A stretch of 40,537 nt of DNA from Clostridia bacterium (GTDB lineage Bacteria; Bacillota; Clostridia; Christensenellales; Borkfalkiaceae), in the NCBI GenBank assembly GCA_017471945.1, contig JAFURH010000054.1, forward strand, positions 1 through 40,537, read 5' to 3'. Both the position numbers and the translations under genes were made by a program. Position 1 is the stretch's first letter. Each line of letters begins with the position of its first letter. This document shows positions 1-40,537 of the stretch, one piece after another. The notes beneath the pieces are model-generated. The model made no database searches. It saw only the letters and a list, made by a program, of their open reading frames with translations, and was not told the origin of the DNA.

Positions 1-2270
1 ATATAGGTTTCACGAGTTTTACCGTAGCTTTCAAACTTCTTGATATAGTCCATCGTAATATCCGGCAATTTGCCGTCCGTAATCGTCAACGCGACTCCGT
101 TCAAGCTCGCGCTTACGATATCCGTAGGCATTGCGTCAAGATCTGCGGTCGTCAACACGTACTGATCCGTTCCTGCATAGTCCGAATTCGTTGCAAGATA
201 TACTTCTTGTGTGTAAGTCGTTCTAATCGCAAGTGCCTTTATCGTAATGTTTCTTTCAATGGTAATCCCTTCTACAACCACTTTTAACGTGACTACATAG
301 TCTTTATCCTCCGTCGGCACATTGGCAAGCGAGAACACATTGCCTTCTCTTTGAAGGTTTGCGTCGCCATTCGTAATAGTATACTCTACGCCTTCAAGTA
401 CATTTCCGTACATATCCACCATAGAAACGCTTACTTTATCCGTCGTGGTTTGCAACTGATATTCATCTATTTCTTCGTCCGTTTCGTCCGTCACTACAAC
501 GTCTATATTATCCACATAAGTGTCTTTCCAGCGTACCGTGCCGTTGATTTTCACCCAGTACTTGCCGTCAAATGAGGTCAAATCGTTGTCGTCTGTCGCC
601 ATTTCGGAATAGCCGTCGTAATGATAAGTGTTTCTGAAAGGAACATTTAAATACTTTGTACAGTTGCCACCGGTAAGGTCTCCACCGTCACCGAATTGAT
701 GTATCGCACCGTTAGTCTTATCTGCATTCCAAATATCTCTTCCCCAGACGTCTGTGGTCTCGTTTTTACCGTAGCAATAGTAGCCCGAGAGCGTGCCTTT
801 CATAATATGGCTCGGGGATATAACGTATACGTCTTCAAAGTAATTGTCTTCGGCAACGCGTCCCGTAGCATCACTACCCCCAAAACCAAGCCCATAACAC
901 AACACGCCGTACTTATCCCAACCCGTGCTGTTAGCGGAAGCAGGTATTTTTACCGCATTTGCGCCCGTGTATTCCACCACCACGTTTTGAAGTACTTGCG
1001 TGGTCGTCATTTTGGAAATACCTTTCGGGTTTTTGCTTTCCTCACTCAATTTTACGTACACGTTTTTCACGGTGTATTTAGGGTTGTTTTCCGCAAGATA
1101 GAAGCCACCATTTACAGTTATATCGTAGAGTGCAAGGTTTTGCACGATAGCGCCCTCAACAAATTCACCGAAAAGACCTGCACCCGAACCGATATTCAAA
1201 TTAGAAATGGTATGTCCCATACCGTCGAATAATCCGCCGAAGCCTGCGCCCGTAGCGTTGTCGTGCGCCATCGCTACTGCGCTTGCGTTTAAGCTTTTAC
1301 CCAACGCGTATGTTTTGGTGTTTGCTTCCGCATTTGTGTTGTTGAGTAGCGACAAATCGGCTGTATCAGTCATAACCTCGTCGATAACGGAAACGTTAAT
1401 ACGGGTAATTTTACCGTCTACGATGGTGGAAACGGTGAGCGTATCCCCAACGGTTTTGCCTTCAACAAGTTCAGCCCACTGTACGTAGCCGTCGTCCAAG
1501 ATTTTATCTTTACTACTTGCACCTACGTAGATTCTGTTTGCGGTGCCTTGATTGAATACTACATCGCCCTCCAAATCAGCATACGCCGTTGCAAATTCAA
1601 CCGAACCGATATATTTATTGATTATATCTTGCTCGTCTTCACCCAATCCGCCGTCTATTATCTCTGCGTTAATAACGCTTCTCGCCGTACGGGAATTATC
1701 GTTGGAAATAGCATAATAGGTGTACGTTCCTTCGGTTGTCGCCACCGAACAATACGCCCGCGCAGTCAATTCGATATCATACGTTTTTTCCATTAAAGCC
1801 GTCGCTTTTTCGTCGCTAATTTCACCGTAAAGTGTTTCATACTCCGCCTCTAACTCATCTTTTTTGTAGGTGACGGACGCTTTCAACGTTGCTTTACCGT
1901 TTTCAAAGACTATGTCGCTTTCGGCATTATGTACGATATTTTGTACGTCTTTCGTTTCGCTCGTGAGATTTTCAACGTCGGCGTTGATATTTGCGGTCGG
2001 CGCAATCAACGTACCGAACGTAAGCTTGGCATTCGTATGTGTTTCTTTAATTTCCTTAACCCAAGCTTCCGACAACGTCGTTTCAAAACGAATACCCGAT
2101 TCGCTTACGCTACTTACGCGAGCCTGTGCGCCCAACGCCATTTCAAACTCCCCTTTTTCAGGAAGTAAAGGGTCTGGCGTGGTTGCAGAAGCCGTAGAGG
2201 TCATACCGGCACTAACACAACCAAGCATTGTCAAAGACAATAAACCAATTAATAATTTCTTGTTTTTCAT
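1..2270 (-). CDS. Large secreted surface protein, C-terminus cut off by window edge
   Basis: An uninterrupted frame of 756 codons runs from the ATG at 2270 to the window edge, so the end of the protein is missing. The N-terminus is a typical signal peptide (KNKK, hydrophobic stretch 6-22, probable SPase I site after Ala-Ser-Ala at residue 29; a weak lipobox-like MLGC lies at 15-18). Residues about 47-205 form a domain with the motif SGIRFETT at 58-65 and LTFGTLI at 83-89, also found in the protein at 35433-37061. Residues about 340-395 match a GLUG-type repeat (FGGLFDGMGHTISNL, GLFGEF, GAIVQNLALYDI), common in adhesins and surface enzymes. The rest is Thr/Asp-rich and beta-like. The start overlaps the stop of a 40-aa peptide gene (TAATG), implying translational coupling; an SD-like GGAGG lies 13 nt upstream. 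Function unknown; a wall- or substrate-binding role is an inference. Confidence 0.85.
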   Translation of the reverse strand, partial: MKNKKLLIGLLSLTMLGCVSAGMTSTASATTPDPLLPEKGEFEMALGAQARVSSVSESGIRFETTLSEAWVKEIKETHTNAKLTFGTLIAPTANINADVENLTSETKDVQNIVHNAESDIVFENGKATLKASVTYKKDELEAEYETLYGEISDEKATALMEKTYDIELTARAYCSVATTEGTYTYYAISNDNSRTARSVINAEIIDGGLGEDEQDIINKYIGSVEFATAYADLEGDVVFNQGTANRIYVGASSKDKILDDGYVQWAELVEGKTVGDTLTVSTIVDGKITRINVSVIDEVMTDTADLSLLNNTNAEANTKTYALGKSLNASAVAMAHDNATGAGFGGLFDGMGHTISNLNIGSGAGLFGEFVEGAIVQNLALYDITVNGGFYLAENNPKYTVKNVYVKLSEESKNPKGISKMTTTQVLQNVVVEYTGANAVKIPASANSTGWDKYGVLCYGLGFGGSDATGRVAEDNYFEDVYVISPSHIMKGTLSGYYCYGKNETTDVWGRDIWNADKTNGAIHQFGDGGDLTGGNCTKYLNVPFRNTYHYDGYSEMATDDNDLTSFDGKYWVKINGTVRWKDTYVDNIDVVVTDETDEEIDEYQLQTTTDKVSVSMVDMYGNVLEGVEYTITNGDANLQREGNVFSLANVPTEDKDYVVTLKVVVEGITIERNITIKALAIRTTYTQEVYLATNSDYAGTDQYVLTTADLDAMPTDIVSASLNGVALTITDGKLPDITMDYIKKFESYGKTRETY

Positions 2271-2392
2271 TATTCGATTTCATCCTCCGTTCCTAACCAT
2301 TTCACGTCAAAATTGATAGCTTGTGATGCCGTAATAATATCGTTTTTATTCAGTATACACACAACTATCTTTACGCCTTGATACTCCTTCAA
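2270..2392 (-). CDS. 40-aa peptide coupled to the surface protein
   Basis: A short frame starting with TTG at 2392, preceded by a perfect AAGGAGG Shine-Dalgarno (2401-2410) at 8-nt spacing. It encodes MKEYQGVKIVVCILNKN, then DIITAS, an Ile/Asn/Phe stretch, a WLG motif and an acidic end (TEDEIE). Its stop codon overlaps the ATG of the downstream surface protein by one base (TAATG). The pattern MK-x-Y, K-I-VV, D-I, A-S matches the 43-aa peptide at 37084-37215, which precedes a large protein sharing a domain with this one's partner. There is no signal peptide or obvious membrane segment. It could be a leader peptide for translational coupling, a secreted or matured peptide, or a small partner of the surface protein. 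I recognise the pattern as resembling short uncharacterised ORFs of gut Clostridia but know no function. Confidence 0.75.
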   Translation of the reverse strand: MKEYQGVKIVVCILNKNDIITASQAINFDVKWLGTEDEIE

Positions 2393-2463
2393 ACCAATAA
2401 CCTCCTTCTTTTATTATTTATTATTTCAAAAAAATACTTCATTAAACACGACTTTACAGTATT

Positions 2464-2492
2464 ATAATAATTGATAATTTAAGCAAAGTCAA
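2464..2492 (-). promoter_or_regulatory. Sigma-A-type promoter for the peptide/surface-protein pair
   Basis: Read on the minus strand, TTGACT (2487-2492) is separated by 17 nt from TATTAT (2464-2469); TATAAT overlaps it at 2461-2466. The expected transcript start is near 2457, giving a leader of about 65 nt before the TTG start of the peptide. The 31-nt repeated element lies just upstream. Confidence 0.65.
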
Positions 2493-2510
2493 TGAAAAAA
2501 ACAACCAAGA

Positions 2511-2541
2511 TTTATGCACAAAATAACCATTTTTATCTTCT
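2511..2541. promoter_or_regulatory. Copy 1 of a 31-nt conserved element upstream of a promoter
   Basis: This stretch matches 5492-5522 at 28 of 31 positions in the same orientation. Its promoter-proximal edge is 42 nt from the -10 box of the peptide/surface-protein promoter, exactly the distance seen for copy 2 and the GH2 gene. The position (centre about -69) suits an activator site; the cognate regulator is not identifiable here. Confidence 0.6.
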
Positions 2542-2575
2542 CAGTCGAAGGATACGCTAAAAACTATTATTGTGC

Positions 2576-5413
2576 TTACACTTCTTCATTTTTAAAAATA
2601 AAGCAAATTTCGCCTTTCCCCGAATGAGGAACTCGGCAGTTCTCACTCGGCAACGAACCGCAATGCCCCGTGCCCACGCCCGTCATATAAAAATCGGCGG
2701 AAAGATAGGTTGCGTCCGGCTCAGGTAATTCATAGTCGTGCTTGGTGTTCGCCAAAACGCTCCAAGAATACGGCAAAGCAGAGAAAGACTGCATTCCTTC
2801 TATCCGTACTGCGTTTCTACCGTCCGAAACTTCCGCCCAATCAGGAGAAAAATGGCTCCCGCTTTCTTGCGGTTTGACGTAATGATAATATTCCTTGTCT
2901 ACCGTATTTTCATATTCGCCTTTCTTAGAAAAAAGATACATATCCGAATAGGTTTCTTGGGGTCCGTAAGCAAAATATTTCACCTTGTTATACGCTTTAT
3001 CCAGCGTAAGCGTAAATCCTACACGTGGCAAGAACAAGAAAAATTCTTCTTCGTCCTGATAATCAACCGAAATTTTCACACCGTTTTTCCCAAAGCTATA
3101 CGCCACAGTCGCTCTTATCAAAGGTTTGAAACAAGCATACCCCAAATAAACCGTAAAACGTATCGTTCCGTTTTCTATTCGTATATCCTCGACAAACGGG
3201 CGGGCATACCGCAAATAATATTTGTTCCAATCGGGCAATATACCATCGTCGTTATCCAAAGGAGCACGGAAAACGTTCCAGCGAATTGCGCCGTATTCCA
3301 CGTCCCCTTTCATAACGCAAATAATTTCGCCTTCCGCTTTATCAAGGATATATCTAACGTCCCCCGCTTGAACGTAAATGCGTTCGTCCTCTTCTTGGAT
3401 TTGCACCTCATTTGCCTCTTTCCATTCGCTAATTGACGGCGTATTTTCATAGGCTTGCCACGTGGCGGCAATCTCGCTTTCTTTTTTATAATCAACGGAT
3501 ATCGTTCCCTTCTCCACGATAAGTTCTATTTCTTCACGAGGTTGTATTTGTACGGGAATACGTTGTTTTTTTCGTCCGACCACATAAAGATCTCCCTTCT
3601 CCACCGCGAAAAAGTTTCTGTTCTTTACCCACAGCCGTTCGCCTTCTTTTCTGAATTCCAACGGTTGATATATATACTTCATATGCAACGTACCCGATTT
3701 AATCTTCCGATCCGCCGTCAAAATCCCGTCTACGCAATAATTTCCGTTATTGACCGTTTCGCCAAAATCTCCGCCATAACGCAAGCCTTTCTCTTTATAT
3801 CGCACCGCTTGATCGGCAAATTCCCAAATAAATCCGCCCATATAATGCTCGTCCGTGCGGAAAAGATCCCAATATTCTTGAATCCCGCCGGGACCGTTCC
3901 CAATCGCGTGGGAATATTCGCAAAGCAAAAGGGGACGGTTTTCTTTTTCAGGAAAATAATTGCTTTTTATCCAATTCACCGAAACGTACATTCTGCTGAT
4001 AATTTCCAATTCTTTCGCCCATTGTATACAAGGGTCTAATTTCTCCATAGAGAGCGCGTTTATCCCTTCGTAATGCAAAGGTCTGCTCTTGTCTAATTCC
4101 CGCATTTTTTGTAATGCAAGTCGTGTATTCGCTCCTACGCCAGACTCATTTCCAAGCGACCACATAACAACGCACGGACGGTTTTTATTCGGTTGAATAT
4201 TATTTACCTGTCTTTCTATATAACTGTTAGCAAAAAAAGGATCGTTAGCCAACCAAGACATTCTTTGATGATCCGTATACTCTTTCCAATTGCCCGCCCA
4301 AACACCGCCGTGATGCTCTAAATCACTCTCGCTCATCACGTATAAACCGTATTCATCACATAATTCGTAAAAGAGCGGTGACGCAGGATAATGAGAGGTT
4401 CGTACGGCATTGATATTCAATTTTTTCATTAGTAAAACGTCGGCAAGCATATCCTCGTAGGAAAGGGTAGCCCCTTTTTCGGGATGAAAATCGTTCCGAT
4501 TCACTCCGTAAAACTTAATCGGTTTACCATTAAATAAATACAAGCCGCCTTCCACTTCCGAAGTACACACGCCCACCCGCTCGAAAATAATCTCGTCGTT
4601 TGCCGATATTTGCATCTCGTACAAACAGGGATCTTCTGCGCTCCACAAGCATACGTCTTCCAATAAAAACATCGTCGTTTGTCCTGGCTCAACCGTTTTC
4701 GTCTGCCCGTCTAACGACACGCTAATATCTACTTTACTTTCGTTGAAAAAGTATACTAACCCTTCCGTTCTGTCTATTTTCGTTTGAATTCGATAATCAA
4801 CGATATGTTTTGTAGGGCGGAACAGTAAATATACGTCCCTGAAAATCCCTGTAAATCTCCACTTGTCTTGGTCTTCCAAATAAGAGCCTGCATTCCATTT
4901 CAATACCAAAACGTCTATTTTGTTTTCACCTTCCACTAAATGCTCGCCGACGTCAAACTCACTTATTCTATGAGAAATGCACGAATACCCGACAAACTTA
5001 CCGTTTATATATACGTAAAAAGCACTGTCTACGCCCTCAAATACCAGATACGTCTTTTCACTTTTCTGCTGACACGTGAACCTTTTCGAATAATGATAAC
5101 AAGGTATTTTTTCGGGAATATGCGGCGGATTATAGGGAAACGGATACGCAAAATCTACGTATTGAAAATAATCATAACCAAAATATTGTACGCAAGAAGG
5201 AACAAGTATTTCGTCTACTCCCTCACCCGTCCAAAAATTATCAGCGCCCAATACACTCTCGTACGCACGAATTTTCCACGCGCCGTTGAGCGATTGAAAG
5301 CGTTCACTCTTTTCTCTCTTATCCCGATTTTGACCTTTCTTAAAGGGTACGTAATACGCCCTCGCCGGCAACGTATTGACGCTATCGCATTTTAAATAGT
5401 ACTTTTTTAACAT
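2576..5413 (-). CDS. GH2 beta-galactosidase (LacZ type)
   Basis: Glycoside hydrolase family 2 enzyme expected to release terminal beta-galactose. Order of domains: jelly-roll sugar-binding domain (about 40-210), Ig-like domain, TIM barrel (about 300-590), C-terminal beta-gal small-chain domain with the typical WNVFRAPLDNDDG. The acid/base Glu lies in WSLGNESG (residue 423) and the nucleophile Glu in LLCEYSHAIGNGPGG (residue 499), numbering from the chosen start. The longer frame begins at 5449, but the ATG at 5413 has a GAGGA at 5424-5428 with 10-nt spacing and is preferred (945 aa). No signal peptide, so cytoplasmic: it would need an imported oligosaccharide, yet no transporter lies beside it. 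It shares an upstream 31-nt element with the downstream surface-protein unit, which suggests co-regulation. Exact substrate is not proven by sequence. Confidence 0.95.
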   Translation of the reverse strand: MLKKYYLKCDSVNTLPARAYYVPFKKGQNRDKREKSERFQSLNGAWKIRAYESVLGADNFWTGEGVDEILVPSCVQYFGYDYFQYVDFAYPFPYNPPHIPEKIPCYHYSKRFTCQQKSEKTYLVFEGVDSAFYVYINGKFVGYSCISHRISEFDVGEHLVEGENKIDVLVLKWNAGSYLEDQDKWRFTGIFRDVYLLFRPTKHIVDYRIQTKIDRTEGLVYFFNESKVDISVSLDGQTKTVEPGQTTMFLLEDVCLWSAEDPCLYEMQISANDEIIFERVGVCTSEVEGGLYLFNGKPIKFYGVNRNDFHPEKGATLSYEDMLADVLLMKKLNINAVRTSHYPASPLFYELCDEYGLYVMSESDLEHHGGVWAGNWKEYTDHQRMSWLANDPFFANSYIERQVNNIQPNKNRPCVVMWSLGNESGVGANTRLALQKMRELDKSRPLHYEGINALSMEKLDPCIQWAKELEIISRMYVSVNWIKSNYFPEKENRPLLLCEYSHAIGNGPGGIQEYWDLFRTDEHYMGGFIWEFADQAVRYKEKGLRYGGDFGETVNNGNYCVDGILTADRKIKSGTLHMKYIYQPLEFRKEGERLWVKNRNFFAVEKGDLYVVGRKKQRIPVQIQPREEIELIVEKGTISVDYKKESEIAATWQAYENTPSISEWKEANEVQIQEEDERIYVQAGDVRYILDKAEGEIICVMKGDVEYGAIRWNVFRAPLDNDDGILPDWNKYYLRYARPFVEDIRIENGTIRFTVYLGYACFKPLIRATVAYSFGKNGVKISVDYQDEEEFFLFLPRVGFTLTLDKAYNKVKYFAYGPQETYSDMYLFSKKGEYENTVDKEYYHYVKPQESGSHFSPDWAEVSDGRNAVRIEGMQSFSALPYSWSVLANTKHDYELPEPDATYLSADFYMTGVGTGHCGSLPSENCRVPHSGKGEICFIFKNEEV

Positions 5414-5444
5414 TTTTACTACATCCTCGTTAAACGTTGTATAT

Positions 5445-5450
5445 ATCATA
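5445..5450 (-). promoter_or_regulatory. -10 box of the GH2 promoter
   Basis: TATGAT on the minus strand, without a recognisable -35 hexamer at the right distance, which suggests activator dependence. Predicted start near 5438, about 25 nt before the ATG at 5413. Confidence 0.45.
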
Positions 5451-5491
5451 TCACATATTTTTTTAAAATGCTATATAAAAAAATTTCGACT

Positions 5492-5522
5492 TTTATTCAC
5501 AAAATCACCATTTTTATTTTCT
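5492..5522. promoter_or_regulatory. Copy 2 of the 31-nt conserved element
   Basis: 28 of 31 positions equal 2511-2541. The promoter-proximal edge is 42 nt from the GH2 -10 box. The conserved core on the plus strand reads CACAAAAT-x-ACCATTTTTAT. Confidence 0.6.
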
Positions 5523-5709
5523 TTTTTATAAAGATTTTATTGATTGAAACCCTTAAAATAGTAGTAAAAAATAGTGCGCTTTACATATAAAAACCGCAAT
5601 TTACGCGAGTTAATTATAACAATATCATTGTAATAAACTTTGTTGAAAAAGCTCCTAAGTGCTTTAAGTATCATTATAACATTTTTTTACTTGAACGCGT
5701 TAAACTACA

Positions 5710-5752
5710 CCTTGACTTTTGCGAGCGCGCGCCTGCGGCGCGTAGGTCAAGG
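5710..5752. repeat. GC-rich hairpin in an A+T-rich spacer
   Basis: Outer arms CCTTGAC (5710-5716) and GTCAAGG (5746-5752) enclose an alternating GC block (GCGCGCG...GGCGCG). It stands out sharply from the surrounding A+T-rich DNA. It has no T-run, so it is not a simple terminator; a REP-like element is possible. No gene is supported between about 5450 and 6013. Confidence 0.4.
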
Positions 5753-5799
5753 CGTCGTCATTTTTAATTCTTTTTTATATTCAATAAATCCTTAAAAAA

Positions 5800-5877
5800 T
5801 AAAAAAAGCGCAACGAGTTGCACTCAAAAAAGTTGCAAACAAGTTACGCTACCGCGAAAAAAGTTAAAAAAGATATG
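5800..5877 (-). ncRNA. Possible short transcript ending in an intrinsic terminator
   Basis: On the minus strand a TATAAT (5884-5889) is followed about 55 nt later by a 7-bp stem with a CTCG loop (5807-5824, one G-T pair) and a run of seven T. A transcript of about 75 nt would result. No good -35 and no coding potential are visible, so this is a weak candidate. Confidence 0.2.
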
Positions 5878-6013
5878 TGTTATATTATACAAAACCCACG
5901 TTATTTGAAAGAAAAAAAGCAACTGCAAGGAGTAGTATGGGAAACCGTAGCGCGGGTTCACGCGAGGATCGTACCCTTTTCAACGTGTACCTGCCCCATT
6001 CAAATTTAATTTC

Positions 6014-6043
6014 AAAAAAAGATTTGCCCGAATCGGACAAATC
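6014..6043 (-). terminator. Terminator of the alpha-mannosidase gene
   Basis: Stem GATTTG...CAAATC with an inner CCG/CGG pair at 6021-6043, followed on the minus strand by seven T (6014-6020). It begins 9 nt after the stop codon at 6053. A T-run on the other side makes it potentially bidirectional. Confidence 0.85.
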
Positions 6044-6052
6044 TTTTTTCTC

Positions 6053-8470
6053 TTAGACGATCATTTCTGCAACTTCTTCTATTTTGCCGTCGGAATATAC
6101 GAAAGTTTTGACCTCGTATTTTTCCGCCGTCGCTTCCAAACTCGCGACCGCAAACCGCAAAGTAAAGAACTTAGGCTCGTTCGCGGGATTATACATTCTC
6201 ACGACGTAACCCTTTCCGTCTGCGCTCGGCTTCACAGCGGAAACGATCACCTCGCCGTCCACTTGGAGCTTAGATTGCGGTTCTTCTTTCCCACCTGCGG
6301 GGAATACGTTCACCGCGTACGGGGGCTGATTGAACGCCTCCGCTTGCGCGCTCACCTCGTAGGCGTTGCCTTTAAACAAGCGAAACTGATACGTATAACG
6401 CCCGCAATCAATCCTCGGCAAATACCGATCGTCGGGATATAACGGACGGTCGGGAAGCGGATGGAAACAGTACCCCGCGCCGCGCACGAGAGTCAAATGC
6501 AAATACCCGTTTTCGATCTTACCCCCGTATACGCCGTCGTTAAGCACGGCGAAAATATCCTCGCCTTGTTTTACGCCCAACCACTTCTGATAATATACTT
6601 CGCTATCCGGCTTTTCTTCCCAAACGTACGGACCGTCGCCCACGCCTTTCCCGCCTTGCATATCCGCGGGCACGGGCACTTTCAAACGGATCAGCTTATT
6701 CTTATCCGCAAATTCCAGCGTTACTTTTATATCCGTATACGAATGGTTTTTATATTTCTTATATTCGATCACGGCGTTCGTTTTTCCGTTGGTGTACATC
6801 GCTTCCGTCGCCGTTACCACGTCGCCGTCCTCGATTATATGTACCGCCGAAAGTCCGCTTTCCACCGCGCAGAATTCCTTAATTTCCTGTTCCGTCATTT
6901 CACGGAACGCAACGGGATTTTCGCCTACCGCTTTAAGCTCTTTTACGCTCATTCCCCAAGGATCGGCGGTGTCGTCGTAGGTTTCCAAGATCGCGGGTCC
7001 GTTCAACGCCGTGCCTTTCAAGAACGTTTCCAGTTCCGCAGGCTTGGGTTTCGTTTCCAAATACGGTTGCCCTTTCACGGGCTTCGTTTTAATCGTAAAA
7101 CGCGTGACCGAAAACGGTTTTAAAACGCCTTCAAATACGACTCGCTTACGCCAATCCAACCCGTTCAGCGTGGATCTTTCCTTGATCTGCTGACAGGGAA
7201 GTTCGTTCCCCGCCTCGTCGTATACGTACACTTTTTGGAAAATATCCGACCAATTCTGATCGGCAAGCATAAACTCCACTTCCACGGGTGCGCGCAATTC
7301 GTTTGCCTGATAGTTGAACGCAAACACGGGATATTCGCCCTCTCCCGCGCGTCTCTGTTCGCTCGTGAGGTATAAAAACGCCGCCGTACGGTATTCTTTT
7401 ACGAGCTTTTGGCTGGCATTTAACGTTTCCAAGCCCTCTTTTTCCGCGTCTTCCATCAGCGTGCCCGGCAAAATATCGTGGAAGGTCGCGAGCATCATTT
7501 TCTTTTCCGCTTCCTTCATCCCCGAAAGATCGCCCGCGTAGCCTTCGAGCTTCGCCGCCGTCAACATCTTTTCCGTCGCGTAGTATAAATTCTCCGTTTC
7601 GCGATACGCGCGCTTGATCTTCGTCATCGAAGTCAAACAGCCGGGCATACAGGTGACGAGAGAACCTCTGATCTCGCCACCGACGAAAATATCGTCCGCA
7701 AACAACCGTTCGGGCGTACTGTGGAAAATCTCCACGCCGTCTATATTCAACTCCCGTATATTTCGCAAGTCTTTTCTAGACGGTCCGCCGCCGTGATTGC
7801 CCACGCCCCAAAGCACGTAATCGACTTCCCCGTTTCGGCTGACCGAATCCGCGCCGTCCGTATCCGCGCCGAGCATACCCACGTTCGCGCCTTGCGCTTC
7901 CTTCAAAATTTTTTCTTTTGCGTAACCGAGCGCGGAGCTATACGAAAAGGTTTCCGTCGCGATCACACAGCTCCCGTCAGGACCTACCCAACGGTAAAAT
8001 TTCGAAGGATATTCGAGTTGCGTGGAGTTAGGCCGACAATGCATATACCCCTTATAGCCGTTTTTGGCAAGGATCTGCACGAGCCCTACGCTGTGCCCGA
8101 AGGAATCGAAGTTGACCGCGATCGTCGAGGTCTGCCCGAACTTTTCCATAAAATAACGTTTACCTTCGGCTATCTGGCGCACGAAGGTTTCGCCCGCGGG
8201 CATCAGGCAATCGGGTTGCAGATACCACGCGCCGATAATCTTCCATTTCCCCGCTTTCACGAGTTTTCGTATCCTCGCAAACAGGTTGGGAGCGTATTTT
8301 TCCACCGCTTCGTACAAAAGCGATTCGTTATGACAGAAAATATAATCGAACTCTTCTGCAAGATCCGCCGCACTTTTAAAAGTCGCGATCGCCGCCGCAA
8401 TCCCCTCGTCCCAAGTCCATTGCCAAACGGGGTCTAAGTGTGCGTTACAAATCAAATGTAATCGTTTCAT
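6053..8470 (-). CDS. GH38 alpha-mannosidase
   Basis: An 805-aa zinc-dependent family 38 alpha-mannosidase. The N-terminal catalytic domain starts with CNAHLDPVWQW (zinc ligands His11 and Asp13) and contains NFDSFGHS with the predicted nucleophile Asp122; a further zinc-binding His lies in GNHGGGPS. A helical three-bundle and a large beta-sandwich C-terminal part follow, as usual in this family. No signal peptide, so it probably trims imported mannosides or N-glycan fragments in the cytoplasm. The start is supported by AGAGG 8 nt upstream. It is a single-gene unit: own promoter at 8499-8527, own terminator at 6014-6043. Linkage specificity (alpha-1,2/1,3/1,6) cannot be read from the sequence. 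Confidence 0.95.
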   Translation of the reverse strand: MKRLHLICNAHLDPVWQWTWDEGIAAAIATFKSAADLAEEFDYIFCHNESLLYEAVEKYAPNLFARIRKLVKAGKWKIIGAWYLQPDCLMPAGETFVRQIAEGKRYFMEKFGQTSTIAVNFDSFGHSVGLVQILAKNGYKGYMHCRPNSTQLEYPSKFYRWVGPDGSCVIATETFSYSSALGYAKEKILKEAQGANVGMLGADTDGADSVSRNGEVDYVLWGVGNHGGGPSRKDLRNIRELNIDGVEIFHSTPERLFADDIFVGGEIRGSLVTCMPGCLTSMTKIKRAYRETENLYYATEKMLTAAKLEGYAGDLSGMKEAEKKMMLATFHDILPGTLMEDAEKEGLETLNASQKLVKEYRTAAFLYLTSEQRRAGEGEYPVFAFNYQANELRAPVEVEFMLADQNWSDIFQKVYVYDEAGNELPCQQIKERSTLNGLDWRKRVVFEGVLKPFSVTRFTIKTKPVKGQPYLETKPKPAELETFLKGTALNGPAILETYDDTADPWGMSVKELKAVGENPVAFREMTEQEIKEFCAVESGLSAVHIIEDGDVVTATEAMYTNGKTNAVIEYKKYKNHSYTDIKVTLEFADKNKLIRLKVPVPADMQGGKGVGDGPYVWEEKPDSEVYYQKWLGVKQGEDIFAVLNDGVYGGKIENGYLHLTLVRGAGYCFHPLPDRPLYPDDRYLPRIDCGRYTYQFRLFKGNAYEVSAQAEAFNQPPYAVNVFPAGGKEEPQSKLQVDGEVIVSAVKPSADGKGYVVRMYNPANEPKFFTLRFAVASLEATAEKYEVKTFVYSDGKIEEVAEMIV

Positions 8471-8498
8471 AAACTTACCTCTTTGAGATATTGAATAT

Positions 8499-8527
8499 AG
8501 TATATCCGTCTACCTTCTTTTTGTCAA
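8499..8527 (-). promoter_or_regulatory. Promoter of the alpha-mannosidase gene
   Basis: Minus strand: TTGACA (8522-8527), 17-nt spacer, TATACT (8499-8504). It begins just after the stop of the acetyltransferase gene. Near-consensus, so likely constitutive or repressor-controlled. Confidence 0.8.
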
Positions 8528-8536
8528 GAAAATCTT

Positions 8537-9268
8537 TTAGTCTTTTCCTATCCTAAGCCAACAGATCTTCCCGTCCGCTTCTTTGAGGCCCAACTTCTTT
8601 TGCAGGGCGAGCGAGGCGAGATTGTCTTCGATCACGTGTCCGTAGGGAACGCGCCCGTTTTTAAGATATTCGTTCGCAAGCCGTTTTTCCAACTCTTCCG
8701 CATACCCCTTCCGACGGTACTCAGGGAAAATATACAACATTCCCATACTGCCTTCGGGGTGCGAACCGATAAACCCGACGAAATTCCCCTTTTCGTCAAA
8801 CCCGCAAAAAATCTTACCCGCCGAAAACAGCCGTTCGAGGTTTTCAGGCGATTCCAAAGCGTAGTTTTGTTTGACCTGCTCTATTTGCGCGCGCTCCGCG
8901 CGTTTAAAGGAAAGCTCTCCCGCCGCTTCAAACGACTCTTTGCCAAGATATGCGACCTGAAAACAAGTCGTTTCGCGGCTCACGGGCAAGCTTTTATACA
9001 CGGTTTCCCGCGCCGCGCCTTCCCGCGCCACGAGCCAGCGACTCCTCTTTTCAAAGGAATCGGGAGCAAGCGAAGCCAACGCGCGTTCCGCCGCCGATTC
9101 GGTTTTGGCGGCAAGCATTAGAATCCCGCTTTCGGTATGCTCGACGAACACGCCGTTTTCGGAAGCGTAAAGAATTTTCCCGCCGCCTTTCACGCACTCG
9201 GCAATATCAATATAGAAAAGCGGATCTTCCGCGCAAAACGCAAGCGCGGTTTCTCGTAAAGTTTTCAT
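8537..9268 (-). CDS. GNAT-family N-acetyltransferase
   Basis: 243 aa. The C-terminal half (about 130-243) is a GNAT fold: GFIGSHPEGSMGMLYIFPEYRRKGYAEELEKRL gives the beta4 strand followed by the acetyl-CoA pyrophosphate loop RRKGYA, and the end (NLASLALQKKLGLKEAD) matches the FR47-like group. The N-terminal half is a poorly conserved domain, as in GNATs with two tandem folds. Substrate unknown. It starts 9 nt after the stop of the small membrane protein gene, with a GAGAAG ribosome site, so the two form an operon read from the promoter at 9576-9604. Product is cytoplasmic. Confidence 0.85.
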   Translation of the reverse strand: MKTLRETALAFCAEDPLFYIDIAECVKGGGKILYASENGVFVEHTESGILMLAAKTESAAERALASLAPDSFEKRSRWLVAREGAARETVYKSLPVSRETTCFQVAYLGKESFEAAGELSFKRAERAQIEQVKQNYALESPENLERLFSAGKIFCGFDEKGNFVGFIGSHPEGSMGMLYIFPEYRRKGYAEELEKRLANEYLKNGRVPYGHVIEDNLASLALQKKLGLKEADGKICWLRIGKD

Positions 9269-9277
9269 AATTTCTTC

Positions 9278-9547
9278 TCAATGATGTTTTTTATAAAGCA
9301 CGATCCCCGCAACGATCTGAACGACGGAGATCAGCACGGCAAACGCAAGCGGAATGAGTCCCAGAAAATTATGCGAGTCGATCAACAGCACGAGTCCCCA
9401 GATCACAAGGGCGCATACGATCACGAGCATCACGATCGCGCCGATCCCCGCGATCACCTTATGTTTTTTGGTGATGTTCTTTTCGGGCACGACGAGCATC
9501 ATCAGCTCCATATACAGTTCCAAAATAATTTCTATCAGGATATCCAT
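9278..9547 (-). CDS. Small membrane protein, two or three helices
   Basis: 89 aa from ATG at 9547. The open frame extends to 9622, but the promoter -10 box is at 9576-9581, so upstream starts would lie outside the transcript; AGGAG at 9560-9565 is the ribosome site, with long spacing of about 13 nt. Residues 1-20 are amphipathic/hydrophobic, followed by a basic loop (KNITKKHK) and two clear membrane helices (about 31-53 and 58-82), ending in YKKHH. No family is recognised. First gene of an operon with the acetyltransferase. Confidence 0.7.
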   Translation of the reverse strand: MDILIEIILELYMELMMLVVPEKNITKKHKVIAGIGAIVMLVIVCALVIWGLVLLIDSHNFLGLIPLAFAVLISVVQIVAGIVLYKKHH

Positions 9548-9575
9548 ACGCCTACGACTCTCCTTTTTCGGTTTC

Positions 9576-9604
9576 ATTTTATCACAAAGGCGCGGGATTG
9601 TCAA
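9576..9604 (-). promoter_or_regulatory. Promoter of the membrane protein/acetyltransferase operon
   Basis: Minus strand: TTGACA (9599-9604), 17-nt spacer, TAAAAT (9576-9581). Predicted start near 9569, 22 nt before the chosen ATG. Confidence 0.8.
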
Positions 9605-9673
9605 ATGAAAAGGGCGGTGCAAAACGTCCTTTTCTTACTGGAATAAGAGAGATTATCCGTAAGAAAAAGCAAT

Positions 9674-9733
9674 AAAAAAGCTTGGTCGCTGATTTAACCA
9701 TTGATGCCGCCGTTAAATTCAGCTTCCAAGCTT
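9674..9733 (-). terminator. Long hairpin terminator of hppA
   Basis: Outer arms AAGCTTGG (9678-9685) and CCAAGCTT (9726-9733) continue inward with GCTGATTTAAC and GTTAAATTCAGC, giving a long imperfect stem. On the minus strand it ends in a TTTTTT run (9674-9679) followed by a further T-rich stretch. A second shorter inverted repeat (TTTTCTTAC / GTAAGAAAA) lies at 9630-9667. Confidence 0.75.
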
Positions 9734-9754
9734 TCTATTTTAGCTCATTATTTA

Positions 9755-11893
9755 TTAAAGGAACATTGCAAGGTTAAATCTCGCAAAAAGCGCCGCAAGG
9801 AGAGATGCAACCAACGAAACGACGGTAATAAGCGTGTTGATAGAAGGTCCTGCCGTATCCTTGAAAGGATCGCCTACCGTATCGCCGATAACAGCCGCCT
9901 TATGCGCCTCGCTGCCTTTTCCGCCTTGATTGCCCGCTTCAACGTATTTCTTGGAGTTGTCCCAAAGACCGCCCGCGTTCGACATAAACAACGAAATGAG
10001 CAAGCCCGTTACGATATTCCCCAAAAGGAATCCTCCGATCGCCTTAGGTCCGCCTATGAAACCGACTAAGACAGTCGCGATAATCGCAATCAAGCCCGCA
10101 GGGATGAGTTCGCGAAGCGAACCCGAAGTCGCGATGTTAATACATTCGCCGTATTCAGGCTTCGTCGTACCCTCTCGAACACCGGGGATATCGTTAAACT
10201 GTCGGTGGATTTCTTTGACCATTCTTTGCGCGTTTCTGTCAACGCCCAAGATCAGCATAGCAGAGAATACCGCAGGAATGACCGCGCCGATCAAAATACC
10301 GAAGAACACGATGGGATCCATAATGTCGAAGCCGCTCAAAAGCGTTTTGCCCGCTTCCGCAAGCGCTGCGTTCGCTTCCGTCATAAACGCGCTTAAAAGG
10401 GAAATGACCGTAAGACCTGCCGCGCCGATAGAGAAGCCTTTCGTTACCGCTTTAACGGTGTTCCCCGCGCTGTCAAGCTCGTCGGCAATTTCAATGACGT
10501 CGTCCCCAAGACCGCCCATTTCGGCAAGACCGCGAGCGTTGTCAACGATCGGACCGTAAGCGTCGTTAGAAATAATCATACCGACGATGGAAAGCATACC
10601 GATCGCCGCCATAGCAATCCCGAATACGCCGTATCCCGTTCCGCCCATAGGCGCTAAAAGATTGTAGGAAATCAACGCCGAAACGGCAATACCGACCATT
10701 GCGGGGAGCGCGGAAATAAATCCGTAGGAAACGCCCGACAAAATCGTGAACGCAGGGCCGGAAGCCGAAGCTTTTGCGCACTTTTTAACGATGGGTTTGG
10801 AGTCGTCCGTAAAGTAGTCGGTTGCAAGACCGATGATAACGCCTACGATCAAACCTGCCGCCGAACAGCCCCAAATTCTCCAAGCAAATTCGGTGATACC
10901 CGATTCCATAGCGCTAAACAACAGCGTTGCGCCCGCCGTTAAAACGAGGAAGATCGCCGTCGTAATATAAGTACACATATTCAACGCTTTCGTCGGCGAA
11001 CCCTTTTTGCCGATCCTACCCGTAGCAATACCGATGATCGAGGACAAAAGCCCTAAGATCGCATAGCAGAAAATCAATTTGACCGCCGCGCCGCTAAACA
11101 ACGTGTTCGTCAAGGCTTGCGCAAGGACCAACGCCGAAGCCATAGAAGCAACGTTGGAGTCGAAAAGATCAGCGCCCATACCCGCAACGTCGCCTACGTT
11201 ATCGCCTACGTTATCCGCGATAACGGCAGGGTTTCTCGGATCGTCTTCGGGAATCCCAAGCTCTACTTTGCCCGTAAGGTCGGCGGCTACGTCAGCCGTT
11301 TTCGTAAAGATACCGCCGCCCGCTTTTGCAAACAACGCAAGGGAGCTTGCCCCGAAAGAAAAGCCCAACAAAATCCCGGCGTCTTTGGTGATCCAAAGGA
11401 CTGCCGCAACGCCCAAAAGCGAGCATCCGACAACCAAAAGTCCCATAACCGAACCGCCGCGGAATCCCATTAAGAATGCGGGCTTAATCCCCTTTTTAGC
11501 GCCTTCCGCCGTTCTGCCGTTTGAAAGCGTAGCAACTAAAATACCGATTTTTCCTGCGATTGCCGATAATACCGTTCCGGCAATATACGCAATCGCGATT
11601 GCGATATTGTTTTGTAAAACCTCCTTAAACCCGCCGTCTGCGGCGCTTTGCCAAATCGGCTTTGGAAGTAATACTAAAATAATCACTGCAATAATGGACG
11701 CAAAAACAGCCAAGATTTTATACTCTCTTGTAATAAACGTGTTTGCGCCTTCTTTAATGAGTTTTGAAACCTCATCGATTTTTGCATTTTCCACCTTATG
11801 CTTCTTTACCCATAAATATAGGTAAGCGGCGTAGGCAAATGCAATGGCTGCCATTAGAAACGACAGTCCGTAAAATACGTTTACGTTCCACAT
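9755..11893 (-). CDS. hppA: Membrane-bound ion-translocating pyrophosphatase
   Basis: 712 aa from ATG at 11893 (AAAGGG upstream; the frame runs open to 11962, inside the leader). Hydrolyses cytoplasmic pyrophosphate and pumps ions outward. About 16 membrane helices are visible. Catalytic loops are intact: DVAADLTGKVE (201-211), the NPAVIADNVGDNVGDVAGMGADLFDS segment (221-246), the SNDAYGPIVDNARGLAEM loop (442-459) and the C-terminal GDTVGDPFKDTAGPS. At the K+ diagnostic site the sequence is GNTVKAVT: Lys481 with Thr484, the combination of K+-independent proton pumps rather than the Ala/Gly pair of K+-dependent ones. Single gene with a leader of about 205 nt and its own promoter and terminator. 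Ion specificity (H+) is inferred from the Lys. Confidence 0.97.
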   Translation of the reverse strand: MWNVNVFYGLSFLMAAIAFAYAAYLYLWVKKHKVENAKIDEVSKLIKEGANTFITREYKILAVFASIIAVIILVLLPKPIWQSAADGGFKEVLQNNIAIAIAYIAGTVLSAIAGKIGILVATLSNGRTAEGAKKGIKPAFLMGFRGGSVMGLLVVGCSLLGVAAVLWITKDAGILLGFSFGASSLALFAKAGGGIFTKTADVAADLTGKVELGIPEDDPRNPAVIADNVGDNVGDVAGMGADLFDSNVASMASALVLAQALTNTLFSGAAVKLIFCYAILGLLSSIIGIATGRIGKKGSPTKALNMCTYITTAIFLVLTAGATLLFSAMESGITEFAWRIWGCSAAGLIVGVIIGLATDYFTDDSKPIVKKCAKASASGPAFTILSGVSYGFISALPAMVGIAVSALISYNLLAPMGGTGYGVFGIAMAAIGMLSIVGMIISNDAYGPIVDNARGLAEMGGLGDDVIEIADELDSAGNTVKAVTKGFSIGAAGLTVISLLSAFMTEANAALAEAGKTLLSGFDIMDPIVFFGILIGAVIPAVFSAMLILGVDRNAQRMVKEIHRQFNDIPGVREGTTKPEYGECINIATSGSLRELIPAGLIAIIATVLVGFIGGPKAIGGFLLGNIVTGLLISLFMSNAGGLWDNSKKYVEAGNQGGKGSEAHKAAVIGDTVGDPFKDTAGPSINTLITVVSLVASLLAALFARFNLAMFL

Positions 11894-12098
11894 AAATCCC
11901 TTTACCTTCTTGTAAATTATTGTTCTTTGGCGATGTACAGTTTTTATACAAAAAAAAGACAAAACAAAAACTTGTTCTGCCCTAAGTTTAAAGAAATTTC
12001 ACATATTACGGCATTTTCTATGCGAAATTTTACGATAAACCGTTTAAGTAAATTAAACCGTTAAGCTTAATGACAGACTCCACCACTTACTTGAACTT
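11894..12098 (-). promoter_or_regulatory. Long structured leader of hppA
   Basis: About 205 nt between predicted transcript start and ATG. In the RNA, arms at 12019-12030 and 11994-12005 pair over 12 bp with one G-U and a 13-nt loop. A short hairpin (GUUUAA/UUAAAC) lies upstream of it. Further on, a 7-bp A/U-rich hairpin (about 11961-11978) is followed by U8 (11950-11957), resembling a weak attenuator about 57 nt before the start. No known riboswitch class is recognised. Confidence 0.4.
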
Positions 12099-12104
12099 GT
12101 ATAT

Positions 12105-12133
12105 ATTTTAGCACAATTTTTCCTATTAAGCAA
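12105..12133 (-). promoter_or_regulatory. hppA promoter
   Basis: Minus strand: TTGCTT (12128-12133), 17-nt spacer, TAAAAT (12105-12110) preceded by TGTGC. Confidence 0.7.
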
Positions 12134-12245
12134 CCAAATGAACCAACTTTTTTAAAAAGTCTACGAATATTTTTGCCTTTTTATTTTTTTGAAGAATACG
12201 GTTGAAAAAAGCTTTTTCGAATTCGTAATCCACCCTCCAAGAACG

Positions 12246-12273
12246 AAAAAAGACGCCCAAAAGGCGTCGTTTT
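12246..12273. terminator. Bidirectional terminator-like hairpin
   Basis: GACGCC (12252-12257), loop CAAAA, GGCGTC (12263-12268), with A6 on the left and a T-run on the right, so it works in either direction. It separates the hppA promoter region from the RNA region to the right. The remaining DNA at 12134-12314 shows no gene. Confidence 0.65.
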
Positions 12274-12314
12274 CGTGGTAGAGCGAGTAAAATTGAATTA
12301 AACCGTAAAAATGC

Positions 12315-12343
12315 TTGACTGATTATTGAAAATGTGGTATGCT
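12315..12343 (+). promoter_or_regulatory. Promoter of the candidate structured RNA
   Basis: TTGACT (12315-12320), 17-nt spacer, TATGCT (12338-12343) with an extended -10 TGG. Predicted start at about 12350, exactly where the long RNA stem begins. Confidence 0.75.
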
Positions 12344-12349
12344 GTATTT

Positions 12350-12489
12350 GTCACGCAATCTCAATATTTTACGCGAGGAGTACAATTATGCGATTTTGTG
12401 CTTCTACTTTTTCCTTGCGTAAAAGATTGTGTGACAACAAGCGAAGTGCATATCGAGGTGTGCTTTGCTTGCAAGGCACACTTTTTTTT
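12350..12489 (+). ncRNA. Candidate structured small RNA, about 140 nt, family unknown
   Basis: Between a good promoter and a strong terminator. The outer stem pairs GTCACGCAATCT (12350-12361) with AGATTGTGTGAC (12424-12435). After a 5-nt bulge a second stem pairs 12367-12380 (TTTTACGCGAGGAG) with about 12409-12423. The apical part holds a further small hairpin. The terminator is GTGTGC (12458-12463) / GCACAC (12476-12481) followed by eight T. Inside the rod, GAGGAG lies 7 nt before an ATG (12388) that opens a 51-codon frame to 12543; the SD is paired in the second stem and the terminator lies within the frame, so an RNA product is more likely than a protein. It does not match SRP RNA or tmRNA as I know them; a 6S-like rod is possible but lacks a clear central bubble. 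Confidence 0.6.
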
Positions 12490-12540
12490 GTGCCGATTTC
12501 AAATAAGTCAATATATCATCTCGTAAAGCTGCAACAACGG

Positions 12541-12575
12541 TAAAGGAAACAAGGAGTCATCCCTTGTTTCCTTTA
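12541..12575. repeat. Perfect 14-bp inverted repeat
   Basis: TAAAGGAAACAAGG (12541-12554), 7-nt loop, CCTTGTTTCCTTTA (12562-12575). No T-run follows on either strand, so its role is unclear. It lies between the candidate RNA and the tRNA terminator. Confidence 0.7.
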
Positions 12576-12591
12576 TCGTAAATATAAAACA

Positions 12592-12632
12592 AATCCGAAC
12601 CATTCGTTTATTAAGTAAACGTGGTTCGGATT
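12592..12632 (-). terminator. Hairpin after tRNA-Ala
   Basis: AATCCGAACCA (12592-12602) pairs perfectly with TGGTTCGGATT (12622-12632), with an inner CGTTTA/TAAACG stem. On the minus strand a T-rich stretch (TTTGTTTT) follows, so it likely ends the tRNA-Ala transcript, 10 nt after the tRNA. Confidence 0.6.
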
Positions 12633-12641
12633 ATACTGACT

Positions 12642-12717
12642 TGGTGGAGCTAAGGGGAGTCGAACCCCTGACCTTTTGAATGCCATTCAAACGCGCTACC
12701 AACTGCGCTATAACCCC
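12642..12717 (-). tRNA. tRNA-Ala (anticodon GGC)
   Basis: 76 nt including an encoded CCA. The acceptor is GGGGTTA/TAGCTCC; the anticodon arm is TTTGA-ATGGCAT-TCAAA with anticodon GGC; the T-arm GGGG-TTCGACT-CCCC is perfect. Reads GCC and GCU codons for alanine. Downstream of tRNA-Val but separated from it by a terminator-like hairpin. Confidence 0.95.
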
Positions 12718-12734
12718 GTATTATTTTTTCTTTG

Positions 12735-12776
12735 CCAAAACCAAAAACGCCCCGAACGGGGTGTTTTTGGTTTTGG
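12735..12776. terminator. 19-bp hairpin between the two tRNAs
   Basis: Arms 12735-12753 and 12758-12776 pair over 19 bp with one G-T, loop GAAC. The GC core is flanked by A5 and T5, giving terminator shape on both strands. It overlaps the encoded CCA of tRNA-Val, so it may also mark the end for 3' processing. Confidence 0.7.
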
Positions 12777-12851
12777 TGGAGACAACAGGACTTGAACCTG
12801 TGACCTCTCGCATGTGAAGCGAGCGCTCTAACCAACTGAGACTATGCCTCC
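12774..12851 (-). tRNA. tRNA-Val (anticodon CAC) with an extra D-stem base
   Basis: 78 nt with encoded CCA. Acceptor GGAGGCA/TGTCTCC, anticodon arm CTCGC-TTCACAT-GCGAG (anticodon CAC, reads GUG) and T-arm ACAGG-TTCAAGT-CCTGT are all well paired. The D-arm reads TA-GTCTC-AGTTGGTTA-GAGC, one base longer than usual, leaving an unpaired T after G10. Promoter at 12868-12896. Confidence 0.9.
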
Positions 12852-12867
12852 GAAACGAAGTAAGTAT

Positions 12868-12896
12868 ATTTTACTCCTTTTCTTTTTCTCTGTCAA
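12868..12896 (-). promoter_or_regulatory. tRNA-Val promoter
   Basis: Minus strand: TTGACA (12891-12896), 17-nt spacer, TAAAAT (12868-12873); 16 nt before the tRNA 5' end. Confidence 0.85.
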
Positions 12897-12996
12897 CCGA
12901 TTTTCGCTACTTTTGAAAAATTTTTAACTCTATGACAAAATTGCAATACTTTTTCGAGAATTTTTCTCGTAATCGGCATATTTTTGCGTTCCCTCG

Positions 12997-13026
12997 TTGA
13001 CTTATCGAGCCAAAATATGCTATAAT
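12997..13026 (+). promoter_or_regulatory. Promoter of the first AraC regulator gene
   Basis: TTGACT (12997-13002), 18-nt spacer, TATAAT (13021-13026) with extended TGC. Leader of about 30 nt. Confidence 0.8.
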
Positions 13027-13061
13027 ATCCTTAACAAACACGCGTAGGCGGCTTTCAAAAT

Positions 13062-13877
13062 ATGAACTATACCGTTAAGATCCCCTCTATCGACGATTTT
13101 CAAATGACTTATTATTCCTCCGCTCAGGAAGAAAAATTCGTACCTAAAACTTTTCCTCCACACGTTCACGACGAGCTCGAAGTGTATATTTTGGTGGAAG
13201 GCGACGTGTCGTTTATGGTGGAAAACAATCTCTACAAACTTTCGCCCGGCGACGCGCTCCTTTCCAAGCCCAACGAAATGCACAACTGTATTTTAAATTC
13301 GGAAAGCGTACACAAGCACCTGTGTTTTTGGTTTAATCCGAACTGCTCCTTTTTATTGGGCGGTTTGAACGCGAAGGAATTCGGGCGCGACAATCTCGTA
13401 TCCCCCGAAGCCGATCGCGAAGAGGTTTTAGCGCTTTGCAAAAAGCTTTCCGACCCGCCCGAAAAGGCGGACGATCTCCAATCGTTCAGCTTAGCGGTGC
13501 GCTTGATCGCGTTACTCGATAAAAATATGGGGAGCAAAACCGTGGAAAAACCCACGCTCGTTCTTCCGCCTCTCTTAAAAGAAATTTTAAAAGACCTCAA
13601 CGAAAACTTCGCGGTGATCGACACGCTGGAATATTTCAAGGAAAAATATTTTATCAGTCAAAGCACCCTGAACCGATTATTTAAAAACTATCTGCACACG
13701 ACCCCCCATCATTATCTCGAAACCAAAAAGCTCGCTCAATCACGAATACTTCTCAAAAAAGGAAAAAGCGTTTTCGACGCCTGTTTGGAAGCGGGCTTCG
13801 CCGATTATTCCAACTATATCAGGCTGTTCAAAAAACGCTTTGGCGTTACGCCGAAACAGTATCTTACTCAGTTTTGA
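13062..13877 (+). CDS. AraC-family transcriptional regulator, cupin sensor
   Basis: 271 aa. Residues about 20-100 form a cupin-like sugar-sensing domain (PHVHDELEVYILVEGDVSF, then LSPGDALLSKPNEMH). Residues about 165-271 carry two helix-turn-helix motifs ending in the family signature CLEAGFADYSNYIRLFKKRFGVTPKQY. Expected to bind a sugar or glycoside and activate catabolic genes. Its 3' end overlaps the 3' end of the convergent MFS gene by 10 bp, which suggests a functional pair (regulator and transporter), although the MFS promoter is 1.3 kb away. Ribosome site is weak (AGGCGG at long spacing). Confidence 0.92.
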   Translation: MNYTVKIPSIDDFQMTYYSSAQEEKFVPKTFPPHVHDELEVYILVEGDVSFMVENNLYKLSPGDALLSKPNEMHNCILNSESVHKHLCFWFNPNCSFLLGGLNAKEFGRDNLVSPEADREEVLALCKKLSDPPEKADDLQSFSLAVRLIALLDKNMGSKTVEKPTLVLPPLLKEILKDLNENFAVIDTLEYFKEKYFISQSTLNRLFKNYLHTTPHHYLETKKLAQSRILLKKGKSVFDACLEAGFADYSNYIRLFKKRFGVTPKQYLTQF

Positions 13878-15229
13878 GTGTCTTTCGACGCCGCATCCGC
13901 CGCCACTTCTTCCAACGCCTCGGACGGTTGCGACTGCTCCACCGCGGGTTCGCTCAGATCTTTGCGCTTGATCTTTCGGACCACGAAAACCATATAAACG
14001 ATGATCAAAAGCACCACGACGAGGCTGAAAATGCTCGTTACCTGTTGCGCGTAGAGCGGTAACCCGAAAATGCGGTTGCCGTTTTTCTGTATGAGCGCGA
14101 CGAGCGGACTCATTATAAGCGTGATCAAAAATCCCGCAAATCCCGCGAACGTCTGCTTTAAGGCGAGCGCTTGCGTGCGCTGTTTGGGTTCTACGTAGTC
14201 GTAGATCAGATTGATGGTCGCGCTGTTGATACCCGCCATCGCGATACAATGCAACACGTGATAAATCAAATAAAAGACTTTGCCGTTGGAAGGTACGGTG
14301 AAGATATTGAACCCGAACCCGACCGCGGCGATCGAAAAGCACACGATCAGCATTTTCGAGAAAGAATATTTATCCGCAAATCTACCCATCGGCTGAGAAA
14401 ACAACGCGCGCACCAAGCTCCCCACCATCGTGACGATCGAAGCGAACGTCATCGTGAACGCCAGCTCTTTGGTCAGGTAAGTGCCCATAAAAGAAGTCGT
14501 CGCGTAATTTCCGATATTCCAAAGCACGGAAATCAAAATGATTTTAAACAAGTCTTTGTTCTTGATCAATTCTTTGATCGATTGCCCGACGCTCTCTTTC
14601 GCTTCCTCTTTGGGCGCGGGCTTTTCTTTGGAGAAGATTAAGGTAAGGCTATGCAATACCATCAGCCCGAACACGCCGATACCGCAAATGATAAACGCCG
14701 TGCGCATATCCCCCGCCGCCTCGAAATGATCGATCACCGCGCCCAGCCCGTAAGAAAACGCCATACCGCTGATAAGCGAAACGATCTCCTTATTCGCGGT
14801 GAATCTGCCTCTTTTATCGTTATCCACGAGGGACATATACCAATTGATCTTAGGCGAATTGATCGCGTTATGTATGATATGCGCCGCCAAAAGCGAGCCG
14901 ACGAACAGCACCGTTTTCGCCGTGGTCGAGAAATCGAACACGGGAATCAAATAAATCATTGCAAAAAGCGCTTGACTGACGATATGCAAAAGGGTTACCC
15001 AACGCTTGACGGGGCGTTTGTTCGCGAGGAAAATCGCGATCAATTGAAACCCGCACCCGAGCGACACGAAGGACGACAAGATCCCCGTTACGCTGTCCGA
15101 AAGCCCGATATACGAAGCGAGCTTAGCCAAATACACCGTACCCACCGAAAGCGCGACGAAATATTCGAGCGCGGCTTCGAGAATGTACAGAAACCTACTG
15201 AATTTGTAAATATCTTTTTTCTGTTCCAT
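13868..15229 (-). CDS. MFS transporter
   Basis: 453 aa with about 12 membrane helices and a central loop (about 205-225, KEKPAPKEEAKES) as in the major facilitator superfamily. The region after TM2 has the basic NKRPVKRW loop and a second-half counterpart MGRFADKYSFSK. The C-terminus is a polar, acidic tail (about 425-453). Substrate cannot be read; the neighbouring mannonate genes and AraC regulator make a sugar acid or glycoside reasonable. There is no ribosome site upstream, and a -10 box with extended TGC ends only 6 nt before the ATG, so the transcript may be leaderless. Confidence 0.85.
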   Translation of the reverse strand: MEQKKDIYKFSRFLYILEAALEYFVALSVGTVYLAKLASYIGLSDSVTGILSSFVSLGCGFQLIAIFLANKRPVKRWVTLLHIVSQALFAMIYLIPVFDFSTTAKTVLFVGSLLAAHIIHNAINSPKINWYMSLVDNDKRGRFTANKEIVSLISGMAFSYGLGAVIDHFEAAGDMRTAFIICGIGVFGLMVLHSLTLIFSKEKPAPKEEAKESVGQSIKELIKNKDLFKIILISVLWNIGNYATTSFMGTYLTKELAFTMTFASIVTMVGSLVRALFSQPMGRFADKYSFSKMLIVCFSIAAVGFGFNIFTVPSNGKVFYLIYHVLHCIAMAGINSATINLIYDYVEPKQRTQALALKQTFAGFAGFLITLIMSPLVALIQKNGNRIFGLPLYAQQVTSIFSLVVVLLIIVYMVFVVRKIKRKDLSEPAVEQSQPSEALEEVAADAASKDTQN

Positions 15230-15235
15230 ACTATC

Positions 15236-15241
15236 ATAATA
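15236..15241 (-). promoter_or_regulatory. -10 box of the MFS gene directly before its ATG
   Basis: TGC-TATTAT on the minus strand; the predicted start coincides with the A of the ATG at 15229. No clear -35. Confidence 0.45.
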
Positions 15242-15308
15242 GCACGTTTTGAAGAAAAAATATTTGCAAAAACTTTCACGGAATATTCATTTCCGTTCAA
15301 CTTTATCG

Positions 15309-15340
15309 AAAAAGCCCTCCTTTTGCAAGGAAGGCTTTTA
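15309..15340 (-). terminator. Terminator of the uxuA-SDR operon
   Basis: Minus strand stem AAAGCCTTCCTT / AAGGAGGGCTTT with loop GCAA (one G-T pair), followed by T-rich DNA; 15 nt after the SDR stop codon. Confidence 0.85.
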
Positions 15341-15355
15341 TTTCCGATGGAATTT

Positions 15356-16168
15356 TTATACGCCCGAATACGCCGAGAAACCGCCGTCAACGGGAATGAC
15401 CGTGCCCGTCACGAATCCGCTCGCGTTATCGTCTGCAAGCCACAAAAGCGTGCCGAGCAAATCGGAAATTTCGCCGAACTTCTTCATAGGCGTAGCCGCC
15501 AAGATCTTGCCCGTACGCGCCGTGGGCGTGCCGTCGGGATTAAAGAGCAGGCTTCTGTTCTGGTTGGTCACGAAGAACCCGGGCGCGATCGCGTTGCAAC
15601 GGATATTGCAGGGCGCGAAATGCACCGCGAGCCATTGCGTGAAGTTGGAAATACCCGCCTTCGCCGCCGAATACGCGGGAATCTTCGTCAAAGGACGGTA
15701 CGCGTTCATAGAGGAAATATTGATAATGTTCCCACCCGTCTTGACCATATCTTCCGCAAACACCTGCGTGACCAAAAACGCGGAAGTGATATTCAGGTCG
15801 AACACGAATTTCAGCCCGCTTTCTTCGAGCGCGAAAAAGTCCTTTACGCCCTCTAAATCGGGAGTCATCGTTTCGTTGTCCGTCGAAGCGCGGGGATTAT
15901 TCCCGCCCGCGCCGTTAATGAGGAAGTTCACCTTGCCCCACTTTTCGTTGATAACTTTTTTCGCTTGGATAATGCTGTTTTTATCCAAACAGTTACACTT
16001 GATCGCAAGCGCGTTTTCGCCGATTTCGTCCGCGTATTTTCTCGCCGCCTCTTCGTTGATGTCGAGGAGCGCGACCTTCGCCCCCTCTTCGGCAAGCGCC
16101 TTTGCAAACGCGCTGCAAATGATTCCGCCTGCGCCCGTGATCGCTATTACTTTGTCCGTCAATTTCAT
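15356..16168 (-). CDS. SDR oxidoreductase, probable D-mannonate oxidoreductase (fructuronate reductase)
   Basis: 270-aa short-chain dehydrogenase. Rossmann motif TGAGGIICSA (11-20), NINGAG-type NGAGG at 85-89, catalytic Ser in NISSMNA (152/153), Tyr166 and Lys170 in YSAAK, and the C-terminal VDGG. It starts one base after the uxuA stop codon, with GGAGGG inside the end of uxuA, so the two are translationally coupled. In Bacillus a SDR enzyme next to uxuA interconverts D-fructuronate and D-mannonate; the same role is inferred here. The uxuB name is used for it there, although E. coli UxuB belongs to another family. Activity is inferred from context, not from a unique motif. Confidence 0.85.
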   Translation of the reverse strand: MKLTDKVIAITGAGGIICSAFAKALAEEGAKVALLDINEEAARKYADEIGENALAIKCNCLDKNSIIQAKKVINEKWGKVNFLINGAGGNNPRASTDNETMTPDLEGVKDFFALEESGLKFVFDLNITSAFLVTQVFAEDMVKTGGNIINISSMNAYRPLTKIPAYSAAKAGISNFTQWLAVHFAPCNIRCNAIAPGFFVTNQNRSLLFNPDGTPTARTGKILAATPMKKFGEISDLLGTLLWLADDNASGFVTGTVIPVDGGFSAYSGV

Positions 16169-16169
16169 T

Positions 16170-17258
16170 TTATTTACCCTCCGCTTTTAATTTATCCAAC
16201 ATATCCCACACACCGAGCATATACATTATGCCGAGCGCGCGATCGTACAACCCGTAGCCGGGGCGTACCGTACCCGCTTTTTCGCCCCACAAATGCCGTC
16301 CGTGGTCGGGACGGATATACCCGTCGAACCCGCAATCGTGGTAGGCTTTCAAAATATTCAAAATTCTCGTGTCTCCGTCGCAGTCTCTGTGGCTGGCTTC
16401 CGAAAAATCCCCGTTCTCGAAATGCTTCACGTTACGGATATGCGCGAACGCGATACGGTCGCAATGCTTTCTCACGATCGCCGCCACGTCGTTCTCGGGG
16501 TTTGCGTTCAAGCTCCCCGAGCAAAGAGTCAGGCAGTTGCAGGGGTGGTCTACCATTTTCAAGAAACGGTCGATACTCTTTTCGTCCACGAGCAAACGGG
16601 GAAGCCCGAAAATATCCCAAGGGGGATCGTCCATATGGATCGCCATTTTAATTCCCGTTTCCTCGCAAGCGGGCATAATCCCTTCGAGGAAATATTTAAG
16701 GTTCGCCCAAAGCTTTTCGTGGTCTACCCCTTCGTAGGCTTTGAACAGCTCGTCCAGCTTCGCCATACGCTCAGGCTCCCAGCCGGGGAAAGACATATTA
16801 TATTTCTCCGTGAAATCGAGGATATACTTCGCCATCGCGTTGTAGTCGTCCTGAATCATATTTTTCTGATAGAACAGGGCGGTCGAGCCGTCGCCGACGG
16901 GGTGGAATAAATCCGATCTCGTCCAGTCGAAAATGGGCATAAAGTTATAGCAGATCACCTTTACGCCGAATTTTCCCAGGTTGCGAATGGTTTGGCAATA
17001 ATTTGCTATGTATTGATCGCGGGTAGGAAGCCCGATCTTGATATCGTCGTGCACGTTCACCGATTCTACGACGTCGATATTAAACCCGTATTTTTCGCAT
17101 TGTTCCTTTACCCTTGCGATCTCGTGTTCTTCCCATATCTCGCCGGGCATTTTATCGTGCAACGCCCAAACGATACCCGTAACGCCGGGAATCTGCTTGA
17201 TGTCCTGTAAACTGATCTTGTCGTTTCCTTCGCCGTACCAGCGAAAAGTCATTTGCAT
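16170..17258 (-). CDS. uxuA: Mannonate dehydratase
   Basis: 362 aa, typical full length. Converts D-mannonate to 2-keto-3-deoxy-D-gluconate in glucuronate catabolism. Diagnostic segments: MTFRWYGEGNDKISL at the N-terminus, IPGVTGIVWALHD, MAIHMDDPPWDIFGLPR, LTLCSGSL and RPDHGRHLWGE near the C-terminus, with His/Cys/Asp metal ligands of the TIM-barrel family. Ribosome site GAGGAG. It is transcribed away from an AraC regulator from overlapping divergent promoters. Glucuronate isomerase and the KDG kinase and aldolase are not in the window, so they must be elsewhere if the pathway is complete. Confidence 0.97.
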   Translation of the reverse strand: MQMTFRWYGEGNDKISLQDIKQIPGVTGIVWALHDKMPGEIWEEHEIARVKEQCEKYGFNIDVVESVNVHDDIKIGLPTRDQYIANYCQTIRNLGKFGVKVICYNFMPIFDWTRSDLFHPVGDGSTALFYQKNMIQDDYNAMAKYILDFTEKYNMSFPGWEPERMAKLDELFKAYEGVDHEKLWANLKYFLEGIMPACEETGIKMAIHMDDPPWDIFGLPRLLVDEKSIDRFLKMVDHPCNCLTLCSGSLNANPENDVAAIVRKHCDRIAFAHIRNVKHFENGDFSEASHRDCDGDTRILNILKAYHDCGFDGYIRPDHGRHLWGEKAGTVRPGYGLYDRALGIMYMLGVWDMLDKLKAEGK

Positions 17259-17287
17259 ATTTCTCTCTCCTCTTCGGTCGTTTTTCG

Positions 17288-17346
17288 TTGACTCGACCGT
17301 TTTTTTATGCTATTATAATTGTAGCATATTTTTCAACAAAAAACAA
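17288..17346. promoter_or_regulatory. Overlapping divergent promoters of uxuA and the AraC gene
   Basis: Plus strand: TTGACT (17288-17293), 17 nt, TATTAT (17311-17316) with TGC extension, reading the AraC gene. Minus strand: TTGTTT (17341-17346), 17 nt, TACAAT (17318-17323), reading uxuA. The two -10 regions are back to back. Confidence 0.7.
17306..17328. promoter_or_regulatory. Palindrome over both -10 boxes, probable operator
   Basis: TATGCTA (17306-17312), 9-nt spacer, TAGCATA (17322-17328). A perfect 7-bp inverted repeat covering the -10 region of both divergent promoters; a protein bound here would block both. Confidence 0.5.
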
Positions 17347-17390
17347 TACACGATTTTAAGAAAACAGGGTAAAAATAGCACTATCTTATT

Positions 17391-18134
17391 ATGAGTAAAT
17401 TAAATTTGTTTTTTATCAGACACAACCGCTCGACGCGCGCGAAACAGCTCCCGCCCTCGGAGATACTTTTCCACGATCTGACTATCCTTTTAAAGGGTAG
17501 GCTCGAATACACGATCGACGGCGAGCCCGTTACCCTTTCGGGCGGGGATATGATCTTTATCAAAAAAGGCTCGATCCGCGCGAGGGCGGAATCCGAACCC
17601 AACGTAGATTATATCAGCTTCAACTTCAATTCAAACGAAGAAGTCGAGCTGCCGTTGTCGATCAAAAAATGCGTATCCGGCGAAGTGAAGCTTTTGATCG
17701 CCGCTTGCGACGGGATCGTAGAAAAGGAATCGGACGGCGAAGCGCTTTGTTCGCCTATTTTCGAATGTATCGTAACCCTTTTCAAACGGCGGTTGATCGC
17801 GAAGAAATTCACCCCTTTGACCTTGAAGATCGTGAAATTTTTAAAGGAAAACTTGGGGGAAAAGATCACGCTTTCCGACGTGGGGAAGATCACCTTTTTT
17901 TCGCCCGTCTACTGCGACACGGTATTTAAAAAAGAAACGGGGAAATCGGTGATCGATTATCTTTTGGACGAGCGGATCTCGGAAGCGAAAAAGCTTCTGA
18001 TCGAAGGCGCGTTACCTTTAAAACAGATTGCCGAAACGGTCGGGATCGGGGATTACAATTATTTCTCGCGCCTGTTTAAAAAACGCACGGGCTACACCCC
18101 GACGGAATACCGCAAAAACTTTTGGATACCTTAA
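17391..18134 (+). CDS. AraC-family regulator, divergent to uxuA
   Basis: 247 aa. The N-terminal half is a cupin-like sensor (EYTIDGEPVTLSGGDMIFIKKGSI); residues about 145-247 have two helix-turn-helix units ending in AETVGIGDYNYFSRLFKKRTGYTPTEYRK. Placed back to back with uxuA, it is the likely regulator of mannonate/glucuronate catabolism, responding to an intermediate of that route (inferred). No strong ribosome site before the ATG at 17391; the leader is about 68 nt. Confidence 0.92.
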   Translation: MSKLNLFFIRHNRSTRAKQLPPSEILFHDLTILLKGRLEYTIDGEPVTLSGGDMIFIKKGSIRARAESEPNVDYISFNFNSNEEVELPLSIKKCVSGEVKLLIAACDGIVEKESDGEALCSPIFECIVTLFKRRLIAKKFTPLTLKIVKFLKENLGEKITLSDVGKITFFSPVYCDTVFKKETGKSVIDYLLDERISEAKKLLIEGALPLKQIAETVGIGDYNYFSRLFKKRTGYTPTEYRKNFWIP

Positions 18135-18170
18135 AAAATTTACGCGCTCCCGCAAAGGAGCGCGTTTTTT
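18135..18170. terminator. Bidirectional terminator between convergent genes
   Basis: CGCGCTCC (18143-18150), loop CGCAAA, GGAGCGCG (18157-18164), T6 on the plus strand and a T-run on the minus strand. It serves both the AraC gene and the yfhO operon. Confidence 0.9.
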
Positions 18171-20847
18171 ATTCGTAGTCTTTTTTCCTGTGCCTAACGA
18201 TCTCGCCAACCGTTATCAACGCCGCCAAGCCCGTCAAACAAACGAGCGAACCGACGATTCCGATCTTCAAATACGGCGTTTCGTATCGAAATTCGATTGC
18301 GTGCGTTCCCTCGTTCACTTTTAAGGCAATAAACGCGGTATCCGCGCGGACGACTTCCGTTTTCTTCCCGTCTACGTACGCCGTCCAACCGTCCGAATAC
18401 GGGATCGTCAAAAGCAAATACCCTGCGCGATTCGCTTCTATCGTTCCCGAAATTTTATTGCTCTCCACTTTCAAATTCCGCAAAGCTTCCCGCTCGGAAA
18501 ACCAATCGAGCAAGCTCTGCGTTTTCGCCTTCTCCGTCGTATGCAATTCCGCTGATTTGAAAGAAACTTCTTTCCCAGAAATAAGCTCGATCGTTACCTC
18601 GATATCGTCGCTATCGTTCAAAAAATGCAGGTAAATATCCCGCTGTTCGCTATACATCAGATTGCCTTTCACGGCAAAAGAATACTGCTTTACCGTATCC
18701 CCGCACGTCACGTTGATCAGCGAGCTTTGCGGCACTTCGTCCACGCCGCGAATGACGACGTAAATTTCCTTATTCTTATAACCGCTTCCCGAAAAACGGA
18801 GCGGTTCTCCTTTTTTCAGCGTATACCCCTTTTCCCCGCGCGCGATCGTTTCGACCGTAAAGTCGCTTTCGTACGAGCCGTCCGCCGTTCCCTTTCCGTT
18901 TTCCAATACCACGCCGTCCAACAATAAATACTGCCGATCGAGCGTAGAAAGGGAGAGATAATATTCTTTGGAATAGGTTTTTTCCGTCATAAATCCAAGG
19001 GATACGTAATTCTCGTTTTCGTAGAGCTCCTCTACGCCTTGCACGGGCGTAAACCCGTACCCCCCGCGAGCGTTATACGTATATTTCGTCGAAAGCAGAT
19101 TTTGAAGCGCCCAACGCTCGTCCAAGCCCGAAATACCGAGATTTTGCGTGGGGTTATACACGCCGTTCTCCTTTAAAAACTCGTATACGTATTTATTGGA
19201 CACGCTGTTATACGCTTTCGTGGAATAATAGCGATTGTTCAAGCCTCGGTTCGAAAAAGTCGCATACCATCTGTCCGCCGCGGCGGAATCCGAACGGAAA
19301 TATTCCTTTTCGTTGCGTTCGGACAAATAGCTTTCCTGTGACGAAAACAGTTCCGCATAATGCTCCGAGCCGTTAAACTGCTTGGAATAGGTACAATAAT
19401 ACCCGAAAGCGCAACCGATCGTCAGCACGAACGATAGGGAAAACAAAACCGTAGGGCGGTAAAATTTTTGAAACAGAAGAATTTTCTTTCCGCTTTTTTT
19501 CCAAAGCACGCACGCTACGACGATCGCGAGCGCGATTAAAACGGAAACGAGAATTTGCCATATAGCCCAACCCGTTTTTTCCGAGAACGCAAAAAACGCC
19601 GCCGCGGCGACCAAAACGACGTAACCGACCACCGCGCCGTTGACCTTTGCCGTTTCCTCCTTCCCGTACGGCTCGTCGCCCGTTTCTTCTTTGGATTGCA
19701 ACGCGATCAAGACGAACACGAAAAAGCTAAGCCCGTACGACCAACGGTTATTGCTGTAATTAAAAATATTCATAGCGTAGCCGAATACGGGCAGGAGATA
19801 CCCTATCGTCAACGCCACGACGAACCACGCGTATATTCTCGTACGCTCGTTACGTTTTGCAAACGCGTATACGGCAAGGATCATCAAGCCGAGATTGAGC
19901 GCCATTAAACTGTAATGCGCGCCTGTCACGGGAAAAACGAGAGAACGAAGTTGCGTGAAAAACGTATCGAAAGAGAAAAATTCCAACCCCTTCGAGGAGC
20001 TTCTCGCCGAATGAAAAAAGCCGTAAATATTCGGCAACAGCATAAACGCGGCAAGCCCTACGGCAAGCAGATAAAATCCCGCGACGGGAAGCAATCTGCC
20101 GAAGAAGTTTTTAACGGACGGCTTTTCCCCTTCCGCGCGAACGCGCAAATACCAATAGGCGATCGCGTACGCCACGCAAAACAAGCTCAAAGAAAAAAAT
20201 ACGTAAAAATTCGTCAAAAGACATAAGAATACCGCCCCGATAAAAAGATAAGGTCTTTCGCCCGACAAGATTTTTTCGATCCCCATAATCGCGAGCGGAA
20301 GATAAATAGGTCCCGCCGTCAAATTATAATGTCGCACGAACGTAAAGGCGGTAAAGCCCGTGAGCATATACGCAACGGATAAAATAATCGCCTTCGTGTT
20401 CGCTACTTTTTTATAGTGCAAGTAGGTAAAAATAGTGACCGCGCAGGTCAACTGTTTTAACGCCATTACGAGGGTATAATTCATTTTATCGCCGAAGGGC
20501 AAAAGGAAAAATACGATATTGAAAGGGTCGAACAGCGCGAGAAAGCTCCCGCTCGTCAAATAATCCTCGCCGAGCCCTTTATAAAAGTCGTAATCTCCGA
20601 TCGCTCTCAACCAGCCCTCCTCGCGGTAATGCACGAGAAAGGTAAGGTGCTGATTCACGGCGTCTTTCGCCGCCCCGCCCAGCCCCCAAGAACCGCCCGT
20701 CCAAAGCGTATAAGCGCCCCGAAACAAAAAAGGCAACAGACAAACAAGTAAAGAACCGACGGAAACCGCCAGCAATACCAAAAAGCTTTTGCCAAACTTC
20801 ATTCCGTCGATCTTTTGATAAAACGTTTTTAATTTCTCCGTTTTCAT
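18169..20847 (-). CDS. YfhO-family membrane glycosyltransferase
   Basis: 892 aa; about 13 membrane helices plus a large extracellular C-terminal domain (about 490-860) and a final helix. Family marks: SGSFLALFDPFN after TM2, a long YfhO-type soluble region with LLSTKYTYN and VEELYENENYVSLGF, and a carbohydrate-binding-like end (YSDGWTAYVDGKKTEV). In Bacillus subtilis YfhO acts with the GT2 enzyme CsbB and a GtrA-type flippase to add GlcNAc to lipoteichoic acid outside the cell. Here the same three components form one operon with 4-bp overlaps. The acceptor in this organism is unknown. Confidence 0.88.
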   Translation of the reverse strand: MKTEKLKTFYQKIDGMKFGKSFLVLLAVSVGSLLVCLLPFLFRGAYTLWTGGSWGLGGAAKDAVNQHLTFLVHYREEGWLRAIGDYDFYKGLGEDYLTSGSFLALFDPFNIVFFLLPFGDKMNYTLVMALKQLTCAVTIFTYLHYKKVANTKAIILSVAYMLTGFTAFTFVRHYNLTAGPIYLPLAIMGIEKILSGERPYLFIGAVFLCLLTNFYVFFSLSLFCVAYAIAYWYLRVRAEGEKPSVKNFFGRLLPVAGFYLLAVGLAAFMLLPNIYGFFHSARSSSKGLEFFSFDTFFTQLRSLVFPVTGAHYSLMALNLGLMILAVYAFAKRNERTRIYAWFVVALTIGYLLPVFGYAMNIFNYSNNRWSYGLSFFVFVLIALQSKEETGDEPYGKEETAKVNGAVVGYVVLVAAAAFFAFSEKTGWAIWQILVSVLIALAIVVACVLWKKSGKKILLFQKFYRPTVLFSLSFVLTIGCAFGYYCTYSKQFNGSEHYAELFSSQESYLSERNEKEYFRSDSAAADRWYATFSNRGLNNRYYSTKAYNSVSNKYVYEFLKENGVYNPTQNLGISGLDERWALQNLLSTKYTYNARGGYGFTPVQGVEELYENENYVSLGFMTEKTYSKEYYLSLSTLDRQYLLLDGVVLENGKGTADGSYESDFTVETIARGEKGYTLKKGEPLRFSGSGYKNKEIYVVIRGVDEVPQSSLINVTCGDTVKQYSFAVKGNLMYSEQRDIYLHFLNDSDDIEVTIELISGKEVSFKSAELHTTEKAKTQSLLDWFSEREALRNLKVESNKISGTIEANRAGYLLLTIPYSDGWTAYVDGKKTEVVRADTAFIALKVNEGTHAIEFRYETPYLKIGIVGSLVCLTGLAALITVGEIVRHRKKDYE

Positions 20848-21776
20848 TTCGTGATATTTCCGTCCTGTTCTATATAAATGGGTCGGTTACGCGTTTCCGT
20901 GTGTATCTTATCCACGTATAACCCAAGAACGCCCGTAAAAAAGATACAAATCCCCACGCCCATTACGATTGCGCAAAGCAAGAAGCTCCAAACGGGCATC
21001 GCCGACAAGGCAAAATGAAGAACGGTTAGCGCGATCAAGCCGAAAAAGGAAAGTCCGCAGAGCAATAGCCCGAACACCGTGGCGATCTGCAACAACGCGG
21101 AAGAAAATGCGACGATCCCTTGCAGAGAGTATTTAAACAGCTTGAAGAACGACCATTTCGTTTCCCCCGCGACCCGCTCCACGTTTTCGTATTCAAACCA
21201 TTTCGTCTTAAACCCGACCCAACCGAAAATGCCTTTTGAAAAGCGGTTTTTCTCGCCTAAACTGAGTACTGCGCTCACGAAACGGCGGCTCATCATTCGA
21301 TAATCCCGCGCCCCGTCAACGAGCTCTACGTCGCTGATCTTGTTCATCAGTTTATAAAATCTTCTGGCAAAAAAAGAACGAATGGGCGGTTCGCCTTTGC
21401 GCGTTACGCGGCGCAGCGCCGCGCAGTCGTATTCTCCGTCTTTTACGGCTTGGTAAAGTTCGGGCAAAAGCGCAGGCGGGTCTTGCAGGTCTGCGTCCAT
21501 CAACACGACGAAATCCCCCGTCGCGTTTTTTAAGCCCGCATAGATAGCCGATTCCTTTCCGAAGTTGCGGGAGAAGGACAAATAACGAACCTTTTCGTCT
21601 TTTTCGGCAAACTCTTTTAAAACTTTCAGCGTTTTATCCTTTGACCCGTCGTCCACGAACACGTATTCAAACGCGCAATCCTGCATTTGAGAAATCGCCT
21701 TTTCCGTTTCCTCGTAGAAAAAAACGAGCGCTTTTTCTTCGTTATAGCACGGCACGACGATACTGATCTTCTTCAT
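20844..21776 (-). CDS. GT2 glycosyltransferase making polyprenyl-phosphate sugar (CsbB/GtrB type)
   Basis: 310 aa. An N-terminal GT-A domain with VVPCYNEE (8-14), VDDGSKDKT, and the metal/nucleotide motif MDADLQDPP (Asp94, Asp96), followed by two C-terminal membrane helices (about 225-250 and 262-290). Such enzymes transfer a sugar from UDP- or GDP-sugar to undecaprenyl phosphate on the inner face of the membrane. It overlaps yfhO and gtrA by 4 bp each (ATGA), so the three genes are translationally coupled. Donor sugar unknown. Confidence 0.92.
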   Translation of the reverse strand: MKKISIVVPCYNEEKALVFFYEETEKAISQMQDCAFEYVFVDDGSKDKTLKVLKEFAEKDEKVRYLSFSRNFGKESAIYAGLKNATGDFVVLMDADLQDPPALLPELYQAVKDGEYDCAALRRVTRKGEPPIRSFFARRFYKLMNKISDVELVDGARDYRMMSRRFVSAVLSLGEKNRFSKGIFGWVGFKTKWFEYENVERVAGETKWSFFKLFKYSLQGIVAFSSALLQIATVFGLLLCGLSFFGLIALTVLHFALSAMPVWSFLLCAIVMGVGICIFFTGVLGLYVDKIHTETRNRPIYIEQDGNITK

Positions 21777-22282
21777 TCGTTTTCTCCTTCTTGCGGTTTG
21801 GGATTTTTGTCCTTAAAAATCAAAAGCTTTCTCGAAATATAGTTATACACGAGCACGATCGCGGTCATTAAGATTTTCACGATCCATTCGTTGACCCCGA
21901 GCAGGGAATTCAAAAGATACATTCCAAGCTCGTGCAAGCCCAGCCCGATCGCAGACAACAGCGCGAACTCCAAAAAGCCGAGCGCGGTTTTGGAATTGCC
22001 CTTACTTATAAACACGAAAAATACGGACAGGAAATAATTTACGATAAGCCCCACGACGAATCCGATTCCCGTACCCGACATATTTGCGGCGAGCGAGGAA
22101 TCCGCTTTCCCGCCGACAAACACGTTATAAAAATTCGGATACAACGAAGGCTCGAAGCAATAGAGCACCACGCCCATCACGAAAAAGTCCACGAGGGTCG
22201 CGATCCCGCCGACGATACAAAAACGGAAAATTTCCCCCAGAACGGGATATTTTGAAAATAGTTCTTTTATCTTTTTGATCAT
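21773..22282 (-). CDS. GtrA-family membrane protein, probable sugar-lipid flippase
   Basis: 169 aa with four membrane helices. The start (FRFCIVGGIATLVDFFVMG) is the GtrA signature; the second half holds FVVGLIVNYFLSVFFVF. GtrA-like proteins are thought to flip polyprenyl-phosphate-linked sugars to the outer face of the membrane. First gene of the gtrA-GT2-yfhO operon, 58 nt from a promoter that contains a G10 tract. Confidence 0.9.
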   Translation of the reverse strand: MIKKIKELFSKYPVLGEIFRFCIVGGIATLVDFFVMGVVLYCFEPSLYPNFYNVFVGGKADSSLAANMSGTGIGFVVGLIVNYFLSVFFVFISKGNSKTALGFLEFALLSAIGLGLHELGMYLLNSLLGVNEWIVKILMTAIVLVYNYISRKLLIFKDKNPKPQEGENE

Positions 22283-22339
22283 TCGTAGGCAAACGCTCCG
22301 TTTTTACTTGCTTTTTCGAAAGATTTCTCATTATACACT

Positions 22340-22370
22340 ATGATAGCACGCACCCCCCCCCCTATGTCAA
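22340..22370 (-). promoter_or_regulatory. Promoter with a homopolymer spacer, gtrA operon
   Basis: Minus strand: perfect TTGACA (22365-22370), 19-nt spacer, TATCAT (22340-22345). Ten of the spacer bases are consecutive G. The spacing is 2 nt over the optimum, so loss of two G would give the ideal 17. A TATAAT at 22330-22335 is too far away to pair with this -35. Confidence 0.7.
22353..22362. repeat. Run of ten C (G on the coding strand) in the promoter spacer
   Basis: The only long G/C homopolymer in the window, placed precisely between -35 and -10 of an envelope glycosylation operon. Such tracts change length by slipped-strand mispairing. Confidence 0.9.
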
Positions 22371-22404
22371 GCGTTTATAAGGCTTTTATTGACATTTTTT
22401 GCAT

Positions 22405-22438
22405 AAAAAATCCCCTCGGAAGGATTCTTCCAAGGGAA
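22405..22438 (-). terminator. Terminator of the deacetylase-aldolase operon
   Basis: Minus strand hairpin TCCCTTGGAAG / CTTCC-G-AGGGGA with loop AATC, followed by TTTTTT (22405-22410). About 40 nt after the aldolase stop; a smaller CGCCG/CGGCG hairpin lies between. Confidence 0.8.
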
Positions 22439-22478
22439 TAAATAAAACGGATTTTTTTCGCCGTTTTTCGGCGCGTTT

Positions 22479-23336
22479 TTAATTGAGTCCCGCAAAGACC
22501 TTGATCGCCTTTTTCACGTCCTCTTTCATCGCCTGCATCGCCGCATATTCCACGTCGTGCAAGTAACTCGTTTTGCCTTCCGCGATCACGGCTTTCGCCG
22601 CCGTGTAGCCCGCTTTCGACATATACGAATAATAGTTGATCTTGCGGATACCGTTTTCGATCGCCTTTTTAAAGCCTTCGTCGGAAACGCCGCTGCCACC
22701 GTGCATAACGAGGGGCAAGCCCGTTGCCGCCGCCACGTTTTTCACTACGTCGAAATCCAATTTCGGCTGCGCCGTGTAGAACCCGTGCGCCGTGCCGAAC
22801 GCGATCGCGAGCGCGTCCACGCCCGTCTTTTCGCAGAAGATCTTCGCCTCGTCGGGGCGGGTGTAGAAATCCTCCGCCTTCATATTCGCGTTCGTTTCTT
22901 CCTTGCTGCCCGCTTCGCCCGTGACGAGCCGTCCGAGCTCCGCTTCCACGCTCACGCCCATCGCGTGAGAAATTTCCGTCACCGATTTGGTCAACGCTTC
23001 GTTTTCCGCATACGGAAGGGCGGACGCGTCGATCATCACAGAAGTAAAGCCGAGGCGGAGTGCCTTATAGATCATATCGAGGGAAGTACCGTGGTCGAGG
23101 TGTACGCACACGGGCACTTTCGCGTTCTTCGCCACCGCGACCATCGCGGGACCGACCATAGAGATATCGTTGTACACGTTATGTACTTCCGCGTGCGCGA
23201 TAATGACGGGCTGGTTGAGTTCTTCCGCCGCCGCCACGACCGCTTGCAAGCTGTCGAAGCCCGTCGCGTTGAACATACCGATCGCCGTTTTTTCCCGTTC
23301 TGCAATTTTTAAAATTTCTTTTAAGTTTACTAACAT
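22479..23336 (-). CDS. Class II fructose/tagatose-bisphosphate aldolase family protein
   Basis: 285 aa, zinc-dependent TIM-barrel aldolase. Visible active site: catalytic Asp81 and zinc ligand His82 in HLDHG, Glu133 in EAELG, zinc ligands His184 (GTAHG) and His212 (MHGGSG). It cleaves a ketose bisphosphate into DHAP and an aldehyde. The family includes FbaA, GatY/KbaY and IolJ; the length and the kinase directly upstream favour a GatY/KbaY-type tagatose- or fructose-1,6-bisphosphate role. Start codon one base after the kinase stop, ribosome site AAAGGAA within the kinase gene. Last gene of a five-gene operon. Confidence 0.92.
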   Translation of the reverse strand: MLVNLKEILKIAEREKTAIGMFNATGFDSLQAVVAAAEELNQPVIIAHAEVHNVYNDISMVGPAMVAVAKNAKVPVCVHLDHGTSLDMIYKALRLGFTSVMIDASALPYAENEALTKSVTEISHAMGVSVEAELGRLVTGEAGSKEETNANMKAEDFYTRPDEAKIFCEKTGVDALAIAFGTAHGFYTAQPKLDFDVVKNVAAATGLPLVMHGGSGVSDEGFKKAIENGIRKINYYSYMSKAGYTAAKAVIAEGKTSYLHDVEYAAMQAMKEDVKKAIKVFAGLN

Positions 23337-23337
23337 A

Positions 23338-24303
23338 TTATATCACTTTCCTTTTGAGATTTTCGCAAATTTTTTGCATTTCCGACATTTCTTTCACGCC
23401 GCTCGTCGCGTCCGCAACGCACAAAGAAGCGGTCGCCGCGATAGAGCCGTAGCGCAAGATCTCCTCGTCCGAAAGCCCTTCGTGAATAGCCACGAGCGAA
23501 CCCGCGCAGAACGCGTCGCCCGCGCCCGTCGTACCTTTGATAAAGCCCGCGGGAAGATCGAACGAAGGCAAAGTCGTGAGCCTTCCTTCGTGATAGCAAA
23601 GCCCGAGTTCGGGCGTGTGAATGATCACCCGTTCTTTTACCCCTTTTTCGCTGAGTTTGCGCGCGATCAAGGGCAAGTTTTCCTTTTTCGGTTCGATCAT
23701 CGTGAGTTTGCCCGCTTCCACTTCGTTGATAATCAAGTTATCCGTGTAGGGAAGGCAGGGCAGAACGATGGAATATCTGTCCGAATTTTCGCTTACGAGG
23801 TCGATCGAGGTGGAAATTCCGCGTTTTTGCGCTTCTTTTAAAATTTTAAGCCCGTCGCCCTCGTCCACTTTTTTGGAAAGCAGGAAATAGCCAAGGTGAA
23901 GCATTTTTACTTCGAGAGAATCGAAATTTATATCGTCCAACCCAAATTCCGCGCCTGCGCCCGCGTAACAAAAGAAGGTACGCTGACCGCCGATCACGCT
24001 CATTACGTCGGTGAAGCTGGTTTTTTCCGATTGGGAAACGACGAAGCCCGAAACGTCCACGCCGTAGCCCGAGAGGACTTTTTTAACGTATTCCCCTTCT
24101 TCGTCCGCGCCGAGCTTGCCGATCGCGAGGACGGGAAGATCGGGCTTGATATTTTTGATATCTGCCGCCGTGTTCGGCACGCAGCCGCCGACGGAGTTTT
24201 TGATCGCGGAGATCTGCGTCAATTCCCCTGCCGACGGATACGCGGAAATTTCATAGATTTTATCGACGAGCGTCGTGCCCGCGACAGCTATGCCTTTTCT
24301 CAT
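23338..24303 (-). CDS. PfkB-family carbohydrate kinase
   Basis: 321 aa from ATG at 24303 (a GTG two codons upstream at 24309 is the alternative; both have weak ribosome sites). Ribokinase/PfkB fold with the N-terminal GG-type signature NSVGGCVPNTAAD and the C-terminal GTTGAGDAFCAG carrying the catalytic Asp263 and anion hole. Phosphorylates a sugar or sugar phosphate with ATP. Between the NagB-like gene and the aldolase, the most economical role is a 1-kinase for fructose-6-P or tagatose-6-P, supplying the aldolase (inferred). Confidence 0.9.
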   Translation of the reverse strand: MRKGIAVAGTTLVDKIYEISAYPSAGELTQISAIKNSVGGCVPNTAADIKNIKPDLPVLAIGKLGADEEGEYVKKVLSGYGVDVSGFVVSQSEKTSFTDVMSVIGGQRTFFCYAGAGAEFGLDDINFDSLEVKMLHLGYFLLSKKVDEGDGLKILKEAQKRGISTSIDLVSENSDRYSIVLPCLPYTDNLIINEVEAGKLTMIEPKKENLPLIARKLSEKGVKERVIIHTPELGLCYHEGRLTTLPSFDLPAGFIKGTTGAGDAFCAGSLVAIHEGLSDEEILRYGSIAATASLCVADATSGVKEMSEMQKICENLKRKVI

Positions 24304-24320
24304 AAACACACCCGTTCGTC

Positions 24321-25268
24321 TTAGTTACATTCCGCAACCAACGGGCCTGCGAGCTCTTTCAAGAAGAACAGCTTGCCCGCGAGCGTAGGGATATAGGAAG
24401 AAGTAATCCAAGGGGTCGCGCCGTAACGAAGGGTCATCCAAAGGGACATACCCTGCCATTGCATACCGCGCCCGAGCGTACCGTCCGCACCGCCGATCGC
24501 ATAGTCCGCTTGCAAGAACAAGCCGGGGCCGATCGTGTTCGCGCGGCAAGGCACGAGCGTCGTTCTCGATTTAAAGCTCGTGAACGCGTTTTGTTCCACC
24601 GTCAAGGGGTGAATTTTCGCCGCGATTCTATACGGCTGCTTTTCCCATTCTGCCGCGGAAGCGTATTCGCCCGCGAACTGGGGTTCCCAGAACGCGATAT
24701 GGCACATTCTGCCGATACCGTAAACGAGGATCAGCTTCGCGCCTTCTTTTTTGAGCGCCGCGATCTTTTCGGGATAGGTGGGAAGATTTTCTTTGGTAGC
24801 GAAGTTACGCTGATTCTTAGGTACGGTGAGTTCGCCGAGGGGGTTGAACAACGCCTGTTCCATAGCGTACTGGAACGCGCCCGAATTGTCGGGAGCGAGG
24901 GTATTGCCTTCGGAGTCCGCCCATTCGTCCATATTGAAGGTGTAGACGTGTTCGCAGGAAACCTTCCATTCTTTGAGGAAATAGACCACCCATTTATACA
25001 TACCCATAGGGCCTACGGGCAGAATGAACGCAACTTTTTCCTTTCTTTCCTTTGCGAGCTTGATCTGCTGTGCGATCTCGTGACCCATATACGTTTCGAA
25101 TTCGCCGAGCGAATCGCAGGAAATAGGCGTGAAGCCTTTATTCCAATGCGCTTGGCGTTCCGTGATCTTTTCGGGCGCGTCGATACACGCGTCGATCTTT
25201 TCGAAATCCCAACCTGCGGGATAGAACCCTTCGAGTGCCGAACCTTTTACCGTTGAATTGAAATTCAT
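24321..25268 (-). CDS. Glucosamine-6-phosphate isomerase-like protein with altered active site
   Basis: 315 aa, longer than classic NagB (about 266). NagB-type marks: [11 protein letters not shown] in place of the phosphate loop, FNMDEW with Asp114 (equivalent to E. coli Asp72), and [13 protein letters not shown] aligned to the NagB GVGNDGHIAFNEP. The His190 and Glu195 positions are kept, but E. coli Asp141 is replaced by Met188, Gly142 by Cys and Asn by Trp. This points to a different substrate or chemistry within the family, for example isomerisation without ring opening by Asp141, or another amino sugar. Ribosome site AAGGAG. Operon neighbours (deacetylase, kinase, aldolase) still support amino-sugar phosphate metabolism. 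Confidence 0.85.
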
Positions 25269-25304
25269 TTTGTTTTTCTCCTTCTACTTTATATTTTTTT
25301 ATTT

Positions 25305-26312
25305 TTATTTTTCGCTGTAAATTTTATCTACGACCGTCTGTACCTGCACCGCTCTTTCGGCGTAGAAATAATCGGGCTTGCCGCTTTCCAAAATCCGCGT
25401 GAAGTCCTTGATCTGACGAAGGTAAAGATCCTCGCCTTCGGGTTTGTATTCTACGGGTTTTCTCTCCACGCGCACCTGCGCCGCCTCGTAATCGCCCTGC
25501 GGCGCGAAAAGGTGGGAAAGGCTGCCCGTTTCTTCTTGCGCCAGCGTGCCGCTACACAGGATATACCCCTTCGTGCCGTACAGCTCGAGCTTGCTTGTGG
25601 AAGCCGCGTCGGGAACGTTGAAGTTTACGTCGATATGACCCAAAACGCCGCCCTTCGTGCGGAAAATAAGCACCGCGCCGTCCTCGACCTCGTAGGAGAA
25701 CGAACGGGTGGAATAAAAGCTCTTTACGTCCTCGATCTCGTCGTCCAAAAGGAACTCGACGAGCTCGATACAATGTACGCCCAAATCCATAATCGCCCCG
25801 CCGCCGCCAAGCGCTTTATTTTGCCGCCAAGCGCCTTTGATATCGGGATACCAGCAAGAGAACTGCGCGCGAACGTCGTTGACCTGACCGATCTCGCCCG
25901 CCTTGACGAGCTCTTTGGCTTTTTGGTGCAGGTTATGATACTTCATCATATATCCAACCGTAAGTTGTTTCCCTGCCTTCTTGAATTTTTCGAGGATCTC
26001 CGCGCCCTCTTTCGCGTTGAACGCGACGGGCTTTTCCACGAACACGTGCTTGCCCGCTTCGAGCGCGATCTCCATTTGCGCCTTATGACAGAATACGGGC
26101 GTGCCGATATACACCGCGTCGCATTCCACGATTTCGAGCATTTGCTTTTCGTCGGAAAAATACGGAACGCCGTATTTCTCCCCGACGGCTTTCGCCACCT
26201 CGGGAACGCGGTCCATCACCGCGACGAGTTGACTGTTTTCGTCCTTTTTAAGCGCGGGAATCGTTCTTCTGTCGGCGATCCCGCCCGCGCCGATTACACA
26301 CCATTTGATCAT
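25305..26312 (-). CDS. Gfo/Idh/MocA-family oxidoreductase
   Basis: 335 aa. N-terminal Rossmann domain with GAGGIA (8-13), VEKP (92-95, catalytic Lys94), then the C-terminal alpha/beta domain with the DLGVH motif (Asp176, His180). NAD(P)-dependent oxidation or epimerisation of a sugar or its derivative, or NAD-dependent glycoside cleavage as in GH109-type members. Second gene of the operon after the PIG-L deacetylase, ribosome site AGGAG. Exact substrate unknown. Confidence 0.92.
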   Translation of the reverse strand: MIKWCVIGAGGIADRRTIPALKKDENSQLVAVMDRVPEVAKAVGEKYGVPYFSDEKQMLEIVECDAVYIGTPVFCHKAQMEIALEAGKHVFVEKPVAFNAKEGAEILEKFKKAGKQLTVGYMMKYHNLHQKAKELVKAGEIGQVNDVRAQFSCWYPDIKGAWRQNKALGGGGAIMDLGVHCIELVEFLLDDEIEDVKSFYSTRSFSYEVEDGAVLIFRTKGGVLGHIDVNFNVPDAASTSKLELYGTKGYILCSGTLAQEETGSLSHLFAPQGDYEAAQVRVERKPVEYKPEGEDLYLRQIKDFTRILESGKPDYFYAERAVQVQTVVDKIYSEK

Positions 26313-26330
26313 ACTTTCTTTCTCCTACTC

Positions 26331-27038
26331 TTACGGCAACAAACGCTTGGTCGTACCTTTCAAATATACTTGGCATTGACGGAAGCCTTCCGCATAGTCC
26401 GCGCCGCATTGATAACCGCGGTAGCGACTGCACGTTCTCACCATATCGGGGAAATCGATATGGTCGTGATCGCGCATCCAAACGATCTGCGATTCGTGGC
26501 AGTTGAGCATTTCGATCTTGGTATCGATCACGTCGGTGACGTCTACGAATTCCGTCGGGTTGAAGTTCACGCCCGCGAGCGTGTCCATATAATAAACGGG
26601 CACGAGCCGCGCCGCGCCTTCCGTTTTCACGTGATAGTTGGGAAGGGTCGCCGTGAAGCACGCGTCGAACACGAGGCGGGAAACCGCCGTATGGTCGGGC
26701 ATATAATCGTCGGGAGAATGGGTGATAATAAAGTCGGGGTTGACCTTTTTGATAACTTCCACCACTTTGTCGCGGGATTCCTTGTTATTGTCGTAGATTT
26801 CGAGATCGTCGAAGCCGCCCCACATAACCTCGAAGCCGCCGATCGCGCCGCTTCGTTGCGCTTCGCCCGCGCGCATTACCCTAAGCTCGTCGGGGGGGAT
26901 GACTACGTGTCCCAAATTTCCGCTGGATAAGTGGCAGACCACCACGCGGTCGCCCCTTTGCTTACATTTAAGTAGCGTGCCGGCGCACGCGATCTCCATA
27001 TCGTCGGGATGACAGGATATAACTAATACGGTATACAT
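26331..27038 (-). CDS. PIG-L/LmbE-family zinc deacetylase
   Basis: 235 aa. Zinc and catalytic residues in CHPDDMEIACAG (His10, Pro, Asp12, Asp13) and YMPDHTAVS (His115), the hallmark of PIG-L enzymes that remove N-acetyl groups from GlcNAc-type sugars. First gene of the operon, ribosome site GGAGGT. With the NagB-like protein, kinase and aldolase downstream, it probably starts the breakdown of an N-acetylated sugar. No signal peptide, so cytoplasmic. Other PIG-L members act in mycothiol/bacillithiol synthesis, but nothing of those pathways is nearby. Confidence 0.93.
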   Translation of the reverse strand: MYTVLVISCHPDDMEIACAGTLLKCKQRGDRVVVCHLSSGNLGHVVIPPDELRVMRAGEAQRSGAIGGFEVMWGGFDDLEIYDNNKESRDKVVEVIKKVNPDFIITHSPDDYMPDHTAVSRLVFDACFTATLPNYHVKTEGAARLVPVYYMDTLAGVNFNPTEFVDVTDVIDTKIEMLNCHESQIVWMRDHDHIDFPDMVRTCSRYRGYQCGADYAEGFRQCQVYLKGTTKRLLP

Positions 27039-27061
27039 AATTTTTTTACCTCCATATTTTG

Positions 27062-27067
27062 ATTATA
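27062..27067 (-). promoter_or_regulatory. -10 box of the deacetylase operon
   Basis: Consensus TATAAT, but the -35 at 17 nt (TTCCAT) is poor, consistent with dependence on an activator such as the divergent AraC protein. It lies within the 99-bp divergent spacer. Confidence 0.6.
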
Positions 27068-27079
27068 CCCTTTTTTTGC

Positions 27080-27108
27080 TTGCAATGGAATACGAAATCG
27101 GTTATAAT
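27080..27108 (+). promoter_or_regulatory. Promoter of the third AraC regulator gene
   Basis: TTGCAA (27080-27085), 17-nt spacer, TATAAT (27103-27108). Confidence 0.75.
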
Positions 27109-27137
27109 ATTTATAAAATCAGCCAAAAGGTTTTTTT

Positions 27138-28025
27138 ATGAATGATAATTTTATAAGACACGGCTTTGAAAAAGTATTCAATATCGAAAAGATCATCACG
27201 ATTTTCTATATGGAATTCTCCAAGGACTTCCGTTACGGCGGGGAAAGGCACGATTTTTGGGAAATGGTGTATATCGACAAGGGCGAAATGATCTGTACGG
27301 CGGATAAGCGGCAATTCGTGTTAAAAGGCGGAGAGCTGACTTTTCACAAGCCCAACGAATTCCATAACCTTTCGGGCAACGCGCACGCCGCGCCCAACGT
27401 TTCCATTTTAACCTTTGAATGTAAAAGCAAGGCTATGAAATATTTCGAGGGCAAGATCATACGTTTAAGCGCGGAGGAAAAGGCGCTCCTTTCGATGCTG
27501 TTTGAAGAAGGCATTTCCGCGTTCCGCTTGGTAGACGAGAAAAACCCGCTTTTGCAACAGCTCGAAAAGATCGAGGACGCCCCGTTCGGCAGCAGCCAGA
27601 TGACCAAAAACCTTTTGGAAATTTTCCTTATCAAGCTACACAGAAACAAGGACGTATTGCCGAAAAAGAGCCGTTATAATTATAAGGTAAACGGCGTAGA
27701 GATCCCGCACGACGTGAAAGAGATATTAGACGTGCTCGAATCAAATCTTTATAATAAGCTCACGGTGTCGGATATTGCCAAGCAAGTGGGAAAAAGCGTG
27801 AGCACGGTGAAAAATTTATTCGCTCTCTATAAGCCGAACGGGATTATGCGGTATTATAATTATTTAAAGATCGAGGAAGCCAAAAAGCTGATACGGGAAG
27901 GAAAATACAATTTCACCCAAATCTCCGAGCTTTTGGAATTCGACACGCCGCAGTATTTTTCGGGTTGCTTTCGCCGTTTCGCGCGTATGTCCCCCTTGGA
28001 ATATAAAAATTCCATTATCAAGTAA
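27138..28025 (+). CDS. AraC-family regulator, divergent to the deacetylase operon
   Basis: 295 aa. Residues about 15-90 are a cupin-like sensor (FWEMVYIDKGEM, LKGGELTFHKPNEFHNLSG), residues about 195-295 the two HTH motifs (LTVSDIAKQVGKSVSTVKNLFALYKP and ISELLEFDTPQYFSGCFRRFARMSPLEYK). Ribosome site AAAGG 7 nt upstream. Likely activator of the five-gene operon on the other side of the spacer, whose promoter lacks a good -35. Confidence 0.93.
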   Translation: MNDNFIRHGFEKVFNIEKIITIFYMEFSKDFRYGGERHDFWEMVYIDKGEMICTADKRQFVLKGGELTFHKPNEFHNLSGNAHAAPNVSILTFECKSKAMKYFEGKIIRLSAEEKALLSMLFEEGISAFRLVDEKNPLLQQLEKIEDAPFGSSQMTKNLLEIFLIKLHRNKDVLPKKSRYNYKVNGVEIPHDVKEILDVLESNLYNKLTVSDIAKQVGKSVSTVKNLFALYKPNGIMRYYNYLKIEEAKKLIREGKYNFTQISELLEFDTPQYFSGCFRRFARMSPLEYKNSIIK

Positions 28026-28061
28026 GCAAACTCCCTTAACGGGAAGTCGAGAAACTCAGTA

Positions 28062-28245
28062 AGGGTCGAGGGGATTATCCCCTCGCGGGTGTGGGCAGAG
28101 CCCACGAAGAAAGTACCCTTAATAGAAAAACGGAGTTTTTCGTTCTCGCGGCGTTGCCGCGTATTCGCCCTAAGGCGAGAAAGGCGCAACCTATCGGTTG
28201 CTTATTTTAGGCATATTAACGCGAGGGGCAACGCCCCTCGACCCT
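28062..28245. repeat. Cluster of nested palindromes in an intergenic spacer
   Basis: The outermost arms AGGGTCGAGGGG (28062-28073) and CCCCTCGACCCT (28234-28245) are exact complements. In between lie several small perfect hairpins: GAGGGGATTATCCCCTC, GTGGGCAGAGCCCAC, CGCGGCGTTGCCGCG, TCGCCCTAAGGCGA, GCAACCTATCGGTTGC and CGAGGGGCAACGCCCCTCG. No coding frame is credible. Either a composite REP/MITE-like element or a highly structured RNA in the leader of the HAD gene. Confidence 0.65.
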
Positions 28246-28287
28246 AAACTATTACTATCAAAAAATTTTTAAAAGAGGTATATATTT

Positions 28288-28992
28288 ATGATCAAAACCG
28301 TTTTATTCGATTTGGACGGAACGTTGCTTCCGATGGATCAGGACGTATTCGTCAAGGACTATTTCGGTCGGCTCGTCAAAAAGCTCGCGCCGCACGGCTA
28401 CGACCCCGACGGCACGGTAAAAGCTATTTGGGCGGGTACGAAAGCGATGATCAAAAACGACGGGAGCGTGTTCAACGAACGGCGGTTCTGGGATACCTTC
28501 CCCGTTTGCACGGGCAAAGACGCGCTCGCCGATCTTTACCTTTTCGACGAGTTCTACGAAAAGGATTTCCCCCTCGTTTCCTCTTCCTGCGGGCATACCG
28601 AAAAGGCGGCGCAAGCGATCGCGATCTTAAAGGAAAAGGGAATCGGCGCGGTGCTCGCCACCAACCCCATTTTCCCCGCCGTCGCGACCAAACACCGTAT
28701 GTCTTGGGCGGGCGTGAAGCCCGAGGATTTCCTCTATTACACCACCTACGAAAATTCCCGCTATTGTAAGCCCAACCCCGCTTATTATCAGGAAATTCTC
28801 GATCAAACGGGTTTAAAAGCGGAAGAGTGTATGATGGTCGGGAACGACGTGGGCGAAGATATGGTAGCGGCGAAGCTGGGTATGAAAGTATTTTTGCTGA
28901 CCGATTGTCTGATCAACCGTACGGGCGAGGATATCGGCGGGTATCCGCACGGGAATTTCGATAATTTGCTCGACTGTTTGCGTGCGCTTTGA
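28288..28992 (+). CDS. HAD-superfamily hydrolase
   Basis: 234 aa. Motif I FDLDGTLL (Asp8 nucleophile, Asp10), motif II Thr in LATNP, motif III Lys in CKPNP, motif IV GNDVGEDM. A cap domain lies between motifs I and II. Likely a phosphatase for a sugar phosphate or nucleotide; substrate not identifiable. Ribosome site AGAGG. The stop overlaps or nearly abuts the start of the lipoprotein gene. Confidence 0.9.
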   Translation: MIKTVLFDLDGTLLPMDQDVFVKDYFGRLVKKLAPHGYDPDGTVKAIWAGTKAMIKNDGSVFNERRFWDTFPVCTGKDALADLYLFDEFYEKDFPLVSSSCGHTEKAAQAIAILKEKGIGAVLATNPIFPAVATKHRMSWAGVKPEDFLYYTTYENSRYCKPNPAYYQEILDQTGLKAEECMMVGNDVGEDMVAAKLGMKVFLLTDCLINRTGEDIGGYPHGNFDNLLDCLRAL

Positions 28993-29003
28993 CGGCGAAA
29001 ACG

Positions 29004-29606
29004 ATGATGAAAACGATATTTTTTACTTTCCTTATAAGCGTACTTTTTACCTTTTCGTCTTGTAGCGGATGTCAGGGCGCAAAAACGTTTTCCGATCCCG
29101 CTCAAACGCCCGAAAGCTCCGCGCCCGCTGAAGACGAAACGGAGAACGCCACGGAAGAAGACGCGGAAGAAGACACGGGAGAAACGCCCGAAACGGACGG
29201 GTCGGATTCGGATATCTTTGTACCCGAAACGTCGCCCGACGAATCCACGCCCGAAACGCCGAATGAACCGCCAAGCAACGAGCCTACCCAAACTCCCGAA
29301 GAGCCTTCAACCGACGAAGCCCCCGCGGGTAGCACGCAGGAGAATCCGCTACCCGTAACGCAAGACACGATCTTTACCCCGCCGTCGGCTTCCCTCGTTT
29401 ATCTCTACGAAGCGTCCACTGCGGGAACGTTGTTGATCGAAACGGAAAAAGCGGAAATGCTCACGGTAAAAAAAGTCACGGAAAGCGGCTTGGAAACGGT
29501 CGAGGCAAACGGGGAACTCTCCGTTCAAAAAGGCGAACGCTTTTATATCTTCGTAACCAACTCGGGCACGGTACCTTTGGAATGGATTATCGTCTTAGAA
29601 CCGTAA
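29004..29606 (+). CDS. Lipoprotein with acidic PET-rich linker
   Basis: 200 aa from ATG at 29004 (ATG at 29007 or TTG at 28989 are alternatives; no good ribosome site). Signal peptide MMKTIFFTFLISVLFTFSSC with a lipobox-like FSSC, Cys20 probably lipid-anchored. Residues about 28-115 are a low-complexity linker of Pro, Glu, Thr, Asp and Ser. The last 85 residues form a beta-rich domain resembling a pre-peptidase C-terminal (PPC) fold (VYLYEASTAGTLLIETE ... GERFYIFVTNSG). Location: outer face of the membrane, reaching into the wall. Function unknown. Confidence 0.8.
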   Translation: MMKTIFFTFLISVLFTFSSCSGCQGAKTFSDPAQTPESSAPAEDETENATEEDAEEDTGETPETDGSDSDIFVPETSPDESTPETPNEPPSNEPTQTPEEPSTDEAPAGSTQENPLPVTQDTIFTPPSASLVYLYEASTAGTLLIETEKAEMLTVKKVTESGLETVEANGELSVQKGERFYIFVTNSGTVPLEWIIVLEP

Positions 29607-29618
29607 GGATTTTATAAT

Positions 29619-30755
29619 ATGCAACTTTTCAGTATTCTTCTCGGTATTCCGCTCGGCGTAGCGTTTACCTTTTATTTCAGAAGTTTTTTCAAACGAATGC
29701 TCCTCGTCTTTGGCGCGGACGTACGGAAAAAGCCCGTAAAAATCGGGCTTTGGGTGGCGGCGGGCGCCGTAGGCGCGCTTTGCATTGATTTTCTCGGTTT
29801 CGGCGGGATTATCGTCCTGCACCTTTTTGCCTTCGCCGCGCTTTTGCAGTTCGTCAATTTCCTCGTTAAAAAGATCGCGCGAAAAAAGTACGCAGAGGGC
29901 TGTAAGATCTGGAAAACGATCTACGGTTGCGGATTTTTGCCTATCCTTTTAACCGCCGTTCTCGTCGTGGGCGGGTATATCAATCTGCATAACGTCGTCA
30001 AAACGAATTACACCGTCTATACGACGAAAACCGTGCGCGAGGAAGGCTACCGCGTGGCGCTCCTTGCCGATACCCACTTCGGCGTGTCGCTCGATTATCA
30101 AGGCTTGCTCGAAGTATGCGAGGAAGTCACCGCGCAAGAGCCCGATCTCGTGGTGCTTTGCGGGGATATCGTGGACGATTCCACCACGAAAAAGCAAATG
30201 CGGGAGGTGTTTTCCGCGCTCGCCTCCATTCAAAGCGAGTTCGGCACGTTTTTCGTCTACGGCAACCACGACCGCCCCTCCTCCTACGGCATTGACTACG
30301 CGTTCACGGCGGACGAGCTGGTTTCTACGATCGAAGGACTCGGCATCAAGATTTTGCAGGACGAAATTTATCGGGTCGCGGACGATCTCGTGCTCGTCGG
30401 CAGGGAAGATCGAAGCGTGGAGCGAAACGGCGAAAAACGGCTTTCTATCGACGCGCTACTCACGGGCGTGAACAAAGACGCATTTATCCTCACTCTCGAC
30501 CACCAGCCGCACGAATACAAGGAAAACGGCAAGGCAGGTACGGATTTAATCCTTTCGGGGCACACGCACGGCGGTCAGCTTTTCCCCTTACAGTTCGTGC
30601 AAAAGCTCTTTCAAATGAACGACGAGGTGTACGGCAAAAAACGTATCGATTCGAACACGGTCGGGATCGTGACCTCGGGGGTTGCGGGTTGGCGGTATCC
30701 CATCAAGACCGCCGCGCCTGCGGAATACGTGATTGTGGACATTAAAAACAAGTAA
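29619..30755 (+). CDS. Membrane-anchored calcineurin-like metallophosphoesterase
   Basis: 378 aa. Four hydrophobic segments in the first 125 residues, then a calcineurin-like phosphoesterase domain: LLADTHFG (Asp151, His153), CGDIVDD (Asp183), YGNHD (Asn216, His217), LDHQPHEY and GHTHGGQ (His315, His317). This order of two-metal-site motifs matches the YkuE/YaeI-like group, some of which act on UDP-sugar lipids or unknown phosphoesters at the membrane. Ribosome site AAGGA. It follows the lipoprotein gene by 12 nt and ends before a strong terminator. Confidence 0.92.
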   Translation: MQLFSILLGIPLGVAFTFYFRSFFKRMLLVFGADVRKKPVKIGLWVAAGAVGALCIDFLGFGGIIVLHLFAFAALLQFVNFLVKKIARKKYAEGCKIWKTIYGCGFLPILLTAVLVVGGYINLHNVVKTNYTVYTTKTVREEGYRVALLADTHFGVSLDYQGLLEVCEEVTAQEPDLVVLCGDIVDDSTTKKQMREVFSALASIQSEFGTFFVYGNHDRPSSYGIDYAFTADELVSTIEGLGIKILQDEIYRVADDLVLVGREDRSVERNGEKRLSIDALLTGVNKDAFILTLDHQPHEYKENGKAGTDLILSGHTHGGQLFPLQFVQKLFQMNDEVYGKKRIDSNTVGIVTSGVAGWRYPIKTAAPAEYVIVDIKNK

Positions 30756-30769
30756 ATTTAAGAGCAGTT

Positions 30770-30801
30770 AAAAGGACGAAGCGTTTCGGCTTCGCCCTTT
30801 T
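30770..30801 (+). terminator. Terminator of the HAD-lipoprotein-phosphoesterase operon
   Basis: AAAAGG-A-CGAAGC (30770-30782), loop GTTTCG, GCTTCG-C-CCTTTT, followed by CGTTTTG. About 15 nt after the stop codon. Confidence 0.75.
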
Positions 30802-30884
30802 CGTTTTGTTTCGAAAAAATACTTGATAAGCGAAGAGCTTTTAAACGATTTGCGATATAATCAAAGATTCTGGGTGAAATAAAC

Positions 30885-30915
30885 GAAAAAAGAAAGCCTG
30901 CGGGCTTTCTTTTTT
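30885..30915. terminator. Symmetrical bidirectional terminator
   Basis: AGAAAGCC (30891-30898), loop TGCG, GGCTTTCT (30903-30910), A6 on one side and T6 on the other. May serve the GT8-VTT gene coming from the right on the minus strand. Confidence 0.75.
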
Positions 30916-30928
30916 GCGCTTTTGTGTT

Positions 30929-31011
30929 GGGATTGCCGCGCTTCGCCTGTCGGCTACGCTCGCAATGACAGGAGCAATTACGCGTCATTGCGAACGAAGT
31001 GAAGCAATCCC
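30929..31011. repeat. REP-like inverted repeat of the GCAATGAC / GTCATTGC type
   Basis: An 83-nt element: GGGATTGC at one end and GCAATCCC at the other, with inner GCAATGAC and GTCATTGC arms around a short loop. Its translation gives the CHCERSRQAKRGNP pattern often seen when this widespread intergenic repeat is mistaken for a gene. Not coding. Confidence 0.7.
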
Positions 31012-31045
31012 AAGGACTTTACGGACTGCGCAACTACGGTAGGAT

Positions 31046-32632
31046 TCATTCCGTATCGGCGACCGACCGTTGCGGCTCTTTTTTCTTTTTTAAATAAATC
31101 TTATACCCTATAAACCCAAGCACGGCGAGCAATACGATCACGACGAGCACGACGATCGCAAGCGTATACCGCTCGGCGGCAAGCGCGCTCCCCGAAAGGG
31201 AGAACGGCAAGATCGACGGAATACGCGCCACGGACGTGACGAGCAGGAACATAAACGGATTGATCGAAGTCAGCCCCACCACGTAGGTGAGCATATCTTT
31301 GGGTACGAACGGCAAAAGATAGATCAAAAACAGTACCGCATAAGCGTTTCCGTTTTCGCGAAAAACTTTCAAAACGCCGAGTTTTTCCACCGAAACTACC
31401 TTTTCCACTAGTTTTTTGCCAAATTTTTTGACGAGCAATATCTCGATCAGCGACCCGACCGCGTTGCCGAGCACGCAAAGCGCCGTGCCCTTCACCACCC
31501 CGTAGGCATACCCCGAAGCCACTTCGAGCGCGGCGGACGGGATCACCTTGATCATCGTCTGTAAAACCCGCAAGGCGACGAAAACCACTTCGTCGAACCC
31601 GCCGAACCCGTCGAGCCAATTTTGAAAACGGTCGGGATTCGTGATCACGCCGAGCATCGCGTCGCCGAACACGATCGCGCACACGACGAACGCGACGATA
31701 GCGATCGTCCAGAACAAAAAGGTAATCCGTTGTTTTTTCGTGCCCTTTACGATATGCCAGATCGCGACGAGTTGTTTGCCGAGTTTCTTCTTCGGCTTTG
31801 CGCCTTTTTCTTCGATTTCGGGATAAAATTCGTCGAGTTCCCCTTTATACCCGTCGAGCCACGGCTTGTACTTGCCGTTATAATGAATGATCGCGGTCTT
31901 GTTTTCGATCTCCTCTTTCGGGAAGGTCTTGCGGTTTTTTTTGCGCGTTCTTTCGTCGAGATTCCATATCAGCTCGTCGATATAAAGAGTCTTGTCCGCA
32001 AAAAGGATATTGGCGAGATCTTGATCGCCCATCCAAAGCTTACGGATATGCTTCTTCGTCGCCTCGACGATCCCTTCGACGGTCAGCGTTTCGCGCATCT
32101 TTTTAACGTCCATCAGCATTACGCCCGAATTGATATACCGTTGCCCTTTTTTCAACCCCAAACGAGTGCAATTCATTATTTCCACGAGTCCGCGGGTATG
32201 ATTCGCCGCCGCGATAATATTTTCGCCGAGATCTAGATCGTAAAGCGGTGCGAGCGGCTTTCTTATCAAAATATCGGGGTCGAGATACAGGCAACGTTCC
32301 ACTTCTTTCGGCAGAAACTCAAACGCCATCAGCCGATAAAAAGATTCCTCCGGCAACCGTTCGATCACGGGCGTATCTTTAAACCAGCTTTCCGTAATAT
32401 GCACGTTATGTACGCGCAGGAAAGAAAAAGGCGCGATCGCGGCTTGCAAAAAGTCGAAATCCTTTTCGTCCAGCCCCGAATGCGCGACGAATATTTCCGT
32501 TTCCCGTCCGTTTTGCGTTTCGCCGAGCGAAACGAGCATTATTTTTAACGGAAAAAGGTATTTTTTATCGATCGTAACGAGAATATTCATTTTTTCGTGC
32601 GTCGATTGAACGGATTTTACATTTTTTTCCAT
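31046..32632 (-). CDS. GT8 glycosyltransferase fused to a VTT/DedA-like membrane domain
   Basis: 528 aa. Residues about 15-262 are a family 8 glycosyltransferase: VTIDKKYLFPLK, DxD-type YLDPDILIRKPL (Asp118, Asp120), YINSGVMLMD (167-175), GDQDLANIL and HYNGKYKPW. A basic linker (275-305) leads to about six membrane segments (303-512) with the SNARE-associated/VTT pattern: GNAVGSLIEILLVKKFG, LLPFVPKDMLTYVVG and ARIPSILPFSLSG. Such membrane domains belong to lipid-handling proteins (DedA, TVP38/TMEM64). The fusion is one continuous frame, no shift seen. The first ATG (32632) is only 9 nt from a TATAAT, so the mRNA may be nearly leaderless; Met15 is the usual GT8 start but has no ribosome site. 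Probably makes and handles a glycolipid. Confidence 0.88.
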   Translation of the reverse strand: MEKNVKSVQSTHEKMNILVTIDKKYLFPLKIMLVSLGETQNGRETEIFVAHSGLDEKDFDFLQAAIAPFSFLRVHNVHITESWFKDTPVIERLPEESFYRLMAFEFLPKEVERCLYLDPDILIRKPLAPLYDLDLGENIIAAANHTRGLVEIMNCTRLGLKKGQRYINSGVMLMDVKKMRETLTVEGIVEATKKHIRKLWMGDQDLANILFADKTLYIDELIWNLDERTRKKNRKTFPKEEIENKTAIIHYNGKYKPWLDGYKGELDEFYPEIEEKGAKPKKKLGKQLVAIWHIVKGTKKQRITFLFWTIAIVAFVVCAIVFGDAMLGVITNPDRFQNWLDGFGGFDEVVFVALRVLQTMIKVIPSAALEVASGYAYGVVKGTALCVLGNAVGSLIEILLVKKFGKKLVEKVVSVEKLGVLKVFRENGNAYAVLFLIYLLPFVPKDMLTYVVGLTSINPFMFLLVTSVARIPSILPFSLSGSALAAERYTLAIVVLVVIVLLAVLGFIGYKIYLKKKKEPQRSVADTE

Positions 32633-32641
32633 AACGCACGC

Positions 32642-32647
32642 ATTATA
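32642..32647 (-). promoter_or_regulatory. -10 box of the GT8-VTT gene
   Basis: TATAAT on the minus strand with no good -35 (ACATTA at 17 nt). Predicted start about 3 nt before the ATG. Confidence 0.5.
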
Positions 32648-32708
32648 CTACTTTTTTATTAAAATAATGTAAAAGAAAGTGTCGAAAAAGTAAAAGTTTT
32701 GTAAAAAT

Positions 32709-33680
32709 TTAACGAGTTTTTTTAAAAAGCGCGCGAAAAGTAGGCGGTACGGGCGCGGAAACGCACAACGGCTCTCCGCTGTCGGGGTGGATAAATTCGA
32801 GCTTGGAGGCGTGTAAGCCCAAGCGATCCAACGGATTTTTCTCAAAACCGTACTTCTCGTCTCCCACGACGGCGTGTCCGATCGAATGGAGCTGAACGCG
32901 GATCTGATTTTTGCGTCCCGTATCGATCTGCACTTTGAGCAAGGAATATGCCGCGTTTTCGGCGATCACCTCGTAGTGCGTGATCGCCTTTTGCCCCGTC
33001 GGGTCGTTCGTGGCGTATATTAAATTATTTGCATTTTCTTTCAGATACGATACGAGGGTATCTTGTTTTTTCTCAAACACGCCCTCTGCGACGGCGTAGT
33101 ATTCCCGCGTTTTCACAAGCTCGTTCCACCGCATTTTGAGCTTGGAATGGATCTTGATATCCTTGGCAAAGAGAAGCACGCCCGAAGTTTCTTTATCGAT
33201 CCTGTGCAGGATATACGGGCGGGCGTTTTTGCCCTGACGGCTCAGATATTCCATCACCCGTTTAAACGCGCAATCGCTTTCCTTGTCGCTTTCGACGGAC
33301 AACAGCCCCACCGGCTTATCGACGGCGATAAATTCCTCGTCCTCGTAAAGGATTTTGAGCGGAACGCGCTTTTGTTCGGACAAAATCGGGCGTTTTGCCG
33401 CTACGGGGGATTGTTTTAAGGGAGTTTTGGAGATCTTCACCTCGTCGTCTTTTGCGAGCGGGAAATTATACTGCGTGACCACGCTCCCGTTCACGAGCAC
33501 GAGCTTACGCGTTAAAAGGTTTTTTACGTTATTTCTCGAATCGTTGCGCTTTTTTAATAAAAACTCCAACAACTCGTCGCTCCTGTTCACCTTATAGGTC
33601 GCGACGAACGCGGGCGGGCGGGATTCAACGCGCCCCTGCCCCCTTTCTTTTTGTTTTTTATCGAATAATTTCCGTTGCAT
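32709..33680 (-). CDS. RluA-family 23S rRNA pseudouridine synthase
   Basis: 323 aa. A basic N-terminal stretch (1-25) is followed by an S4 RNA-binding domain (about 32-85) and the catalytic domain with LHRIDKETSGVLLFAK, catalytic Asp162, and TGRKNQIRVQLHSIGHAVVGDEKYG. Converts uridines to pseudouridine in rRNA, as RluC/RluD do; site specificity cannot be told. It starts 3 nt after the GH2 stop, with GGAGGT inside the GH2 gene, so a housekeeping function is tied to a glycosidase operon. Confidence 0.93.
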   Translation of the reverse strand: MQRKLFDKKQKERGQGRVESRPPAFVATYKVNRSDELLEFLLKKRNDSRNNVKNLLTRKLVLVNGSVVTQYNFPLAKDDEVKISKTPLKQSPVAAKRPILSEQKRVPLKILYEDEEFIAVDKPVGLLSVESDKESDCAFKRVMEYLSRQGKNARPYILHRIDKETSGVLLFAKDIKIHSKLKMRWNELVKTREYYAVAEGVFEKKQDTLVSYLKENANNLIYATNDPTGQKAITHYEVIAENAAYSLLKVQIDTGRKNQIRVQLHSIGHAVVGDEKYGFEKNPLDRLGLHASKLEFIHPDSGEPLCVSAPVPPTFRALFKKTR

Positions 33681-33683
33681 ACG

Positions 33684-35426
33684 TTATTCCACCTCCGTTT
33701 TTGAAACCGTCTTTTCAAAAACGCCGTACAGCTCGCGATTAAGCGCTCTGATCTTTTCGCCGTCTATTTTCGGCACGCGGTCGAAGGTAAAAAGTCCGTT
33801 GATCTCGTCCTCGATATCCGTGAGCTGCGTGTAGACGGTAGCGCAAAGTCCCTGCGTTTCGACGAGCGGAAACACCTCTTCGCGATAGAGTTTTTCGTAG
33901 GCGTTTTCAAGCGCCGCCGCGCTCTTAAAGGTTTTATAGCCGAATTTTTTATCCGAAAAGGTATGCCCTTCCACCGCGCGGGAATACCCGCCGAACTCGG
34001 TGAGCGCAAGCACCCGCTTTTTATCGTTTTTCGGGCGGGCTTTACGGAAATAAATATGCCTACTGCACACGTCTCCGCCTCCTTTATCCTGCCAACCGCT
34101 CGCGTGGTCGAAAAGGCGGGTCGGGTCCTCTTTTTTGAGTTTTTCGCAAACTTCGAGCGCGTCGAACTGTCCCCACGCCTCGTTGAACGGCGTCCAAAGG
34201 CAGAGCGAAACGCAGTTAAACAGCGCGTCGATCAGCGCGTAGGCTTCCGCGTAGTATTGCTTTCTCGAAGCTTCGTTACGCTTCATCAATTTATAGTTTT
34301 TATCGTTTAAACGAAGGTTAAAAAACGGACACAGCGCGATACGCCAAAACGGGTACTGCCCGCCGCCGTTGACCATATCCTGCCAAACGAGCACGCCTAA
34401 AATATCGCAATAATAATACCAGAGCGCGGATTCGACTTTCGCGTGCTTTCTAAGCATATTGAACCCGAGCGATCTCACCGCTTTGATCTCTTCGTATATC
34501 GCGCGATTCGACGACGGGGTGTACGCCCCGCCCAAAAAGTACCCTTGATCGAGTAAGCCGTTATGAAAAACGGGCTTACCGTTCAAAGCGAAATATTTAT
34601 AGCCGCCTTTTTCTCTCACGCTAAACTCGCGAAGTCCGAAATAGCTTTCCACTTCGTCCTCGCCGAAGGAGAAAAATACTTTATAAAGCTCGGGCGTTTC
34701 CGTCGTCCATTCTTTGCATTCCGAAACGTCCAAAAGCAATTCTCCGCTTTCCGAACTGCCGACCGCAAGCGTGTTATCGCCGTCGGCAACGCGCGCGGTA
34801 AGTTTTCCTTCTCCCTGCGTGCGGTATCGGATACGCAAGGTTTTCGCATTAACGTCGGGATAAAAGCGAAAGTTTTTCAGATAGTTCACGGGCGTGCTTT
34901 CCAACCAAGCCGATTGCCAGATCCCGCTCGTCGCCGTATACCAGATCCCACCGCGTTTATATTTTTGCTTTCCCCTGCCGTAGAGTTCCGAATCCGCGTC
35001 GTCGCGAACGACGATGAGAAGCTCGTTTTCTCCCGTCTGCAACCCTTCGGTCAGTTCGATCGAAAAGGGATAATATCCGCCCTCGTGTCCGCCTGCGAGA
35101 GCGCCGTTTAAAAAGACCTTACAAACCTGATCGCACGCGCCGATATGCAAAAAGACTCTGCCTTGAATAAAGCCCTCGGGCAAAGAAAAGTTCTTGCGGT
35201 AGAAAAGATATTCGTCCTTTTTAAGCTGACGGTTCACCCCCGAAAGCTCGGTTTCGGGAGAATACGGCACGAGGATCTCGCCGTCGTAAGATTGCGTCGT
35301 CGGCGTATTTCTTATCGCGTATTCCCACGTTCCGTTCAAAGGAAAATAACTCGCCCGCTTACATTGGGGACGGGGATATTCCGCAAGCGGAAGCGCGGAA
35401 TCCTCAAATTCGGGTTGAAAGATCAT
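33684..35426 (-). CDS. GH2-family glycosidase (short form)
   Basis: 580 aa, much shorter than LacZ. N-terminal jelly roll (about 10-180; FYRKNFSLPEG, FLHIGACDQVCKVFLNG), Ig-like domain (about 180-275), TIM barrel (about 276-575). Acid/base Glu416 in LWTPFNEAWGQ, nucleophile Glu477 in LTEFGGYS. No signal peptide. The size and absence of the C-terminal beta-gal small chain place it among the smaller GH2 groups (glucuronidase/galactosidase/mannosidase-like); substrate unknown. Ribosome site AAGGAG lies within the end of the upstream anchored-protein gene; the gap is 6 nt. Confidence 0.92.
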   Translation of the reverse strand: MIFQPEFEDSALPLAEYPRPQCKRASYFPLNGTWEYAIRNTPTTQSYDGEILVPYSPETELSGVNRQLKKDEYLFYRKNFSLPEGFIQGRVFLHIGACDQVCKVFLNGALAGGHEGGYYPFSIELTEGLQTGENELLIVVRDDADSELYGRGKQKYKRGGIWYTATSGIWQSAWLESTPVNYLKNFRFYPDVNAKTLRIRYRTQGEGKLTARVADGDNTLAVGSSESGELLLDVSECKEWTTETPELYKVFFSFGEDEVESYFGLREFSVREKGGYKYFALNGKPVFHNGLLDQGYFLGGAYTPSSNRAIYEEIKAVRSLGFNMLRKHAKVESALWYYYCDILGVLVWQDMVNGGGQYPFWRIALCPFFNLRLNDKNYKLMKRNEASRKQYYAEAYALIDALFNCVSLCLWTPFNEAWGQFDALEVCEKLKKEDPTRLFDHASGWQDKGGGDVCSRHIYFRKARPKNDKKRVLALTEFGGYSRAVEGHTFSDKKFGYKTFKSAAALENAYEKLYREEVFPLVETQGLCATVYTQLTDIEDEINGLFTFDRVPKIDGEKIRALNRELYGVFEKTVSKTEVE

Positions 35427-35432
35427 CGCTCT

Positions 35433-37061
35433 TCACTCCTTTTCGTAGTATACTTTTATCGTCAATCCGCGCTCGGTGATCACGCCTTGTAACTTACCGT
35501 CGGCGTTGTCCTCGTCGAGTAGATACCCTTCGGGGATAAGCGAACGGAAAAAGTCCGTCAAATTCACTTGATCGCCGATCTTTAACGAATTTTCCGCGCG
35601 CCACGCGGCGATCTCCGCACTAAGCGCCGTTGACTGCTCGCCGTCCACGAAAACGAGAACGACGGGCTGTATTTTCGCGTTGCTCAAAACCTTTTCGTAC
35701 TGTTCCGAAATGATTTTTCGGGTTTCTTCGTCGTAAGCGGCAAGTTCCTCGTATGCGGCCTTGAACACTTGCGCGTACGATCTTCCTTCCGTCGTACCCT
35801 CGCCTTTAAAATTTTCCAACCCGCCGTCGGAATAACGTATGCTAACGCGGGGCGTACAATGATAAACGAGCGCGAAATTCTCCTCTTTGATCCCCACGAG
35901 CGCGGTGTGATAAAGCGTTTTCGTATCCTTTTCGTAAAGGCTGATCGAAGCCGTTTCGATCGGCACTTTTTTCGCCGAGCCGTCCACCGTGATATCTGCG
36001 CCGAAGGAAATTTCCACACCGTCGAGCGCGAGCAAAGCCGCGTACTCTGCCGAATCGAAAGAAGTCGTAAACCGCACGCCGTAAGGGGCGTCCAAACGAG
36101 CCGAAGCCGTTTCCTCCGTTTTTAAAGTAAGATACCGAGCGTAAAATTTCGCGGTTTCCTCCACGGCGAAGCTCGCGCCGAAAGGATACAGCCTCGTTCC
36201 GTCCGAAAGTCCGAGCAATATTCCTTTACCCGTGAAAAGCGTTGAATCAGCAAGCGTCACTTCCGTCCCAATCTCCACCGTCTTTTGCAAAACGAGGGAA
36301 TCGCCGTCGTAGAAACTCACCGCCACGTGCGTGGGCGTGATCTTTTCGTTCGTCAGATCGAAACGGTAATCCACGTCGAAGCGGTACGCCGCGGTTTCGG
36401 AAAGAAAGAGCGTGTTTTTCCGAACGATAAACGAACGGGCGGAAAACGCGCTCGCGGAAATTTCAAAAGCGCCCTCGCCGTCTATCGTAAGCTTGACGCT
36501 CACGCTTTCGTCGCTTACTTCCACCTCGCCAACCGCGGTATCGCCAACCGCCGATCCACCGACGCCGCAAGAGCCTTTAACGGTGTTTTCCTCAAAAGAA
36601 TTCCAAACGGGATTATAAAGCAAAAGCACGGGCGCGACCGTCTGCGTTTCAAAATTACAAACGTAACTCTGATCAAAAGAAATTTCCGCTTCTCCGCAAA
36701 CGAACGCCGCGCTTTCGTCCACGACGAAATAAGTCGCCGTTACGGCAAACTCAAACACGAACGTTGCCGTACCGCCCGAAAGCATAAGCAACGCCTCGCA
36801 GGATTCTCCGCCAAGATCTACCGCGCCGCTAAGTACTTGCGATTCGTAATCCTCCGCACCTTCGACGAGCAAGGAATATTCCACACCCTCCTCGCTTACA
36901 CTCGACCCTGCATACCCCAAAACGGAAATTTCAACGGTTTCGCCCGTCGCGATCAGCCGTTTTTTCGTGTCTCTCGCAGCAATGATAATAAAAAATATCC
37001 CGAGCCAAAGGCAAATCAAACCCCACGCCGCGAGATATTTGCGTTTTGATTGAATTTTCAT
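35433..37061 (-). CDS. Membrane-anchored extracellular protein sharing a domain with the first surface protein
   Basis: 542 aa from ATG at 37061, chosen for its GAGGAG site (37071-37076); an upstream ATG at 37082 lacks one. One N-terminal membrane segment (9-29) after a basic start anchors it; the rest is extracellular and beta-rich. Residues about 318-460 hold YGVRFTTS (327-334), ISFGADI (351-357) and the RSYAQVFKAAYEEL end, the same domain as in the protein at 1-2270. The C-terminus (about 490-542) has NLTDFFRSLIPEGYLLDEDNADGKL, possibly an interaction segment. It follows a 43-aa peptide gene (22-nt gap), the same pairing as at the left end of the window. Function unknown. Confidence 0.85.
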   Translation of the reverse strand: MKIQSKRKYLAAWGLICLWLGIFFIIIAARDTKKRLIATGETVEISVLGYAGSSVSEEGVEYSLLVEGAEDYESQVLSGAVDLGGESCEALLMLSGGTATFVFEFAVTATYFVVDESAAFVCGEAEISFDQSYVCNFETQTVAPVLLLYNPVWNSFEENTVKGSCGVGGSAVGDTAVGEVEVSDESVSVKLTIDGEGAFEISASAFSARSFIVRKNTLFLSETAAYRFDVDYRFDLTNEKITPTHVAVSFYDGDSLVLQKTVEIGTEVTLADSTLFTGKGILLGLSDGTRLYPFGASFAVEETAKFYARYLTLKTEETASARLDAPYGVRFTTSFDSAEYAALLALDGVEISFGADITVDGSAKKVPIETASISLYEKDTKTLYHTALVGIKEENFALVYHCTPRVSIRYSDGGLENFKGEGTTEGRSYAQVFKAAYEELAAYDEETRKIISEQYEKVLSNAKIQPVVLVFVDGEQSTALSAEIAAWRAENSLKIGDQVNLTDFFRSLIPEGYLLDEDNADGKLQGVITERGLTIKVYYEKE

Positions 37062-37083
37062 TCTTTTACTCTCCTCACGCAAA

Positions 37084-37215
37084 TCAATTAAACCAATCGA
37101 TATCGTAACCCGCGTTATCGTCGCCCGCGCCGTTCGGTTCCACGGCGGGAGAGCCCGCGACGATCTCGTTTCTCAGATGCGTGACTACGAGCTTTAAAGG
37201 ATCGTAGCGTTTCAT
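37084..37215 (-). CDS. 43-aa peptide preceding the anchored protein
   Basis: MKRYDPLKLVVTHLRNEI, then VAGSPAV and a Gly/Asp/Asn-rich end closing with YDIDWFN. ATG at 37215 with GGAG 5 nt upstream; the frame is open to 37266 but the first 17 codons overlap the end of the preceding gene and lack a site. The pattern aligns with the 40-aa peptide at 2270-2392: MK-x-Y, K-hydrophobic-VV, L-x-N, D/E-I, A/G-S, with an acidic C-terminal half. Gap of 31 nt to the upstream gene and 22 nt to the downstream one, so it is an operon member. No signal peptide. Function unknown. Confidence 0.7.
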   Translation of the reverse strand: MKRYDPLKLVVTHLRNEIVAGSPAVEPNGAGDDNAGYDIDWFN

Positions 37216-37246
37216 TTTATCTCCACAACAACCTGCTTTGCGCCTC

Positions 37247-40200
37247 TTACTTTTCGCCTTTTTCAAAAAGTCTGCGCTTTGCCTCCGAAAGCATCAATTT
37301 GATACGGTTGAGCTGATTGACTTCGCTCGCACCGGGGTCGTAGTCCACCGCCGCGATATTCGCTTCGGGATAGGTTTCTTTGAGCCGCTTGATCACCCCT
37401 TTCCCCACGACGTGATTAGGAAGACAAGCAAACGGCTGTATACAAACGATATTCGGCGCGCCCGTCGTTAAAAGCTCCGCCATTTCGCCCGTCAAAAACC
37501 AACCTTCGCCGTATTGATTTCCGAGCGAAAGGAAGGGTTTCGTCAGCTCCGCGATCTTGTCCATCGGCATAGGCGGGTGAAAGCGTTTGCTTCGTTCAAG
37601 CGCCTTGACCGCGGGTTTTCTTACCCCTCTGATCGCTTTGAGCGCGAGGCGGGATAAAAACGCGGTACTCGCTTTCGTCGAATAATTTTCACGGCGGTAC
37701 TGCGTGTTATATACGCTGTAATTGATAAAATCGACGAGATCGGGCACGACCGCTTCCGCGCCTTCCGCTTCGAGCAGCTCGACGAGATAGTTATTCGCGA
37801 GCGGCATATATTTCACGAGAATTTCCCCGACGACGCCGACGCGAGGTTTTTTTACGTTCTCGTCGATCGGAAAGCGATCAAACTCCTCCACCAACTCTTT
37901 GCACACCCGCTTATAAGAATATCCGCTCTTTTTATTCACAAGGCTGTCTATACAGATTTTTTGCCATTTTTCGTGCAATTTATTCGCCGAGCCTTTTTCC
38001 TTTTCATACGGGCGCACGCGATACAAACAGCGCATTAAAAGATCTCCGTAGATCAGGGCGTGCGCGGCGTCAAGGAGTAACGACGGCGTGAAAGAAAAAC
38101 CCTCGTTTTTCTCCATACCGTTGGCGTTGACGGAAATCACGGGAATATGATTCAGTCCCGCCTTTTCCAGCGCACGGCGAATAAACGCCACGTAGTTGCT
38201 CGCGCGGCAACAACCGCCCGTTTGCGACATCACGATAGCGAGCTTATTCGTATCGTATTTTCCCGAAAGCACCGCGTCCATAATCTGTCCGACGGTCACG
38301 ATAGACGGATAACAAGCGTCGTTGTTCACGAACTGCAAGCCCACGTCGATGGCTTCGCGGGTATCGTTTTCGAGCATCACCGCGTTATAGCCGTGTTTGC
38401 GAATGACGGGTTCGAGAATATCAAAGTGAATCGGACTCATTTTGGGAATGAGCAAAGTGTAGCCGTCCGCTTTCATTTGCTTGGTATATTCCGATCGAGC
38501 GTAAGCGAGCGGCTTGGGTTCGGCTTTCACGCCCTTTTCCTTACGCATCGCGATCGCCGCGATCAAACTGCGGATACGGATACGCGCCGCGCCGAGATTA
38601 TTTACCTCGTCGATCTTCAAAACGGTATACAGTTTGTTGTTCTTTTCAAGGATCTCGCAAACCTGATCGGTCGTGACCGCGTCGAGCCCGCACCCGAAGG
38701 AATTGAGCTGAATCAGCTCCAAATCGTCGCATTTCGAAACGAACTCCGCCGCCGTATACAGCCGAGAATGGTACGTCCATTGATCGACCACCCGAAGCGG
38801 CCGCTCGGGCTTGAAATCGACGGGTAAGCCGTCCTCGGTAAATACGTCGAACCCGTAGGAGGCGATCAGTTCGGGGATACCGTGATTGATTTCGGGATCG
38901 ATATGATAGGGTCTGCCCGCGAGCACGATCCCGCGGCCGCCTTTTGCGCGCATTTCGGCAAGCACCCGTTTGCCCTCGTTTCGGATATCCTCTTTCGCCG
39001 CAAGCTGTTCCGCCCACGCCTTTTTCACGGCGGCGCGCACCTCGCCCGCCTTGATCGCCCATTCCTCTTTACAAAGCCGCACGAGACGATCCGTGATCGT
39101 CTTTTCGCTTGTAAACGCGACGAACGGACGGATATACTTGACCTGCTTTTCCCTGAGGTCCTCCATATTGTTTTTAATGTTTTCGGGATAGGAAACGACG
39201 ATCGGACAATTAAAATGATTCTGCGCGTTTTCCGTTTCCTTACGTTCGAAGAACACGCAAGGATGGAAGATCGTCTTTACGCCCTGATTTACGAGCCATT
39301 GCGCGTGACCGTGCGCGAGCTTTGCGGGATAACATTCCGATTCCGACGGAATAGATTCGATTCCGAGCTCGTAGAGCTTTCTGTCCGAAAACGGCGACAG
39401 CACCACTTTAAAACCAAGCTCTTTGAAAAAGGTAGCCCAAAACGGGTAATTTTCGTATATATTCAGAACCCGCGGGATCCCGATCTCCCCGCGCGGCGCG
39501 GTTTCGAGCGGCTCGTAGGCGAAAATTCGATTTCGCTTATATTCGACGAGATTCGCGCCCTTTTTCTCCGTTGAACGCGTACCTGCCCCCTTCTCACAGC
39601 GATTGCCCGTGATATATTTGCGCCCGCCCGAGAAGGAATTGATCGTCAGCATACAGTTGTTCGTACAGCGCTTGCAACGGGTGGTTGCCGCCGTATATTC
39701 AAGCGTGGAAATATCCGCAAAAGAAAGCGTGGAGGTAGCTTGTCCGCGATAGCGTTCTTTGGCGATCAGCGCCGCGCCGAACGCGCCCATAATGCCCGAA
39801 ATATCGGGGCAAGTGGCTTCCACGCCCGCGATCCTTTCAAACGCGCGTAAAACGGCGTGATTATAAAAAGTCCCGCCCTGCACGACGATACGTTTCCCAA
39901 GCTCCGCCGCATTCGTGAGCTTGATCACTTTATACAGCGCGTTTTTAATGACGGAATAGGCAAGCCCCGCCGAAATATCCGCAACGCTCGCGCCTTCTTT
40001 TTGCGCTTGCTTTACGTTGGAATTCATAAACACGGTACAACGCGTTCCGAGGTCTACGGGATTTTCGGCAAACAACGCCTCTTTGGCAAACTCCGCCGCC
40101 GTCAGATTTAAAGAATTCGCGAAATTTTCGATAAACGACCCGCAACCCGAAGAGCAAGCTTCGTTCAAAGTCACCGTATCCACGAACCCGCCGCGAAGCT

Positions 40201-40537
40201 TGATGCATTTCATATCTTGTCCGCCGATATCGAGCACGCAATCCACTTGCGGGTCGAAAAACGCCGCCGCCTTGCTGTGCGCGACCGTTTCCACTTCTCC
40301 CTCGTCCAAGCAAAACGCGGCTTTTAACAACGCCTCGCCGTACCCCGTTGAACAAGAGCGCGAAATTTTTGCCGTATCGGGGAGTTGCGCGTGCAACTCT
40401 TCCATCGCCTTGATCGCCGTGACGACGGGATTGCCTTGATTATTGCCATACCACGAATAAAGCAACTCGCCGTCTTTGCCGACGAGCGCGAGCTTCGTCG
40501 TCGTAGAACCCGCGTCGATTCCCAAAAAGCATTCCCC
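37247..40537 (-). CDS. 2-hydroxyacyl-CoA dehydratase activator-like protein, N-terminus outside window
   Basis: 1096 codons inside the window; the frame is still open at 40537, so the start (and possibly a further ATPase domain, as in full-length members of about 1,400 aa) is missing. Order seen: BadF/BcrAD-type ATPase with GIDAGSTTTKLAL, DIGGQDMK, and ACSSGCGSFIE whose cysteines could hold a shared Fe-S cluster; a CxxC-rich joint (TRCKRCTNNCML); a DUF2229-like domain (about 345-560); and an HgdB-like C-terminal part with Cys-rich sites (SFGCGLDAVTTDQ, SQTGGCCRASNY, QPFACLPNHVVGKG). Members activate or resemble oxygen-sensitive dehydratases in anaerobes. The substrate is unknown; many are orphan proteins. 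It heads the operon with the peptide, anchored protein, GH2 and pseudouridine synthase. Confidence 0.92.
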   Translation of the reverse strand, partial: GECFLGIDAGSTTTKLALVGKDGELLYSWYGNNQGNPVVTAIKAMEELHAQLPDTAKISRSCSTGYGEALLKAAFCLDEGEVETVAHSKAAAFFDPQVDCVLDIGGQDMKCIKLRGGFVDTVTLNEACSSGCGSFIENFANSLNLTAAEFAKEALFAENPVDLGTRCTVFMNSNVKQAQKEGASVADISAGLAYSVIKNALYKVIKLTNAAELGKRIVVQGGTFYNHAVLRAFERIAGVEATCPDISGIMGAFGAALIAKERYRGQATSTLSFADISTLEYTAATTRCKRCTNNCMLTINSFSGGRKYITGNRCEKGAGTRSTEKKGANLVEYKRNRIFAYEPLETAPRGEIGIPRVLNIYENYPFWATFFKELGFKVVLSPFSDRKLYELGIESIPSESECYPAKLAHGHAQWLVNQGVKTIFHPCVFFERKETENAQNHFNCPIVVSYPENIKNNMEDLREKQVKYIRPFVAFTSEKTITDRLVRLCKEEWAIKAGEVRAAVKKAWAEQLAAKEDIRNEGKRVLAEMRAKGGRGIVLAGRPYHIDPEINHGIPELIASYGFDVFTEDGLPVDFKPERPLRVVDQWTYHSRLYTAAEFVSKCDDLELIQLNSFGCGLDAVTTDQVCEILEKNNKLYTVLKIDEVNNLGAARIRIRSLIAAIAMRKEKGVKAEPKPLAYARSEYTKQMKADGYTLLIPKMSPIHFDILEPVIRKHGYNAVMLENDTREAIDVGLQFVNNDACYPSIVTVGQIMDAVLSGKYDTNKLAIVMSQTGGCCRASNYVAFIRRALEKAGLNHIPVISVNANGMEKNEGFSFTPSLLLDAAHALIYGDLLMRCLYRVRPYEKEKGSANKLHEKWQKICIDSLVNKKSGYSYKRVCKELVEEFDRFPIDENVKKPRVGVVGEILVKYMPLANNYLVELLEAEGAEAVVPDLVDFINYSVYNTQYRRENYSTKASTAFLSRLALKAIRGVRKPAVKALERSKRFHPPMPMDKIAELTKPFLSLGNQYGEGWFLTGEMAELLTTGAPNIVCIQPFACLPNHVVGKGVIKRLKETYPEANIAAVDYDPGASEVNQLNRIKLMLSEAKRRLFEKGEK

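Follow-up and report, generated by a model that had tools for sequence, protein, structure and literature searches.

The minus-strand promoter at positions 22340 to 22370 of the window, the whole 40,537-nt stretch of DNA analysed here, probably drives a surface glycosylation operon in a phase-variable manner; the probability of this reading was put at roughly 0.77. We infer that its run of ten Gs, located between the -35 and -10 boxes, would gain or lose Gs at replication within the population and would thus act as a slipped-strand contingency element. Such a gain or loss would change the distance between the two boxes and could thereby raise, lower or abolish transcription of gtrA, a GT2 glycosyltransferase gene and yfhO, resulting in cells with and without one envelope sugar decoration. 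Similar loci in the same genome would switch independently of one another. These bacteria probably switch surfaces by small copying slips.

Direct reading of the sequence confirmed the promoter elements described in the sequence-only reading, namely TTGACA and TATCAT on the minus strand, 19 nt apart and separated by ten consecutive Gs (Table 1). From 22370 to 22340, the minus strand reads TTGACA-TA-GGGGGGGGGG-TGCGTGC-TATCAT, in which GGGGGGGGGG represents the ten Gs, and the spacer is composed of 2 + 10 + 7 nt; TGC occupies the extended -10 position. Such a long homopolymer, flanked by clear -35 and -10 boxes, is the arrangement of a porA-type promoter. Pairing of TTGACA with the TATAAT further downstream was rejected, since it would require a 29-nt spacer.

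Table 1. Positions of the promoter elements, operon genes and terminator-like hairpins in the window, and of three lipoproteins behind poly-G promoters elsewhere in the same genome.
Feature	Position	Strand	Remarks
-35 box TTGACA	22365..22370	-	Sequence read directly
G10 tract in promoter spacer	22353..22362	-	Spacer 22346-22364, 19 nt
-10 box TATCAT	22340..22345	-	Preceded by extended -10 TGC at 22348-22346
Second -10-like TATAAT	22330..22335	-	Probably unpaired with TTGACA
gtrA, GtrA-family membrane protein, putative lipid-sugar flippase, 169 aa	21773..22282	-	PF04138, 2.7e-16
GT2 glycosyltransferase, 310 aa	20844..21776	-	PF00535, 9.1e-35
YfhO membrane protein, putative GT-C transferase, 892 aa	18169..20847	-	PF09586, 3e-95, 320.8 bits
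Terminator-like hairpin, 13 pairs, after upstream aldolase gene	22410..22439	-	Consensus scan only
Terminator-like hairpin after operon	18142..18165	-	Consensus scan only
BspA-type LRR and Listeria-Bacteroides-repeat lipoproteins behind poly-G promoters	L013:326-1963, L014:2055-4019, L021:2082-3764		Same genome as the window

Pfam searches confirmed the earlier assignment of the three downstream genes to the GtrA, GT2 and YfhO families (PF04138, PF00535 and PF09586, respectively). gtrA starts 57 nt downstream of the -10 box, and 4 nt are shared both between gtrA and the GT2 gene and between the GT2 gene and yfhO. A crude hydropathy count yielded three helices for GtrA, within the three to four expected of such flippases. 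By hydropathy, two membrane helices were found at the C-terminus of the GT2 protein, which, together with its PF00535 domain, matches a membrane-anchored GT-A transferase, while the 11 helices counted in YfhO, combined with PF09586, suggested a multi-spanning protein of the GT-C type. The best NCBIfam matches of the operon proteins were Pgf proteins, all below the curated cut-offs: the GT2 protein scored 318.6 bits against a cut-off of 500 for the PgfS equivalog (NF047588), and YfhO scored 99.8 against 1400 and 84.6 against 1500 bits for the PgfM1 and PgfM2 equivalogs. By homology, gtrA-GT2-yfhO is interpreted as a putative envelope-glycosylation operon, whose acceptor would be of the teichoic-acid or surface-protein type. 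Elsewhere in the window (31046-32632, minus strand), a protein is encoded in which a GT8 glycosyltransferase domain precedes a VTT membrane domain.

The terminator-like hairpin between the aldolase gene and the promoter implies that the operon would depend on the poly-G promoter. Dependence on this promoter is at issue in a different reading of the same DNA, according to which the tract is unstable but without consequence: slippage occurs, while the operon uses another promoter or tolerates the change. A perfect TATAAT downstream of TATCAT fits such a reading, as does the location of half of the genome's long runs outside promoter spacers. However, a consensus scan of positions 21500-23500 identified a single minus-strand promoter-like site (23098-23071), which falls within the aldolase gene, on the upstream side of the hairpin (22439-22410), and enrichment of tracts in spacers before envelope genes would stay unexplained. 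Instability without consequence was therefore considered quite improbable.

The genome from which the window derives (2.04 Mb in 94 contigs, 79% complete; hereafter the window genome) contains 16 runs of nine or more Gs or Cs. Five of these, four G and one C, fall within the spacers of strict TTGACA/TATAAT promoters, as compared to an expected number of 0.017 based on the share of the genome covered by such spacers (p 5e-12). The window site, with its TATCAT, was not counted among these five. Once it was added, together with a site on C86 that has a poor -10 box and a site on C47 with relaxed boxes (TTGACT/TAAAAT) that was read by eye, promoter-like spacers held 8 of the 16 runs. The remaining eight lie outside promoter spacers, some of them upstream of exported-protein genes. 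At L018:2082-2090 and L009:2017-2026, long runs were seen by eye upstream of a promoter-like pair instead of in its spacer, and another mode of tract control is possible at these two sites.

Relatives of the window bacterium showed the same architecture. Of 61 genomes, 11 contained the pattern TTGACA-N-G8+-TATNNT, with 28 sites in total; 10 of these 11, the window genome among them, belong to the 37 genomes of the genus. In the order, 63 strict sites were found in 31 of 297 genomes, again with the window genome, which contributed four of the 63; the 61-genome and 297-genome sets have this genome and G054 in common. By this pattern, most genomes of the genus and order were without any site. The reversed poly-G pattern, used as a control, gave 0 matches in every set searched, including those of 61, 297, 28, 7 and 41 genomes. 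Enrichment, reversed control and spacer dispersion (see below) together placed the association between tract and promoter beyond chance. An assembly or sequencing artefact, or a chance meeting of a G run and promoter boxes, was already disfavoured and is very improbable in view of this recurrence, the empty controls and the enrichment in the window genome, even though metagenome assemblies can misjudge homopolymer length and at least one G10 run, of which the window itself has only one, appeared in 3 of 100 dinucleotide shuffles of the window. That few examples from Clostridia are known, as remarked in the sequence-only reading, may reflect a lack of description, given that strict sites occur in 31 of the 297 genomes examined from the order.

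A GtrA match was present in 39 of the 61 genomes, and 30 GtrA loci, the window included, were compared. None of the 29 others had a G or C run of 7 nt or more, with less than 240 nt of upstream sequence at two of them. The idea that tract and GtrA gene are conserved together was therefore rejected (1 of 30 loci, the window itself) and, as far as these 30 loci show, the G10 tract is specific to the lineage of the window.

Genes located behind poly-G promoters were predominantly of envelope type. All eight spacer tracts of the window genome precede such genes which, by eye, comprised six lipoproteins, one exported protein and one glycosylation operon. A home-made rule based on hydropathy and lipobox, applied with one code to all sets, classified the first genes behind the six strict sites of the window genome as lipoprotein-like (four), signal- or anchor-bearing (one) and multi-spanning (one). 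Under this rule, the first gene was of envelope type (lipoprotein-like, signal-bearing or multi-spanning) at 6 of 6 sites in the window genome, 17 of 18 in the genus and 44 of 56 in the order, as compared to 13 of 39 ordinary-promoter controls from the window genome, a control count that likely includes false positives (Fisher, p 7.5e-7 for window genome and genus combined, p 1.5e-5 for the order). These controls were 40 ordinary-promoter sites with spacers of 16-18 nt, taken in listed order, one of which lacked an open reading frame. The set for the order contained 58 distinct sites, to which the other sites of G054 had been added and from which G163:C16, G163:C39 and G140 were left out; two of the 58 lacked an open reading frame. 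In a Pfam search of seven target proteins, BspA-type leucine-rich repeats were found in two lipoproteins and Listeria-Bacteroides repeats in one, while four had no match. By position and homology, the tract in the window would control a surface or envelope determinant.

Spacer lengths separated long tracts from short ones. Among ordinary consensus promoters of the window genome (100 listed of 111 matches, less four poly-G/C sites), the spacer was 17 nt in 75 of 96 and 16-18 nt in 87 of 96. Tract lengths in 41 genomes of the genus were bimodal, with 37 sites of 5-7 Gs and 21 sites of at least 8 Gs, 18 of the latter having 10-12 Gs. Spacers of 16-18 nt were found at 35 of the 37 short-tract sites and at 5 of the 21 long-tract sites (Fisher, p 3e-8), which indicated that, in the genus, short G runs leave the spacing unmoved and long ones shift it. 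Spacers at long-tract sites of the genus ranged from 15 to 25 nt with a mode of 19 nt, the spacing of the window promoter, which was shared by 6 of the 21. The effect was milder in the order, with 27 of 59 sites at 16-18 nt and a mode of 16, in a search whose G8 cut-off hides shorter tracts. Two of 24 genus sites, in G005 and at G000:C86, were left out of the spacer counts for their -10 boxes (TATTTT or TATGTT).

A stable poly-G could also serve as a fixed structural spacer in a class of envelope promoters, for example through A-like DNA geometry or through use of an extended -10 that permits a longer spacer, without any switching. Consistent with such a role, TGN precedes the -10 box at 16 of 22 genus sites, although in only 17 of 54 distinct strings from the order (taken from 59 sites outside the window genome, omitting repeats and G264, which has a spacer of 30). 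Strand bias points in the same direction: the C version of the pattern occurred at 3 sites in 3 of the 61 genomes that hold 28 G sites, and this strong preference for G over C is not explained by slippage alone. A fixed distance, however, would force compensation between tract and flank, and none was seen in 22 genus sites, in which the two lengths were uncorrelated (rho 0.07, p 0.74). The wide range of long-tract spacers likewise argues against it, as do the one-unit differences between some duplicated promoters (see below). A structural spacer without switching is, on balance, unlikely, even when the families of constant tract length described below are taken into account.

Comparison of similar promoters yielded both differences and constancy in tract length, as read from assemblies that may carry errors. 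In G128, two paralogous lipoprotein promoters with nearly identical flanks have 11 and 12 Gs, and duplicated promoters in G339, also with nearly identical flanks, have 10 and 11. In Candidatus Ancillula, the flank AGC|TGC carries 10, 11, 12, 13 and 14 Gs. The 36 sites in G355 (Bacilli MAG Lapin-016__bin44; L064, L101, L160) comprised 31 G8, 3 G9, 1 G7 and 1 G10; G8 with the common flank corresponds to a spacer of 15 and the single G10 to one of 17, a pattern suggestive of multigene families in which the 17-nt spacing is rare. In contrast, the tract was exactly G8 at 18 of the 20 sites with at least 5 Gs in G357, each of four promoters in G138 with the flank AAC|TGA had G9, and no difference was seen within the duplicated pairs of G033 and locus L136, whose members have G10. 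As a guess, tracts of 8-9 Gs may slip rarely. The phase-variable promoter that the sequence-only reading had proposed was supported in part, by indirect evidence: its architecture, the glycosylation-type operon, recurrence before envelope genes, spacers other than 17 nt in long tracts and one-unit differences in some relatives. The length-constant families speak against it.

The window genome has a MutS1 match of 947 bits, and MutS1 scored above the cut-off in 50 of the 61 relatives. Loss of mismatch repair as a cause of tract instability was therefore not supported for the window genome, and contingency loci would here operate in the presence of this repair gene. One observation speaks against an outright rejection: among the 11 site-bearing genomes, three (G005, G012 and G054; 80, 73 and 97% complete) had no MutS1 match; among the 50 site-free genomes, this was the case for three (G015, G023 and G032).

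A scan of named species genomes returned at least 118 stretches, and the matches listed included many uncultured Clostridia and Bacilli from sets named Lapin (rabbit, by name) or after goat, sheep and deer gut, as well as Candidatus Ancillula and Faecalibacterium. As the collection is very large, some of these stretches, for instance from Chloroflexi, are surely chance matches. A phage origin of poly-G promoters was rejected, since only 5 stretches were found in 2.9 million viral contigs. Judged by its relatives, the window bacterium is probably gut-dwelling. Candidatus Ancillula sp. Gsp477_bin129 (L055, L080, L094, L103, L115, L163) has 25 promoters with a poly-G spacer, alike in their flanks and with tracts of 9-15 Gs; no description combining Ancillula with phase variation was found in the open-licence literature. 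We lean towards the view that uncultured gut Clostridia have, in poly-G spacer promoters, a main phase-variation system that has so far gone undescribed, with parallel use in gut Bacilli and Candidatus Ancillula. A genome would have anything from a single such promoter to more than 30, with the Gs on the non-template strand and a location mostly before lipoproteins and other envelope genes, and a population would hold many combinations of surface states. If true, the signature of TTGACA, a long G run, TATAAT and a spacer other than 17 nt would allow candidate phase-variable surface genes to be recognised in genome sequences, and counts of tract lengths in available metagenome reads could reveal surface states favoured by the host environment.

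Discussions of phase variation in gut bacteria mostly concern DNA inversion. Examples of inversion in the accessible part of a review are from Clostridioides difficile and Bacteroides. Titles and abstract starts of the open-licence literature yielded no description of promoter-spacer G tracts in Clostridia, which is a weak form of absence. For the window, the proposed promoter predicts that a known mechanism switches a glycosylation-type operon in a lineage without any description of such switching in that literature.

The opc promoter of Neisseria meningitidis reportedly contains a poly-C tract, whereas G tracts dominate here and the window genome has one C-tract promoter. The tract of Streptococcus pyogenes Spy1336/R28 is said to consist of Ts. 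Homopolymer size variation in the opc promoter is named in the title of a reference in PMC5084427. For Spy1336/R28, an example from the Bacillota that concerns one locus, the accessible part of PMC7098570 ties a one-nucleotide indel in the homopolymeric tract to transcript level. In Bifidobacterium breve UCC2003, a Gram-positive gut commensal, as the bacterium studied here is presumed to be, G10/G11 slippage in pilus G-tracts was measured by deep sequencing, according to the accessible part of PMC9187656. The tracts studied there lie within genes and exert their effect through frameshifting, in contrast to the promoter spacer considered here, and other G-tracts within promoter spacer sequences are mentioned in passing.

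All three families of the window operon, here encoded by adjacent genes, also make up the CsbB/GtcA/YfhO systems, which, as described in the accessible part of PMC8035078, combine a membrane-linked GT-A transferase, a GtrA-type flippase and a multi-spanning GT-C transferase. In B. subtilis, expression of these systems is under alternative sigma factors, and that part of the article mentions no promoter tract, whereas a poly-G promoter precedes the operon in the window.

The closest likeness is to the porA promoter of N. meningitidis, in which a poly-G tract is likewise located between the -35 and -10 boxes before a surface determinant. According to the accessible part of PMC3639595, porA expression is high with 11G, about twofold lower with 10G and 13-fold lower with 9G. 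The sequence-only reading had derived an ideal length of G8 from the 17-nt rule. This ideal length is unproven, and the high-expression 11G state of porA and the genus mode of 19 nt suggest that the rule does not tell which tract length turns a poly-G promoter ON. porA concerns one outer-membrane porin of a Proteobacterium and was demonstrated experimentally, whereas the Clostridia promoters, with many loci per genome, are known from sequence alone. The slipped-strand promoter mechanism of the porA type is already known; what was not expected is that some uncultured Clostridia have so many promoters of this kind, and that these are so consistently linked with envelope genes.
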